The notes under the pieces were generated by a model. It was not told the origin of the DNA. It did not search any database and saw only the letters and a list, made by a program, of their open reading frames with translations. A stretch of DNA of 52,163 nt, from the NCBI GenBank assembly GCA_030603565.1, contig JAUVXM010000011.1, forward strand, positions 1 to 52,163. The letters are read 5' to 3'. Every line of letters begins with the position of its first letter. The stretch's first letter is position 1. Positions 1 to 52,163 of this stretch are shown here, one piece after another. The translations under genes and the position numbers were made by a program. This stretch comes from Candidatus Aminicenantota bacterium (GTDB lineage: Bacteria > Acidobacteriota > Aminicenantia > Aminicenantales > Aminicenantaceae).

Positions 1-329
1 AAAGATGAAATTCAGGTGTGGCCTGTGCTCGCTTCAGATTTTTAACGCCATTCCTCTTCGTTTTTCTCGGCGTCTGCGCAACTCCCCCCGTCCGTGGGTC
101 AAACATGCTCAACGTCCGACTACGTCGGATTCCCTCGAAAAAACTCATCAGAAGGCTAAATCTTCAATGTCGCTACAGCCACATCAGAATTTCGTTATAG
201 AAAAATCTTTTACCATAACATTTTACATTTTACAATTCACATTTCAAGGTTTTTTACATTTACAATTTTCCATTAACTATTTTCCGCTTTTCCGCACCTG
301 CAGCAACCTCGACTCGTGAATAATCCAGG
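1..329 (+). repeat. Composite repeat A, copy 1 (left end outside window)
   Basis: The core at 5-200 is nearly identical to 9901-10098. It is an imperfect inverted repeat: its start (GAAATTCAGGTGTGGC) pairs with its end (GCCACATCAGAATTTC). The core is followed by an AT-rich stretch of ATTTTAC/ATTTTCC-like units (about 215-290). An outer end, CTCGTGAATAATCCAGG, closes the element at 313-329; it is the inverse of the outer left end CCTGGACTATTCATAA seen in other copies. Open frames across the core are chance. Bases 330-439 hold only AT-rich sequence with a few more heptamer-like units. Confidence 0.8.
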
Positions 330-439
330 TTAGAGAGTATAAAATAAATTAATACAAAGGTAAACAAAGACTCTGGAAAACAGTAAATGGAGAATAGAAA
401 ATAGCACCACCATATTTAATAAGGGAGCAAGAATGAAAC

Positions 440-516
440 TGGTCGGGACGAGCGGATTTGAACCGCTGACCCCACGCACCCCAAGCGTGTGCGCTACCAG
501 GCTGCGCCACGTCCCG
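440..516 (-). tRNA. tRNA-Pro (anticodon GGG), CCA encoded
   Basis: The minus strand folds as a full cloverleaf. The 7-bp acceptor stem is CGGGACG/CGTCCCG with discriminator A and an encoded CCA. The D arm is GCAGCCTGGTAGCGC. The anticodon stem CACGC/GCGTG encloses loop TTGGGGT, giving anticodon GGG. The T arm holds GGTTCAAATCC. It lies just downstream of the MerR-type gene and on the same strand, as in many proteobacterial merR-tRNA-Pro pairs. Confidence 0.96.
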
Positions 517-579
517 ACTGTAAGGATGGTCATTATAGCAGAGAAACTGAATATAACAAAAGGAAAATGTTTTATTGTT

Positions 580-933
580 TTATTTTTCCAGCTCTGTGAT
601 AATGCTTTTGAGTTGATTTTTGATTTGGAAGAGGATTTTCTTCAGACGTTCAGGGTGGACGGGAGCAGAACCTTTGATTCCAAATTCTTGCTCTATCTTT
701 CTTTTTGCTCCAGCTAAAGTAAAACCCTGGCTGTCCAACAGTTCTTTTATGCGGATTATTATTGACAGGTCTTTTTTTCTAAAGATCTTATTTCCGGAAC
801 GTGTCTGGCCGGCATTGAGGAAATAAAATTCATTTTCCCAGGATTCGATTATTTTTGATTCAAGATCTGTTAAGCGGGAAACTTCCTTGAGAGTAAAAAC
901 AAGTTTATCCGGAATATTATTCTTTTGTTTCAT
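580..933 (-). CDS. MerR-family HTH transcriptional regulator
   Basis: A 117-residue protein with an N-terminal winged helix-turn-helix of the MerR type: LVFTLKEVSRLTDLESKIIE, then WENEF, then the wing region GNKIFRKKDL, and IIIRIKELLDSQGFTLAGAK, which is the typical third and fourth helix. The C-terminus (about residues 88-117) is a short helix likely used for dimerisation. There are no cysteines for metal binding, so the inducer is unknown. It resembles the small MerR proteins that sit between pheT/ihfA and tRNA-Pro in proteobacteria, and a tRNA-Pro does follow here. The start codon lies two bases beyond a repeat end (936 onward), which also provides the weak AGG in front of it. Confidence 0.8.
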   Translation of the reverse strand: MKQKNNIPDKLVFTLKEVSRLTDLESKIIESWENEFYFLNAGQTRSGNKIFRKKDLSIIIRIKELLDSQGFTLAGAKRKIEQEFGIKGSAPVHPERLKKILFQIKNQLKSIITELEK

Positions 934-935
934 AT

Positions 936-1016
936 CCTGAACTATTCATAAAAAATATTGGAAAATTAACTTTATCATGGAATAAATACTTACGTCAATA
1001 TATGATATAATTCAGC
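936..1016. repeat. Short repeat-A type palindrome
   Basis: It starts with CCTGAACTATTCATAA, the outer end of repeat A, and ends with the imperfect inverse ATATAATTCAGC. It fills the space between the divergent merR-like gene and rarA. A TATAAT at 1006-1011, overlapping the right end, could be the -10 box of rarA; no good -35 box is seen. Confidence 0.55.
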
Positions 1017-1022
1017 TGAGTT

Positions 1023-2330
1023 ATGAGCAATAAAATAACAAAGCACACTCCTTTGGCTGAAAGGATGAGGCCTAAATCACTCGACCAGTTCTACGGGCAG
1101 GAACACCTGCTTGGTGAAGGGAAAATACTGTCCTGTCTTATAAAGTCAAAACAATTGGTCTCCCTGATCTTTTGGGGTCCTCCCGGTTCTGGTAAGACGA
1201 CTTTAGGTTACATATTAGCTGACCGTTTTGATTTTCCATGTTTATTTTTCAGTGCAGTTCTTTCTAGTATTAAGGAAGTAAAAAAAGTAATGTCTAAAGC
1301 TGAAGATCATAAAAAAATGTATGAACAGCCAACCGTAATTTTTATCGATGAGATTCACCGCTTTAATAAAGCCCAGCAGGCTGCTTTTTTACCCTATGGT
1401 GAAAGAGGGGATATAATTTTATTTGGATCTACTACAGAGAACCCTTCCTTTGAAATCATTGCTCCCTTGCTTTCCCGTACCAAGGTTCTTGTTCTAAAAC
1501 CATTATCAGATGATACTCTTAAGAATATTATCAGGGAGGCATCTAAGGATAAGGAAAAAGGATTGGGAAAGCTTAAGATAAAAATAGAAGATCAAGCCCT
1601 ACAAAATATTATTAATTATGCCAATGGTGACGCCCGGCGGGCTTTAAATACATTGGAAATTTCTGCAAACCTTGCAATTAAAGGCATGATTACACCTGCT
1701 GAAGTCAAAGAAGCTCTGCAGAAACGTATTCTACTATACGATAAAAAAGGCGAAGAACATTTTAATCTGATATCCGCACTGCATAAAAGCTTGAGAAACA
1801 GTGATGTAGATGCTGCGCTTTATTGGTTGGCAAGGATGGTTTCCGCCGGAGAGGAGCGTCTCTATATCGCTCGACGATTAGTGCGGTTTGCCTCGGAGGA
1901 TATTGGCCTTGCCGACCCAAATGCGCTGAGGATTGCCATGGATGCAAAAAATGCCTATGAATTTATTGGGTCTCCTGAAGGAGAACTTGCCCTTGCCGAG
2001 GCTGTTATATACTTAGCCTCAGCACCGAAAAGTAATAGTGCTTATGCTGCCTTTAAAAATGCTATGAAGGATGTTGAGAATAGTCCTTTTGAGCCTGTTC
2101 CCCTGCATCTAAGGAATCCGGTTACATCTTTGATGAAAGAGACAGGCTATGGAAAAGATTATAAATATGCTCATAATTTTAAGAACAGCACAACATCTAT
2201 GGAGACTTTACCTGAAGAATTGAAGGGAAGAAAATATTATGAACCAGGTGATCTAGGTATGGAAAAAGAGATTAGAAAAAGAATCGAGTGGTGGAATAAA
2301 TTAAAATCAAAGCAAAAATCAGAAGAATAA
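1023..2330 (+). CDS. rarA: Replication-associated recombination protein A (RarA/MgsA AAA ATPase)
   Basis: The protein has 435 residues, the normal length for RarA/Mgs1/WRNIP1 ATPases, which act at stalled replication forks. The N-terminal LAERMRPKSLDQFYGQEHLL is the family signature. Walker A is GPPGSGKT (about residue 52), Walker B is VIFIDEIHRFN, and sensor 1 is GSTTENPSFE. The C-terminal part holds the tetramerisation domain (SLRNSDVDAALYWLARMVSAGE, then RLVRFASEDIGLADP). No strong Shine-Dalgarno is seen before the ATG, but the alignment to the family supports this start. It stands alone between a regulator and a small reverse frame. Confidence 0.95.
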   Translation: MSNKITKHTPLAERMRPKSLDQFYGQEHLLGEGKILSCLIKSKQLVSLIFWGPPGSGKTTLGYILADRFDFPCLFFSAVLSSIKEVKKVMSKAEDHKKMYEQPTVIFIDEIHRFNKAQQAAFLPYGERGDIILFGSTTENPSFEIIAPLLSRTKVLVLKPLSDDTLKNIIREASKDKEKGLGKLKIKIEDQALQNIINYANGDARRALNTLEISANLAIKGMITPAEVKEALQKRILLYDKKGEEHFNLISALHKSLRNSDVDAALYWLARMVSAGEERLYIARRLVRFASEDIGLADPNALRIAMDAKNAYEFIGSPEGELALAEAVIYLASAPKSNSAYAAFKNAMKDVENSPFEPVPLHLRNPVTSLMKETGYGKDYKYAHNFKNSTTSMETLPEELKGRKYYEPGDLGMEKEIRKRIEWWNKLKSKQKSEE

Positions 2331-2334
2331 TACG

Positions 2335-2496
2335 TCATTTTTCCTTAAGCAGATAATATATTTCCCAGCTGATATCATCCGCTAAACAGCCGATGCATGA
2401 GTTTTTTGTTGTAGCTAGTTCATCATCCTTGATTTTTTCTTTTATGATTTTTTTAACCTTTTTACGTATTTTATAGAGTTGAATGTAATCGATCAT
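2335..2496 (-). CDS. Small hypothetical protein with CxxC (53 aa)
   Basis: The minus strand carries ATG at 2496 and TGA at 2337, giving 53 residues. It starts MIDYIQLYKIRKKVKK, is basic at first, and ends in an acidic and aromatic tail. SCIGC in the middle gives a CxxC pair that could bind metal or form a disulfide. I recognise no family. It occupies an otherwise empty 336-base gap downstream of rarA in opposite orientation. No clear Shine-Dalgarno precedes it. Composition is protein-like, but coding is unproven; the gap could instead be non-coding. Confidence 0.4.
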   Translation of the reverse strand: MIDYIQLYKIRKKVKKIIKEKIKDDELATTKNSCIGCLADDISWEIYYLLKEK

Positions 2497-2603
2497 AGGA
2501 CTTTTTATAAAATGATAACAGCTTGCTGATTCTAAGTAAAGAGCATCGATTCATCTTGAAAGAGGAATTGTCCAATAAAGCTGCTTATTTTATCTTTTTC
2601 AGA

Positions 2604-2633
2604 TTGAGAAGTAAGGGCAAAAAATGTTATCAT
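2604..2633 (+). promoter_or_regulatory. Candidate sigma70 promoter for the 2667 operon
   Basis: TTGAGA at 2604-2609 and TATCAT at 2628-2633 are 18 bases apart and lie about 30 bases before the start codon. The fit to consensus is moderate. Confidence 0.4.
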
Positions 2634-2666
2634 AAAAACCTATTGTCAACCTAAAGCAATGAATAA

Positions 2667-4667
2667 ATGAAACAATTTTCTTCAATTTTCTATTTACCAT
2701 TTTCCATTTACCGGATTTTTATTATATTGCTTATCCTGGCTTTGGCTTCATGTTCGCTTTTTAAGGCAAAGACACTTCTTTACCCTGATGGGATCATCTT
2801 CCCAATGGAAAAAATCCGGGAAAGTTTTTTTGATAGTGAGCCTATTGAGATAATTCACAGAGAAAAAAACAAATTGTATTTTTCTACTCGGGGGGGGAAA
2901 GTAATCTGTTTTGACATTGAAGAAAAAAAAACGGCTTGGGAATTTCAGGTCAAGGGAAAAATAGAATCACCTCTGAACCGAGGACAGGATAATTTTTATG
3001 TGCATAATGATAAGGGCATATTGTATTGCCTGAGCTTGAGGGGAAAGCTAATATGGGAAACAAAGATCGGAGATAAAATTACAAGTGGCGTCCATGAAAG
3101 CGGCTCAAAAGTATATTTAGGAACTGAGAAAGGGAAGCTTATTGCTCTTAATGAAAAAGGGGAAAAGCTCTGGTTTTTCAAGTCAGGAGGAGAGATAAAG
3201 TCGATTCCCGTATCAGCAGCAGGCAAAGTCATTTTCGGATGCGATGATGGAAAAATATATTTTATCAACACTGACGGCATTCTTATTAATACTTATGAGA
3301 CTGAAGGTAAAGTCAGGGGCAGTTTCCTGGTGGATAATAATTTGCTTTATTTTGGGTCCTATGATCATTATTTTTATTGTTTTGATATTAAAAAGCACAA
3401 AGTCAAGTGGCGGATAAAAACTGGAGGCATCATTCATTCTTTTCCTGTGTCTTGGGGAAAGCGGATTTATTTTCTGAGTTACAATAATGTTTTATACTGT
3501 CTGAATAAAAAAAACGGGACTATTATATGGTGGACCATTGTTCCTGCCCGAAGTTTTTACAGATTGGAGTTTGCAGATGATAAAATTGTTGTCTCATCTA
3601 TGTCGGATAAGCTGATCTGTTTTGATGCGAAAACAGGAGAACAGAAGGGAAGTTATAATGCCCTGTGGGAGGCAGGAAGTAATCCTTTATGGGTAGATCC
3701 CTACCTGATAATTTCAGTTTATGATGAGGATGAAGAAACTGCGAAGCTTATATTCATGCAAAAGGAAGTTAAGGTGTCTTTATCTGCCTCCAAAATTTCT
3801 CCTCGGAATATTAATGAAGAAGTTGTTTTTACGGCAGAGGTCACTGGATTTTATCTTCCTCAATATGAGTTTTATTCCCACCGTTTTATAAAAATTAATT
3901 TTGGTTTTTTCCCCTTACCGGTGGTCCCATTTACCCAGGAACGGGAGATTGTTCAGGCTAAATCAGAGGAGAATACTTGGAGCTGGTTTCCCGAAGATGA
4001 AGGGATACACCGGATTGAAGTTTTGGCTGAGGATGAAAAAGAAAAGTCTGAAGCTGAAATATATTTTGAAATCACAAAAAGTGATGAAGAAGATGCAAAT
4101 AAAAATAAAGGAGATTTAGGTATGAACCGGAATGAAGCTTTCGAATTAGTGAAAAAAAATCTGAAAAATAAGAACCTGGTGAAGCACTCGCTTTCTGTAG
4201 AAGCCTGTATGAGAGCTTTGGCGGAAAAACTCGGGGAAGATGTGGAAAAATGGGGGTTAGCCGGGATCCTCCATGACATTGATTACGAGATGACTGAAAA
4301 AGACCCAGAGAAACACACTGTAGAGGCAGTTAAGATTCTGGAAGGGTTTAATGTGGGCTCAGATATTATCTATTCTATCCAGGCTCACGCCGGGATCGTT
4401 CCCTGCAAAAGTAAAATGGACTGGGCGATTTTTTCTATTGATCCTCTGACAGGGCTTATTATTGCTGCCACATTGATGCACCCCAATAAAAAATTAGAGG
4501 ATGTAGACCTGGGGTTTATCCAGAGAAGGTATAAGGAAAAAAGCTTTGCCAGGGGAGCAAAACGTGAGGATATCGAACAGATCGCCAATATCGACATGGA
4601 GCTGGATGAATTTATTTCAATTTGCCTTAAGGCAATGCAGGGGATTTCCAAAGAACTCGGCTTATGA
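2667..4667 (+). CDS. PQQ-propeller lipoprotein fused in frame to an HD-domain protein
   Basis: This is a 666-residue open frame. Residues 1-29 are a lipoprotein signal (hydrophobic stretch, lipobox ALASC with Cys29). Residues about 55-340 are PQQ/BamB-like beta-propeller blades, with repeats such as GKVICFDIEEKKTAWEFQVKG and GKLIALNEKGEKLWFFKSGG-like units. Residues about 365-470 look like an Ig-like/beta-sandwich domain. Residues 486-666 are an HD-domain hydrolase (LAGILHDIDYE, then KHTVEA). The first part should be exported; the last is normally a separate cytosolic protein. A strong internal Shine-Dalgarno precedes Met486, so two products are likely, and the lipoprotein may simply have lost its stop. 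The stop overlaps mobB by 4 bases. No Shine-Dalgarno is seen at the first ATG. Confidence 0.75.
   Translation: MKQFSSIFYLPFSIYRIFIILLILALASCSLFKAKTLLYPDGIIFPMEKIRESFFDSEPIEIIHREKNKLYFSTRGGKVICFDIEEKKTAWEFQVKGKIESPLNRGQDNFYVHNDKGILYCLSLRGKLIWETKIGDKITSGVHESGSKVYLGTEKGKLIALNEKGEKLWFFKSGGEIKSIPVSAAGKVIFGCDDGKIYFINTDGILINTYETEGKVRGSFLVDNNLLYFGSYDHYFYCFDIKKHKVKWRIKTGGIIHSFPVSWGKRIYFLSYNNVLYCLNKKNGTIIWWTIVPARSFYRLEFADDKIVVSSMSDKLICFDAKTGEQKGSYNALWEAGSNPLWVDPYLIISVYDEDEETAKLIFMQKEVKVSLSASKISPRNINEEVVFTAEVTGFYLPQYEFYSHRFIKINFGFFPLPVVPFTQEREIVQAKSEENTWSWFPEDEGIHRIEVLAEDEKEKSEAEIYFEITKSDEEDANKNKGDLGMNRNEAFELVKKNLKNKNLVKHSLSVEACMRALAEKLGEDVEKWGLAGILHDIDYEMTEKDPEKHTVEAVKILEGFNVGSDIIYSIQAHAGIVPCKSKMDWAIFSIDPLTGLIIAATLMHPNKKLEDVDLGFIQRRYKEKSFARGAKREDIEQIANIDMELDEFISICLKAMQGISKELGL
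4122..4667 (+). CDS. HD-domain (HDIG-type) hydrolase, internal start
   Basis: AAAGGAG at 4108-4114 lies eight bases before ATG at 4122, which is in frame with the upstream lipoprotein frame. The resulting 181-residue protein begins MNRNEAFELVKKNLKNKNLV and has the length and layout of stand-alone cytosolic HD-domain proteins: a helical start, GLAGILHDIDYE with the metal-binding HD pair, KHTVEA, and QAHAG. Its substrate is unknown; relatives are phosphohydrolases. It is followed at once by mobB (4-base overlap). I judge internal initiation more likely than a real fusion protein, but both are possible. Confidence 0.55.
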   Translation: MNRNEAFELVKKNLKNKNLVKHSLSVEACMRALAEKLGEDVEKWGLAGILHDIDYEMTEKDPEKHTVEAVKILEGFNVGSDIIYSIQAHAGIVPCKSKMDWAIFSIDPLTGLIIAATLMHPNKKLEDVDLGFIQRRYKEKSFARGAKREDIEQIANIDMELDEFISICLKAMQGISKELGL

Positions 4668-5158
4668 GATTGATTTCTTTTGTGGGGGATTCTAATACCG
4701 GTAAAACAGAGCTAATAAAGAGGCTTATTAAAGAATTATCTCAAAGGGGATATTCTGTAGCTGTGATCAAACACTGTGTCCATGGTTTTACATTAAGCCC
4801 TGAGGGGAAGGATTCCAGCCAATTCATGGAAGCGGGAGCAGACAGCACAGCAATGTTATCTCCAGAGCGGGTAGCTGTGCTTTTTAGAAATGATGCTGAA
4901 GTAAGTTATGAAGGAATTGCCTGGGAGTTTTTCCCGGGAGCTGATTTTGTGTTGGTCGAAGGGGGACGGGATGACCACAAAACTCGTAAGATAGAGGTTT
5001 TGCGAAAGGGCATCTCAGAAAAAGTGACATGTCCGCTCAATGAGTTGGCTGCTGTAGTCTCAGATGAAAAGATAGAAATAAATAGACCGGTTTTTAATCC
5101 GGAAGAGACCGTTAAAATCGCTGATCTTTTGGAGAAGGAGTATAAAAATGAACAATAA
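4664..5158 (+). CDS. mobB: Molybdopterin-guanine dinucleotide biosynthesis protein MobB
   Basis: A 164-residue P-loop GTPase of the MobB family: Walker A GDSNTGKTE at residues 8-16, VIKHCVHGF (the conserved KH), DSSQFMEAGAD, and VLVEGGRDDHKTRKIEV near the end. MobB assists in attaching a nucleotide to molybdopterin. The ATG overlaps the stop of the HD protein (ATGA), so translation is probably coupled. A molybdenum/tungsten link fits the nearby AOR gene (7735) and the Moco-riboswitch-like leader (7468-7590), although MobA is not in the window. Confidence 0.92.
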   Translation: MRLISFVGDSNTGKTELIKRLIKELSQRGYSVAVIKHCVHGFTLSPEGKDSSQFMEAGADSTAMLSPERVAVLFRNDAEVSYEGIAWEFFPGADFVLVEGGRDDHKTRKIEVLRKGISEKVTCPLNELAAVVSDEKIEINRPVFNPEETVKIADLLEKEYKNEQ

Positions 5159-5450
5159 AATATCTTTTACAATTGATAAGAAGGATATTCCTTTAAATAG
5201 ATTTACCCAACAGATAGTCAGGAATATCGCTCTTGGGATTTTTGCTTCTTTAAAGGATGTCAACGAATATTCTGATACGTTGGTGTTTTATATGAAAAAG
5301 AATAATCAAATTTCTTTGGAGGCCGATGGCGTTGCAGTTGAAATAAATGAATTTGTCATTAAGCTCTCCAGCAATATTTTCCAGGCGATACTGGCATCAT
5401 TGGACGGTATTCCGGATAAGCAGGATTTAGTAGTTATAAAGATTAGATGA
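5148..5450 (+). CDS. Hypothetical protein (100 aa), last gene of the mobB operon
   Basis: This 100-residue protein is not recognised. It starts within the last 11 bases of mobB, with AAGGAG (5132-5137) upstream, so it is almost certainly translated from the same message. It has alternating hydrophobic patterns (LNRFTQQIVRNIALGIFASL; EFVIKLSSNIFQAILASLDG), no membrane helix, no cysteine and no signal peptide. The end, QDLVVIKIR, looks like an edge beta strand. A cytosolic alpha/beta protein is likely. The context suggests a partner of MobB, but that is inference. Confidence 0.75.
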   Translation: MNNKISFTIDKKDIPLNRFTQQIVRNIALGIFASLKDVNEYSDTLVFYMKKNNQISLEADGVAVEINEFVIKLSSNIFQAILASLDGIPDKQDLVVIKIR

Positions 5451-5469
5451 AATCCCTTTGTTTCCTATT

Positions 5470-5497
5470 ACTTCGCAAAGCGAAGTGATGAGGGAGG
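5470..5497 (+). repeat. Repeat E copy 1 (ACTTCGC/GCGAAGT hairpin)
   Basis: ACTTCGC (5470-5476), loop AAA and GCGAAGT (5480-5486) form a perfect 7-bp stem, followed by GATGAGGG. The same unit lies at 40698-40726 (reverse) and 49059-49091. It sits between two convergent genes and may act as a terminator, although no T-run follows. Confidence 0.6.
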
Positions 5498-5503
5498 GGA
5501 TGT

Positions 5504-7450
5504 TTACAGAAGCGAAGCTTTGAATCCCAGCTCAAAGTAGCGTCCGCGCCAGGGGAATCCGGGTTCAGAATAAATATATAGGTTGAATATATTGGTTGCC
5601 TTAGCAAATAACTCATACCGGTTGATCTGAAAGGATATTATTGAGTCCAGATTGAAATAAGCAGGGATATTTAGAAGTTCTTGGGAGTAGAAATCCAGCC
5701 ATGAGGAGGAGGATGCCATCAACCCCATAAACCCGATACGTACTTGTTTATGTGGAAATACCTGGCAGTTAAAGTTCAGATTGTGAGCCGGCAGCGCATC
5801 CAGAGGCCGGTCATCGCTTTCATTACGGTGGTCAAGATAGGTGTAATTGAAAGTGGCGGATAGCCAGGGGAATGATTTCTGCATCTGTATTTCAAAACCA
5901 TTAATGTAAGCTTTGGCGATATTAAAATAGCGGCGTTGAAAACCATATTCAGGCAGGCGTACACTGTCTATCATATTTTTAAAAGTGGTGATAAAAACTG
6001 CGCCTGTAACAAAGATGTCTTTTTTATAGGTAAATCCCAGCTCCCAGTTTGTTCCTGCTTCGCTGAGAAGGTCAGGGTTTCCGGAGGAGCTTGAGTACAT
6101 GGAACGCATAGAAGGAAATTTTGATTTTTTGGAACAGGAAAAGTGCATATCAAGCTCAGGGATTGGAGAATATTTAATTCCCAGGAGGGGATTAAGCCTG
6201 GAATTGTCAGAACCTAAGAATTTGTCGAGATAATCATAACTAAGGCCACCGACAAGTTTCCAGTCGTCAAAAAGTCTTAAGTGGTCTTCGATGCCGATAG
6301 AGAAAGTTAGTTGGTCAAATATGTCCCAGGATTCACCTACATCACCCTGAGTACGTGCTTCATCTCCTTTGTAATTTATGGAAATCTTAAGCTGATTTTC
6401 CCGGCTTATATATATGTCTGTGAGGCCGAAAAGCCCGTAGACAGCATTATCAAAGGTGCTTTCAAAACGGCGCTGGGTCATTTCAGCATCTTTGAACATA
6501 TCCAGGGTATTATTATATTCCACATAATAAGCGCGGAAACGCAATGTTGATTTTTGTCCCAAAGCTGTGTATCCGCCAGTATTAAAACTATATCTGTCCC
6601 AATTTTTAAAGCGCCAGTATCTGGGTTTATAAGCATTGATCTCAGGCGGCATAGAATAATCAGAAAGGTATATACTGCTGTTAAAAAGGAGCTCGGTCTG
6701 ATCATTGGGGTTATAATAGAGCTTAGCATTGAGATTTGTTCTTTGATATTCACTACTGCTTCTTTCCATCCTGCTTCCGGTTTTTTCATCCGGGAAATAA
6801 AATCCATCTGAATCCTGGTAGAGCAATGTTCCTGAGAAGGCAAAACGATTCCATTGAAAACCTGATTGAAGTCCCAGGCTTCGAGTGCTTTTCCCCCCTA
6901 AAGATGTATTTATTGATAATACCGGTTTTCCTGAGGGTCTCTTGGTTATAACGTTGACTATTCCGCCTAAGGTATTAGGTCCATAGAGTACTGATGAGGG
7001 GCCTTTTGTGATCTGCAGGGAATCTATTCCCCCTGTGGCAATGGTTTTTAGGTCAAAAGTGCTGTAATAAGGCTCATATATAGGTATTCCGTCTATCAAA
7101 AGGGCGATGCGTTTTGCATCCATTCCTCTTAGTTTTAAGGTATATACAGATTTCTCACCCGAAGAGACTGCAACTCCAGGCGCATAACGGATAGCTTCGG
7201 AGAGATCAAGCGGTTTTATCTGTTCGATCTGGGTCGCACCCAGCTTTGTAACCGTGGATACGGGTAATTCCTTGGGATCTTCAGCCAAGACCAAAATTTC
7301 TTCAGTTATTTTTTTTTGGTCTTTTTTTAATTTTTTCTCTTGTTTCTCCTGATATTTTTGAGAAAAACCCAGGGAAGGAAGCAGAAGTAAGCCTGTGATC
7401 AGGAAACTGAAACTGATTTTTTTGAATATGATTGCATTTTTGGTGTCCAT
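5504..7450 (-). CDS. TonB-dependent outer-membrane receptor
   Basis: A 648-residue receptor. Residues 1-30 are a signal peptide (FSFLITGLLLLPSLGFSQ). A short Lys/Glu-rich linker and a TonB-box-like ITEEILVLAED follow. The plug domain (about 65-175) has IRYAPGVAV, YTLKLRGMD, ALLIDGIPIYE, ITKGPSSVLYGPNTLGGIVNVITK. The rest is a 22-strand barrel in the size range of BtuB/FepA-like receptors, with the late motif ATNIFNLYIYSEPGFPWRGR. It ends in Leu rather than the usual Phe. The substrate is not evident from sequence. The gene has its own sigma70 promoter and a structured leader resembling a Moco riboswitch, and AOR is divergent from it, so molybdenum/tungsten uptake is a plausible but unproven role. 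Confidence 0.93.
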   Translation of the reverse strand: MDTKNAIIFKKISFSFLITGLLLLPSLGFSQKYQEKQEKKLKKDQKKITEEILVLAEDPKELPVSTVTKLGATQIEQIKPLDLSEAIRYAPGVAVSSGEKSVYTLKLRGMDAKRIALLIDGIPIYEPYYSTFDLKTIATGGIDSLQITKGPSSVLYGPNTLGGIVNVITKRPSGKPVLSINTSLGGKSTRSLGLQSGFQWNRFAFSGTLLYQDSDGFYFPDEKTGSRMERSSSEYQRTNLNAKLYYNPNDQTELLFNSSIYLSDYSMPPEINAYKPRYWRFKNWDRYSFNTGGYTALGQKSTLRFRAYYVEYNNTLDMFKDAEMTQRRFESTFDNAVYGLFGLTDIYISRENQLKISINYKGDEARTQGDVGESWDIFDQLTFSIGIEDHLRLFDDWKLVGGLSYDYLDKFLGSDNSRLNPLLGIKYSPIPELDMHFSCSKKSKFPSMRSMYSSSSGNPDLLSEAGTNWELGFTYKKDIFVTGAVFITTFKNMIDSVRLPEYGFQRRYFNIAKAYINGFEIQMQKSFPWLSATFNYTYLDHRNESDDRPLDALPAHNLNFNCQVFPHKQVRIGFMGLMASSSSWLDFYSQELLNIPAYFNLDSIISFQINRYELFAKATNIFNLYIYSEPGFPWRGRYFELGFKASLL

Positions 7451-7467
7451 GATTTCTCCTTTTCAAA

Positions 7468-7590
7468 TACGGAAGGTAACCCCGTTTCCAGGGTTGCCCT
7501 GGCCTGGATTTCTCGTTTTTGTTGGAGAACCAGGCTCACGGTCAAAGAACATTGCTGAGATGCGTTAGCTCTTTTGACTCGGAGTAATTT
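7468..7590 (-). promoter_or_regulatory. Structured leader, candidate Moco (molybdenum/tungsten cofactor) riboswitch
   Basis: On the minus strand the transcript would begin just before TTACTCCGAG. An 11-bp stem (GCCTGGTTCTC with GAGAA-CCAGGC) follows. Then GGCAACCCTG pairs with CGGGGTTACC around a GAAA tetraloop, and the leader ends CTTCCG. This order (CUCCGAG start, GCCUGG/CCAGGC stem, GNRA-capped stem, UUACCUUCCG end) resembles the Moco RNA motif as I remember it; I could not run a covariance search. The aptamer ends about 12 bases before the Shine-Dalgarno AAAGGAG (7454-7460), so translation control is likely. The mobB and AOR neighbours support a Mo/W ligand. Confidence 0.55.
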
Positions 7591-7593
7591 TGG

Positions 7594-7622
7594 ATTATAG
7601 CAAGAAGGTCACGTAATATCAA
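7594..7622 (-). promoter_or_regulatory. Sigma70 promoter of the TonB-receptor gene
   Basis: On the minus strand TTGATA (7622-7617) and TATAAT (7599-7594) are separated by 17 bases. Transcription would start near 7587, immediately before the putative aptamer. Confidence 0.75.
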
Positions 7623-7642
7623 GTATGAACCTTAAAAGGCAA

Positions 7643-7671
7643 TTGATTATATCATTTATTATGAGTATCAT
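7643..7671 (+). promoter_or_regulatory. Candidate promoter of the AOR gene
   Basis: TTGATT (7643-7648) and TATCAT (7666-7671) are 17 bases apart. The region is shared with the divergent TonB-receptor promoter. The leader would contain a solitary repeat-A end at 7701-7716. Confidence 0.5.
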
Positions 7672-7700
7672 ATTGTAAACAAAAATATGAGACTACTTAA

Positions 7701-7716
7701 CCTGGATTATTCATAA
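7701..7716. repeat. Solitary outer end of repeat A
   Basis: CCTGGATTATTCATAA matches the left outer end of the composite repeats at 9882, 10229 and 10391. No partner end lies nearby, and it sits just before the Shine-Dalgarno of the AOR gene. Confidence 0.6.
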
Positions 7717-7734
7717 AAAATAAGGAGATAAGAC

Positions 7735-9897
7735 ATGAATGTAAAGGAAATGAAGGCTAAACATGAGCTTTTACGAGAGTATTCCTATGATTTATCTGAG
7801 CTTGAAAGAGGTTATAATAACCGCACGCTCTATATTAACCTCAGTGATAAAACTATAAAAGAAAAACCGGTGACAGAACAGATGAAAGAGAAGTTTATCG
7901 GGGGAAAAGGATTTGGGTTAAGATTGCTGTGGGATGGAACCAAACCTGATACCAAGTGGGATGACCCGGAAAACGAGATCATTATTTCTCCTGGGCCTAT
8001 AGCCGGGATCACTCAGTATTCAGGTACTGGAAAATCTCTTGTCGTATCCATATCTCCTACCACGAACCTGGTCATAGATAGTAATGTCGGAGGCTACTTC
8101 GGACCGTTTTTAAAGTTTTCCGGATTTGATGCTCTTGAACTCCAGGGGAAAGCTGAGGATGATGTAATATTAATTATTGATGGTACTACAGGGACTATTT
8201 CTATCGAAAAAGCGACGGAAGAAGCAGTAGACTCACATATCCTAGTAGAGCAGTTGACAGAGATGTATGCTGATGACGAAAAGGATAAAAGGAACATTTC
8301 TGTAGTCTCTGCTGGAAGTGCTGCGGAAAATACTTTAATCGGTATGTTGAACTTCAGCTGGTATGATGTTAAAAGAAAAGAATGCCGGATAAAACAGGCT
8401 GGTCGTGGTGGTATAGGTACGGTTTTTAGAAATAAAAATATTAAAGCCCTGGTTGTTAAATCGGGAAAAATAAAGCCGAATATGAATAATGTTGTAGACC
8501 TGCCAGCAATTATGGAAAGGGGAAAAAGATTTGCCAAAGAAATGCGGGAACTGGATGATGAACAATCCCAGATGAAGCAGGTCGGTACTGCCCATCTCAT
8601 AGAGATCATGAATGATTATGACCTTCTGCCTGTACACAATTTTAAATATGGGTCCCATAAGGATGTTTCCAAGATGGACTCTAAAGTTTTAAAGACTAGA
8701 TTTACTCAAGGGAAGCCGGATGGATGCTGGCTTGGGTGTATGATGTCCTGTTGTAAAACAGTTGAGAATTTTGAGCTTAAAACAGGGCCATATAAAGGGC
8801 AAAAAGTGACGGTTGAGGGTCCAGAATATGAGACAGCAGGCGGAGTCGGCTCTAATTGCGGTATTTTTGATGTAGATGCTATTTTAGAATTAAATTTTTA
8901 CTGTGATACATATGGAATTGATACTATCTCATTTGGAACCTTAGTCGCTTTTATCATGGAGTGCTTTGAAAACAGAATGATCAATGAGGATATCACCGGG
9001 GGTTTGAAGATGAATTTTGGAAATGCCGCAGCTTCCCTGGAACTTATTCATCAAATGGCCAAAGGAGAAGGGTTTGGCTTGGTGGCAGGATTAGGTGTGC
9101 GTAAAATGAAAGAAAAATTTGTTAAGGATTATGGAGCGGATCCGGATTTCCTCCAGGATATAGGGATGGAAAACAAAGGATTGGAATATTCCCAGTATGT
9201 AGCAAAAGAATCTTTGGCTCAACAAGGTGGTTTTGCCATGACCAATAAAGGCCCCCAGCATGATGAAGCCTGGTTGATCTTTATGGATATGGTAAATAAA
9301 CAGATCCCCACATTTGAGGATAAAGCTGAAGCCCTGCATTATTTTCCTATGTTCAGAACCTGGTTTGGCCTGATGGGATTATGTAAGCTGCCGTGGAATG
9401 ATGTTGAACCGGCGGATAATGCTGAGACTGATGAACCGGCTAAAGTTCCTGAGCATCTTGATAATTATGTCACTATATTTAATGCTGTAACCGGGAAAAA
9501 TATTGACAAGCATGAATTGATAAGGCAGTCAGAGCGGGTCTATAATTTCCAGAGGATATTTAATCTCAGGAGAGGATATGGAAAGAGGAAACATGATGCC
9601 CAGCCTTACCGGGCTGCCGGACCTGTGACCGTGGAGGAGTATGAGTCCAGGCAGGATAGATATGACCAGCAGATGAAGGAAATAATCGGAATTGATCCGG
9701 AAGGAAAATCAACAGCGGAGAAGGTCAAGATCACAAGAAAGCACAGAGAAGAAGCATATGAAAAATTACTTGACGCGGTTTATAAACGAAGAGGCTGGAC
9801 GAGAAATGGTATCCCTAAGGTCGAGCACTTAAAAGAGATTAAAATGGATTTGCCGGAGCTTATTAAGGTGGTTAAGCCATACCTGGACTATTCATAA
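7735..9897 (+). CDS. Aldehyde:ferredoxin oxidoreductase family tungsten/molybdenum enzyme
   Basis: This 720-residue AOR-family protein should oxidise aldehydes, or a related substrate, with ferredoxin, using a bis-pyranopterin W/Mo cofactor. The N-terminal AOR domain has YINLSDKTIKE, FIGGKGFGLRLLW, PGPIAGITQYSGTGK, NVGGYFGPFLKFSGFDAL and GRGGIGTVFRNKNIKALVV. The iron-sulfur region GCWLGCMMSCCK (Cys331, 335, 339, 340) has C-x3-C-x3-C spacing rather than the classical C-x2-C-x3-C; the likely fourth ligand is Cys550 in GLCKLPW. It is about 100 residues longer than typical AOR, with an N-terminal extension and a charged tail, so the substrate may differ. TAAGGAGA precedes the ATG. The last four codons and the TAA are made by a repeat-A end (CTGGACTATTCATAA). 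Confidence 0.93.
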   Translation: MNVKEMKAKHELLREYSYDLSELERGYNNRTLYINLSDKTIKEKPVTEQMKEKFIGGKGFGLRLLWDGTKPDTKWDDPENEIIISPGPIAGITQYSGTGKSLVVSISPTTNLVIDSNVGGYFGPFLKFSGFDALELQGKAEDDVILIIDGTTGTISIEKATEEAVDSHILVEQLTEMYADDEKDKRNISVVSAGSAAENTLIGMLNFSWYDVKRKECRIKQAGRGGIGTVFRNKNIKALVVKSGKIKPNMNNVVDLPAIMERGKRFAKEMRELDDEQSQMKQVGTAHLIEIMNDYDLLPVHNFKYGSHKDVSKMDSKVLKTRFTQGKPDGCWLGCMMSCCKTVENFELKTGPYKGQKVTVEGPEYETAGGVGSNCGIFDVDAILELNFYCDTYGIDTISFGTLVAFIMECFENRMINEDITGGLKMNFGNAAASLELIHQMAKGEGFGLVAGLGVRKMKEKFVKDYGADPDFLQDIGMENKGLEYSQYVAKESLAQQGGFAMTNKGPQHDEAWLIFMDMVNKQIPTFEDKAEALHYFPMFRTWFGLMGLCKLPWNDVEPADNAETDEPAKVPEHLDNYVTIFNAVTGKNIDKHELIRQSERVYNFQRIFNLRRGYGKRKHDAQPYRAAGPVTVEEYESRQDRYDQQMKEIIGIDPEGKSTAEKVKITRKHREEAYEKLLDAVYKRRGWTRNGIPKVEHLKEIKMDLPELIKVVKPYLDYS

Positions 9898-10224
9898 GAA
9901 ATGAAATTCGGGTGTAGCTTGTGCTCGCTTCAGATTTTTAACGCCATTCCTCTTCGTTTTTCTCGGCGTCTGCGCAACTCCCCCCGTCCGTGGGTCAAAC
10001 ATGCTCAACGTCCGACTACGTCGGATTCCCTCGAAAAACTTATCAGAAGGCTAAATCTTCAATGTCGCTTCAGCCACATCAGAATTTCATTAAATAGAAG
10101 TCTTTTAACTAACAGTTCATGATTTTTCCATTTACCATTATCTATTTTCCATTTTCCGCCTTTATCACAGCTTCATCCCCTGTGCCTTGTATCTGCGGCA
10201 AGCTTGGCTCGTGAATAATCCAGG
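9882..10224 (+). repeat. Composite repeat A, copy 2 (complete)
   Basis: This is the full unit. The outer end CCTGGACTATTCATAA (9882-9897) is followed by the core at 9901-10098 and a stretch of ATTTACC/ATTTTCC-like units (about 10125-10160). CTGCGGCAAGCTTGGCTC and the inverse outer end GTGAATAATCCAGG (10211-10224) close it. The left end also encodes the AOR stop codon. Confidence 0.85.
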
Positions 10225-10228
10225 TCCA

Positions 10229-10386
10229 CCTGGACTATTCATAAGAAATGTCGATATGTATGATACGTCCTTTTAGGTCTATATTCAATATTGATTGCGA
10301 AGTAAATCCTATTTACCATTTCGTTCACAATATAATCTCTATTTATAATCGACATTTCTTACCCTACGGGCCGTGAATAGCCCAGG
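10229..10386. repeat. Repeat A variant with TCGATAT core
   Basis: It has the same outer ends (CCTGGACTATTCATAA and GTGAATAGCCCAGG). Inside, a different inverted pair, AAGAAATGTCGATATGTA and TATAATCGACATTTCTTA, replaces core A. Short versions of this core occur at 15925-15970 and 20088-20158, and half of one at 51269-51298. It is joined to the units on both sides by only four bases. Confidence 0.8.
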
Positions 10387-10390
10387 TCCA

Positions 10391-10743
10391 CCTGGACTAT
10401 TCATAAGAAATGAAATTCGGGTGTAGCTTGTGCTCGCTTCAGATTTTTAACGCCATTCCTCTTCGTTTTTCTCGGCGCCTGCGGATCCTGTTTATTCATA
10501 AAATATGTATGCACACCATACAAATTTAACATGATTAACACTTTATAAAATATGTTATTCATTAAGGGTATGATTCTTATGTTTTTTCTTGCCAAGACTT
10601 TTCTTTAATGCATACATATTTTACCTTACAGGCGAGCCGATCTTACCGTATCTGCTTCGTTACAGGGTACTTGCGGTGAAGGACCACAGCTGCATACCCT
10701 GTGCCTCGCATCTGCGGCAACCTCAACTCGTGAATAATCCAGG
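10391..10743 (+). repeat. Composite repeat A, copy 3 (interrupted)
   Basis: It begins with CCTGGACTATTCATAA and the first 75 bases of core A, which then break off in CTCGGCGCCTGCGG. A nested palindrome (10487-10632) follows, then unrelated sequence containing CATCTGCGGCAACCTCAACT, and the outer end GTGAATAATCCAGG. The missing second half of the core lies at 10756-10802. Confidence 0.75.
10487..10632. repeat. Nested palindromic element inside repeat A copy 3
   Basis: CCTGTTTATTCATAAAATAT and GTATGCA at the left pair with TGCATACATATTTTACC and TTACAGG at the right. The interior has a further AT-rich partial palindrome. It looks like a younger insertion of a related unit. Confidence 0.6.
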
Positions 10744-10755
10744 ATCATATTTCAG

Positions 10756-10822
10756 ATCAGAAGGCTAAATCTTCAATGTCGCTTCAGCCACACCAGAATT
10801 TCACCTATTATTAATAGTTCAG
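10756..10822 (+). repeat. Orphan second half of repeat A core
   Basis: ATCAGAAGGCTAAATCTTCA followed by ATGTCGCTTCAGCCACACCA matches the last 47 bases of core A. It is followed by TTAATAGTTCAG, a worn outer end. With the first half at 10408 it may be one element split by insertions. Confidence 0.65.
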
Positions 10823-10833
10823 ACTTTAAGCTA

Positions 10834-10987
10834 GCATGGATACTGGTAAATCCCGGAGAAAGCCATCCGGAACAACGCGGGCATGGTTCCTCGAGAGAAT
10901 CTCGAGGAGAGCGTTGTGAGGACAGGAAGGGATTTTCCCGCTGGGGGAAATCCCTGTCTTTCGTAGGGACTTACCTGTGTCCATGCC
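10834..10987 (+). repeat. Repeat B copy 1 (two-hairpin palindromic element)
   Basis: The terminal inverted repeats are GCATGGATACTGGTAAATCC and GACTTACCTGTGTCCATGCC. Inside lies GCGGGCATGGTT, then a perfect hairpin CCTCGAGA-GAA-TCTCGAGG (10889-10907), then GAGCGTTGTGAGGACAGGAA, and a second hairpin built from GGGATTTTCCC and GGGGGAAATCCC. It is nearly identical to 49099-49253. A repeat-A outer end, GTGAATAGCCCAGG (10991-11004), follows and touches the stop codon of the aldehyde dehydrogenase gene. Confidence 0.85.
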
Positions 10988-11004
10988 AGTGTGAATAGCC
11001 CAGG

Positions 11005-12588
11005 TTAAATATCTTTTTGTGTCCATGTTCCGTCAATTAGACGCCACATTTTACCGGTTGGGTTTTTGTCCTTAAGTTCAGCCGGCAGGCGGTATTTTCT
11101 CACATTATCATAGCAGTGCAGAGCTGAGAAACGTAGCATTGCAGCAGGAATCCCTACCGAAGTGAAACCTGGGTGTCCGGTAGCAGGGAAGGGACCTCCG
11201 TGGCTCATAGCCGGAGATACAGCTACCCCGGTCGGCATTTTATCATTTATTAAGCGCCCCACTTTTGTCCGCAAAACTGCTTCAATATCAGTGTAAAGGG
11301 ATTCTTCTTTTTTAGCGGTATGGCTGTAAATAGAACCTGTGAGATTCCCTTCCAAATGAGCGGCTATAGTTATCATTTGTTTGATGTTTTCTGCAACTAC
11401 TATAAGAGAGGATGGGCCGAATGTTTCTGTCTGGAGTTTTTTGCTTTTCTTTAAGAAATTATCACCTGTGACCCTAAGGAGAGTGTTGGCAAAACTGAAT
11501 GCATTTGTGTCAAGTTCTTTACCACCGCTGACTATTTCAGCGCCGAATTTTTTCAATGAAGTAACAGCTGCAACCAGAGATTCGAGTACTTGCCTGCTTA
11601 AAAGAGGGCCGGCAGGAGTTGATCTTAGTTTTTCAGCGAGGATTTTTATGAAATTTTCAGTATCCTGATTTTTCAAGAGGACAACCAGTCCTGGATTTGT
11701 GCAAAACTGTCCAGCTCCCAGAGTACAGGATTGGCCGAGCTCTTCTGCGATTTCTTTCCCGCGCTCTTTAAGAGCCTGGGGAAAAATAAAGACAGGATTG
11801 AGGCCTGACATTTCTATATAGATCAATTTGCCGGCTGATTCGGCTGCATGTTTTAAAGCAACTCCTGATTTGCGGCTGCCGGTAAATGCAGTGGCTCCGG
11901 TTAAGGGATGAGATACAAGTCTAAAGCCGTCTTCAGGTTGCAGATGATATATAAGCTGGACCATTGTCTGAGGAAGACCGCATTTTTTTAGTGTTTTTAA
12001 GGCTGCTTCTGCAAAGATCCTTGTTGTACCCGGATGACCGGGATTTGCTTTAGCGATCACTGGATTTCCGGAGGCAATGGCGGCGGCAAAGTCCCCGCCG
12101 GAAATGGAGTTAAAGGCAAATGGAAAATTATTCGGGCCAAAGATAACAACCGGCCCTCCCAGAGGGCTGAATTTAGAGCGGATATTGGCTTTAGTATCTA
12201 TGGTAGCCCGGCACCATGAACGTTCTTTAGCAGCTCTTGCCGCCTGGCGTAATTGACCTGTAGTGCGGGGCAGTTCAATATCACGAAAGCGGGATTTTTC
12301 AGGAAGAGCGGTTTCAATTGCTGCGGTCTGGGATAAGATGCCGGCACGATCTTCGATATTTGAGGCATAGAGTTCAAGGAATTTAGCAATATTCTCCGGA
12401 GAAATAGATTCGAGTTCCTTAACAGCCCAGTGCGAAGCGGCAAGGGCAAGTTCAATATCAGCAAAACTGGAAATGGGGTATCTCTTTCCTTGAGCAATCC
12501 CTGTTTCCGGATTAATGGACTGGAAGTTCCCTATAGGAGATTTAGAATCTCGCCATGACCCGTTGATCAAAACTGGTTGTATAGGCAT
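11005..12588 (-). CDS. Aldehyde dehydrogenase (NADP+), ketoglutarate-semialdehyde/fatty-aldehyde type
   Basis: A 527-residue NAD(P)-dependent aldehyde dehydrogenase of the subfamily that includes ketoglutarate-semialdehyde and Vibrio fatty-aldehyde dehydrogenases. Seen: the phosphate-binding region GPNNFPFAFNSISGGDFAAA, NPVIAKANPGHPGTTRI, the GSRKSG turn, EMSGLNPVFIFP with the general base Glu, catalytic Cys in GAGQFCTNPGL, and ETFGPSSLIV. I chose the ATG at 12588 (MPIQPVLINGSW), preceded by AAGAGGAAC. Longer frames upstream would read through ATTTACC-like repeat sequence. It faces AOR across the repeat island, and both act on aldehydes; whether they share a substrate is unknown. Confidence 0.92.
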   Translation of the reverse strand: MPIQPVLINGSWRDSKSPIGNFQSINPETGIAQGKRYPISSFADIELALAASHWAVKELESISPENIAKFLELYASNIEDRAGILSQTAAIETALPEKSRFRDIELPRTTGQLRQAARAAKERSWCRATIDTKANIRSKFSPLGGPVVIFGPNNFPFAFNSISGGDFAAAIASGNPVIAKANPGHPGTTRIFAEAALKTLKKCGLPQTMVQLIYHLQPEDGFRLVSHPLTGATAFTGSRKSGVALKHAAESAGKLIYIEMSGLNPVFIFPQALKERGKEIAEELGQSCTLGAGQFCTNPGLVVLLKNQDTENFIKILAEKLRSTPAGPLLSRQVLESLVAAVTSLKKFGAEIVSGGKELDTNAFSFANTLLRVTGDNFLKKSKKLQTETFGPSSLIVVAENIKQMITIAAHLEGNLTGSIYSHTAKKEESLYTDIEAVLRTKVGRLINDKMPTGVAVSPAMSHGGPFPATGHPGFTSVGIPAAMLRFSALHCYDNVRKYRLPAELKDKNPTGKMWRLIDGTWTQKDI

Positions 12589-12597
12589 AGTGTTCCT

Positions 12598-12645
12598 CTT
12601 ATACTGTAAATGGTAAATAGAAAATGGAAAAATGTAAATAGCTAA
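12598..12645. repeat. Heptamer-like AT-rich stretch
   Basis: GTAAATGGTAAATAGAAAATGG is the reverse of the CATTTAC/TATTTAC units seen at 35884-36102. It lies in the 5' region of the aldehyde dehydrogenase gene and creates a false N-terminal extension. Confidence 0.6.
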
Positions 12646-12716
12646 TAAAATGTTTATTATCTTGTTTGGAGGAACTTTTTGAGATAAAATGCGTATCATT
12701 ATATAGAGAGAAAATT

Positions 12717-12953
12717 ATGACAAAGAAGTTGTACCGAGCTCAGAGTAATAAAATGCTCGGCGGAATTTGTGCTGGGCTGGCGGAGTATCTGGAGGTCGAT
12801 TCGACCTTGATCAGACTGATATTTGTTGCTGTTGGATTATTGACAGCAATCTTTCCAATGCTTATTTTTTATGTAATTGCCTGGATAATAATACCAGTCA
12901 GGGAAGAAATCGAACAAATTCGCAAGCAGGAAAAATCTTATAAGAAAAAGTAA
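12717..12953 (+). CDS. PspC-domain membrane protein
   Basis: A 78-residue protein with the PspC signature: LYRAQSNKMLGGICAGLAEY, then LEVDSTLIRLIFVAVGLLTA, one transmembrane segment running through IFPMLIFYVIAWIIIP, and a charged helical tail. In phage-shock systems PspC senses envelope stress, but here it stands alone without PspA, so its role is open. ATG at 12717 follows AGAGAGAAAAT. It is divergent from the aldehyde dehydrogenase gene. Confidence 0.88.
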   Translation: MTKKLYRAQSNKMLGGICAGLAEYLEVDSTLIRLIFVAVGLLTAIFPMLIFYVIAWIIIPVREEIEQIRKQEKSYKKK

Positions 12954-12954
12954 A

Positions 12955-13048
12955 AAGCGTGAAGCTGCAGGCTCTAATCAGAAGCTTTCAAACCTTTTCA
13001 CGCTGGGGAAAATTCGCGTGTTTTCGGATCAACTGACCTGATTCTTGC
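12955..13048 (-). repeat. Repeat C copy 1 (partial)
   Basis: Bases 12994-13048 are the reverse complement of 22407-22470. Shared blocks are CACGCTGGGGAAAAT, CGTGTTTTCG and CTGACCTGATTCTTGC. To the left, AAGCGTGAA pairs with TTCACGCT to form a long-loop hairpin. The GCGGGCATGGTT block of the full element is missing. Confidence 0.65.
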
Positions 13049-13099
13049 TTATAGCCCAGAAGCTTAGAAAAAATGGGGGAACTCCAGTTTGATATACAT

Positions 13100-13128
13100 T
13101 TGACTTAATTTTCTTTATTCGTTATGTT
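13100..13128 (+). promoter_or_regulatory. Candidate promoter of the dNK-panBCD operon
   Basis: TTGACT (13100-13105) and TATGTT (13123-13128) are 17 bases apart and lie just upstream of the kinase gene. Confidence 0.5.
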
Positions 13129-13149
13129 TATGCGGTATTGGGTGAATAA

Positions 13150-13806
13150 ATGTTTGATGCCAATAATTTTAAATTCCAGCATATTGCAATCGAGGGTGTT
13201 ATGAATTCGGGAAAGACAAAACTTGCCGAAATGCTAGCTAAAAAAACCGGAGCAAAAGCGGTTTTTGATAGAAAAGATAATCCTTATCTGAAAGAATTTT
13301 ATAATGAGAGTAAAGGGGCTTCATTTCTCACTCAGCTTGTTTTTTTAGTAAACCGATATCACCAGCAAACACAGCTTCTGCAGAGAGATCTGTTTCAGGA
13401 AAGAATTATCAGTGATTATCTTTTTGAAAAAGACAAGATATATGCTTACCAGACTTTGGCGGATGATGAACTTATCGTATATGAGAAAATAAATAATATT
13501 TTTTCAGAAAGGGTCGTTAAGCCGGATCTGACCGTTTATTTACAGGTTTCATTTTCTACGATTTTAAAAAGGATAATAAAGGAAGAGAATTCTATAAAAA
13601 AGAACATATCCGAAAAATATCTACAAGATATTATCGAAGCTTTCGATTATTTTTTCTTTAACTATCAGGCAACGCCTTTGCTGGTAGTTAAAGCAGATGA
13701 ATTGGAATTTTCCCAGGATAGGGATGTTGTTGATCTTATTGACAAGATCAAACAAATGAAAAAAAGTCCGTTTTTTTATGTTCCATTGAGCAAATCAAAT
13801 AAATAG
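13150..13806 (+). CDS. Deoxynucleoside kinase
   Basis: A 218-residue kinase of the deoxynucleoside/deoxyguanosine-kinase family, which phosphorylates deoxynucleosides for salvage. The P-loop GVMNSGKTKLAE lies at about residues 17-28. QLVFLVNRYHQQ matches the substrate-pocket helix, IISDYLFEKDKIYA carries the ERS/DR-like motif, and PDLTVYLQVSFSTILKRI precedes the lid (RIIKEENSIKKNISEKYL). It is directly upstream of panB by 51 bases, an association often seen in bacteria from several phyla and possibly only of operon convenience. Confidence 0.85.
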   Translation: MFDANNFKFQHIAIEGVMNSGKTKLAEMLAKKTGAKAVFDRKDNPYLKEFYNESKGASFLTQLVFLVNRYHQQTQLLQRDLFQERIISDYLFEKDKIYAYQTLADDELIVYEKINNIFSERVVKPDLTVYLQVSFSTILKRIIKEENSIKKNISEKYLQDIIEAFDYFFFNYQATPLLVVKADELEFSQDRDVVDLIDKIKQMKKSPFFYVPLSKSNK

Positions 13807-13857
13807 ACTTTACCTCAATCCTGATATTAAAGGCAGGATGGGGAGAAAGGATTTATA

Positions 13858-14709
13858 ATGTCAGAAAAAACAATCCAAAAAGTAACCTTGCCGATTCTTC
13901 GAAAAATGAAAAAGAAAGGCCGGAAGATAACAGCGCTTACTGCTTATGATTTCCCGACTGCAAAAATTGTTGACCGGGCAGGAATTGATGTGATTTTAGT
14001 TGGAGATTCACTGGGGATGGTAGTTCTGGGATATGAGAATACAATTCCTGTGACTATGGATGAGATGATCCATCACACCAAGGCTGTAGCTAGGGCAGTA
14101 AAAAGAGCGTTGATTGTAGGAGATATGCCGTATTTTTCATATCATCTTTCCATCGAAGAGACTGTATTAAATGCTTCCCGTTTTCTTAAGGAAGCAGGGG
14201 CTAATGCAGTGAAGATCGAAGGAGCTTCTGAAAAAAGGTTGGAATTGACAAAGACTATGATAGAAGCAGATATACCTGTAATGGGGCATGTGGGGCTTAC
14301 TCCTCAGTCGATATATCATTTGGGGAGGTTTAAAGTCAAGGGCAAAGAGATAGAGGAGGCAAAACAAATTGTTAGGATGGCAGTGGATCTGGAAAAAGCA
14401 GGGGTTTTTGCTGTAGTCTTGGAATGTGTGCCTATGGAGCTGGCAGAAATAATCACCCGGAGATTGGAAATTCCCACCATTGGAATTGGAGCTGGGCCTC
14501 TATGTGACGGGCAAATACTGGTCTTTCATGACTTAGTCGGATATTCAAACGGGTATCTGCCCAAGTTTGTGAAAAAATATGCAGAGTTGCATGAGGTTTT
14601 AAATAAGGCGGTAAAAGGATATATTGAAGATGTTAAATCTGAAACATTTCCCGAAGACAGGTATTCCTACCACTTCAAGTCAAAAAAGGACCTGAAGGAA
14701 TTAGAATAA
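13858..14709 (+). CDS. panB: 3-methyl-2-oxobutanoate hydroxymethyltransferase PanB
   Basis: This enzyme makes ketopantoate from 2-oxoisovalerate and methylene-THF, the first step of pantothenate synthesis. The 283-residue length is slightly above normal because of a C-terminal tail. Seen: KITALTAYDFPTAKIVDRAG, ILVGDSLGMVVLGYENTIPV, MPYFSYHLSIEE, the GHVGLTPQSIYHLG loop, VLECVPMELA with the catalytic Glu, and IGIGAGPLCDGQILVFHDLV. GGAGAAAGG lies about 6 bases before the ATG. panC starts two bases after the stop. Confidence 0.96.
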   Translation: MSEKTIQKVTLPILRKMKKKGRKITALTAYDFPTAKIVDRAGIDVILVGDSLGMVVLGYENTIPVTMDEMIHHTKAVARAVKRALIVGDMPYFSYHLSIEETVLNASRFLKEAGANAVKIEGASEKRLELTKTMIEADIPVMGHVGLTPQSIYHLGRFKVKGKEIEEAKQIVRMAVDLEKAGVFAVVLECVPMELAEIITRRLEIPTIGIGAGPLCDGQILVFHDLVGYSNGYLPKFVKKYAELHEVLNKAVKGYIEDVKSETFPEDRYSYHFKSKKDLKELE

Positions 14710-14710
14710 A

Positions 14711-15571
14711 ATGAAGACAGTAAAGTCGATCTGTGAAGTGAAAGAATTTGTTAAGGAATTCAGGAGGAAGGGAAAAAGTATTGGTTTTGTGCCGACTATG
14801 GGGTATTTACATGCCGGACACCTAAGCCTTGTACAGGAGTCAGCCCGGAGATGTGATTGTACGATAGTCAGTATTTTTGTAAACCCGACTCAATTTGCTC
14901 CAAATGAAGATTTTAATAAGTATCCCCGAAATATTCAGGGTGATATAGAGGTTTTAGAAAAGGAAGGAGTGGATTTGATATTTATCCCTGGAGATGGGGA
15001 AATGTATCCTGAGGGGTATAAAACTTATGTTGAGGTGAAAAATTTACAGGACAGGCTGTGCGGTGGATCACGACCGGGTTTTTTCAAAGGAGTGTGTACT
15101 GTTGTCCTGAAACTTTTTAATATTGTTAGGCCTGACATTTCCTTTTTTGGACAAAAAGATGCCCAGCAGGCGGTTATTTTAAAGAAAATGGCCTGTGATT
15201 TAAATTTGGATGTAAAAATTGAAGCACTGCCGATCATAAGAGAAAAAAGTGGCCTGGCCTTAAGCTCCCGTAACGAATATCTTGATAATAAGCAGAAAAA
15301 AGCTGCCCTATGCCTTTCAAGGAGCCTCGCAAGAGCCCGGAAGATGGTGGAGGCAGGGGAAAAAAATGCTGCCCGGGTCTTAAAAAGAATAAAGACTGAA
15401 ATTGAATCCGAGCCTTTAGCAAGGATTGATTATGTAGAGATCGTAGATTCTGAGAATCTTCAATCGCTAAAGCAAATCAAGGATAAAACACTAATAGCTG
15501 TGGCAGTTTTTATTGACAATGTCAGGCTGATTGATAATATTATTGTAAAAATTAGGAGAAGGAAGATATGA
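14711..15571 (+). CDS. panC: Pantothenate synthetase PanC
   Basis: The enzyme ligates pantoate and beta-alanine with ATP. The 286 residues carry IGFVPTMGYLHAGHLSLV (the HIGH-type motif), SIFVNPTQFAPNEDFNKYPR, GFFKGVCTVVLKLFNIVRPD, FFGQKDAQQAVILKKMACDL and SGLALSSRNEYLD, all expected of PanC. The stop overlaps the start of panD by 4 bases, so the three pan genes are one translational unit. Confidence 0.96.
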   Translation: MKTVKSICEVKEFVKEFRRKGKSIGFVPTMGYLHAGHLSLVQESARRCDCTIVSIFVNPTQFAPNEDFNKYPRNIQGDIEVLEKEGVDLIFIPGDGEMYPEGYKTYVEVKNLQDRLCGGSRPGFFKGVCTVVLKLFNIVRPDISFFGQKDAQQAVILKKMACDLNLDVKIEALPIIREKSGLALSSRNEYLDNKQKKAALCLSRSLARARKMVEAGEKNAARVLKRIKTEIESEPLARIDYVEIVDSENLQSLKQIKDKTLIAVAVFIDNVRLIDNIIVKIRRRKI

Positions 15572-15924
15572 AAAGAATAATGCTGAAATCTAAAGTGCAT
15601 AGAGCCGCTGCAACAGAAACAAACCTGGAATATGATGGAAGTCTAACTCTGGATGCCAGTCTGATGGAAGCTGCTGACATGATGCCTAATGAGCAGATTC
15701 ATGTGTATAATCTAAAAAATGGTGAAAGGTTTATAACTTATTTGATCAAGGGTGAACCTGAATCCGGAGTTGTGGGGATCAATGGTGCTGCTGCCCATAA
15801 AGTGGAAGTAGGAGACCGTCTGATAATCGCAACCTATGTTTTAATGGAAGATAGAGAAACAGATTATTATATGCCGAAGATTGTATTGGTAGATGGTAAT
15901 AATAAAATTAAAGAAATCAAATAG
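15568..15924 (+). CDS. panD: Aspartate 1-decarboxylase PanD
   Basis: This pyruvoyl enzyme makes beta-alanine. With the chosen ATG the self-cleavage pair falls at Gly24-Ser25 (LEYDGSLTLD), the same positions as in the Escherichia coli enzyme, which supports the start. Also seen: MLKSKVHRA, HVYNLKNGERF, VVGINGAAAHKVEVGDRLII and a full 118-residue length. GGAGAAGGAAG precedes it inside panC. The stop codon is one base before a palindromic repeat. Confidence 0.95.
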   Translation: MKRIMLKSKVHRAAATETNLEYDGSLTLDASLMEAADMMPNEQIHVYNLKNGERFITYLIKGEPESGVVGINGAAAHKVEVGDRLIIATYVLMEDRETDYYMPKIVLVDGNNKIKEIK

Positions 15925-15970
15925 CCTTAATTATTCATAAAAAATGTCGATATTCTTGTGAATAATTCAG
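15925..15970. repeat. Minimal repeat-A hairpin between panD and guaB
   Basis: CCTTAATTATTCATAA and TGTGAATAATTCAG are inverted ends around the short TGTCGATAT core. The guaB stop codon (15967-15969) lies inside the right end. An A/T-rich stem in this place may serve as a bidirectional terminator. Confidence 0.7.
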
Positions 15971-17430
15971 TCTAAGTGGTAGTTGGGCGCCTCTTTAGTA
16001 ATGACCACATCGTGTACATGGCTTTCCCGCATGCCAGAAGGGGTGATATGGATGAATCTGGCCTTTTTTTGAAGCTCTTTGATAGTACTGCAGCCTGCAT
16101 ATCCCATTCCAGCTTTTAACCCACCTTCCATCATATGGATAAGAGCGGAGACACTCCCTTTATTAGGAACGCGGCCTTCAATCCCCTCAGGAACAAGCTT
16201 AGTTTCATTTTCAACTGAGTCCTGAAAGTACCTGTCCCGGCTTCCCTTCCGCATAGCCTCAATTGAACCCATACCCCTGTAAGTTTTATAGGAGCGTCCC
16301 TGAAATATTACAAGCTCTCCGGGAGATTCATTGGTTCCGGCCAGTATGTTTCCCATCATTACTGAACTAGCGCCTGCTGCAATTGCTTTTGTTATATCTC
16401 CAGAGAATTTTATTCCCCCGTCAGCTATAAGAGGGATGCCCTCATTTTCTGTTACACTGAAGACATCCTGAATGGCTGTTATCTGAGGGATGCCGGTGCC
16501 GGATACAATACGGGTAGTACATATCGAGCCTGGCCCAACACCCACTTTTACTGCATCCACTCCCAGTTTTATCAAATCTCCGGCTGCTTCAGCCGTACCG
16601 ATGTTGCCGGCAATCAGCTCCTGTTCCGGAAATTCTTTTTTTACTGATTTAACGGTGTCCAGTACTCTCTGGGAATGACCGTGAGCAGTATCTATAACTA
16701 GGACATCACATTTTACCTCGATCAATGCTTGAGCTCTTTCCATCGTATCATCGGATACGCCTATGGCAGCTCCTACACGTAAACGTCCCATTTTATCCTT
16801 TGAGGATTTAGGGTACTGGATTCGCTTGAGGATATCTTTATAAGTGATAAGGCCCTTCAGGGAATAATTTTCATCAACCATCAGGATTTTTTCGATCTTG
16901 TGTTTATGAAAGAGTTTTTCTGCTTCCTCCAATGAGGTGCCTAAAGGGACGGTTATCAATTCTGTGGTCATAGCTTTTTTTATCGGAAGAGTGAGCCTGG
17001 TTTCAAATCTGATGTCTCGGTTGGTCAATATTCCGATTAATTTGCCGTCTTTTTCTGTTATGGGAAGCCCGGATATCTTGTATTTTTTCATGACCTCCTT
17101 GGCTTCGAATATCTTGTTCTGGGGCCGCATAGTAATGGGATCGACTATCAGGCCGCTTTCATGCCGTTTGACTTTGTCCACCTCTTCTGCCTGTTCCTGA
17201 ATCGACATGTTTCTGTGTATTATCCCGATCCCTCCAAGCTGGGCGAGAGAAATAGCCATTTTTGATTCAGTGACAGTATCCATTGCTGAACTGACAATGG
17301 GGATATTAAGAGAAATATTGCGGCTTAGCTTTGTCGAAACATCTGCTTGGGTGGGCAGAATATCTGATTTGGCAGGTAGGATCAGAACATCGTCAAATGT
17401 AAAACCTTGTTTTATTTTTTTTTGTTGCAT
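15967..17430 (-). CDS. guaB: IMP dehydrogenase GuaB
   Basis: A 487-residue enzyme that oxidises IMP to XMP in GTP synthesis. It starts with [18 protein letters not shown]. Two CBS domains lie between the halves of the barrel (about residues 95-205). Catalytic Cys is in [14 protein letters not shown], the phosphate loop is [20 protein letters not shown], and [10 protein letters not shown] and [28 protein letters not shown] follow. It starts 10 bases after the secA stop with a purine-rich GGGGGAGG immediately before the ATG, so the two are co-transcribed. Confidence 0.97.
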
Positions 17431-17439
17431 TCCTCCCCC

Positions 17440-20049
17440 TTATCTCTTCTTTTTCTTTTTTTTCCTTTTTTTAGGAATTATTGACCTGGCCTTTTTACCT
17501 TTTGGAGCAGGAGCATTTCGAGCCGGCTCCTGATAATAGACAGTCTGTTCTTTTCGTTCCGGCATCTCTTCCTTAGCCACTGGTTCAAGCAGATAAAGGT
17601 ATTTGACGGTTTCTTCTTCAATTCTATCCATCATTGCTTGAAACATGTCATAGCTTTCCTTTTTATACTCAACTAGGGGATCTCTCTGTCCATATCCGCG
17701 TAATCCAATACCTTCTTTTAGATAATCCATTCCTAAGAGATGGTCTTTCCATTGTGAATCTATGAGTTGCAGCATGATCACTCTTTCGAATTCTCGCATG
17801 CGGTCTCTATCGATAATATTTTCTTTTTCTTGGTAATGGTCCTTAAGAGTACTGGTAAGCTTTTCTTTAAGGTCAGGAAAATTTATAGTATCCCAGTTGA
17901 TATTTAGTTCATCTAATTTAATTCCGAACTGGGCATTAAAAGCTTTTTTGAAACCTTCTATATCCCAGTCTTCAGGAGATTTTTCTTTGTCTGTAAAATT
18001 TTCCATCAACCATTCAACTAACGTAACGGCTAGGTCCTTAACATATTTTCCCATATCTTTTCCAGATAAGATATCTCTGCGCATATTGTAGATTGATTCC
18101 CGCTGTTTATTCATGACGTCATCATATTCCAGAAGGTGTTTTCGTATTAAAAAATTTTGACCTTCTACCTGTTTCTGAGCTCTCTCAATGGCTTTGCTTA
18201 CCATTTTGTGTTCAATAGGAACTCCTTCTTCCATTCCGACCCGGGACATTAATCCAGAAATGCGTTCACTTCCGAATATACGCATAAGGTTGTCTTCCAT
18301 GGAAAGGTAAAAACGGGAGGAGCCGGGGTCTCCTTGTCTTCCGGACCTTCCTCTCAACTGGTTGTCGATTCTGCGGGCTTCATGTCGTTCTGTTCCTATA
18401 ATGTGCAGGCCTCCCATCTCTAAAACATTTTTATTTTCTGTGGATGTGATCTTATTAGCTTCTTCCAGAGCTTTTTCCCAGGCTTCTTTGGGTATATCGG
18501 ATGTATCGATTCCCTTTGTGGATAAAGTATCTATTGCTAAATGCTCTGGATTTCCTCCTAAGAGGATATCAACACCGCGCCCGGCCATATTTGTAGCTAT
18601 TGTTACGGACCCGACTCTTCCGGCCTGAGCTATTATTTTAGCTTCCATTTCATGATATTTAGCATTTAAAACATTGTGCTTTATCTTTTTTTTTCTTAAC
18701 AATTGGCTTAAGTGTTCTGAATTTTCAATTGATATTGTTCCTACAAGAAGAGGGCGGCCTTTCTGATTATTTTCAATAATCTCTTCGACAACCGCATCCC
18801 ATTTTTCTTTAGTTGTGCGGTATATCAGATCATGATGTTTGGTGCGGATAAGCATTTTGTTGGTTGGTATTTCAACTACTTCAAGTTTATAGATGGAGTA
18901 GAATTCTGCGGCTTCTGTTACTGCGGTACCGGTCATTCCGGATAATTTGTCGTAAATACGAAAGTAATTTTGAAAGGTGACTGATGCCAGAGTCTGGTAT
19001 TCAGCTTCTATACGGACTTGTTCCTTGGCTTCCAGTGCCTGGTGGAGGCCATCACTGTATCGTCTCCCGGGCATCAAACGCCCTGTAAATTCGTCTACTA
19101 TTACGACCTTTCCTTCCTTGAGCATATAATCAACGTCTTTTTTAAACAGATTATGGGCTTTTAAGGCCTGGTTAATGGAGTGGATAAGGTCCATATGGAT
19201 TAGGTCATATAGATTCTTGATTTTGAGGTCCTTTTCCGCCTGAGCGACTCCTTCTTCAGTAAGAACAACAGTCCGGCTTTTTTCATCTACCTTGAAATGT
19301 TTTGTTTTTTTAAGTTTACGTACAAGTGCATTTACTTTGTAATAAATCGCAGTTGATTCTTCTGTCGCTCCTGAGATAATAAGAGGTGTGCGAGCTTCAT
19401 CGATAAGAATGCTGTCAACTTCATCGACGATTGCGAAGTTGTGTTGCTCTTGAACAAGATCGGAGAGGCGAAATTTCATATTGTCCCGTAAATAGTCAAA
19501 TCCGAATTCATTATTAGTGCCGAAAGTTATGTCCTTTTCATAAGCTTCCTTCCGGACAAGTTCATCCATATCATGCTGGATTATTCCCAGTTCAAGCCCG
19601 AGGGTTTTGTAGACCGGGCCCATCCATTCCGCATCACGTTTGGCAAGGTAATCGTTTACTGTAACAATATGGACTCCTTTTCCTGTCAGGGAATTTAAAT
19701 AAGCGGGGAGGGTAGCTACCACTGTTTTTCCTTCACCGGTTTTCATCTCAGCTATTTTGCCTTGATGTAATATTATCCCTCCCATAATCTGAACGTCAAA
19801 ATGGCGCATTTTAACTTTGCGTTTAGCGACTTCTCTGACCACGGCAAAGGCTTCGATAAGAATATCATCAAGGGTAGCTCCCTGCTCTAATTTGGTTTTA
19901 AATTCATTGGTTTTGTCCCTCAATTGACTATCAGAGAGTTTCTGTATGCTGGGTTCAAGTTCGTTTATGGCATAAACTATGGGTTGGAGCTTCTTTAGGT
20001 CTCTTTCGGTTTTTGTGCCGAATATTTTTTGGAGTACTGAGTTAAACAT
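17440..20049 (-). CDS. secA: Preprotein translocase ATPase SecA
   Basis: This is the motor of the Sec export system, 869 residues. Walker A is [17 protein letters not shown], followed by [19 protein letters not shown], the DEAD-type [71 protein letters not shown] and the helical scaffold end. The C-terminus is a run of Lys/Arg after a Pro/Ala-rich linker and lacks the usual cysteine-rich zinc motif that binds SecB, as in many bacteria without SecB. Upstream lies a TTGACA promoter but no good Shine-Dalgarno. guaB follows. Confidence 0.97.
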
Positions 20050-20056
20050 TTGTTTA

Positions 20057-20086
20057 TTTGTAACAGAAATAGGGGATAATTGTCAA
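20057..20086 (-). promoter_or_regulatory. Candidate promoter of secA-guaB
   Basis: On the minus strand TTGACA (20086-20081) and TACAAA (20062-20057) are 18 bases apart, about 10 bases before the secA start. The mRNA leader would then be almost absent, which fits the missing Shine-Dalgarno. Confidence 0.4.
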
Positions 20087-20087
20087 T

Positions 20088-20158
20088 CCTGGACTATTCA
20101 TAAAAAGTGTCGATATGAAAGATATATTTAGTAAATTATAGATCGTGAATAATCCTGG
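20088..20158. repeat. Short repeat-A element with GTGTCGATAT core
   Basis: The left end is CCTGGACTATTCATAA, and the right end is the inverse, CGTGAATAATCCTGG. It lies between the divergent secA and feoA promoters, touching the secA -35 box. Confidence 0.7.
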
Positions 20159-20172
20159 TAATGAGGAAGTAT

Positions 20173-20201
20173 TTGCAATTTTTCGAAGGTTTCTTTATTA
20201 T
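20173..20201 (+). promoter_or_regulatory. Candidate promoter of feoAB
   Basis: TTGCAA (20173-20178) and TATTAT (20196-20201) have a 17-base spacer. I saw no clear Fur box. Confidence 0.5.
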
Positions 20202-20241
20202 CCTCTTTTAAGTTTGGATAAAAAAGGATTGAAAAAGTAAA

Positions 20242-20481
20242 ATGATAAGCCTAATAAGTGCGCCGCGGAATAAGCAGCTGAAGATCATGGGGGTTTCAGG
20301 TGGTCATGGAGTCCGGAGAAGACTACTGTCCTTGGGATTGCATAAAAATGATATAATCGAGCTGGATTCACATGGTATTTTTGGGGGTGCTGTTCTTATA
20401 AAAGACCTATCGTCAGATACATCGGTTGCATTAGGACGAGGTGTTGCCAGTAAGATCATGGTAGAGATAGTTGGCAAATAA
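20242..20481 (+). CDS. feoA: FeoA ferrous-iron transport accessory protein
   Basis: A 79-residue SH3-like FeoA domain: KIMGVSGGHGVRRRLLSLGL, then HKNDIIELDSHGIFGGAVLI and ALGRGVASKIMVE. It probably regulates or stabilises FeoB at the inner membrane. The reading frame runs 11 bases into feoB, so the two are translationally coupled. Confidence 0.92.
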   Translation: MISLISAPRNKQLKIMGVSGGHGVRRRLLSLGLHKNDIIELDSHGIFGGAVLIKDLSSDTSVALGRGVASKIMVEIVGK

Positions 20482-22405
20482 TAAGAGTTATCCGGATGTC
20501 GTATTTATCGGACAGCCTAATTGTGGGAAAAGTACTCTTTTTAATGCTGTTGCAGGGCTTAAGGCGGTAACCTCTAATTTTCCGGGAACCACAGTCAAAC
20601 ATACCCACAGTAAAGTTAATGTCGAAGGCAGAATCTTAAATATTATTGACCTACCCGGCTTGTATTCGCTGAATCCGTCGGATGAAGCAGAAAAAGTCGC
20701 GCTCAGCCATTTATTTGTAGAAAAGCCGGATTTGATCATTAATGTTTTGGATGCCTCCATATTAGGGAGAAGCCTGGAAATGACCTTGGAATTAATAGAA
20801 CTTGAATATCCAATGATCGTAGCTCTTAATATGACTGACCTGGCAGAGAAGAAAGGAATAAACATTGATGCTGAAAAAATGGAAAAAATTCTAAAAGTCC
20901 CGGTAATTTCCACTATTGCTTCACATGGGCGCGGCCTTAAAGAACTTATGAAGGCAGCAATAAAAAGCCTGGACGAGAAAAGATCTCCTGTTACGCAAGA
21001 ATGGTCAAGGGATGTAGAGGAGGCTGTTTTAGATGTTGAGAAGTCAATACCGGAGGATTTTTATATTGTAGCAAACAAAAGATTTACTGCCATTAAGGCG
21101 ATCGAGATAGAGAAGCGGTTTTTTATGCGGATGCTGGCGGAGATAAGTATTCCCTTTAGAAATGCTGTCCAGAGAGCCAGGGACAAATTGGAGGAAAGAC
21201 ATAATGCTCCCGCTTATGAAGTAATAGAAGCTGAAAGGCATCACCTAGCCTTAAAGATCTTTGAGATAACCAGTAAAGTGACCCGAGGGAAAAGTATAGG
21301 TTGGCAGGAACGGGTCGATGATGTCATTATGCATCCTTTTCTGGGGTATGTTATTTTGCTGGGTGTTTTTATTGGATTTTTCTTTATTATTATTAGAGTT
21401 GCAGGCCCTCTGGAGGAATTACTGCTGGGGCCCTTAAGTAGTATACGGGAGTATCTATCTGCTACCCTAGGAACTGGGATTCTTTTTTATTTGGTTGATG
21501 GTCTGTTTCAGGGAGTAGGGGGGGGGATTGCAATCGTCCTTCCCTATTTTATTCCACTTCTTTTCCTGATGTCATTGCTTGAGGATTTAGGTTATCTGGC
21601 GCGCGTCGGTTTTCTTATGGATGTTTTTATGCACAAGATGGGGTTGCATGGAAAATCGGTATCTCCTTTTATTCTTGGTTTTGGTTGCAATGTGCCGGCG
21701 ATCCTTTCTACTCGCATTTTAGAGTCACGGCGGGATAAAATCATGACTTCTCTTCTAATTCCTTTTATTCCCTGTTCCGCCCGGACTACGATCATACTAG
21801 CTTTGGTAGCATTTTATTTAGGTCCCTTCTGGGCCCTTGGTTTTTATTTATTCAATATGCTGTTAGTAGGTCTGCTAGGAAAAATATTATCATTGTTTTT
21901 TAAAACACATTCCCCGGGATTGATCCTTGAGATCCCTTCCTTGAAGATTCCTTCCCTAATGAATATCTGGCGGAAGATATATTTCCAACTTAAGTCATTT
22001 GTACAATTTGCCTGGCCGATCTTAATTGCCGGGAGTATAGTCCTGGGATTGATGCAGTTTTTTCATCTGGATGCCTCTCTCAACATTGTCTTAGCCCCTC
22101 TTGTAGAAGGAGCATTGGGATTACCTCGTGACCTGGGTGTTACTTTAATATTTGGATTTCTAAGAAAAGAACTATCCCTGATAATGATGCTTCAGGCCTT
22201 GGGAACAGATTATCAGAGCTTGATGACGATAATTTCCCGCCAGCAGTTGATTGTATTTACTGTGTTTATAAGCTTTTTTATTCCCTGTCTATCCACTGTA
22301 GCGATGCTTTGGAAAGAGCTCGGAAGGAAATGGGCGTTTATCTCCATGGGGCTGAACACTTCGGTCGCTATCCTCCTCAGCTTGCTTGTAAGGCTTGTAA
22401 TTTGA
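20471..22405 (+). CDS. feoB: FeoB ferrous-iron transporter
   Basis: This 644-residue transporter imports Fe(II). The N-terminal G domain has G1 GQPNCGKSTLFNAVAG, G2 NFPGTTV, G3 DLPGLYSL and G4 NMTD. A GDI-like linker follows (about residues 165-270), then the membrane part with two Gate domains: LSLLEDLGYLARVGFLMD-like sequence, FILGFGCNVPAILSTR (first gate Cys), SLLIPFIPCSARTTII (second), and a repeat of the pattern at FLRKELSLIMML and FIPCLSTVAML. It is shorter than E. coli FeoB and has no FeoC. The stop is one base before repeat C copy 2. Confidence 0.96.
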   Translation: MANNKSYPDVVFIGQPNCGKSTLFNAVAGLKAVTSNFPGTTVKHTHSKVNVEGRILNIIDLPGLYSLNPSDEAEKVALSHLFVEKPDLIINVLDASILGRSLEMTLELIELEYPMIVALNMTDLAEKKGINIDAEKMEKILKVPVISTIASHGRGLKELMKAAIKSLDEKRSPVTQEWSRDVEEAVLDVEKSIPEDFYIVANKRFTAIKAIEIEKRFFMRMLAEISIPFRNAVQRARDKLEERHNAPAYEVIEAERHHLALKIFEITSKVTRGKSIGWQERVDDVIMHPFLGYVILLGVFIGFFFIIIRVAGPLEELLLGPLSSIREYLSATLGTGILFYLVDGLFQGVGGGIAIVLPYFIPLLFLMSLLEDLGYLARVGFLMDVFMHKMGLHGKSVSPFILGFGCNVPAILSTRILESRRDKIMTSLLIPFIPCSARTTIILALVAFYLGPFWALGFYLFNMLLVGLLGKILSLFFKTHSPGLILEIPSLKIPSLMNIWRKIYFQLKSFVQFAWPILIAGSIVLGLMQFFHLDASLNIVLAPLVEGALGLPRDLGVTLIFGFLRKELSLIMMLQALGTDYQSLMTIISRQQLIVFTVFISFFIPCLSTVAMLWKELGRKWAFISMGLNTSVAILLSLLVRLVI

Positions 22406-22406
22406 A

Positions 22407-22570
22407 CGGCAAGAATCAGGTTAGTTGATACGAAAACACGCTGATTTTCCCCAGCGTGGAAAATCCGCTCGGATACAGTCTTCGCTCTCTTCTCCTTAAA
22501 GGAGAAGAACCATGCCCGCTTATCCTTGCTCACGGTTTTCTTAATCAATTAACCTGATTCTTTTTGCCGC
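22407..22570 (-). repeat. Repeat C copy 2 (complete two-hairpin element)
   Basis: The ends are inverted: CGGCAAGAATCAGGTTAGTT at the left and AACCTGATTCTTTTTGCCG at the right. Read on the minus strand the inside is GCGGGCATGGTTC, a hairpin TTCTCC-TTTAA-GGAGAA, GAGAGCG, and a second hairpin from GGATTTTCC and GGGGAAAATC. The same blocks in the same order make up repeat B. It fills the whole gap between the convergent feoB and uvrC stop codons. Confidence 0.85.
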
Positions 22571-22572
22571 TT

Positions 22573-24351
22573 TTACTTTAAATCCTGCAGAAGGGCCTGG
22601 GCTGCCCTGGCCCCAATTAACTTTTTAAGTTCTTCAAGCGGAGCTTTTTTTATTTCATCTATACTCTCGTAATGGCTCAAAAGAGCTGCCTTACGCTTTG
22701 GGCCGATGCCTGGAATATTATCCAACTCAGAAGCCGTACTCTTTTTTTCTCTTCGCTTGCGGTGGAAATCAAGAGCGAACCGGTGGGCTTCATCCCTGAT
22801 ATTTTGAAGGAGTCGCAAACCAGGGGAAGTTTTATCCAAACTCAAACCATGGGGGTATTTTTGACAATAAATAAGCTCTTCTTTCTTTGCCAAAGCTAGG
22901 AGAGGAAGTTTAATAAGGTTTAATTTTTTTAGAGCCTTTTCAGCGGCATTAAGCTGACCTTTTCCCCCGTCAACCAGGATGAGGTCAGGTTTATGACCCA
23001 TATTTTTTGAGACTCTGGCATATCTACGGTAAATGATTTCCTGTATGCTTCCTACATCATCCGGTCTGCTGATAGATTTGATCTTGTATTTTCTGTAATC
23101 GCTCTTAAGCGGTTTAGCGTTAACAAATACTGACATAGAGCCTACTGAATCCTGTCCTCCGGTATTGGAAATATCAAATCCTTCGATACGGCGAGGAATA
23201 TTTTTTAATCCGAGAGTCTGTTTAAGTTCTTTAAGGGGCTGATCTTTTTCTACTTTTTTTTCAAACAAGAGAGCTGCATTACGATTGGCAAGCTTAATAA
23301 GCCTCATGTTTTTTCCTTTTTTGGGGCAGGACAATAGAACTTTAGCATTTTTCCTATTCTCGATTATTTCTTTTAAATGGGGGAGTGCATCCGGTTCAAA
23401 AGGAAGCAGGATTTTTTCCGGAATTTCCTGAGACGTGCAATAATAGTCGCCCAAGAATTCTGAGATAACCTTTTTATTGTTTTTTTCTGATTGGAGAGGG
23501 AGGATTCGGTGTTCTGATTCGATTACCTTACCTTTTCGCATCCTAAAAACATATATCCCTACCCTGTCATTAATGCTGGCATAACCTAATATGTCTTTAT
23601 TTTCTGATTTAATAGAAATTAATTTGGGCCGGTCTTTGATTTGCTCAAGGGTCAAGATAAGATCGCGGTAATATTTGGCATGTTCGAATTCCAGACGCTT
23701 GGATGCTTTATGCATCTTTTCTGTTAAAACTTGGTTAAGTTTTTTTACTTTCCCTTCCAGAAACATTTGAGCATTAACAGCTCTCTCCCTGTATAAAGTT
23801 TCTGTGATATATCCTACACATGGGGCTGAACAAAGATCGATATCATAATCCAAACAAGGTCTTTTTCTTCTTCCAGGTATCTTTTCCTGACATGACCTTA
23901 TCCCGAAATATTTATTCAATATATGAATAGTTTTTCGGGCTTGATGAGCGGGGCTAAAAGGACCAAAATACTTGGATTTATCATGGGCTGCTTTGCGTGT
24001 AAGATATATTCCCGGGTATTTTTCCGCTATGGTCAATTTCAGGTAAGGGAAACTCTTGTCATCTTTTAAACGCAGGTTAAATTTGGGTTGGTACTGCCGG
24101 ATGAAATTGTTTTCCAGGAAAGCAGCTTCTCTTTCCGAGTCAGTTAAGATATAGTCGATTTTGCTGGTTTCATTCAGAATATTTAATACTTTTGAATCTG
24201 AGGTGGGCTGAAAATATGATTTCACCCGTTCTTTCAAGGAACTGGCTTTTCCTATATAGATCACTTTTTCTCTCTTGTCTTTAAAAAAGTAGATACCAGG
24301 TTTTTTAGGGAGTTTCTCGACTGCAAATTGAGTTAAGTCGTTTTTATTCAA
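22573..24351 (-). CDS. uvrC: Excinuclease ABC subunit C (UvrC)
   Basis: A 592-residue nuclease of nucleotide excision repair that cuts on both sides of the lesion. It has the GIY-YIG domain (KPGIYFFKDKREKVIYIGKA, SSLKERVKSYF), the Cys pair of DLCSAPCVGYI, a UVR motif, the RNase H-like 3' part (IEGFDISNTGGQDSVGSMSV, PDLILVDGGKGQLNAA), and a C-terminal helix-hairpin-helix (LDNIPGIGPKRKAALLSHY). It overlaps the uvrB stop by 8 bases, so uvrB-uvrC form one operon. Confidence 0.96.
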   Translation of the reverse strand: MNKNDLTQFAVEKLPKKPGIYFFKDKREKVIYIGKASSLKERVKSYFQPTSDSKVLNILNETSKIDYILTDSEREAAFLENNFIRQYQPKFNLRLKDDKSFPYLKLTIAEKYPGIYLTRKAAHDKSKYFGPFSPAHQARKTIHILNKYFGIRSCQEKIPGRRKRPCLDYDIDLCSAPCVGYITETLYRERAVNAQMFLEGKVKKLNQVLTEKMHKASKRLEFEHAKYYRDLILTLEQIKDRPKLISIKSENKDILGYASINDRVGIYVFRMRKGKVIESEHRILPLQSEKNNKKVISEFLGDYYCTSQEIPEKILLPFEPDALPHLKEIIENRKNAKVLLSCPKKGKNMRLIKLANRNAALLFEKKVEKDQPLKELKQTLGLKNIPRRIEGFDISNTGGQDSVGSMSVFVNAKPLKSDYRKYKIKSISRPDDVGSIQEIIYRRYARVSKNMGHKPDLILVDGGKGQLNAAEKALKKLNLIKLPLLALAKKEELIYCQKYPHGLSLDKTSPGLRLLQNIRDEAHRFALDFHRKRREKKSTASELDNIPGIGPKRKAALLSHYESIDEIKKAPLEELKKLIGARAAQALLQDLK

Positions 24352-26335
24352 TCTCTAATTCCCTCAGTTGAAGCTGTTTTAATTCGTCCCTGAATTTAGC
24401 TGCTTTTTCAAATTCTAAGTTCTTGGCTGCCTCTCCCATAAGATTTTTTAGTTCATCCATTTTTTGCTTTCTTTTCTTCGGGGAAAAATAGATATCTTTG
24501 TCCTCGGCTATTTTAGGATAGTCAAAATAATCACGTTCATATAAACTCTGCAGGATTTCAGTTATGTCCTTTTTAATTGAACTTGGGGTGATTCCATGTT
24601 CTTTGTTGTATTCCTGTTGGATCTTCCGGCGTCTTTCTGTTTCTGTTATTGCAAGTTTCATTGAATTTGTCATTTTGTCAGCATAGAGGACAGCTCTTCC
24701 GGAAATATTTCGGGAAGCACGACCAAAAGTCTGGATCAAGGAAGTCGAGGAGCGCAAAAAACCTTCTTTATCCGCATCCAAAATTGCTACTAATGATACT
24801 TCCGGCAAGTCAAGACCTTCTCGCAGAAGATTTATTCCGATCAGGGCATCAAACTTTCCTTTGCGGAGCTCCCGCAGTATTTTAACTCTCTCCAGTGTTT
24901 CGATATCAGAGTGTAAGTATCTGACTTTTATCCCGAGTTCATGATAATAGCGGGAAAGGTTTTCGGCCATTTTTTTAGTTAAAGTCGTTACCAAAGTACG
25001 TTCGTTTTTTTTTGCTTGTTTTTGAATCTCGGCTTTCAGGTCATCGACCTGGCCTTTGACGGAGCGGACTTCAATTTTTGGGTCAGTCAAGCCTGTTGGT
25101 CTGATGATCTGTTCTATTACTCTTGAGCCTGGAATATTTCTTTCATATTTTCCTGGAGTTGCTGAGACATAAAGTAAATGTTTTGTCCTTTTTTCAAATT
25201 CCTGAAAGTTAAGGGGACGGTTATCCAGAGCAGACGGCAGTCGGAAACCGTGTTCAATAAGCGTCTGCTTTCTGGAGCGGTCACCGTGATACATACCCCT
25301 GATCTGGGGAACTGTAACATGTGATTCATCGATAATAGTCAAAAAATCCTTGGGGAAGTAATCAAACAGGGTAAACGGCGGCTGTCCGGGTTTGCGTAGG
25401 CTAAGGTATAAAGAATAGTTTTCAATCCCGGGACACCAGCCGAATTCCTCCAGCATTTCTAAATCGAATAGAGTTCGTTCCTCAATTCGATTTGCTTCAA
25501 TTATTTTTCCCTGTCCTTTAAAGAAACGAATACGGGCTTCCAGCTCTTTCTCAATAGCTGATATGGAAAAATCCAGGATTTCGCGGGGAGTGGAAAAAAA
25601 TGTCTTGGGGTAGATGAGTACTTTGTCTGGAATAGAAAAAACTTTACCCAGGATAGGGTCGATGAAAGAGATTCTGGAGATCCGGTTGTTTATTATCTGG
25701 ATGCGGATGGCATGGTCTTGATATGAGGGGAAAAGTTCGACGACATCTCCCCGGACGCGAAAAGTATTTCTTTTAAACTCAGCTTCCTGTCTTTCATACT
25801 GGATATTTGTGAATTTCCGCAGAAGTTGTTTCCGGGTGATGTTTTGTCCTTTCTTAAGAGTAAAGCTCATTGATTTATAGGTTTCCGGGGAGCCGATGCT
25901 GTAAATGCAGGATACAGATGCAATGATAATCACATCTTGCCTCCTAAAAAGCGCATTGGTCGCCCGCAGTCTGAGCCGGTCGATTTCCTCGTTAATAGTT
26001 GCCTCTTTTGCTATATAGGAATTTGATGCTGGAATATAAGCTTCGGGCTGGTAATAGTCATAGTAGCTTACAAAGTATTCAACTGCATTTCTAGGAAAAT
26101 AGCGCCTGAATTCCTGATAAAGCTGAGCAGCCAGGGTTTTATTGTGTGATATTATCAATACCGGCCGGTTGGCTTTCGCTATAATATTTGCCATGGTGAA
26201 TGTTTTTCCGGAACCGGTCACTCCCATTAATATCTGATGGGGATAGTTATTAGACAGGCCTGTGCTTAGTTTGCGGATAGCCGCTACCTGGTCTCCCTTA
26301 GGTATATAGTCGGAGTGAAGTTCAAATTTTTTCAT
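24344..26335 (-). CDS. uvrB: Excinuclease ABC subunit B (UvrB)
   Basis: The damage-verifying helicase of nucleotide excision repair. Walker A is LMGVTGSGKTFTMANII. The beta-hairpin region includes YYDYYQPEAYIPASNSYIAK, the Walker B equivalent is FLTIIDESHVTVPQIRGMYH, helicase motif VI is QTFGRASRNISGRA, and the C-terminal UVR motif (LEFEKAAKFRDEL) binds UvrC. I chose ATG at 26335 (MKKFELHSDYIPKGDQ) because family members begin there; 26356 is an alternative. Neither has a clear Shine-Dalgarno. I saw no LexA box. Confidence 0.95.
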   Translation of the reverse strand: MKKFELHSDYIPKGDQVAAIRKLSTGLSNNYPHQILMGVTGSGKTFTMANIIAKANRPVLIISHNKTLAAQLYQEFRRYFPRNAVEYFVSYYDYYQPEAYIPASNSYIAKEATINEEIDRLRLRATNALFRRQDVIIIASVSCIYSIGSPETYKSMSFTLKKGQNITRKQLLRKFTNIQYERQEAEFKRNTFRVRGDVVELFPSYQDHAIRIQIINNRISRISFIDPILGKVFSIPDKVLIYPKTFFSTPREILDFSISAIEKELEARIRFFKGQGKIIEANRIEERTLFDLEMLEEFGWCPGIENYSLYLSLRKPGQPPFTLFDYFPKDFLTIIDESHVTVPQIRGMYHGDRSRKQTLIEHGFRLPSALDNRPLNFQEFEKRTKHLLYVSATPGKYERNIPGSRVIEQIIRPTGLTDPKIEVRSVKGQVDDLKAEIQKQAKKNERTLVTTLTKKMAENLSRYYHELGIKVRYLHSDIETLERVKILRELRKGKFDALIGINLLREGLDLPEVSLVAILDADKEGFLRSSTSLIQTFGRASRNISGRAVLYADKMTNSMKLAITETERRRKIQQEYNKEHGITPSSIKKDITEILQSLYERDYFDYPKIAEDKDIYFSPKKRKQKMDELKNLMGEAAKNLEFEKAAKFRDELKQLQLRELEIE

Positions 26336-26371
26336 TGATTCATTGTTAAAATCCATTAACTTTACAAGTTT

Positions 26372-26401
26372 ATAATAGCATTTATTGTGTTTACTTCTCA
26401 A
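26372..26401 (-). promoter_or_regulatory. Candidate promoter of uvrB-uvrC
   Basis: On the minus strand TTGAGA (26401-26396) and TATTAT (26377-26372) have an 18-base spacer. A start near 26365 favours the 26335 start codon of uvrB. Confidence 0.45.
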
Positions 26402-26425
26402 TAAATTACTCCTGGAACAAGCAGA

Positions 26426-26454
26426 TTGACAACAAACTATTTTGTACATATAAT
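26426..26454 (+). promoter_or_regulatory. Consensus sigma70 promoter of the CsgG-like gene
   Basis: TTGACA (26426-26431), a 17-base spacer and TATAAT (26449-26454) match consensus exactly. Shine-Dalgarno AAGGAGG follows at 26468. This should be a strong constitutive promoter. Confidence 0.8.
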
Positions 26455-26479
26455 ACTTTTAGATTAGAAGGAGGAAAAT

Positions 26480-27229
26480 ATGAAAAAATATTCTGCACTA
26501 TTCGGACTTGTTTTGATTTTAGTTTGGATCAATTCATGTGCTCCGGCCGCAACTGTAACTTCTACTGGGGGACCGTCAATAAGCCAGGCTCAGGCCGAAA
26601 GATATGATGGGCCGAAAGCTAGGCTTGCAGTCGGGGAGTTTACAGATAAAACAGCAAAAGGCGGAGGAGGGTCAGGCGGCTGGCTGAGAATGTGGGGATA
26701 CAGCTTTAAAAAGATCGGGGATGGAATGCAGGATATGTTGACAACAGCTCTTTTTAATTCAAACCGTTTCATCGTGCTGGAAAGAGAACAACTGGACGCA
26801 GTGCTGGACGAGCAGGACCTGGGTGCGTCAGGAAGGATAAAGAAAGGGACTGAAGCAAAAATCGGCGAAGTATACGGGGCGGAATTGTTAATTACTGCAG
26901 CAGTTACAGAATTTGAGGGCACAAAACAGGCAGCTGGTGGAGGAACCAGGATACTCGGTGTAAGTCTTGCTGGTGGAGCAAAAAAAGGCCATGTAGCAAT
27001 TGATATTCGGATAATCGATACTAAGACTTCCCAGATCGTTGCCGCTACAAGTGTTGTAGGGGATGCCAAGAGTTTTGGCCTTGGTGGCGCCACTCGCATA
27101 GGTTCGGTTCCGGTAGCACTGGGAGGATTAAGTAAAACTCCAATTGAGCAGGCAATCAGAGTATGTATCCAGGAAGCTGTCAATTATATATCAAGTCAGA
27201 CTCCGGCAAAGTATTACCGGCACAAATAA
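26480..27229 (+). CDS. CsgG/HfaB-family outer-membrane lipoprotein
   Basis: A 249-residue protein with a lipoprotein signal (VLILVWINSCAP, Cys20) and a CsgG domain: ARLAVGEFTDKTAKGGG, DGMQDMLTTALFNSNRFIVL, EREQLDAVLDEQDLG, GAELLITAAVTEFEG, HVAIDIRIIDTKTSQIVAAT and a C-terminal helix (IRVCIQEAVNYISSQTP). CsgG forms the curli secretion pore in the outer membrane, but many CsgG-like proteins occur without curli genes, as here, and their role is unknown. It has a perfect promoter and Shine-Dalgarno, so it is probably abundant. It ends three bases from the convergent bactofilin gene. Confidence 0.9.
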   Translation: MKKYSALFGLVLILVWINSCAPAATVTSTGGPSISQAQAERYDGPKARLAVGEFTDKTAKGGGGSGGWLRMWGYSFKKIGDGMQDMLTTALFNSNRFIVLEREQLDAVLDEQDLGASGRIKKGTEAKIGEVYGAELLITAAVTEFEGTKQAAGGGTRILGVSLAGGAKKGHVAIDIRIIDTKTSQIVAATSVVGDAKSFGLGGATRIGSVPVALGGLSKTPIEQAIRVCIQEAVNYISSQTPAKYYRHK

Positions 27230-27232
27230 GAC

Positions 27233-27598
27233 TCACATAGATATAATTTTCACACTGCCTTTAAATTGAGCGCCTTCCATAATTGAAATGCGGGAGGCGG
27301 AGATATCGCCTGTCATTTGACCTTTGCTTTCTATTAAAACTTTGCCGGATGCTTGTATGTTTCCTTCGACTGAGCCTTTTATGGTAATGTTTTTAATCCA
27401 GATATCAGCTGTAACACTTCCTTTTTCCTCAACGGTTATGTTCTGATTTTTTAAATGTATATTACCTTGAAGTTTTCCTTGTATAATCAGGTTTTCTATT
27501 CCAGAGATATCGCCTTTTATGGTAAGATTGGGCCCGATAATTGATGTGTTTCGGGAAATACGGTCCTGGTTGCTATCCTGATGTGATTGGTTTGTCAT
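27233..27598 (-). CDS. Bactofilin (DUF583 cytoskeletal protein)
   Basis: A 121-residue bactofilin: a polar N-terminus, then a right-handed beta-helix of repeated short strands (IIGPNLTIKGDISGIENLII, QGKLQGNIHLKNQNITVEEK, GSVTADIWIKNITIKGSVEG, then NIQASGKVLIESKGQMTGDI and more), ending in KIISM. Bactofilins polymerise at the membrane and guide envelope shape. I place the start at ATG 27598. A longer TTG-started version would include a perfect sigma70 promoter (27615-27643) in its coding part, so it is unlikely. From that promoter the leader is only a few bases long. Confidence 0.88.
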   Translation of the reverse strand: MTNQSHQDSNQDRISRNTSIIGPNLTIKGDISGIENLIIQGKLQGNIHLKNQNITVEEKGSVTADIWIKNITIKGSVEGNIQASGKVLIESKGQMTGDISASRISIMEGAQFKGSVKIISM

Positions 27599-27614
27599 TT
27601 GATTTGTTGTGTTG

Positions 27615-27643
27615 ATTATAGATTTGCTGTTTACGTATGTCAA
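27615..27643 (-). promoter_or_regulatory. Consensus sigma70 promoter of the bactofilin gene
   Basis: On the minus strand TTGACA (27643-27638), a 17-base spacer and TATAAT (27620-27615) match consensus exactly. The ATG is 11 bases after the -10 box, so the transcript would be nearly leaderless. Confidence 0.75.
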
Positions 27644-27742
27644 TTGAAAGAATCATAATTGAAATCCAGAAACGATTGTTCCTTGACAAATTATGCCTTT
27701 GAATATAGATTTCTAATTTGTGTTTTAAAATGTAATTTTTTA

Positions 27743-27816
27743 GGCGGACATAGCTCAGTTGGTAGAGCACGAGCTTCCCATGCTCGGGGTCGCGGGTTCG
27801 AATCCCGTTGTCCGCT
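27743..27816 (+). tRNA. tRNA-Gly (anticodon CCC)
   Basis: A full cloverleaf: acceptor GCGGACA/TGTCCGC, D arm GCTCAGTTGGTAGAGC, anticodon stem CGAGC/GCTCG with loop TTCCCAT (anticodon CCC), T arm GCGGGTTCGAATCCCGT, discriminator T. CCA is not encoded, in contrast to the tRNA-Pro. A TTGACA at 27683-27688 with TAGATT 17 bases on may be its promoter. Confidence 0.96.
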
Positions 27817-27857
27817 CTTTAAACCCTAATTCAACTCTGACGTATCGATATTTTTAA

Positions 27858-28046
27858 CTTGGATTATTCACGAGTCGAGGTTGCCGCAGATACGGAAAAA
27901 TTGTAAAATAGAAAACAGTAAATGGAAAATGGATAAAAGCTGTGAAATGTGAAATGTTAGTCAAAAGGCTTCTATCTTATGAAATTCTGATATGGCTGAA
28001 GCGAGCACAAGTCATACCCGAATTTCATTTTTTATGAATAGTTCAG
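27858..28046 (-). repeat. Composite repeat A, copy 4 (reverse, core deleted)
   Basis: The element is in reverse orientation: outer end CTTGGATTATTCACGAGTCG, GGTTGCCGCAGATAC, heptamer-like units (27897-27935), a shortened core, and TTTATGAATAGTTCAG. The core keeps only its two arms (GAAATTCGGGTATGAC and GCCATATCAGAATTTC), joined at a single CGCTTCAG; about 130 inner bases are gone. It lies between tRNA-Gly and the LipM-like gene. Confidence 0.75.
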
Positions 28047-28067
28047 TTAATAAAAGGTGATGGAAAC

Positions 28068-28856
28068 ATGAAAGCTTGGGATTTTATTATAGATAGCACT
28101 CCTTTACGAGGATCATTGAATATGGCGGTTGATGATTATCTCTTCCAATCTCTTACAGATGCTCCGATGACATATTTAAGGTTTTATTCCTGGAAAAATC
28201 CCACAGTATCTCTAGGTTACTCGCAAAAAAGAAGGGAGGTTGTCAACGAAGATTACTGCCGTGAACAAGGAATCGATATAGTAAGACGTATTACCGGAGG
28301 AAAACTGGTTCTTCATAGCAAAGAAGTAACCTATTGTATTTGTTCTTCAGATAAAGAATTATTTACTACTACAATAAGTGAGTCTTATAAGCGGATCTCT
28401 GAAGCATTGATTTTCGGATTAAAAGCAATGGGAATGGCGCCCTTACTGGCAGAAAAATCTAATCCAGCTTATATAAGGGGAAATCTCCCTTGTTTTTCCT
28501 ATCCGGCAAAAAATGAGATTAAAGTTGCAGGGAAAAAGGTCATCGGCAGTGCTCAGAAGAGGATAGGCGATAAGTTCTTACAGCACGGCTCTATTCCCCT
28601 TAAGGAAGATGATGAAAAGTTAAAGAGGGTTTCCTGTTTGGCTAAAGGAAGCGAGAAAATTCGTATGATCCCTGTTTCAAATGTATTGGGCAGAGATGTC
28701 TACTTTGACAGTGTGGTCAGCTATTTGGCTTCAGGCTTTTCAGAGTATTTTGGAATAAAATTAAAGCCTGAAACTTTAACGCAAAAAGAAAAAACCGCTG
28801 TTGCGGAGATAGAAAAAAGCCGCTATTTAAATCCTGAATGGATAAAACGAAGATGA
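28068..28856 (+). CDS. LipM/LplA-type octanoyltransferase or lipoate ligase
   Basis: A 262-residue protein of the BPL/LplA/LipB fold, which attaches octanoate or lipoate to carrier lysines. Seen: GSLNMAVDDYLFQSL, YLRFYSWKNPTVSLGYSQ, the RRITGGKLVLHSKEVTYC core (usual form RRxTGGRAVxHxxELTYS), the PCFSYPAKNEIKVAGKKVIG segment with catalytic-type Cys and Lys, and QHGSIPL. The Cys in PCFS is the nucleophile in LipM, so octanoyltransferase is the better guess. Arg-to-Lys in TGGK is a small deviation. The stop codon TGA comes from the start of a repeat-A fragment (28852), so the tail may have been altered. AAAGGTGATGG precedes the ATG. Confidence 0.85.
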   Translation: MKAWDFIIDSTPLRGSLNMAVDDYLFQSLTDAPMTYLRFYSWKNPTVSLGYSQKRREVVNEDYCREQGIDIVRRITGGKLVLHSKEVTYCICSSDKELFTTTISESYKRISEALIFGLKAMGMAPLLAEKSNPAYIRGNLPCFSYPAKNEIKVAGKKVIGSAQKRIGDKFLQHGSIPLKEDDEKLKRVSCLAKGSEKIRMIPVSNVLGRDVYFDSVVSYLASGFSEYFGIKLKPETLTQKEKTAVAEIEKSRYLNPEWIKRR

Positions 28857-28874
28857 AATTCAGGTGTGGCTGGC
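28852..28874 (+). repeat. Repeat A core fragment
   Basis: GATGAAATTCAGGTGTGGCT equals the first bases of core A (compare position 4 onward). Only the beginning is present. It overlaps the end of the upstream gene and provides its stop codon. Confidence 0.6.
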
Positions 28875-28979
28875 GCTTTTTGTAAATGGGAAGCTGAATC
28901 GGGGTGGGTTAGGAAAGTATTCATATTGATTTTTTTGAGAACAAGTGATAACATTTAATCAAGAGAAAGTGGAAATTAA

Positions 28980-29864
28980 ATGAACGAAGTAGAAGAACTG
29001 TCAAAGCTTGATATTAAAAAAGTCCCGAAACTAAAACCATTCATTTATGATTATCTTCATAAGAATGTTTTAAAAAATCTTCATTTTGAACTTGGAGCAG
29101 GGATGGTACTTTACTTGCTTTCTCCATCTTATGGAGTTATTAATCCTACTGCTAATGAAGATGTCCGGGAATTTACCACAAAAAAAACCGATACTCTAAA
29201 TTATCTCAAAGATTACATAATGCAAAATTTGACCATATATTCTGTTCTTTTGGATGTAAACAGTTATTTTATAGAACAGAATAACTTTCTGGTACTAGCC
29301 CGGCTGAGAGAAAGGGATTCTAACGGGCGGTGTTATGAAATCAAATTCTATACTCATACAGCTCGTGAATTAATGCGGAATTACAAAGATAAGATCTATA
29401 TCGGAAGGGATTTTATTGATTTATTTCAGTTCAAGCGAAAATATTTTGGAATAAAAAATTTTATAATATCGTTAAAGGACCAGAATGAAATTTTATTGGA
29501 AAAAGCGGAACAGAGATTGAAAAAGCCTGTTAAATATAAGTCATTTTTTCAAGAAATAAGTGAATATGTCAATGACCTTCAGACTGAAAGTTTTATTTTA
29601 TTACAATCTTTACCCCCCATTCTTGATTTTTCGGAGTTAAAAAAAGAAGATTTAATCGATATCAATGCCCAGTATCGTACCATTAACCACTATCTAATAG
29701 AACTTAGGGACGAAGTAGATGAGTTTGAAAACTTGCTTTTCAAGAATGAAATGCGATTTGTGCGTTATGTAACAAAATACAAAAAAGACCTTGCTAATCT
29801 TATCTCATACTTTAATATCAGGATTAACGGATTCCTTTCAGAAAAGATCTACGGCCATAAATAG
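28980..29864 (+). CDS. Hypothetical protein (294 aa), no family recognised
   Basis: The 294 residues show no motif that I recognise. It begins MNEVEELSKLDIKKVPKLKP and is rich in Lys, Glu, Tyr, Phe and Ile, with few Gly and no signal peptide. The central part (about 85-160) looks like alternating strands and helices (NLTIYSVLLDVNSYFIEQNN, FLVLARLRERDSNGR). The last 90 residues look helical or coiled-coil (INHYLIELRDEVDEFENLLF). GAAAGTGGA lies before the ATG. It is a single gene, convergent with the DUF4097 operon 22 bases away. A soluble cytosolic protein is likely; its function cannot be inferred. Confidence 0.75.
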   Translation: MNEVEELSKLDIKKVPKLKPFIYDYLHKNVLKNLHFELGAGMVLYLLSPSYGVINPTANEDVREFTTKKTDTLNYLKDYIMQNLTIYSVLLDVNSYFIEQNNFLVLARLRERDSNGRCYEIKFYTHTARELMRNYKDKIYIGRDFIDLFQFKRKYFGIKNFIISLKDQNEILLEKAEQRLKKPVKYKSFFQEISEYVNDLQTESFILLQSLPPILDFSELKKEDLIDINAQYRTINHYLIELRDEVDEFENLLFKNEMRFVRYVTKYKKDLANLISYFNIRINGFLSEKIYGHK

Positions 29865-29886
29865 AGAGATGTCCGTTCCACCCTTT

Positions 29887-31191
29887 TTACTTATTCTCTT
29901 TTACCAGTATTGTTTCGTAGCTTGTGGAAAGCCTTATGGCTCTACTTTGTTCCTTATTCATAAAGGCTTTGACAATTGAATTTCCGTTTGTTACCCGAAC
30001 AGAAGGCTCTTCTGGAAGATTCCACTGGATATCTCCGTGTTTTGTCTGGGCTTCAAATAGATATTGTTCCTTATCCGGCCATAAAAATATAATTCCTGAA
30101 TAGGCAGCCTTTACTTCGATAGAATGAGTGAGAGGAGCAGGATCGAGTATGATGTCTCCGTGAGATAATGTTATTGAAGTTTTTCCGGCAAAATCTTCTA
30201 ACGAAATATTTTCATAGGTTGTGTTTATATAAATACTGTTTGCTCTGATATATTTAGCAGTGACCCCGGTGCTTTTTCCTATGATATTAAGGTCTCCCTC
30301 TATATTTTCTAATTCGACTTGACTGTAATGGTCGTTGATCTCAACACTTCCCCGGGCATCTTGAATGTTGATTGGGGAGTGATTACCCCTGACTACAACT
30401 GGTCCTATATCGATCAGGCTGATTTCTTCATAAGAACTTTCAATGTCAGCTGGGCCGGTTATGTTCTGTCCGAATATTTTAGAATGCGAGCCTTCAATGG
30501 TTAAAGTTTGAGACAGATTTTCAAGGTGAACTCTGCCATATCTGTGAACGATCAAAGTGCTGCCTTTAATGCCACAGGCACTGACTGTAGAATGCCGGCT
30601 TTCTAATTGGCAGTCATATAGGACATTTTCTATAGTCGCATCCTGGTAACTATTTTGCAGAATGAGATTTCCTTCAATTTCAGTGGCGATAACTTTCCCG
30701 TGGGTATTGAAGATATCAGCATTGCCGGTATTTGAAGCCTTAACCATTCCGAAGGAGTTTTTTACTATAATATTCATCCCGGCAGGGATTAAAATGTGGA
30801 AGTCGGTCCTGAATCTTTTTCGTTTAAAATCGCTTCGATTTGTCGAAACGGTTATGCAGCGGCCCTCCTCGTTTATTATCATTCTCAGTCTGTCTGCAAT
30901 TTCTTTTGCTTCTTCCTCATTCCTGCGTCTTATTTTTTTCTTAAAAAGAATTTGAATTTTATCTTGGTCGTTTCCGTCTATCGTTAAATCACCGTGAGCA
31001 TTGATGATTTGCAGCTCTCTGGGAAAAGGGGGACCCAGCTCCTGCGATTCCTGAAATGTGAATTCCTTATAGGAGAAGAACAACCCATCATCCCAATCAA
31101 AGGAGATATTGAGTTTTCCGGTTTGAGCATGATAGAAAAAAACTCCGGCTGCAATGACAAGAACTAAAAGAAAAACTTCTTTGAATTTCAT
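29887..31191 (-). CDS. DUF4097-family beta-helix envelope protein
   Basis: A 434-residue protein. Residues 1-25 are a hydrophobic signal/anchor (VFLLVLVIAAGVFFYHA). The rest is a regular DUF4097 beta repeat in which almost every 20 residues carry a short V/I-rich strand and a turn with Gly or Asn (LTIDGNDQDKIQILFKKKIR, FNTHGKVIATEIEGNLILQN, VVRGNHSPINIQDARGSVEI). Proteins of this kind are last members of sigma/anti-sigma operons and lie outside the cytoplasmic membrane; the molecular role is unknown. It overlaps the preceding small membrane gene by 4 bases and ends the five-gene ECF operon. Confidence 0.85.
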   Translation of the reverse strand: MKFKEVFLLVLVIAAGVFFYHAQTGKLNISFDWDDGLFFSYKEFTFQESQELGPPFPRELQIINAHGDLTIDGNDQDKIQILFKKKIRRRNEEEAKEIADRLRMIINEEGRCITVSTNRSDFKRKRFRTDFHILIPAGMNIIVKNSFGMVKASNTGNADIFNTHGKVIATEIEGNLILQNSYQDATIENVLYDCQLESRHSTVSACGIKGSTLIVHRYGRVHLENLSQTLTIEGSHSKIFGQNITGPADIESSYEEISLIDIGPVVVRGNHSPINIQDARGSVEINDHYSQVELENIEGDLNIIGKSTGVTAKYIRANSIYINTTYENISLEDFAGKTSITLSHGDIILDPAPLTHSIEVKAAYSGIIFLWPDKEQYLFEAQTKHGDIQWNLPEEPSVRVTNGNSIVKAFMNKEQSRAIRLSTSYETILVKENK

Positions 31192-31400
31192 TTTTTTTCT
31201 CGAATATTTTTACTGTTTTCGTTGCGGTCTTTAAGACCGAAATACAGCTTCCACCCACCCCAGAAGATGAGGATTAAAGGCCAGAGTCTGGCACTGAAAT
31301 CCCAGATACCGATGTCCATATTATGAAAAAGGAAGATCGCTCCCAGAACGATCAAGATAACTCCCCATGCAAGTGGGTCTCTTCTTCTCTGATCAGCCAT
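31188..31400 (-). CDS. Small LiaI/LiaF-type transmembrane protein
   Basis: A 70-residue protein with two hydrophobic helices (WGVILIVLGAIFLFHNMDIG and LWPLILIFWGGWKLYFGL), the layout of the LiaI-LiaF-like (DUF5668) domain. ATG at 31400 follows a strong GGAGGAGG; a start further upstream lacks this. It overlaps the upstream gene by 8 bases and the downstream gene by 4. It probably works with the neighbouring membrane protein in envelope-stress sensing (inference). Confidence 0.8.
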   Translation of the reverse strand: MADQRRRDPLAWGVILIVLGAIFLFHNMDIGIWDFSARLWPLILIFWGGWKLYFGLKDRNENSKNIREKK

Positions 31401-31905
31401 TTTTTCCTCCTCCAGTTTTCTGTTTTTCTGAGACAAAGTAATCAACTATGAGTTTTATACCTATTGCAATTACTAATACAGGCCAGAATTCCCAAAGGGT
31501 GTTATAGTCTAAGATCTCGAAGTTGGCTAAAAGAAGCATTCCGCCCAATAGAATAATGAATACTCCCCAGAAGATTGAGCCGGATTTAACCATTTCTGGA
31601 ATTTCTTCGATTTCTTCGATTATTTTTTCGTCCTGCTGTAAAAATCTGCGGTTTATGTTTTTTGCAATCTGAACAGAATCAAATATCTGGTAGAAAATAA
31701 ATCCAGCCAAGCATAATCCTAAGAATGGCTGATTGTGACCGCTTGTCTGTAGAGTCACCAAGCCGGCGAAAATAAAAAAGTAAATCAGAGCTTTCCGGTA
31801 CTGCCCGTTATAAAGAGAGCCTACTCCGAAGGGAAAGAAAAAAGCTAAGACTCCAGCCAATCCCGGGGATTTTGGGAGTTTTTTAACAACGATTTTATCT
31901 TCCAT
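31393..31905 (-). CDS. Membrane protein with TM2-like and LiaI/LiaF-like parts
   Basis: A 170-residue protein. The N-terminal third has a TM2-like pattern: AGVLAFFFPFGVGSLYNGQY, RKALIYFFIFAGL, then a second and third helix. After a charged loop (QQDEKIIEEIEEIPEMV), two further helices (IFWGVFIILLGGMLLLANFE and LWEFWPVLVIAIGIKLIVDY) match the LiaI-LiaF region seen in the next gene. A duplication of that module within the operon is likely. The strong coupling to the downstream gene suggests a complex. Confidence 0.8.
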   Translation of the reverse strand: MEDKIVVKKLPKSPGLAGVLAFFFPFGVGSLYNGQYRKALIYFFIFAGLVTLQTSGHNQPFLGLCLAGFIFYQIFDSVQIAKNINRRFLQQDEKIIEEIEEIPEMVKSGSIFWGVFIILLGGMLLLANFEILDYNTLWEFWPVLVIAIGIKLIVDYFVSEKQKTGGGKNG

Positions 31906-31934
31906 TTTATACCTCCATTAATACCATTAGTTCG

Positions 31935-32429
31935 TTACTCGTCTCCGCTTAAAGGATTTAGATTTTTAAGCGAAACCATGATATCGTCCTTATATTCGCC
32001 CAGGGAATCGGTAAAGGATTCTGCCCGGGCATAAAGTTTTTCAATCTTGCTGAACCCGAGATGCATCTGGCGGTTGACCGACCTGTTGATCTGATCACGG
32101 TTGGGATTGAATGCATAGAAAGAGAACAGGGTAAGCAAAATGGTAGCGGCTGCAAAAACCGGCTGGAGCGAAGGGCGAAGCAGGAAGTCAAATCTCAGCT
32201 TAAATCTATTTTTCTTTTCCGGTATTTGTCTGAGACGGTTGAATAGATCATGAGTCACTTCTACTTCAGGAAAATCTGAGAGTGATTTAATTGTCTCCTG
32301 CATAAATCCCAGAAGGCTTCGGCAGTCCTGACAGATATCCAAATGTGCTTTTACAGCCTTTCTTTCGTCTAAAGACAAGCTGTTTTCCAGATAAGGAGAT
32401 AAAAGTTTTTCATAATGTTTACATTCCAT
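31935..32429 (-). CDS. Zinc-finger anti-sigma factor
   Basis: A 164-residue protein. The N-terminal anti-sigma zinc-binding domain carries the HxxxCxxC motif in AHLDICQDCRSLLGF, preceded by CKHYEKLLSPYLENSLS. One transmembrane segment (LQPVFAAATILLTLFSFYAF, about residues 90-110) divides it from an outside part of about 50 residues. I chose ATG at 32429, preceded by AAGGAGAAAAG; it overlaps the sigma gene by 11 bases. It should hold the ECF sigma factor inactive at the membrane until an envelope signal arrives. Confidence 0.9.
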   Translation of the reverse strand: MECKHYEKLLSPYLENSLSLDERKAVKAHLDICQDCRSLLGFMQETIKSLSDFPEVEVTHDLFNRLRQIPEKKNRFKLRFDFLLRPSLQPVFAAATILLTLFSFYAFNPNRDQINRSVNRQMHLGFSKIEKLYARAESFTDSLGEYKDDIMVSLKNLNPLSGDE

Positions 32430-32979
32430 TGCTTTTCTCCTTCTTTTCTTTGAGAGTTTTTGCAAGCAGCAGTCTTCCTCGACTCACACGGGATTTTACA
32501 GTTCCCAGGGGAAGGGACATTATCTCTGCGATCTCATCATACTTTTTCTCCTGGATATCTTTTAGGATAACTGCCATCCGGATATCCGGTGAAAGGTGGT
32601 CGAATCCTTTCCAGATCATTTTTTTGTTTTCTTTCTCCAGAATTCCTTCTTCCGGTCCTTTATAGGTGTCTGAAACCAGGAGATGTTCGTTGAACTCGTC
32701 GCGGGATGCATTTTCCAGTTTTTTTTTTCGGTATTGGTCGATAAGGTAATTTTTGGATAGAGTCATAAGCCAGGCGTTAAAATTTTTATTGATATCAAAC
32801 TTGGGAAGAGAATAATAGAGTTTAAGAAAGATCTCCTGAGTCAAGTCTTCAGCTGCCTGGTATGAGCCGGAGAACTGGTATGCAAGGTTGAAAATTCTTT
32901 TTGAGTGAATATTAACCAGCATTTCCCAGGCTCCTTGTCTGCTTTCCAGGCAGTTTTTTATAATTTTTTCTATTTCCAC
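32419..32979 (-). CDS. ECF-family RNA polymerase sigma factor
   Basis: A 186-residue sigma factor with region 2 (IFNLAYQFSGSYQAAEDLTQ, EIFLKLYYSLPKFD, NAWLMTLSKNYLIDQYRK) and region 4 (RMAVILKDIQEKKYDEIAEI, MSLPLGTVKSRVSRGRLLLA), linked by a short acidic loop. It is upstream of its anti-sigma factor and three envelope genes. The promoter at 32994-33021 has the classic RpoE-like form, so it probably activates its own operon. Confidence 0.93.
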   Translation of the reverse strand: MEIEKIIKNCLESRQGAWEMLVNIHSKRIFNLAYQFSGSYQAAEDLTQEIFLKLYYSLPKFDINKNFNAWLMTLSKNYLIDQYRKKKLENASRDEFNEHLLVSDTYKGPEEGILEKENKKMIWKGFDHLSPDIRMAVILKDIQEKKYDEIAEIMSLPLGTVKSRVSRGRLLLAKTLKEKKEKSNGM

Positions 32980-32993
32980 TTATCACACCTATG

Positions 32994-33021
32994 TAGACGA
33001 GATTCAAGGAAAAAAAGTTCC
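32994..33021 (-). promoter_or_regulatory. ECF (RpoE-like) promoter of the sigma operon
   Basis: On the minus strand GGAACTT (33021-33015), a 16-base spacer and GTCTAC (32998-32993) match the known ECF consensus GGAACTT-N16-GTCTAA with one change. The sigma start codon follows 13 bases after the -10 element. Confidence 0.8.
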
Positions 33022-33037
33022 ATATCCAACCACAAGA

Positions 33038-33128
33038 TTCGGGGTCAGACCTTTAAAACTTTTAAAATCTAAGATTATGAATAGAAACATACACTAAATT
33101 TTAAAAGTTTTAAAGGTCTGACCCCGAA
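33038..33128. repeat. Repeat F: perfect 31-bp inverted repeat (GGGGTCAGACC type)
   Basis: TTCGGGGTCAGACCTTTAAA begins the left arm (33038-33068); the right arm (33098-33128) is its exact reverse complement, with a 29-base loop. The GGGGTCAGACC motif resembles REP-type palindromes seen in many bacterial genomes near IS200-like (RAYT) genes, as I recall. No transposase is near. It separates the divergent ECF operon and the HMG-CoA operon. Confidence 0.85.
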
Positions 33129-33246
33129 AATTCTTGACTTAAAATGATTTCTATGAAAATATAAATTTCTCTTAATGCAAGCTCAAGTATTAAATAAAGC
33201 AGTCAGTAATTCACATAATGTTTAAATATCAATTAGGAGGAAGTCT

Positions 33247-34293
33247 ATGGAAGGAATAATCGGCTATGGTGCATATATTCCCAGGAACCGGATAAAGGTC
33301 GAAGAGATCGCCAAGGTCTGGGGAACTGATGCACCCAGCTATAAAAGAGGTCTTATGCTGGAGGAAAAATCAGTTCCTTCGCCTGACCAGGACACTATTA
33401 CTATGTCGGTAGAGGCATCAAAGAATGCTCTAAAAAGAGCCAAGATAGACCCTGCGGATATAGGAGCTGTATACATAGGTTCCGAATCACATCCTTATGC
33501 AGTCAAGCCGAGCGGTACTGTAGTAGCTGAAGCTTTAGGCGCAACTCCGGAGGCTCATACAGCAGATTTTGAATTTGCCTGTAAGGCCGGCACAGAAAGT
33601 ATGTTTGTTGCCTTAAATCTGGTCAAAGCAGGAGTTATTAAATTTGGGATGGGTGTAGGAGCTGATACTTCCCAGGGAGCTCCTGGTGATGCCCTCGAGT
33701 ATTCGGCAGCAGCAGGAGCTGCGGCCTTTATTTTCGGGCGTGATAAGATAGTGGCAAAGATAGTTGATACATATGCTTATATGACTGATACCCCGGATTT
33801 TTGGCGCAGGGAATACCAATATTATCCCCAGCATGGAGGCCGCTTCACTGGTGAGCCGGCCTATTTCAAACATGTAACCGGTGCAGCTAGAGGGATCATG
33901 CAGAATAATGATATGAAACCGGAAGATTTTGATTATGTTATCTTTCATCAGCCCAATGGGAAATTCCCTTTACGAGTAGGAAAGATGTTAGGATTTAAAA
34001 AAGAACAGATAGAGCCGGGCTGGCTTGTCAATAAACTTGGCAATACTTATTCAGGTTCTTCCCCCTTAGGGCTGGCTGCGACTCTGGATATAGCCAAACC
34101 CGGGGATATGGTCTTGATAGTCTCATATGGTTCTGGTGCCGGGAGTGATGCCTTTATTTTTAAGGTGACAGATCATATCGAAGAAGTACGGAACCTGGCA
34201 CCCCTGACCAGGGATTTACTGGATAAAAACAAAAATTACCTTGAATACGGGGAATATGCCAAGTTCAGACGCAAAATCAGGAAGGCGGATTAG
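33247..34293 (+). CDS. Hydroxymethylglutaryl-CoA synthase, archaeal type
   Basis: A 348-residue thiolase-fold enzyme that condenses acetyl-CoA with acetoacetyl-CoA to HMG-CoA. Its length and motifs are those of the archaeal group: IIGYGAYIPRNRIKVEEIAK, VYIGSESHPYAVKP, ADFEFACKAGTESMF with nucleophile Cys112, FHQPNGKFPLRVGKMLGF with the catalytic His, and the NTYSGSSPLGLAATLD loop. AGGAGGAA precedes the ATG. It is followed by thiolase and a DUF35 protein, the same trio that forms a substrate-channelling complex in methanogens. A TTGACT at 33135-33140 may be part of its promoter. No HMG-CoA reductase is in the window. Confidence 0.93.
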   Translation: MEGIIGYGAYIPRNRIKVEEIAKVWGTDAPSYKRGLMLEEKSVPSPDQDTITMSVEASKNALKRAKIDPADIGAVYIGSESHPYAVKPSGTVVAEALGATPEAHTADFEFACKAGTESMFVALNLVKAGVIKFGMGVGADTSQGAPGDALEYSAAAGAAAFIFGRDKIVAKIVDTYAYMTDTPDFWRREYQYYPQHGGRFTGEPAYFKHVTGAARGIMQNNDMKPEDFDYVIFHQPNGKFPLRVGKMLGFKKEQIEPGWLVNKLGNTYSGSSPLGLAATLDIAKPGDMVLIVSYGSGAGSDAFIFKVTDHIEEVRNLAPLTRDLLDKNKNYLEYGEYAKFRRKIRKAD

Positions 34294-34302
34294 GAGGAAA
34301 AA

Positions 34303-35457
34303 ATGAGAGATGTTGCTGTAATTGGGATTGGAATGACAAAATGGGGAGAGCTTTGGAAAAAATCGCTCCGGGATATATATGTAGAGACAGCGCTTCTGGC
34401 ACTTGAGGATGCTGGAATTGATCGCATAGATTCTATGTATATCGGTTCTATGTCTTCAGGATTGTTTGTAGGTCAGGAGCATATAGCGTCTCTTCTTGCT
34501 GACTATCTCGGGCAGCTTCCAGTACCTGCTACCAGAGTGGAAACCGCCTGTGCTTCCGGCGGTTTAGCCCTAAGGCTCGGGCTTATGGAAGTTGCTTCAG
34601 GGATGAGTAATATTGTCCTGGCTAGTGGGGTGGAAAAGATGACGGATGTAGGCGGCGATGAAGCCACCTATGCTTTGGGTACAGCCGCAGACCAGGAATA
34701 TGAAGGCTATCAGGGAATAACATTTCCCGGGCTTTATGCTCTTATAGCCCGTGCTCATATGCAAAAATACGGCACGACCCGAGAACAACTGGCTAAGGTG
34801 GCAGTTAAAAATCATCATAATGGCTTAAAAAATCCCCTGGCTCAGTATCAGTTTGAGATTACTGTAGAGGCGGTTTTAAATTCTGTAAAGGTTGCTGATC
34901 CCTTAAATATTCTGGACTGCTCTCCCATTACCGACGGCGCTGCCGCAGCTATTATCTGTCCGGCGGATATGGCAAGGAAAATGGGAAAACCGCTTATCAA
35001 GGTTATCGGCACAGGGCATGCTACAGATACAATCCAGATAAGCCAGAGGAAAGATATGACCTGGCTAGAAGCTACTTATCAGGCTGCAAAACAAGCCTAT
35101 GCTATGGCAGACAAAAAGCCGGAAGATATCGATCTCATTGAAGTCCATGATTGTTTTACTATTGCAGAGATCTGTGTTACAGAAGCCCTGGGAATTGTTG
35201 ATAAAGGCAAAGGTGGTGAAGCAGTAGAAGCAGGCTTAACTGCTATGGAGGGAAAAATCCCTGTCAATACTTCCGGGGGGCTTAAGTCAAAAGGCCATCC
35301 GGTCGGAGCTACCGGTATCGCTCAGGTGGTTGAAGTTACCAAGCAGTTGAGAGGCGAAGCAGGAGAGAGGCAGGTCAAGGACGCCAGGGTCGGAATGACT
35401 CAAAACATGGGTGGGAGCGGCGGAAGCAGTGTCGTTCACATTCTGGAAAGAGAATAG
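34303..35457 (+). CDS. Acetyl-CoA acetyltransferase (thiolase), SCP2/archaeal type
   Basis: A 384-residue thiolase of the SCP-x/archaeal class, expected to make acetoacetyl-CoA from two acetyl-CoA or the reverse. Seen: [20 protein letters not shown], nucleophile Cys83 in [52 protein letters not shown], and [17 protein letters not shown] (His motif) near the end. The typical second Cys of ordinary thiolases is replaced by the pattern [25 protein letters not shown] precedes it, 9 bases after the HMG-CoA synthase stop. Confidence 0.93.
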
Positions 35458-35471
35458 GAAAGGAGGAAAAC

Positions 35472-35870
35472 ATGTCTACGCCATCAAGATACTGGAGAGA
35501 AATTCCTCAGAGATATAGGCTGGAGGCTAATAAATGTAATAGATGCGAGCTTACATTTTTTCCGCCGCGGCTGCTTTGTCCGGAATGTAAAAACCGGAAG
35601 CTGGAGAAGAGCAAACTGACAGAGAAGGGAAAAGTTATAACTTATACGATCATACGTGTCCCGCCCGCCCAATTTTCTGATCAGGCCCCTTATGCGGTTG
35701 GGATTATCGAGCTTGAAGACGGAGTCAGACTGACTGGACAGATTGTGGATTGTGCTTTTGAGGATATTAAAATCGGCATGAAAGTAAAGCTTGAGTTTAG
35801 AAAACTCTTTGAAGAGGGGCATGCGGGGATACTCTGTTATGGATATAAATTTGTCCCTCATGGTGAATAA
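35472..35870 (+). CDS. DUF35 zinc-ribbon/OB-fold protein
   Basis: A 132-residue protein with an N-terminal helix (RYWREIPQRYRLEANKCNRC), a four-Cys zinc ribbon (CNRCELTFFPPRLLCPEC), and an OB fold (GKVITYTIIRVPPAQFSDQA, YAVGIIELEDGVRLTGQIVD). In the archaeal thiolase/HMG-CoA synthase complex the DUF35 protein holds both enzymes and the shared CoA site. Gene order here is identical, so the same role is likely. AAAGGAGGAAAAC precedes the start. Confidence 0.92.
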   Translation: MSTPSRYWREIPQRYRLEANKCNRCELTFFPPRLLCPECKNRKLEKSKLTEKGKVITYTIIRVPPAQFSDQAPYAVGIIELEDGVRLTGQIVDCAFEDIKIGMKVKLEFRKLFEEGHAGILCYGYKFVPHGE

Positions 35871-35883
35871 TGAAGCGGATTTT

Positions 35884-36102
35884 CCCATTTACCATTTCCC
35901 ATTTACCATTTACTATTTACCATTTACTATTTACCATTTACTATTTACTATTTACCATTTACTATTTACCATTTACCATTTACTATTTACCATTTACTAT
36001 TTACCATTTACTATTTACCATTTACTATTTACCATTTACTATTTACCATTTACTATTTACCATTTACTATTTACCATTTACTATTTACCATTTACTATTT
36101 AC
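35884..36102 (+). repeat. Heptamer tandem array (CATTTAC / TATTTAC)
   Basis: About 31 copies of a 7-base unit, alternating CATTTAC and TATTTAC with few deviations (some CATTTCC at the left edge). Because 7 is not a multiple of 3, each frame reads a 7-residue peptide repeat, which makes long false frames. The array splits the operon between the DUF35 gene and mccB, in the same transcription direction. Shorter stretches lie at 215-290, 365-410, 2690-2715, 10125-10160, 12598-12645, 27897-27935 and 40563-40596. Confidence 0.95.
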
Positions 36103-36144
36103 GGATTTTAACAATATAACAATGGTTTTTAAGGGGATATATAG

Positions 36145-37752
36145 ATGTATAGAATAGAAAGCAAAATAGACACTAAAAGCGGGGAATACAAAAATAACCA
36201 CGCAAATATGAAAAAAGTGGTTAAGCAGTTTAAGGAACGCCTGGCTGAAATTCAGAAAGGCGGTCCTGAAAAATATCAAAAGCTCCAGAGATCACGGGGA
36301 AAACTTCTAGCCAGAGAGCGCCTGGATAAACTTTTTGACCGAAATACACCTTTCCTGGAGCTCAATTCCCTGGCTGCTTATGATATGTATGATAATCAAG
36401 CTCCAGGGGCTGGTATGGTGACTGGAATCGGGGTTGTGCATGGCCGGGAAGTGCTGGTTATAGCCAATGATGCCACAGTTAAGGGAGGAACATATTTTCC
36501 CATGACTATAAAAAAGCATATCCGGGCTCAGGAAGTAGCCATGGAGAACCGTCTTCCTTGTATTTATCTAGTGGACTCAGGAGGGATTTTTCTTCCTCAT
36601 CAGGCCGGAACTTTTCCGGATAAAGAACATTTTGGACGTATATTTTATAATCAGGCCAGGCTTTCTGCTAAAGGAATTCCCCAGATATCCATAGTTATGG
36701 GTTCATGTACAGCCGGAGGAGCTTATGTGCCTGCTATGAGTGATGAAACAGTCATTGTACGTAAACAGGGTACTATTTTTATAGGGGGCCCTCCTTTAGT
36801 CAAAGCAGCTACCGGAGAAGAGGTGTCGGATGAAGACCTAGGAGGGGCTGACGTCCACTGCCGGATTTCCGGTGTATCTGATTATTATGCCCGGAATGAT
36901 ACTCATGCTTTGGGAATTGCCCGGAATATTGTTGAGACCCTTGACCCGCCAAATAAATTCAGCCTTGATTGTGCTTCTCCGGAAGATCCCTACTATGATC
37001 CGGAGGAACTCTATGGTATTATCCCGGCAGCTTTACGGAAGTCTTTTGATATAAAGGAAGTAATTGCCCGCTTAGTAGATGGTAGCAGGTTTCAGGAATT
37101 TAAAGAGCTTTTCGGCAATACAATTGTCTGCGGATTTGCCCGTATTATGGGGTATCCAGTTGGTATCCTGGCTAATAACGGAGTCCTTTTTTCTGAGAGT
37201 TCTCTTAAAGGTGCCCACTTTATTTCCCTGTGTGCTATGAGGAAGATTCCACTTGTATTCCTTCAGAATATCACTGGATTTATTGTAGGAAAGCAGTATG
37301 AACATGGTGGTATTGCCAAAGATGGGGCTAAACTTGTCCATGCAGTAGCGAATGCGGATGTGCCCAAGTTTACAGTGATCGTTGGCGGTTCCTATGGGGC
37401 GGGAAATTATGCTATGTGCGGCCGTGCCTATGATCCGCGGCTGCTGTTGATGTGGCCTAATGCTCGTATAAGTGTAATGGGAGGTGAGCAAGCCGCTAAT
37501 GTGCTTTTAACTGTTAAAAAGAAAAGAATGGAAGATCAGAGAAAAAAAATAACGAAGGCGGAAGAAAAAGCTATAAAGAAACCTATTCTTGAGAAATATA
37601 AACATGAAGGCAGCCCTTATTATAGTACCGCCCGGCTTTGGGATGATGGTATTATTAATCCTTTAAAGACGCGGGAGTCATTGGCTTTAGGGATTGCAAT
37701 GAGCCTGAATGCACCTATTCCTGATTATAAAGTCGGGATTTTCAGGATGTAA
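36145..37752 (+). CDS. mccB: 3-methylcrotonyl-CoA carboxylase beta subunit (carboxyltransferase)
   Basis: The 535-residue carboxyltransferase matches MCC beta in its specific segments: [97 protein letters not shown], and the typical end [15 protein letters not shown]. It transfers CO2 from carboxybiotin to 3-methylcrotonyl-CoA to give 3-methylglutaconyl-CoA, and is reversible in principle. AAGGGG lies before the ATG. The hydratase gene starts two bases after its stop. Known MCC works as an alpha6-beta6 complex; the biotin subunits follow at 38553 and 40063. Confidence 0.94.
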
Positions 37753-37753
37753 A

Positions 37754-38560
37754 ATGAAGGAAAGGAAATATAAAACCATATTATTTGTAGTTAAGGAGAG
37801 GATTGCTAGGATAGTACTGAACCGGCCTGAAGTCCACAATGCTTTTAATGCTGCCATGATAAAGGAACTGCTGGAGGTTTTTAATCGCATTAAAGATGAT
37901 GAATCTGTGCGGATAGTGATCCTTACCGGAAAAGGTAAGTCGTTTTGTGCCGGAGCAGATCTGAATTGGATGCGGGAGGTCATTAATTATTCTTTTGAGC
38001 AAAACCTGGAGGAATCACTTCAAATAGCGGAGCTACATCAAAATATTTATACTCTACCGCTGCCTGTAATAGCAATGGTAAATGGTACTGCAATCGGGGG
38101 GGGAACGGGATTTCTCTCTGCCTGTGACATTGCTATTGCTTCCGAGGAGGCCAGGTTCGGCCTGAGTGAGGTCAAGCTTGGACTGGTTCCGGCAGCGATT
38201 TCCCCATATGTGGTCCGCAAAATCGGAGAAAGCAAAGCCAGGCAGTATTTTTTAACCGGAGAAAGAATTTCAGCAGAAAAAGCTAGGGAGATCGGGCTTT
38301 TAAACGAGGTAGTCCCAAGAGATAAACTGGAGGAAAAAGTTGACGAAATTGGCCGGCTTTTATTGTCCTCGGGGCCTCAAGCTGTAGCTAATTGCAAAGA
38401 ATTGATTTTTAATGTGTCCCGAATGAGTATCGAAGAAGCCGGGGAATATACGGCCCGTATGATTGCTGATCTACGTGTCAGTAAGGAGGGGCAGGAAGGA
38501 ATGGCAGCCTTTCTTGAGAAGAGAAAGCCGAAATGGATGGAGAAGCTGAAGGATGTTTAA
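37754..38560 (+). CDS. Enoyl-CoA hydratase, probably methylglutaconyl-CoA hydratase
   Basis: A 268-residue crotonase-fold protein: ERIARIVLNRPEVHNAFNAA, IVILTGKGKSFCAGADLNWM (first oxyanion loop, typical of the AUH/LiuC group), MVNGTAIGGGTGFLSACDIA, EEARFGLSEVKLGLVPAAIS (catalytic Glu region), and GERISAEKAREIGLLNEVV. Between the MCC subunits its natural substrate is 3-methylglutaconyl-CoA, which it would hydrate to HMG-CoA. I chose ATG at 37754 because it follows the mccB stop; the upstream ATG in mccB lacks a good ribosome site. It overlaps the biotin carboxylase gene by 8 bases. Confidence 0.9.
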   Translation: MKERKYKTILFVVKERIARIVLNRPEVHNAFNAAMIKELLEVFNRIKDDESVRIVILTGKGKSFCAGADLNWMREVINYSFEQNLEESLQIAELHQNIYTLPLPVIAMVNGTAIGGGTGFLSACDIAIASEEARFGLSEVKLGLVPAAISPYVVRKIGESKARQYFLTGERISAEKAREIGLLNEVVPRDKLEEKVDEIGRLLLSSGPQAVANCKELIFNVSRMSIEEAGEYTARMIADLRVSKEGQEGMAAFLEKRKPKWMEKLKDV

Positions 38561-40061
38561 AAAAATATTAATAGCTAACAGGGGAGAGATCGCAGTTAGG
38601 ATCATAAAAGCTTGCCAGGAGATGGATATTACCGCCGTAGCTGTTTACTCTGATGCTGACAGATCCAGTCTGCATGTTCAGACTGCAGATGAGGCTGTAT
38701 ATGTAGGAGCGGCTCCTGCAAAGGAAAGCTATCTCAACATAGACAGAATTATCCAGGCCGGGAAGGATACAGGGTCTGAAGCCATTCATCCCGGGTATGG
38801 TTTTTTAGCAGAAAATGCAGAGTTTGTGCAGCGGTGTGAACAGGAAAATATTGTTTTTATCGGCCCTAACTCAAAAGCTATGAAACTTGTAGGTGATAAA
38901 ATTCGCTCCCGTCAGACGATGGAAAAGGCAGGCATACCCATTATTCCCGGGATGAAGAGTGCATTAAAGGATATTTCTAAATATAAATCAGAAGCTGAGA
39001 AAATAGGATATCCGGTAATGATTAAAGCATCTGCCGGCGGGGGCGGAAAGGGCATGCGAATTGTTTATAAAGAGGCAGATTTAAAACCTGCGCTTGAAGC
39101 CGGCAAACGTGAGGCAAAAGCAGCCTTTGGTAATGATTCTGTTTATCTGGAAAAATATATTGAAGAACCAAGGCATATTGAGTTCCAGGTTTTGGCGGAC
39201 AATTTCGGGAATACAGTACATATTTTTGAGCGGGAGTGCTCAATCCAGAGAAGACATCAGAAGATTGTGGAAGAGTCACCTTCTCCGGCCTTAGAAACCG
39301 AGTTGCGTGAGAAGATGGGGGCAATAGCCCGAAAAGTCATAAATGTTACCGGTTATAACAATGCCGGAACAGTTGAGTTTCTCCTGGATAAAGATAAGAA
39401 ATTCTACTTTTTGGAAGTAAACGCCCGTCTTCAGGTTGAACATCCGGTAACAGAATTGATTTCAGGCATCGACCTGGTTCATCAGCAGATAGAGATAGCA
39501 GCAGGGCAGAAGCTTGCTTTTAAGCAAAAAGAGCTTCAGCAAAAAGGTCATGCCATTGAATGCCGCATTTATGCTGAAGACCCAACAAACAATTTCCTTC
39601 CTTCTCCAGGGAAAATCCTTTTTCTTAAGGAACCGGCTGGGCCAGGAGTGCGCCATGATTGTGGCATTCACAGCGATTGTGATGTGCCAGTATATTATGA
39701 CCCGATTTTGGCCAAGCTTATTGTCTGGGCGGCGGACCGGGATAAGGCCTGTCGCAGGATGAAGAAAGCTTTGGATGATTATGTAGTTCTTGGTATTAAG
39801 ACTAACATTGGATTTCTTAAAGACGTGATCGCTCATCCTTTGTTCAAGGCAGGTAAGACAACAACTGATTTTATTAAAGATAACCTCCCGGATTGGCATC
39901 CGCCGGAAAAACCGCAAAGCCTTAAAGAGCTGGCTTTGGCGGTTGCTGCTTTTAACAGTCAGGACACAAATAAACAGAGAAGGGGATACGAAGCTGAGCC
40001 AAAAGAGACCTTTTCACCCTGGAATAAGTTAGGAAAATGGTCTATCGGAGGAGGAAAGTAG
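38553..40061 (+). CDS. Biotin carboxylase subunit of acyl-CoA carboxylase
   Basis: A 502-residue biotin carboxylase that carboxylates biotin with ATP and bicarbonate. Seen: FKKILIANRGEIAVRIIKAC, AIHPGYGFLAENAEF, FIGPNSKAMKLVGDKIRSRQ, the ATP loop KASAGGGGKGMRIV, EKYIEEPRHIEFQVLADNFG, ECSIQRRHQKIVEESPSPAL, FYFLEVNARLQVEHPVTELI and the C-terminal ECRIYAEDP. The family normally ends at about residue 450; the last 50 residues (KEL to SIGGGK) resemble the start of an MCC-alpha BT linker. In MCC the alpha subunit is one chain, while here the biotin carrier is a separate gene 2 bases downstream. Confidence 0.94.
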   Translation: MFKKILIANRGEIAVRIIKACQEMDITAVAVYSDADRSSLHVQTADEAVYVGAAPAKESYLNIDRIIQAGKDTGSEAIHPGYGFLAENAEFVQRCEQENIVFIGPNSKAMKLVGDKIRSRQTMEKAGIPIIPGMKSALKDISKYKSEAEKIGYPVMIKASAGGGGKGMRIVYKEADLKPALEAGKREAKAAFGNDSVYLEKYIEEPRHIEFQVLADNFGNTVHIFERECSIQRRHQKIVEESPSPALETELREKMGAIARKVINVTGYNNAGTVEFLLDKDKKFYFLEVNARLQVEHPVTELISGIDLVHQQIEIAAGQKLAFKQKELQQKGHAIECRIYAEDPTNNFLPSPGKILFLKEPAGPGVRHDCGIHSDCDVPVYYDPILAKLIVWAADRDKACRRMKKALDDYVVLGIKTNIGFLKDVIAHPLFKAGKTTTDFIKDNLPDWHPPEKPQSLKELALAVAAFNSQDTNKQRRGYEAEPKETFSPWNKLGKWSIGGGK

Positions 40062-40062
40062 A

Positions 40063-40566
40063 GTGGATTATGAATTCATTATTGATGGAGATCTGCATGA
40101 GATCTCCCTGAATAAAAAGGATGAGCAATTCTATATATCTCTGGGCGAGGAGAGCAAAAGAGCGGATATACGTGGGATTTCAGATAATGTTGTTTCCCTT
40201 CTGACGGGAGGGAGGTCTTACTGTATTTATCTGGCCTCGGATAAAAAACAATGCCATATTAGGATTAATGGCCATAATTTTATGGTCGAAGAACTATCTG
40301 ATGAAGCCGAAGTTTTTGCCGGGGAGGAGCAGGATTCACAGGAAGATGCCCTATTTATTAAAGCTCCCATGCCGGGCAAGGTGATAAAGATTGATGTGAA
40401 AGAAAAACAAGCAGTACGAAAGAATCAGACACTGGCTGTTGTAGAAGCTATGAAAATGGAAAATGAGATAAAGTCCTCGATCGAGGGGCAGGTCAAAAAA
40501 ATAAACGCTGCCCCAGGAGACCTGGTCGATCCGGATATGATACTAATTGAGCTGGAGAAGCAGTAA
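40063..40566 (+). CDS. Biotin carboxyl carrier protein with MCC-type linker domain
   Basis: A 167-residue protein starting with GTG, preceded by GGAGGAGGAAAG. Residues 1-90 are beta-rich and probably the BT (bridging) domain of acyl-CoA carboxylases. Residues 95-167 are the biotinyl domain: IKAPMPGKVIKIDVKEKQAV, AVVEAMKMENEIKSS with biotin-accepting Lys131, and AAPGDLVDPDMILIEL. With the preceding gene it makes up a split MCC alpha subunit. It ends the operon that began at 33247. Confidence 0.93.
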   Translation: MDYEFIIDGDLHEISLNKKDEQFYISLGEESKRADIRGISDNVVSLLTGGRSYCIYLASDKKQCHIRINGHNFMVEELSDEAEVFAGEEQDSQEDALFIKAPMPGKVIKIDVKEKQAVRKNQTLAVVEAMKMENEIKSSIEGQVKKINAAPGDLVDPDMILIELEKQ

Positions 40567-40619
40567 ATAGTAAATAGAAAATGGTAAATGGTAAAACCAA
40601 AAAGCTGAGAAAAACAAAA

Positions 40620-40770
40620 TTTTACGCTGAGGAGGCGGATTTATGCGGATAATACGAAAACCTTGATTTCTTTTGCCGATGAATCGCCAAAACAAATCAA
40701 CCCTTCATCACTTCGCTACGCGAAGTAAGTTGAAATAAAGGTTTTCATTTTAAGTGTCCTCAGCGTAAAA
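40620..40770. repeat. Repeat D: long inverted repeat with nested repeat E
   Basis: The arms TTTTACGCTGAGGA (40620-40633) and TCCTCAGCGTAAAA (40757-40770) pair exactly. Further inward GAAAACCTTGATTTC and GAAATAAAGGTTTTC also pair. The interior holds repeat E in reverse. With the heptamer-like stretch at 40563-40596 it makes up the whole 259-base gap before the second ECF sigma gene. Confidence 0.75.
40698..40726 (-). repeat. Repeat E copy 2 (reverse)
   Basis: ACTTCGC (40710-40716), TAC and GCGAAGT (40720-40726) form the stem. In reverse it reads GCGAAGTGATGAAGGGTTGA, as at 49068. It lies inside repeat D. Confidence 0.65.
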
Positions 40771-40792
40771 GTATTGTTTTCTACCAATAAAT

Positions 40793-40820
40793 GCAACTTT
40801 TCTATTATATATACAGTTTA
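40793..40820 (+). promoter_or_regulatory. Candidate ECF promoter of the second sigma operon
   Basis: GCAACTT (40793-40799), 16 bases, then GTTTA (40816-40820) resembles the GGAACTT-N16-GTCTA site of the first ECF operon. Its -10 element is only five bases before the sigma ATG, so it would give a leaderless transcript. The overlapping TATTATATATA could also serve as a sigma70 -10 box. Confidence 0.4.
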
Positions 40821-40825
40821 TTGAT

Positions 40826-41404
40826 ATGAGAATGGATGAACAAAAGCTAATGCGCCAGGTACAGGAAGGCAATGATGTGTCTTTTGAGAAGATCATGACT
40901 ATGTATAAAAGCAGAATAGTAAATTTTATATTCAGATTGACCGGAGATTATGAAAAAGCCGTTGAGCTTTCTCAGGAAACCTTTATGAGGGTTTATTTTA
41001 AAGCTAATAAGTATAAACCTATTGCTCCTTTATCCTCCTGGATATACACAATTGCTGCTAACCTGACAAAAACCGAATTAAAAAAAATGTGGCGTTATGA
41101 TTATATGCCTTTAGAAAATGTACATAATCATCTATCCAGCGGTATTGCGGTGAATGATGATCATGAGAATGAAAGAATGGTAAAAGAGTTAAAAAAAACA
41201 TTAAACACACTTCATCCCCGCTACCGTATTCCGGTAGTGCTTAAGGATATTGAAGGGTTTACCCAGGAGGAAATAGCTGAGATGCTGAGAAAGCCCATAG
41301 GTACTATAAAAGCAAGGATCAGCCGGGGCCGTAACTGTCTGAAAGAGGAGTTGGAAAAAGCTTCTTTAAAAATAAATAATTCTGTGGAGAACAGGAGAAT
41401 ATAA
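40826..41404 (+). CDS. ECF-family sigma factor (second system)
   Basis: A 192-residue sigma factor with region 2 (RIVNFIFRLTGDYEKAVELS, QETFMRVYFKANKYKP, SSWIYTIAANLTKTELKKMW) and region 4 (IPVVLKDIEGFTQEEIAEML, RKPIGTIKARISRGRNCLKE). It has no Shine-Dalgarno; the start could be 40826 or 40832 (second Met). It is followed after two bases by a putative anti-sigma gene and then by an HtrA-like gene, the classical layout of envelope-stress systems. Confidence 0.92.
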   Translation: MRMDEQKLMRQVQEGNDVSFEKIMTMYKSRIVNFIFRLTGDYEKAVELSQETFMRVYFKANKYKPIAPLSSWIYTIAANLTKTELKKMWRYDYMPLENVHNHLSSGIAVNDDHENERMVKELKKTLNTLHPRYRIPVVLKDIEGFTQEEIAEMLRKPIGTIKARISRGRNCLKEELEKASLKINNSVENRRI

Positions 41405-41406
41405 AA

Positions 41407-41805
41407 ATGGAAGAATATGAACTTCTTTCAAAATTAGAAAGAGTCAAAGCCCCGCCCGGTTTTGAAGATAGGGTAATGGCGGAACTTGATTTAAGAAAAA
41501 GAAAGCATGTTAGAGCCAAACGGTTAAGATGGACTTTTGTAGGGGCCTGTGCTTCATTTGCCACTATCTTATTGGTGATAAACTTCGGAATATTCCCGCG
41601 GAAATCAATAGTTGAATATTCAGAGCTGAAAAAGGAATCACCAGTTACTACTCAACCACGATACAGGCTGAATAACAGGAAAAGCATTCCGATTACGGAA
41701 TCTCTGAATTATTCGGGTGAGGTCCATAATCAGTCACGCGACCGAGGGACTATATATATATTAGAGCATGTCTCTGAAAGCGCCGATACCAAGATTATAT
41801 ATTAA
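41407..41805 (+). CDS. Putative single-pass anti-sigma factor
   Basis: A 132-residue protein. The N-terminal 35 residues (EYELLSKLERVKAPPGFEDR, VMAELDLRKRK) match the short sigma-binding head often seen in ECF operons that lack a zinc finger. One membrane helix (TFVGACASFATILLVINFGI, about residues 43-63) is followed by a polar outside part with no known domain. Recognition rests on position and topology only. The ribosome site is weak, and the gene is tightly coupled to the sigma gene. Confidence 0.75.
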   Translation: MEEYELLSKLERVKAPPGFEDRVMAELDLRKRKHVRAKRLRWTFVGACASFATILLVINFGIFPRKSIVEYSELKKESPVTTQPRYRLNNRKSIPITESLNYSGEVHNQSRDRGTIYILEHVSESADTKIIY

Positions 41806-41820
41806 GGAGGTATGTTAAAG

Positions 41821-43443
41821 ATGAGAGCAAAAATAAAGAGTATCTTGACTTTGGGATTGTGTTTATGTGTTTTTATGCTTAGTGTAAATGCATCCCCGGT
41901 TTTAGTTGATGAAAAGGGAATAGAGGATATAACAAAAAAAGTCTTTCCCTCAGTAGTTAAAGTCGAAGCTGTAAATGGAATGAGGAAAGTGGCGACCGGA
42001 GTCGTTATTGACAAAAAGGGGTACATTGTCACAACCGCGCTTATATCTCCCCGCAACGAAGATATTTTTGTTATCGATATAAACGGAGAGAAAGTAAAAG
42101 CTGAGTTTCTCGGTATGGATCCTGTGACCCATTTAGCTGTAGTTAAAGCAGAAGGTAAAAAATGGACTGCTATTGATTGGGGTGACAGCGGGGACCTTTC
42201 GCCTGGTTCCTGGGTGGGAGTTGTCAGTATTTCTCCGGAAAATACAGCAGCTGTAACCCAGGGGATTGTCAGCTCTATAAGCCCAGAAAGTGTGCGTCTG
42301 AATGTCTGGGTAGTTCCAGGTTCAAGCGGAAGCCCTGTTATTGATAAAAAAGGGCGTTTGGTGGGGCTGGTGCGCGGCACCTATAATGATAATGTGGTTA
42401 TTGAGATCGGAGGAAAAGTGATCGCCAGTAAGAGTTATTCCTTTAGCCGGGAAGAGTCGCCCTCCTCAGCTCTGGCAGTGGCCATTCCTGTCAATTTAGT
42501 AAAAAAGGTATCCAAAGAAATCAAGGAAAAGGGCAAAGTTCAAAGAGGCTGGCTGGGAGTTTATATCGGAGAAAATGAAGATAGCGAAGTAGCAGTCATT
42601 GAGGTCGAAAAAGACTCTCCCGCTGATACTGCCGGCCTTAAAAAAGATGATATTGTCCTGAAATTCGAAAATATAGAAGTAACCGGCAGTAAAATGCTAA
42701 GGGATAAGATCAGGAAACAGAAACCCGGGGATAAAGTTGCGGTCGTTGTAGATAGAAATGGAAAAGAAAAGAAGATTACGGTAACGCTGGGTGAATATTC
42801 AGAAGCTAATATCATTCATGAGTTTGAATCAAGCTTCCCCAGACTTTTTCCTTCTGAGCCGTTTAAGATGCTACCTAAGGATTTTAAGTTCGAAGTGCTT
42901 CCAAGAGTTCAGAAGCCTTTTCTCCAATTTTGGGGGGAACGGAAATATATCGGTGTATCTCTGCAGGAGTTAAATCCGGAGTTAGCAGAATATTTCGGTG
43001 TGGAAGAAGGTTCTGGTTTGCTTGTGACCAAGGTCACAAAAGACAGCCCTGCAGCTGAGGCCGGTCTTAAAGTAGGCGATGTTATCGTCTCTGCAGAAGG
43101 GAAAAAAGTAAATAAAGCAGACAAACTCAGCAATATAATCCAGGAAAAAGAAAAGGGAGAGGTTTTAAAACTTCAAATAATTAGAGATAAAAAGAAGCGG
43201 ACTATTGAAGTAAAAGTGGAAGAAGATGAAGCAGAAGGAGTTAAATTCTCTCTGGAGAGGAGCAAGCAATATTTTGAAAAGGCTGAAAAAATGTTGAAGG
43301 AGTATCAAAAGAAAGCTGAGGCTAAATATAAGAATATTGAAAAAATTTATGAAGAGAATAAAAATAAATCTGATGCTAAATACAAAAGTGCTGAAAGAAT
43401 GTACAAAAAATTTATTACGCGGTATCGGTGCATAAAAGTATAG
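41821..43443 (+). CDS. HtrA/Deg-like protein with two PDZ domains and a degenerate catalytic triad
   Basis: A 540-residue exported protein. Residues 1-25 are a signal peptide. The trypsin-like domain (about 30-215) aligns with DegP. The usual TNNHVV is here TTALIS, so the catalytic His is Leu74. The usual SDIALIQ is here THLAVVK, so the catalytic Asp is His104. The nucleophile Ser169 is kept in PGSSGSP. Two PDZ domains follow (about 235-325 and 370-465), then a Lys/Glu-rich coiled coil. It should therefore not be an ordinary protease. I chose ATG at 41821 because AAGGAGG is 10 bases upstream; the ATG at 41812 is only one base from it. It ends at a strong terminator. Confidence 0.9.
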   Translation: MRAKIKSILTLGLCLCVFMLSVNASPVLVDEKGIEDITKKVFPSVVKVEAVNGMRKVATGVVIDKKGYIVTTALISPRNEDIFVIDINGEKVKAEFLGMDPVTHLAVVKAEGKKWTAIDWGDSGDLSPGSWVGVVSISPENTAAVTQGIVSSISPESVRLNVWVVPGSSGSPVIDKKGRLVGLVRGTYNDNVVIEIGGKVIASKSYSFSREESPSSALAVAIPVNLVKKVSKEIKEKGKVQRGWLGVYIGENEDSEVAVIEVEKDSPADTAGLKKDDIVLKFENIEVTGSKMLRDKIRKQKPGDKVAVVVDRNGKEKKITVTLGEYSEANIIHEFESSFPRLFPSEPFKMLPKDFKFEVLPRVQKPFLQFWGERKYIGVSLQELNPELAEYFGVEEGSGLLVTKVTKDSPAAEAGLKVGDVIVSAEGKKVNKADKLSNIIQEKEKGEVLKLQIIRDKKKRTIEVKVEEDEAEGVKFSLERSKQYFEKAEKMLKEYQKKAEAKYKNIEKIYEENKNKSDAKYKSAERMYKKFITRYRCIKV

Positions 43444-43469
43444 ACTTGCTTTTGTGCCCATTTCTCATA

Positions 43470-43501
43470 GAGGGAGGCATTAAATGCCTCCCTCTTTTTT
43501 T
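43470..43501. terminator. Bidirectional intrinsic terminator between HtrA-like and trmH
   Basis: GAGGGAGGCAT (43470-43480), loop TAA and ATGCCTCCCTC (43484-43494) give a perfect 11-bp stem followed by seven T. On the other strand the trmH stop codon lies in the loop, so the last codons of trmH are part of the stem. Confidence 0.9.
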
Positions 43502-44085
43502 ATATCCGGCGTTAAAAATCTGTTCCTAAAAAAGGCAAAATCTTCAGGGGAAAGGCGCATCTTTCCATAATACCCTTTTTCCATCCTCTGTTTAACAGCC
43601 TCATAAAGGATAATCCCGGCTGAAACTGAAAGGTTGAGGCTTTGGGCCATGCCGAACATGGGAATTTTGATAATATAATCCGCCTGCGAGCAGGCTTCTT
43701 CTGAAATCCCCTGGAACTCATTTCCCAAAACTATGGCAATAGGTTGAGTATAGTCCAGGGAGGTGAAGGAAACTGCATCTTTTTTTAAATGAGTAGCAGC
43801 AATTTTAAACCCTTTAGCTTTTAACTTCCTGAAACATTTATTTACAGAAGAATATAGGGAAAAATTAAGCCATTTATCCGCCCGGGTGGATATGGCTTCA
43901 TTCACCGGGAAGGGTTCAGGTTCTGCAGAAATTACATCTATATGGAGTACTCCGGCAGCATCACAGGTTCTAACCACAGCACTGGCATTGTGGGTGTTAG
44001 TAACCTCTTCTAAAACCACTCTTAGGTCTGGTTGGCGCAGAGAGAGAAGCTTTTCTACTTTTTTAATCCTTGCTTTTGTGGGCAT
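43480..44085 (-). CDS. trmH: tRNA (guanosine-2'-O-)-methyltransferase TrmH (SpoU family)
   Basis: A 201-residue SPOUT methyltransferase of the TrmH type that methylates G18 in the tRNA D loop. Seen: LRVVLEEVTNTHNASAVVRT, the knot region IAIVLGNEFQGISEEA (motif 2) and IPMFGMAQSLNLSVSAGIIL (motif 3). The end DIKKEGGI is encoded inside the terminator stem. A purine-rich site lies upstream of the ATG. It shares a strand with the ICMT-like and heptose genes but starts 17 bases after them. Confidence 0.93.
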   Translation of the reverse strand: MPTKARIKKVEKLLSLRQPDLRVVLEEVTNTHNASAVVRTCDAAGVLHIDVISAEPEPFPVNEAISTRADKWLNFSLYSSVNKCFRKLKAKGFKIAATHLKKDAVSFTSLDYTQPIAIVLGNEFQGISEEACSQADYIIKIPMFGMAQSLNLSVSAGIILYEAVKQRMEKGYYGKMRLSPEDFAFFRNRFLTPDIKKEGGI

Positions 44086-44101
44086 AAATGTTAAATCCTC
44101 T

Positions 44102-44653
44102 TTAAAATAGGATCATTTTTAGAAAAAGGATAACCCAGAATATTATTCCCCATATCAGCGTGCGTATCTCCTTGTTTTTTTTATAAAGGGCCCAGTCAAA
44201 ATTAATATCAGGAGCTTTAGCATAAGGCTTAAAGCTAGGGATAAAGAGAGGGACCTTCCGGCTGTATTCTTTATATTCTTGTGGAAAAAGTTGTTTCATT
44301 TTGTTTTTCTCTTTGATAATGACAACAGGGTAAAATTTAAGGAAGTAGGCAATAAAAATTGCAAAGACCCACCATGATCTGGCTCCAGCTACAATCCCGA
44401 TTCCGATTATGAGGTTCCCAAGGTAGAGCGGGTTTCTCGTGTATTTATAGGGGCCAGAGACAGCTAGACGTTTTTCTTTTTTAAGATGACCACAGGCCCA
44501 GCCCCGCAAAAGAAGGCCAAGAATTACAAATCCTATGCCGGAAAGCAAAGAATATATATTAGGTTTTGCCAGAATAACAGCCAGAATAATACTTATAAAA
44601 TGACCGCGAACTCTCCATCTAGAGATAATATCGGTTGGTTTCATTTTACTCAA
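44102..44653 (-). CDS. Isoprenylcysteine carboxyl methyltransferase (ICMT)-family membrane protein
   Basis: A 183-residue integral membrane methyltransferase of the ICMT/phospholipid-methyltransferase type. Seen: four to five hydrophobic helices, the SAM-binding signature VSGPYKYTRNPLYLGNLIIG, and the following KEKNKMKQLFPQEYKEYSRK with the typical EEYxxY-like pattern. Bacteria do not have prenylated CaaX proteins in the usual sense, so the substrate is unknown, perhaps a lipid. The start may be TTG at 44653 (GGAG four bases upstream, overlap with the heptosyltransferase stop) or ATG at 44644. Confidence 0.85.
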   Translation of the reverse strand: MSKMKPTDIISRWRVRGHFISIILAVILAKPNIYSLLSGIGFVILGLLLRGWACGHLKKEKRLAVSGPYKYTRNPLYLGNLIIGIGIVAGARSWWVFAIFIAYFLKFYPVVIIKEKNKMKQLFPQEYKEYSRKVPLFIPSFKPYAKAPDINFDWALYKKNKEIRTLIWGIIFWVILFLKMILF

Positions 44654-45674
44654 TTTTCTCCAATACTTGTATACATAGTTCTGCGATACTCTCAGGTTTG
44701 AGGATTTTAAGGCACTTGAGGTCAGAGCATTTTCTTTTATAACAATGACTGCAGTCTAATTCCTCAAAGGCTACTTTATCTGAGTCCTTAAATGGTCCAT
44801 TCCGTCCAGGGGTAGTCGGCCCGAAAATGCCTACAACAGGGCGCGATAGGGCACAGGCAGCCTGGAGCGCAAAAGTGTCTCCGCTGACAACCAGGGAAGC
44901 TTCATGTACAAGGGCTATCACTTCTGCAAGGGAAAGAGAAGGGGAGAGAGGCACGCCGGTTGTTTTAGCGATTTCCCTGGCCAATTTTTTTTCAACTTCA
45001 TTTCCCCAGAGGAGCAAAGGAAAAATTTGGTTTGAATTTATTTTTTTTATCACAAGACTCCATTTTTCCGGAAACCAGCGTTTGCTCTCCCAGGCGGCTC
45101 CGACATTAATAATGACCAATCTTTTTTGGGAAGAAAACCCGGTTTTTGTCATTTTATTCCGGACAGAATTAAGCAGATTATCGGGAAGCCGCAGAGGAAA
45201 ATCAACTTTGTCTTCTTTGATTCCCAGTAGCTCCAAAAGTTTTAGATTTTTATAGATGACATGAATATTTTCAGAAAATTTTCCCAACTGTTCAGTGTAG
45301 AACAAAGAAGCCAGGGGTTCCCGCAAATTTTTCCGATGGAAGCCGATTCTTTTTTCGGCCTGAGAGAACCAGGCAAAAAGACCTGATTTAATCAGGCCCT
45401 GGAAGTCAAGAACAGTCAGCTCTTTTGCTCTGATCTGGGACTTGATTCGGGATATTTCCTCCCGGAAAGACCTTGAATAAAGTTTCCATCTTTTTGCCCG
45501 GGCAACCACAACCTTATCGATCCCGGGGACAAGGTTTAGGATCTCTTCGCCTTTTTCTTCCACAAGCCAGGTGATATTTGCCTCAGGAAAATGATTTCTT
45601 AGGGCTGAGAATGCAGGGAGAGAATGGATTATATCCCCCAAAGAACTAAGTTTGATAATAAGGTAATTATTCAT
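44646..45674 (-). CDS. Glycosyltransferase family 9 (heptosyltransferase, WaaC-like)
   Basis: A 342-residue GT9 enzyme: YLIIKLSSLGDIIHSLPAFS with the catalytic Asp, WLVEEKGEEILNLVPGIDKV, VINVGAAWESKRWFPEKWSL (the donor-binding region), VSGDTFALQAACALSRPVVG and FGPTTPGRNGPFKD, typical of ADP-heptose:LPS heptosyltransferase I. The two genes upstream make the activated heptose, so it probably adds heptose to Kdo-lipid A. It overlaps the adenylyltransferase gene by 8 bases. Confidence 0.9.
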   Translation of the reverse strand: MNNYLIIKLSSLGDIIHSLPAFSALRNHFPEANITWLVEEKGEEILNLVPGIDKVVVARAKRWKLYSRSFREEISRIKSQIRAKELTVLDFQGLIKSGLFAWFSQAEKRIGFHRKNLREPLASLFYTEQLGKFSENIHVIYKNLKLLELLGIKEDKVDFPLRLPDNLLNSVRNKMTKTGFSSQKRLVIINVGAAWESKRWFPEKWSLVIKKINSNQIFPLLLWGNEVEKKLAREIAKTTGVPLSPSLSLAEVIALVHEASLVVSGDTFALQAACALSRPVVGIFGPTTPGRNGPFKDSDKVAFEELDCSHCYKRKCSDLKCLKILKPESIAELCIQVLEKIE

Positions 45675-46149
45675 TATTTGTTTTTAATGATATTTTCTTG
45701 ACCAGTTTGGAAGCGGATTTGATTTTCGGCCCTCCGGTAATAGCGACCTTCCCTCCGTAACTTTTAACAATATCTTTTTCAGGGACGCTATCTTCCGTAT
45801 AGTCAGAGCCTTTAGCATGAAAGTGTGGTTTTAGGGTGAGTAAAATGTTTTCTACAGTATTTTCTTCAAAAATAGTCACATAATCAACAAAATAAAAAGA
45901 AGAAATGATTTCAGCTCTTTCATTTTCTTTCAGCACAGGCCTGCCTTTGCCTTTAAGCTTTCTTACTGATGAGTCACTATTTAGAGCTACAATCAGGAGA
46001 TCCCCTTTTTTTGCAGCTTCCTTTAAATACCTGATGTGACCGACATGGATCAAGTCAAAGCAGCCATTGGCTAAAACAATAGTCCTTTTTTTCTCTTTTT
46101 CTGTTTGAATTAATCTGGACAGATGATCAAGTGGATAAAATTTGTTCAA
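45667..46149 (-). CDS. rfaE2: D-glycero-beta-D-manno-heptose 1-phosphate adenylyltransferase
   Basis: A 160-residue nucleotidyltransferase: VLANGCFDLIHVGHIRYLKE (HxGH motif), LNSDSSVRKLKGKGRPV, VDYVTIFEENTVENILLTLK, FHAKGSDYTEDSVPEKDIV and the end GGKVAITGGPKIKSASKLVK. This is the C-terminal half of E. coli HldE as a separate protein. It forms the ADP-heptose precursor for LPS core. It starts two bases after the kinase stop. Confidence 0.93.
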   Translation of the reverse strand: MNKFYPLDHLSRLIQTEKEKKRTIVLANGCFDLIHVGHIRYLKEAAKKGDLLIVALNSDSSVRKLKGKGRPVLKENERAEIISSFYFVDYVTIFEENTVENILLTLKPHFHAKGSDYTEDSVPEKDIVKSYGGKVAITGGPKIKSASKLVKKISLKTNNE

Positions 46150-46151
46150 TT

Positions 46152-47180
46152 TCAGTAAACTACAGCCTCCTTTAGCTTTTTTGAAGTCAAGGTGGATGTG
46201 CCTTTTTTCATAACTACAATGCCGCCTGCATAATTGGCGAGACGGGCGGCTTGGGAGAATGTACCTCCTGCTGCCAGGGCAAGAGTGAAAACACTTATGA
46301 CTGTATCCCCAGCTCCTGTTACATCTACTATATCCGTAGGGCCATGCACTGGAATGAACAGGGCCGGTTTAGACTTTTCAAAAAGAACCATTCCTTTTGA
46401 ACCCCGGGTAAGAAGGATAGCTTCTGCTCCTGTTTTTTTAAGCAAACGGGAACCGGTTTGTTTGAGCAGTTCTTTTTTGTCTGAAAGCTTTATCCTCAGA
46501 GCTTCTTCGATCTCAGGCTCATTTGGAGTTGAGACTGTAGTGTATTTAAACGACAGTATCCGGAAGCGTGAGTCAACAGCAATGGGTATGTTTGCTTTTT
46601 TAAAACCGGGGAGAGTTTGATTGTAAATACTTTTTATTATATTAAAATAATTGTAGTCTGAGATAAGAAGAGCATTTATGTTTTTTTGGGCATTATTTAG
46701 GTGTTCTAAGAGTTTTTTTCTAATATTTGTCGTATTTGGGACCTTGCCTTCTTTATCAATCCGCAGGATCTGTTGTTTCCTGGTGTTTTCTTCTCCTGCA
46801 AGGATACGTGTCTTTGAAGGAGTTGAAAATTTATTCTCTCTGATAAGAAAATCAGAGGAGATTTCATTGCTGTTGAGAATTCGGATTATTTCATCTCCCG
46901 CTGAATCTGAGCCTATAACCCCTATAGGGAAGGGGGAAGCACCCAGAGCTTTTAGATTAAGGAGGGAGTTTCCTCCACCTCCCAGGGAAAATTTACGGTT
47001 TTTATAAGAAAGGATAAGAACCGGAGCTTCTCGTGAGATGCGGTTCGTATTTCCATAAAGATATTCATCAAGGATGAAATCACCCCATACTGCGATGCGT
47101 TTATTCTCAAAACGGTCGATTAATTCGCATAAGCGTTTATTTTTTTTGTTCACTGGGCTATTATTAAAACTTTGTATCAA
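46152..47180 (-). CDS. rfaE1: D-glycero-beta-D-manno-heptose-7-phosphate kinase (PfkB/ribokinase fold)
   Basis: A 342-residue ribokinase-type enzyme, the N-terminal half of HldE as a separate protein. Seen: IAVWGDFILDEYLYGNTNRI, LSREAPVLILSYKNRKF-like sequence, SLGGGGNSLLNLKALGASPF, STPSKTRILAGEENTRKQQI, TVSTPNEPEIEEAL, LLTRGSKGMVLF and the catalytic VDVTGAGDTVISVFTLALAA. The first dozen residues before NKKNKRL may not be translated; no clear Shine-Dalgarno is visible. It is the first gene of the LPS heptose unit. Confidence 0.92.
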   Translation of the reverse strand: MIQSFNNSPVNKKNKRLCELIDRFENKRIAVWGDFILDEYLYGNTNRISREAPVLILSYKNRKFSLGGGGNSLLNLKALGASPFPIGVIGSDSAGDEIIRILNSNEISSDFLIRENKFSTPSKTRILAGEENTRKQQILRIDKEGKVPNTTNIRKKLLEHLNNAQKNINALLISDYNYFNIIKSIYNQTLPGFKKANIPIAVDSRFRILSFKYTTVSTPNEPEIEEALRIKLSDKKELLKQTGSRLLKKTGAEAILLTRGSKGMVLFEKSKPALFIPVHGPTDIVDVTGAGDTVISVFTLALAAGGTFSQAARLANYAGGIVVMKKGTSTLTSKKLKEAVVY

Positions 47181-47265
47181 AATTAAAACAAAAAATCAAT
47201 CAATAAAAGGGGATCATCCCCCCTGCCTTGGGGAAAATATAGCGATAAAGAAATACTAGCAATAC

Positions 47266-47300
47266 TTGACATAATGCTTCAAATATGCTATTTTATAGCA
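47266..47300 (+). promoter_or_regulatory. hipBA promoter and palindromic operator
   Basis: TTGACA (47266-47271), a 17-base spacer and TATTTT (47289-47294) form a promoter. The palindrome TGCTATTTTATAGCA (47286-47300) lies over the -10 box and is a good candidate for the HipB binding site, which would give autorepression. Confidence 0.65.
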
Positions 47301-47336
47301 ATAAAACAGGTTAAAGCATCATAAGCGAGGCGTAAT

Positions 47337-47681
47337 ATGATTAATAATGAGATGTCAGATAAAGCAATTCTAAAAGAACTTGGATTACGGATTTCTAGAT
47401 ATCGATTAAACAAAAATTTGACACAAGAAGCATTAGCAACTGAAGCTGGTGTTTCAAGATCAGCAGTACAACGTGCTGAAATAGGGACAAGCATCCAATT
47501 ATTTAAATTGATACGTGTTTTGCGAGCATTAAACTTAGTTGAAAATTTAGAATCCTTTCTTCCAGAACCAGCTGTAAGTCCTATTCAACAACTGAAAATG
47601 AAAGGAAAAATAAGGAAACGTGCTAGGCTTTCGAAAAAGAAGAATAAAAGAACAGATTGGCACTGGGGAGATGAAGAATGA
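47337..47681 (+). CDS. hipB: HipB-like XRE-family antitoxin
   Basis: A 114-residue protein. Residues about 14-70 are a Cro/CI-type helix-turn-helix (GLRISRYRLNKNLTQEALAT, EAGVSRSAVQRAEIG). The tail is basic with many Lys and Arg and a final TDWHWGDEE, in which Trp is near the end as in HipB tails that reach into HipA. It overlaps hipA by 4 bases. The sequence is more AT-rich than its neighbours, which points to transfer. Confidence 0.9.
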   Translation: MINNEMSDKAILKELGLRISRYRLNKNLTQEALATEAGVSRSAVQRAEIGTSIQLFKLIRVLRALNLVENLESFLPEPAVSPIQQLKMKGKIRKRARLSKKKNKRTDWHWGDEE

Positions 47682-48973
47682 TTACTGCGGAAGTAAGCTT
47701 GTGGGGAAAAAAAATAGCTGCTGTTGCCTGGGATGGCGAAAAGAATATTGCTAATTTTGAATATGAACCTTCATTCATACAGATAGGGATTGAGATTTCA
47801 CCAATTACTATGCCATTATCTTCCCAAATTTATTCTTTTAGCGCATTAGCACCAGATACGTTTCGTGGGCTTCCCGGATTATTAGCAGATTCTTTGCCTG
47901 ATAAATTTGGGAATGCCTTAATTGATGCTTGGTTAGCAAAAGAGGGGAGATTACCAGAAAGTTTTAATTCAGTAGAGCGTCTTTGTTATATTGGAAAGCG
48001 AGGCATGGGAGCACTTGAGTTTAAACAAGCAACAGGGCCGGCTTATGGCTCATCAAAAAAAATTGATATTGAATCTTTAGTTGAGTTAGCAAGCGAAATT
48101 CTTTCAAAAAGAAAGTCCCTTAGAACTTCTTTTTCTGTTCCCAAAAGAAACCAAGCAATGAAAGATATTATCAGAGTAGGAACTTCTGCAGGTGGAGCTA
48201 GGGCAAAAGCAATTATTGCCTGGAATCCTGAAACTCAAGAAGTCCGATCTGGGCAGATTAAAGCTGGAACCGGATTTTCGTATTGGATATTGAAATTTGA
48301 TGGAGTATCTGGAAATGTCGATAAAGATATAGAAGAAATAAAAGATTATGGACTTATTGAATATGCATATTATCAGATGGCATTAGAAGCGGGAATACAA
48401 ATAAACGAATGTAGGTTATTGCAGGAAAATAGTAGAAGTCATTTTATGACAAAGAGATTTGATCGGACAGATAAATACGAAAAAATACATATGCAATCTT
48501 TAGGTGCAATAGCACATTATGATTTTAATCAGGCTGGAGCATATTCATATGAACAAGCTATTCAGGTTATGAGAAAGTTAAAATTACCTATGAGTGAAAT
48601 AGAGGAACAATTTCGACGTATTGTTTTTAATATTATTGCCAGAAATCAGGATGATCACGTTAAAAATATTGCATTTTTAATGAATAAATTGGGTAAATGG
48701 AAACTTTCTCCAGCATTTGATGTTATTTACAGTTATAATCCGACTGGTATCTGGACTAATAGACATCAAATGTCTATGAATGGAAAGAGGGATAAATTTA
48801 ATAAAATTGATTTTATTGATTTTGCCAAGACAGCATCAATAAAAAAAGAAAAAGCAGAAGAAATTGTTTCTCAAGTACAAAACGCTGTATTAAAGTGGTC
48901 AACGCATGCTAAAAATGCAAATATTCAAAATGATACAATCAGGAAAATAGCTGCAACTTTTCGAAAGATATAG
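47678..48973 (+). CDS. hipA: HipA-type serine/threonine kinase toxin
   Basis: A 431-residue HipA kinase. The N-terminal subdomain is SLWGKKIAAVAWDGEKNIAN followed by PDTFRGLPGLLADSLPDKFG. Later motifs are the loop RVGTSAGGARAKAIIAWNPE, YWILKFDGVS (ATP-binding Lys), FMTKRFDRTD, the catalytic NQDDHVKNIAFL (Asp326, His327, Asn330) and SPAFDVIYSYN (metal-binding Asp). E. coli HipA phosphorylates glutamyl-tRNA synthetase and causes persistence; the target of this group could differ. All key residues are present, so it is probably active. It overlaps hipB by 4 bases. Confidence 0.93.
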   Translation: MITAEVSLWGKKIAAVAWDGEKNIANFEYEPSFIQIGIEISPITMPLSSQIYSFSALAPDTFRGLPGLLADSLPDKFGNALIDAWLAKEGRLPESFNSVERLCYIGKRGMGALEFKQATGPAYGSSKKIDIESLVELASEILSKRKSLRTSFSVPKRNQAMKDIIRVGTSAGGARAKAIIAWNPETQEVRSGQIKAGTGFSYWILKFDGVSGNVDKDIEEIKDYGLIEYAYYQMALEAGIQINECRLLQENSRSHFMTKRFDRTDKYEKIHMQSLGAIAHYDFNQAGAYSYEQAIQVMRKLKLPMSEIEEQFRRIVFNIIARNQDDHVKNIAFLMNKLGKWKLSPAFDVIYSYNPTGIWTNRHQMSMNGKRDKFNKIDFIDFAKTASIKKEKAEEIVSQVQNAVLKWSTHAKNANIQNDTIRKIAATFRKI

Positions 48974-49058
48974 CTATTTTCAGCATCTCATGTTTTTAAT
49001 GTCGGCCTAGAGCCTCCGGATTTGCGCTATTGCACAAATTCTGCTGCATTGTGTTTTT

Positions 49059-49091
49059 CTTCGCGCAGCGAAGTGATGATGGGTTGATTAA
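49059..49091 (+). repeat. Repeat E copy 3
   Basis: CTTCGC-GCA-GCGAAG stem (49059-49073) followed by TGATGATGGGTTGATTAA. It touches repeat B copy 2. The 48974-49058 stretch before it shows nothing clear. Confidence 0.65.
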
Positions 49092-49098
49092 TAGAGCT

Positions 49099-49253
49099 GG
49101 CCTGGATATGGGTAAATCCCGCAGAAAGCCATCCGGAACAACGCGGGCATGGTTCCTCGAGAGAATCTCGAGGAGAGCGTTGTGAGGACAGGAAGGGATT
49201 TCCCGGCTGGGGGAAATCCCTGTCTTTCATAGGGACTTACCCGTATCCAGGCC
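49099..49253 (+). repeat. Repeat B copy 2 (two-hairpin palindromic element)
   Basis: The ends GGCCTGGATATGGGTAAATC and GACTTACCCGTATCCAGGCC pair almost completely. The inside equals copy 1 (10834-10987) with few changes, including the CCTCGAGA/TCTCGAGG hairpin. Differences in the ends (ATATGGG here, ATACTGG in copy 1) are matched on the opposite arm, so the stem is preserved. The RNA-methyltransferase stop codon follows with no gap. Confidence 0.85.
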
Positions 49254-50366
49254 TTACAGCCTGTTCGTCACGAGCTCCACCACCGCCTCCATATGTGGCG
49301 TCTGCGGAAACATGTCAAACAAAGCCGCGCTTTTAATCCTATACCTATCCAGCGCAAGCAGGTCATTTCCCAGGTGTTTGGGATTGCAGGAGACATAAAT
49401 AAGGACTTCTGGTTTGAGATCATTTAAATGCTTCACGGTTTTAGGGTGCATCCCACTACGGGGAGGGTCGAGGATGATGCATAGGGGCCCGGATAGATCC
49501 ATATCCTTCAGGTTACGGGCATCCAGAGAAACAGTTCGAACATTATCTATTTTGTTTTCGGTAATATTTTTCTCGGCAGCAAGGATTGCCGGTTCGAAGT
49601 TTTCTACGATTATAGCTTCTTTAAACTGGGGGGAATTAATAATACCAAAGGTCCCTACTCCGCCGTAAAGGTCAAGCAGCTTAACGTTTCTATAATCATG
49701 AGAAGAGAGAAGTTTTTGGCAGTAAATATGTACTTTTTTTGCAATCTTTTGATTTACCTGGAAAAATCCCTGTACAGGAAAATGGAAGCTGTACTCCAGG
49801 TATTCGCTTCTGAGCATATCGCTTCCCTTGATGACATCATATTCATCGGATACACTCACATTCCGGTTATGGGGGATATAGGTCGCGATTACATTATTGA
49901 TGGAAGTGATTTTGGCGAACTTTTTGATATATTCTACGGCTTCGTCTTTTTTTTTAGATTTTTTATTAAGTACAATAGAAACAGAGGAATCATTGGCAGG
50001 AGTACGTATGACAGCATAGCAGTAGGTGCCGAACTGTTTTTTTACATCAAAATAAAAAACATCTTTAAAAAACTCTCTGACCTCGGTCAGGATCTCATTT
50101 AAATTGTTATTGGAGATGGGGCAATGTTCGATATTGACCATTTTGTACCAGGAGCCTCTTTCCCGTAAGCCTAGACCCCCGGCATGAAATACAAAATCCA
50201 TGCGGTTACGGTAATTATATTCTTGGCCAGAAAATACCCGAATGTTATTAAAACGGATCGCTTCAGACAATCGTCTTTTTTTGTCCTCCAACTGCTCTGA
50301 ATAATCAATATCCTGAAAGGAACATCCTCCACAGCTGCCAAAATTTGGGCACAGTGGTTCCGTCAT
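49254..50366 (-). CDS. Class I RNA (uracil-5-)-methyltransferase, RlmD/TrmA family
   Basis: A 370-residue enzyme that makes 5-methyluridine in rRNA or tRNA. Four iron-sulfur ligands are likely in LCPNFGSCGGCSFQ (Cys6, 12, 15) and in IEHCPIS. The central part is the RNA-binding domain, then comes the SAM site LLDLYGGVGTFGI, the ILDPPRSGMHPK loop, and the nucleophile Cys in VSCNPKHLGNDL. The N-terminal TRAM domain of RlmD/RlmC is missing, so the exact target (U1939, U747 or tRNA U54) cannot be told. It overlaps nothing and follows the HAD gene by 3 bases. Confidence 0.9.
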   Translation of the reverse strand: MTEPLCPNFGSCGGCSFQDIDYSEQLEDKKRRLSEAIRFNNIRVFSGQEYNYRNRMDFVFHAGGLGLRERGSWYKMVNIEHCPISNNNLNEILTEVREFFKDVFYFDVKKQFGTYCYAVIRTPANDSSVSIVLNKKSKKKDEAVEYIKKFAKITSINNVIATYIPHNRNVSVSDEYDVIKGSDMLRSEYLEYSFHFPVQGFFQVNQKIAKKVHIYCQKLLSSHDYRNVKLLDLYGGVGTFGIINSPQFKEAIIVENFEPAILAAEKNITENKIDNVRTVSLDARNLKDMDLSGPLCIILDPPRSGMHPKTVKHLNDLKPEVLIYVSCNPKHLGNDLLALDRYRIKSAALFDMFPQTPHMEAVVELVTNRL

Positions 50367-50369
50367 TTT

Positions 50370-51047
50370 TTATCCTTGAATTATTTTCTTTATTTCAGAA
50401 AGAATTTTTATCTTAAAATCAGGTTCTATTTTTTCTTTATGGTTGCCTGAAATGTGCTCGGAATGATAGTGGGTAAGATATCTCCCAAATTCACAAAAAA
50501 TCGTTTTTAAGCCCAACCGAAGAGCAGGCCGGATGTCCTGCACTGGGTTGTCTCCCACAGAAAATGCATTGTCTGCAGAGCTTCTAAATTTTTTAAATCC
50601 AAGTTTAAAATGATTTCCCTCAGATTTCAGAGCTCCGGCATCACTGCTGGCTATGACTAAATCAAAAAGTTTCTGCAAACCGGCATGTTCCACACGCAAT
50701 TGGATAACTTTTTTTACAGCATTAGTGGCAAGGATATTTTTGTATCCTTTTTGCCGGCAAAATATAAGGATTTCCTCTGCTCCGTCTATTATCCTAAGTT
50801 TGCTTAAATTCTGCTCCTGACATTTTTTCCAATCGATTCCCAGTTCCTGGCCGTGGCCGACATAGTCATGCCATCGCCAGGTATTTTCCAGTTTTGTTAA
50901 ATGTGAATTATATTTAACAGCTGCCTGTTTAAAAGAAATAGCATTTTTTTTGGCCAATTCTTCTTCCATAGATGTACACACTGCTTTATCAAGCTCAGAC
51001 TCATCAGCCAGAGTCCCAGTCCAGTCCCAAAATATTAATTTATTCAT
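50370..51047 (-). CDS. HAD-superfamily hydrolase (phosphoglycolate-phosphatase-like)
   Basis: A 225-residue HAD phosphatase: motif I LIFWDWTGTLADE (nucleophile Asp), motif II ILATNAVKK, Lys motif in SSDAGALKSEGNHFKLGFKK, and motif IV SVGDNPVQDIRPALRLG. The helical cap lies between motif I and II. The unusual Trp after the first Asp is not known to me in PGPase, so the substrate is open. The gene is directly followed by the RNA methyltransferase on the same strand. Confidence 0.88.
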   Translation of the reverse strand: MNKLIFWDWTGTLADESELDKAVCTSMEEELAKKNAISFKQAAVKYNSHLTKLENTWRWHDYVGHGQELGIDWKKCQEQNLSKLRIIDGAEEILIFCRQKGYKNILATNAVKKVIQLRVEHAGLQKLFDLVIASSDAGALKSEGNHFKLGFKKFRSSADNAFSVGDNPVQDIRPALRLGLKTIFCEFGRYLTHYHSEHISGNHKEKIEPDFKIKILSEIKKIIQG

Positions 51048-51144
51048 TATTTCTAATATAGGTTCAGAAACATCATTTTATAGAAATCTTAATAAAAAAG
51101 AAACTATTGCATGATATCAGGGAAAATGTTAAAAATAAGCCTGT

Positions 51145-51230
51145 GCCGGAGTGGCGAAATAGGCAGACGCGCTGGACTCAAAATCCAGTTCTCTTTACCG
51201 GGAGTGTGGGTTCGACTCCCACCTCCGGCA
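51145..51230 (+). tRNA. tRNA-Leu (anticodon CAA)
   Basis: Class II tRNA: acceptor GCCGGAG/CTCCGGC, D arm with TGGCGAAATAGGCAGACGC, anticodon stem CTGGA/TCCAG around loop CTCAAAA (anticodon CAA), a long variable arm (TCTCTTTACCGGGAG), and T arm GTGGGTTCGACTCCCAC. Discriminator is A; CCA is not encoded. Confidence 0.96.
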
Positions 51231-51268
51231 TTACAATTGAGCATTTTATTTTCGCTATAATCCATATT

Positions 51269-51298
51269 TATAATCGATATTTTTACGAATAGATCAGG
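51269..51298. repeat. Solitary repeat-A right end with TCGATAT remnant
   Basis: ATAATCGATATTTTTACGAA followed by TAGATCAGG resembles the right half of the 10229-10386 variant. There is no left half. Confidence 0.5.
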
Positions 51299-51380
51299 TT
51301 AGATACTTTAGATGAAGGAAAAATCAAAAAAGCTATTATTCTAACTTTGGAAGTGGTACAATAATTGGGAGAAGGTCAAG

Positions 51381-51536
51381 ATGATACCTAAAAGAAAAGA
51401 AAAAAAAGAGAGTTTTTGGAAAAAAAATGAATCGGATAAAAACAAAAAGAAAAAAATCCCTACAAAAAAAGCAAAAAAGAATAAACCAGAGTTGAAGAGA
51501 ACAATTCCTTCCCGGCGGAAAGGAAAAAAGAAATAA
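51381..51536 (+). CDS. Small Lys-rich basic protein (51 aa)
   Basis: ATG at 51381 with AGAAGG six bases upstream and TAA at 51534 give 51 residues. About half are Lys or Arg, in blocks such as PKRKEKKESFWKKNESDKNK and ending RRKGKKK. No fold is expected; such tails bind RNA or ribosomes. It lies between tRNA-Leu and khpA on the same strand, 54 bases before khpA. The A-rich composition alone can produce such a frame, so confidence is modest. Confidence 0.5.
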   Translation: MIPKRKEKKESFWKKNESDKNKKKKIPTKKAKKNKPELKRTIPSRRKGKKK

Positions 51537-51590
51537 GAATAACACAAGCTTGATTGAAAATAACAATATAAAATTTTAAAGGAGATTACA

Positions 51591-51827
51591 GTGAAAGAAC
51601 TAGTTGAATTGATTGTCAAGTCATTAGTGGACAATACTGAAAATGTTCGGGTTACCCAATTAGAAGGGGAGCAGAGCTCGATTATAGAAGTTAAGGTTTC
51701 TCAGGAAGACATAGGCAAGATCATCGGGAAACGGGGAAGAACCGCTCAGGCTATTAGAGTTATTCTCGGGGCTGCTGGAATGAAGCTGAAAAAGAGATTT
51801 AACCTTGAGATAATTGACAAAATGTAA
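51591..51827 (+). CDS. khpA: KH-domain RNA-binding protein KhpA
   Basis: A 78-residue single KH domain of the KhpA/YlqC type: KELVELIVKSLVDNTENVRV, IIEVKVSQEDIGKIIGKRGR (GxxG loop GKRG), TAQAIRVILGAAGMKLKKRF and LEIIDKM. It starts with GTG, preceded by AAAGGAG. In many bacteria it lies between rpsP and rimM-trmD; here rpsP is not directly upstream, and the downstream gene is outside the visible window. It dimerises with KhpB/Jag to bind many RNAs in species where this was tested. Confidence 0.92.
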   Translation: MKELVELIVKSLVDNTENVRVTQLEGEQSSIIEVKVSQEDIGKIIGKRGRTAQAIRVILGAAGMKLKKRFNLEIIDKM

Positions 51828-51847
51828 TTTTTTCCAGTATTGTGTCT

Positions 51848-51932
51848 CGGCTTTGCCGGATTCCTTCGAATAACGGGGGGAGGAAATGGCGTAAAAAATC
51901 TGAAGAGAGGGCCGTCATCCCTTGAAATTCAT
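51848..51932 (-). repeat. Degenerate repeat A core (reverse)
   Basis: ACGGGGGGAGGAAATGGCGT and AAAAAATCTGAAGAGAG resemble the reverse of core A (ACGGGGGGAG, GAGGAATGGCGTTAAAAATC, TGAAGCGAG), and TTGAAATTCAT matches its end. Outer ends are not seen. The remaining 51933-52163 holds no gene; a 7-bp hairpin CTCATTA-TTG-TAATGAG lies at 51954-51970. Confidence 0.55.
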
Positions 51933-52067
51933 CTTCCTCTTTCTACTTAAGCACTCATTATTGTAATGAGCCACAAAAAACAGTTTTTAAAGAATATCAA
52001 TTCTCTCCGAGATTGTTAAATTAGGTTCATCTCCCAATTAGTTGGTAATTCTGAGCATATCTTATTG

Positions 52068-52073
52068 TATAAT
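52068..52073 (+). promoter_or_regulatory. Possible -10 box near the window end
   Basis: TATAAT lies at 52068-52073; TTGGTA 20 bases upstream is a poor -35. It may belong to a gene beyond the window. Confidence 0.25.
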
Positions 52074-52163
52074 ACATTGATATTAAAGAAATTAATTAAT
52101 GTGAAATATCAACCTGTATTTTCCTTGTATCCTCTTAATGATAGCAATTTTGCTCATTGGAAT

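Follow-up and report, generated by a model that had tools for sequence, protein, structure and literature searches.

A Moco/Tuco riboswitch before a TonB-dependent receptor in Aminicenantia points to an outer-membrane route for tungsten or molybdenum

Tungstate and molybdate uptake is treated as beginning at the inner membrane, with ModABC, TupABC or WtpABC. The 52,163-nt contig JAUVXM010000011.1 of a Candidatus Aminicenantota bacterium (the whole stretch analysed, called the window here) raised the question of whether an earlier, outer-membrane step is under cofactor control, as the initial annotation had read a Moco RNA motif directly behind the promoter of a TonB receptor. We asked what this RNA is, how it might act, and what the receptor might carry.

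The leader RNA and its predicted mode of action

The Rfam scan of the window matched minus-strand nucleotides 7596-7440 to the full RF01055 model (1-135) at 74.9 bits, with an E-value of 2.3e-16 and a gathering score of 36 bits, which bears out the Moco motif. Apart from RF01055, Rfam matched three tRNAs in the window and nothing else. A cobalamin or other riboswitch class at the locus, the competing assignment that the initial annotation had named, was rejected because the scan gave none. No second RF01055 RNA was found in the whole genome (3.1 Mb, 149 contigs), and the window copy is the single one. The features of the leader are as follows.

7594..7622, minus strand: sigma-70-type promoter, -35 TTGATA (7622-7617), 17-nt spacer, -10 TATAAT (7599-7594); from sequence, position conserved in relatives
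7440..7596, minus strand: RF01055 Moco/Tuco riboswitch aptamer, full length; Rfam, 74.9 bits versus 36
7584-7578, minus strand: CTCCGAG; from sequence
7541..7578, minus strand: P2 with internal CUAA...AUG bulge (tetraloop-receptor region); Rfam alignment, covariation in 43 leaders
7502..7535, minus strand: P3 hairpin with GCCTGG/CCAGGC stem, GCCUGGUUCUC/GAGAA-AU-CCAGGC; alignment and folding, absent in 41 aligned receptor leaders outside the genus
7475..7499, minus strand: P4 with GAAA tetraloop cap; Rfam alignment, covariation
7456..7459, minus strand: GGAG of the Shine-Dalgarno, forming the P1 3' strand and pairing with CUCC 7584-7581; putative translational expression platform; Rfam alignment, folding

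The CUCCGAG start, the GCCUGG/CCAGGC stem, the GAAA-capped stem and the adjacent Shine-Dalgarno first described are all present in the sequence. The extent first given, 7468-7622, holds the promoter and leader, and its inner limit needed correction: the RNA runs past 7468 to the start codon. The GAAA-capped stem is followed by TTACCTTCCG, and AAAGGAG lies five bases 5' of the receptor ATG (7450); the conserved RF01055 core (CUCCGAG, CUAA/AUG bulge, GAAA-capped P4 and AAAGGAG) is complete. Folded alone, the P3 hairpin (7535-7502) forms 11 base pairs at -14.5 kcal/mol.

Among 43 receptor leaders, 15 of the 21 predicted pairs of P2 and P4 were maintained despite changes on both sides. P1 is invariant and therefore yields no covariation evidence; RNAalifold on the full alignment omitted it, P1 being invariant and some rows lying one column out of register.

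The promoter with perfect spacing that had been claimed is present (TTGATA-N17-TATAAT). In most of 39 receptor leaders the -10 element ends 8-9 nt 5' of CTCCGA, and the mean hexamer score of these leaders was 9.1 of 12, compared to 7.2 in shuffled sequence. A chance promoter was rejected, as this layout is conserved across receptor leaders. Transcription is predicted to start at ~7588, in which case the transcript would lack the outermost pairs that the Rfam model gives to P1. That probable loss is what could be said for a chance or decayed match with no regulatory role, a reading we can hardly credit given the E-value, the presence of the whole structure, the conserved promoter and spacing, the covariation, and an intact copy in a sister species whose receptor has 93% identity. 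The leader is a true representative of the Moco/Tuco riboswitch family, and regulation would follow from that membership.

The joint best explanation, which we consider probable, is a translational OFF switch that responds to a Mo/W-pterin cofactor and controls a TonB receptor for tungsten or molybdenum species; family membership, position, conservation and presence alongside W transport genes are observed, whereas ligand binding, switch direction and transported substrate we infer. When the cofactor (Mo- or W-pterin) is abundant, the aptamer would be bound, P1 (CUCC:GGAG) would be stabilised and the receptor Shine-Dalgarno would be hidden; when it is scarce, P1 would open and the receptor would be made. 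P1 was strong when the whole Rfam region was folded. In the predicted transcript from ~7588 it was marginal, with the GGAG bases unpaired at 0.3-0.7, which fits a helix needing stabilisation by ligand and hence an OFF switch at translation. Thermodynamic folding found no clean alternative ON structure. A Moco RNA laid out in the same way, that of E. coli moaA, has been shown genetically to act as an OFF element (PMC2408646). The moaABCDE RNA shares the P1-P5 aptamer, the GAAA tetraloop, the Shine-Dalgarno inside P1 and the P3 stem with the window RNA, but it controls biosynthesis, whereas the window RNA would control an outer-membrane receptor.

The receptor, its neighbours and its regulon

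5504..7450, minus strand: TonB-dependent receptor, 648 aa, plug and beta-barrel, predicted tungsten/molybdenum outer-membrane transporter; PF07715, PF00593, structure model
7735..9897, plus strand: AOR-family (tungsten-type) oxidoreductase, 720 aa, divergent from the receptor; PF01314/PF02730
4664..5158, plus strand: MobB-like protein of molybdopterin-guanine dinucleotide biosynthesis; PF03205 and TIGR00176, both exceeding the cut-off
5148..5450, plus strand: small protein, 11-base overlap with mobB, similar to the C-terminal portion of a family of MobB fusions; NF011062 partial, E = 1.7e-7

Both the plug (PF07715) and the barrel (PF00593) scored above cut-off, and the predicted model has an ordinary TonB receptor fold, with BtuB as the nearest solved structure. 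The receptor reached only 121.7 bits against the BtuB equivalog model TIGR01779 (cut-off 599.7), and general receptor families (BtuB, siderophore) matched it below their cut-offs; its ligand cannot be read off its own sequence.

The initial annotation had placed mobB and AOR on either side of the receptor, and the domain matches listed above agree. mobB lies downstream of the receptor and points towards it. The best solved relatives of the AOR-family protein are tungsten AOR/FOR/WOR enzymes; no RF01055 was present on the AOR side of the intergenic region, and the divergent receptor/AOR pair recurs in three further genomes (G017, G021 and G027). At 2667-4667 of the window, a single 666-aa ORF combines beta-propeller-like and HD-domain-like parts that are two genes in another genome (L057). 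The genome of the window encodes both AOR and molybdopterin-family enzymes.

RF01055 was present in 62 of 99 relatives. Eighty of these loci, together with the window, gave 81 RNAs from 61 genomes of the class, and the downstream gene was read for each; since related genomes share ancestry, the counts are not independent. The downstream gene was a receptor of this family in 39 cases, TupA-like in 25, WtpA-like in eight, MoeA in three, a PF01497 binding protein in three, ModA in one and another gene in two. A TonB receptor had been regarded as an unusual target; it proved to be the commonest RF01055 target in this lineage, and the expected conservation of the leader before homologous receptors was borne out. 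The receptor start codon usually falls within the last bases of the RF01055 match. Thirteen genomes carry separate RNAs for receptor and TupA, and one carries them for receptor and WtpA. The WtpA tested scored above the cut-off of its NCBIfam model, and NF041772 matched the tested TupA proteins strongly (E down to 1e-63), yet below the strict cut-off. Since the RF01055 targets of the class include TupA, WtpA, ModA, MoeA and moaA, all Mo/W transport or synthesis genes, we infer that the receptor itself is a Mo/W gene.

Some relatives have TupA leaders with an intrinsic terminator, the 5' arm of which (CUUUCCU) is able to pair with AGGAAAG of the aptamer end. This would agree with an OFF switch acting on transcription, a putative transcriptional platform within the same regulon. 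The terminator is strong and lies 3' of the aptamer in the TupA leaders of L036, L042, L089 and L097.

Named genomes with receptor relatives are nearly all MAGs of Candidatus Aminicenantes (Acidobacteriota). One MAG titled Clostridiales (L164/G046, JARYMI010000006.1) has an Aminicenantes-type receptor and itself groups with the Aminicenantes order in the genome set; it is probably mislabelled. Outside the order, further families within the class and the phylum also have the leader 5' of a receptor homologue (L193, L196, L197, L255, L258-L261), and in a Deltaproteobacteria MAG (L184) it is ~370 nt 5' of the receptor gene. In a tree of 81 receptors, 63 Acidobacteriota sequences group together, 48 with the leader and 15 without, indicating that it was gained or lost several times. 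Oversight of a leader in the 15 orthologues was rejected, as an Rfam rescan gave none at gathering. In G006, one stretch has both a BtuB-like receptor and, upstream, a cobalamin riboswitch (L227:426-608).

Homologues of the receptor in Desulfobacterota have ~30% identity and no leader, and they adjoin tungstate genes. Receptor, companion and TupA stand in line in L169 (5884-10744); in L179 (2233-9161) and L185 (2029-8944), tupABC and an HTH_17-PBP_like gene, possibly an oxyanion-responsive regulator, are divergent from receptor and companion; and TupA is also near a receptor homologue in L174 and L172. This tupABC linkage stands apart from the RNA, and nothing else points to tungstate as strongly.

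Candidate cargoes of the receptor

We propose that the receptor would be a TonB-dependent outer-membrane transporter of a tungsten or molybdenum species (oxyanion, thio-oxyanion or chelate), and that the cargo would pass to periplasmic TupA-, WtpA- or PF01497-type binding proteins where the organism has them. The co-regulated TupA/WtpA operons in the class and tupABC beside the Desulfobacterota receptors strengthen this reading and support the TonB-driven molybdate/tungstate uptake that the initial annotation had suggested, with the substrate itself a prediction. Counting against it, small oxyanions do not usually need a TonB step, 15 Acidobacteriota receptors of the clade have no leader, and WtpA, TupA and ModA were all missing from the window's own genome at an E-value of 0.001, although this is a MAG (93% complete) and MAGs may lack part of a genome. 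The PF01497 proteins of this genome are one in a cobalamin cluster and one adjoining another TonB receptor, both without RF01055.

As a variant, the receptor might import a catecholate or other metallophore with molybdate or tungstate (possibly iron) and not the bare oxyanion. Large chelates are the usual cargo of TonB receptors; in relatives, ABC importers of the PF01497/FecCD type, the normal partners of such receptors, follow P3-bearing RF01055 RNAs, and L186 has a relative of the PF01497 binding protein (41% identical) adjoining a homologous receptor. No metallophore synthesis genes were seen in the neighbourhood of the locus, however, and the Desulfobacterota receptors adjoin TupABC, a binder of free tungstate. 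We hold this variant to be tenable and clearly the less likely form of the proposal.

An unrelated cargo (iron siderophore, B12 or peptide) merely tuned to W/Mo cofactor supply would be in keeping with a receptor whose substrate is not readable and which the BtuB and siderophore families match below cut-off. Shared regulation with TupA/WtpA throughout the class and, in a second phylum, physical linkage to tupABC make it unlikely. With regard to B12, the genome has a cobalamin-synthesis cluster elsewhere with a separate receptor (L253), and there is no cobalamin riboswitch near the locus.

A further alternative concerns the companion, a secreted protein encoded after the receptor in several relatives, including Candidatus Saccharicenans; no companion gene adjoins the receptor in the window. 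Most Acidobacteriota members had no significant Pfam match. A longer Desulfobacterota relative matched PF00174 (Oxidored_molyb) at 32.2 bits (cut-off 24) and has a tetrapyrrole-methylase domain; L169:7942-9714 is such a fusion. The predicted companion structure (pLDDT 88) matched sulfite oxidases and YedY (1xdy) weakly (TM ~0.3-0.4), as might be expected of a diverged tandem of the sulfite-oxidase fold, and the family (e.g., L064:1603-2616) is predicted to consist of tandem molybdopterin-binding (SUOX) domains.

Receptor and secreted SUOX-fold partner could together bring in the pterin cofactor as such (Moco/Tuco or molybdopterin), in the way BtuB imports B12 under a B12 riboswitch. A cofactor riboswitch on a receptor with BtuB as nearest solved fold would suit such a role, as would the predicted molybdopterin-binding domains of the partner and the RF01055 leader that it has of its own in G097. 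A BtuB-like fold is common to many receptors, however, the fold match of the partner is weak, and the partner is absent beside the window receptor. Moreover, free Moco is very unstable (PMC2408646), and the organisms concerned have MobB, MoeA and MoaA genes, which show that the cofactor is made de novo. Cofactor import is accordingly very unlikely.

RF01055 itself is already known. In the literature searched (open-licence PMC papers), we found no TonB receptor tied to it, nor the receptor regulon, the TupABC linkage or the partner protein, and the text of Regulski et al. 2008 (PMC2408646) mentions neither TonB nor the outer membrane. The cobalamin riboswitch-btuB and TPP riboswitch-TonB receptor pairs, both described for Caldithrix (PMC5317091), likewise place a cofactor-sensing RNA on a TonB receptor; here the RNA family differs, and the cargo would be a metal oxyanion or chelate and not a vitamin. 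The tungstate ABC transporter TupABC, the binding protein of which has been called the first selection gate (PMC5517513), shares a regulon or gene neighbourhood with the receptor but acts at the inner membrane. Zur-controlled zinc TonB receptors (PMC4176598) are likewise dedicated to a trace metal, with a protein regulator and a cation where the present system would have an RNA switch and an oxyanion metal. A receptor family under a Mo/W riboswitch and, in another phylum, beside tupABC argues for an energised outer-membrane step, and the riboswitch-receptor pairing, kept in relatives, suggests that scarce tungsten or molybdenum has an outer-membrane route of its own.

Gain of the P3 stem

RNAs containing P3 go with Moco genes and RNAs lacking it with tungsten users (Regulski et al. 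2008, PMC2408646), and P3 as discriminator between the Mo and W cofactors is a proposal that has stood since 2008. P3 presence was read from the alignment and the sequences. It is absent in 41 of the 43 aligned receptor leaders, which in this resemble the Tuco-type RNAs (PMC2408646) and whose co-regulated genes include tungstate transporters; the window and its sister species (L062) differ in having P3 on the same orthologous gene. P3 is also absent in the TupA and WtpA leaders. It is present 5' of moaA (L266, L267) and of PF01497/FecCD ABC genes (L085, L100, L102, L249-L251), the latter possibly MolBCA-like molybdate transporters.

The tree puts P3 of the window and L062 as one gain inside the P3-lacking group. 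It is conceivable, and in our judgement quite unlikely, that receptor and SUOX-fold partner make up a dedicated import system in the outer membrane, for either a pterin cofactor of W or Mo or a particular chelate of tungsten, and that the P3 gain re-tuned the riboswitch from the tungsten to the molybdenum cofactor in the window's genus. In sister genera the same receptor gene has orthologous leaders with and without P3, a natural comparison for the role of P3 in Mo versus W recognition. In the window, the P3-bearing leader serves a receptor that is divergent from a tungsten-type AOR, with mobB beyond the receptor.
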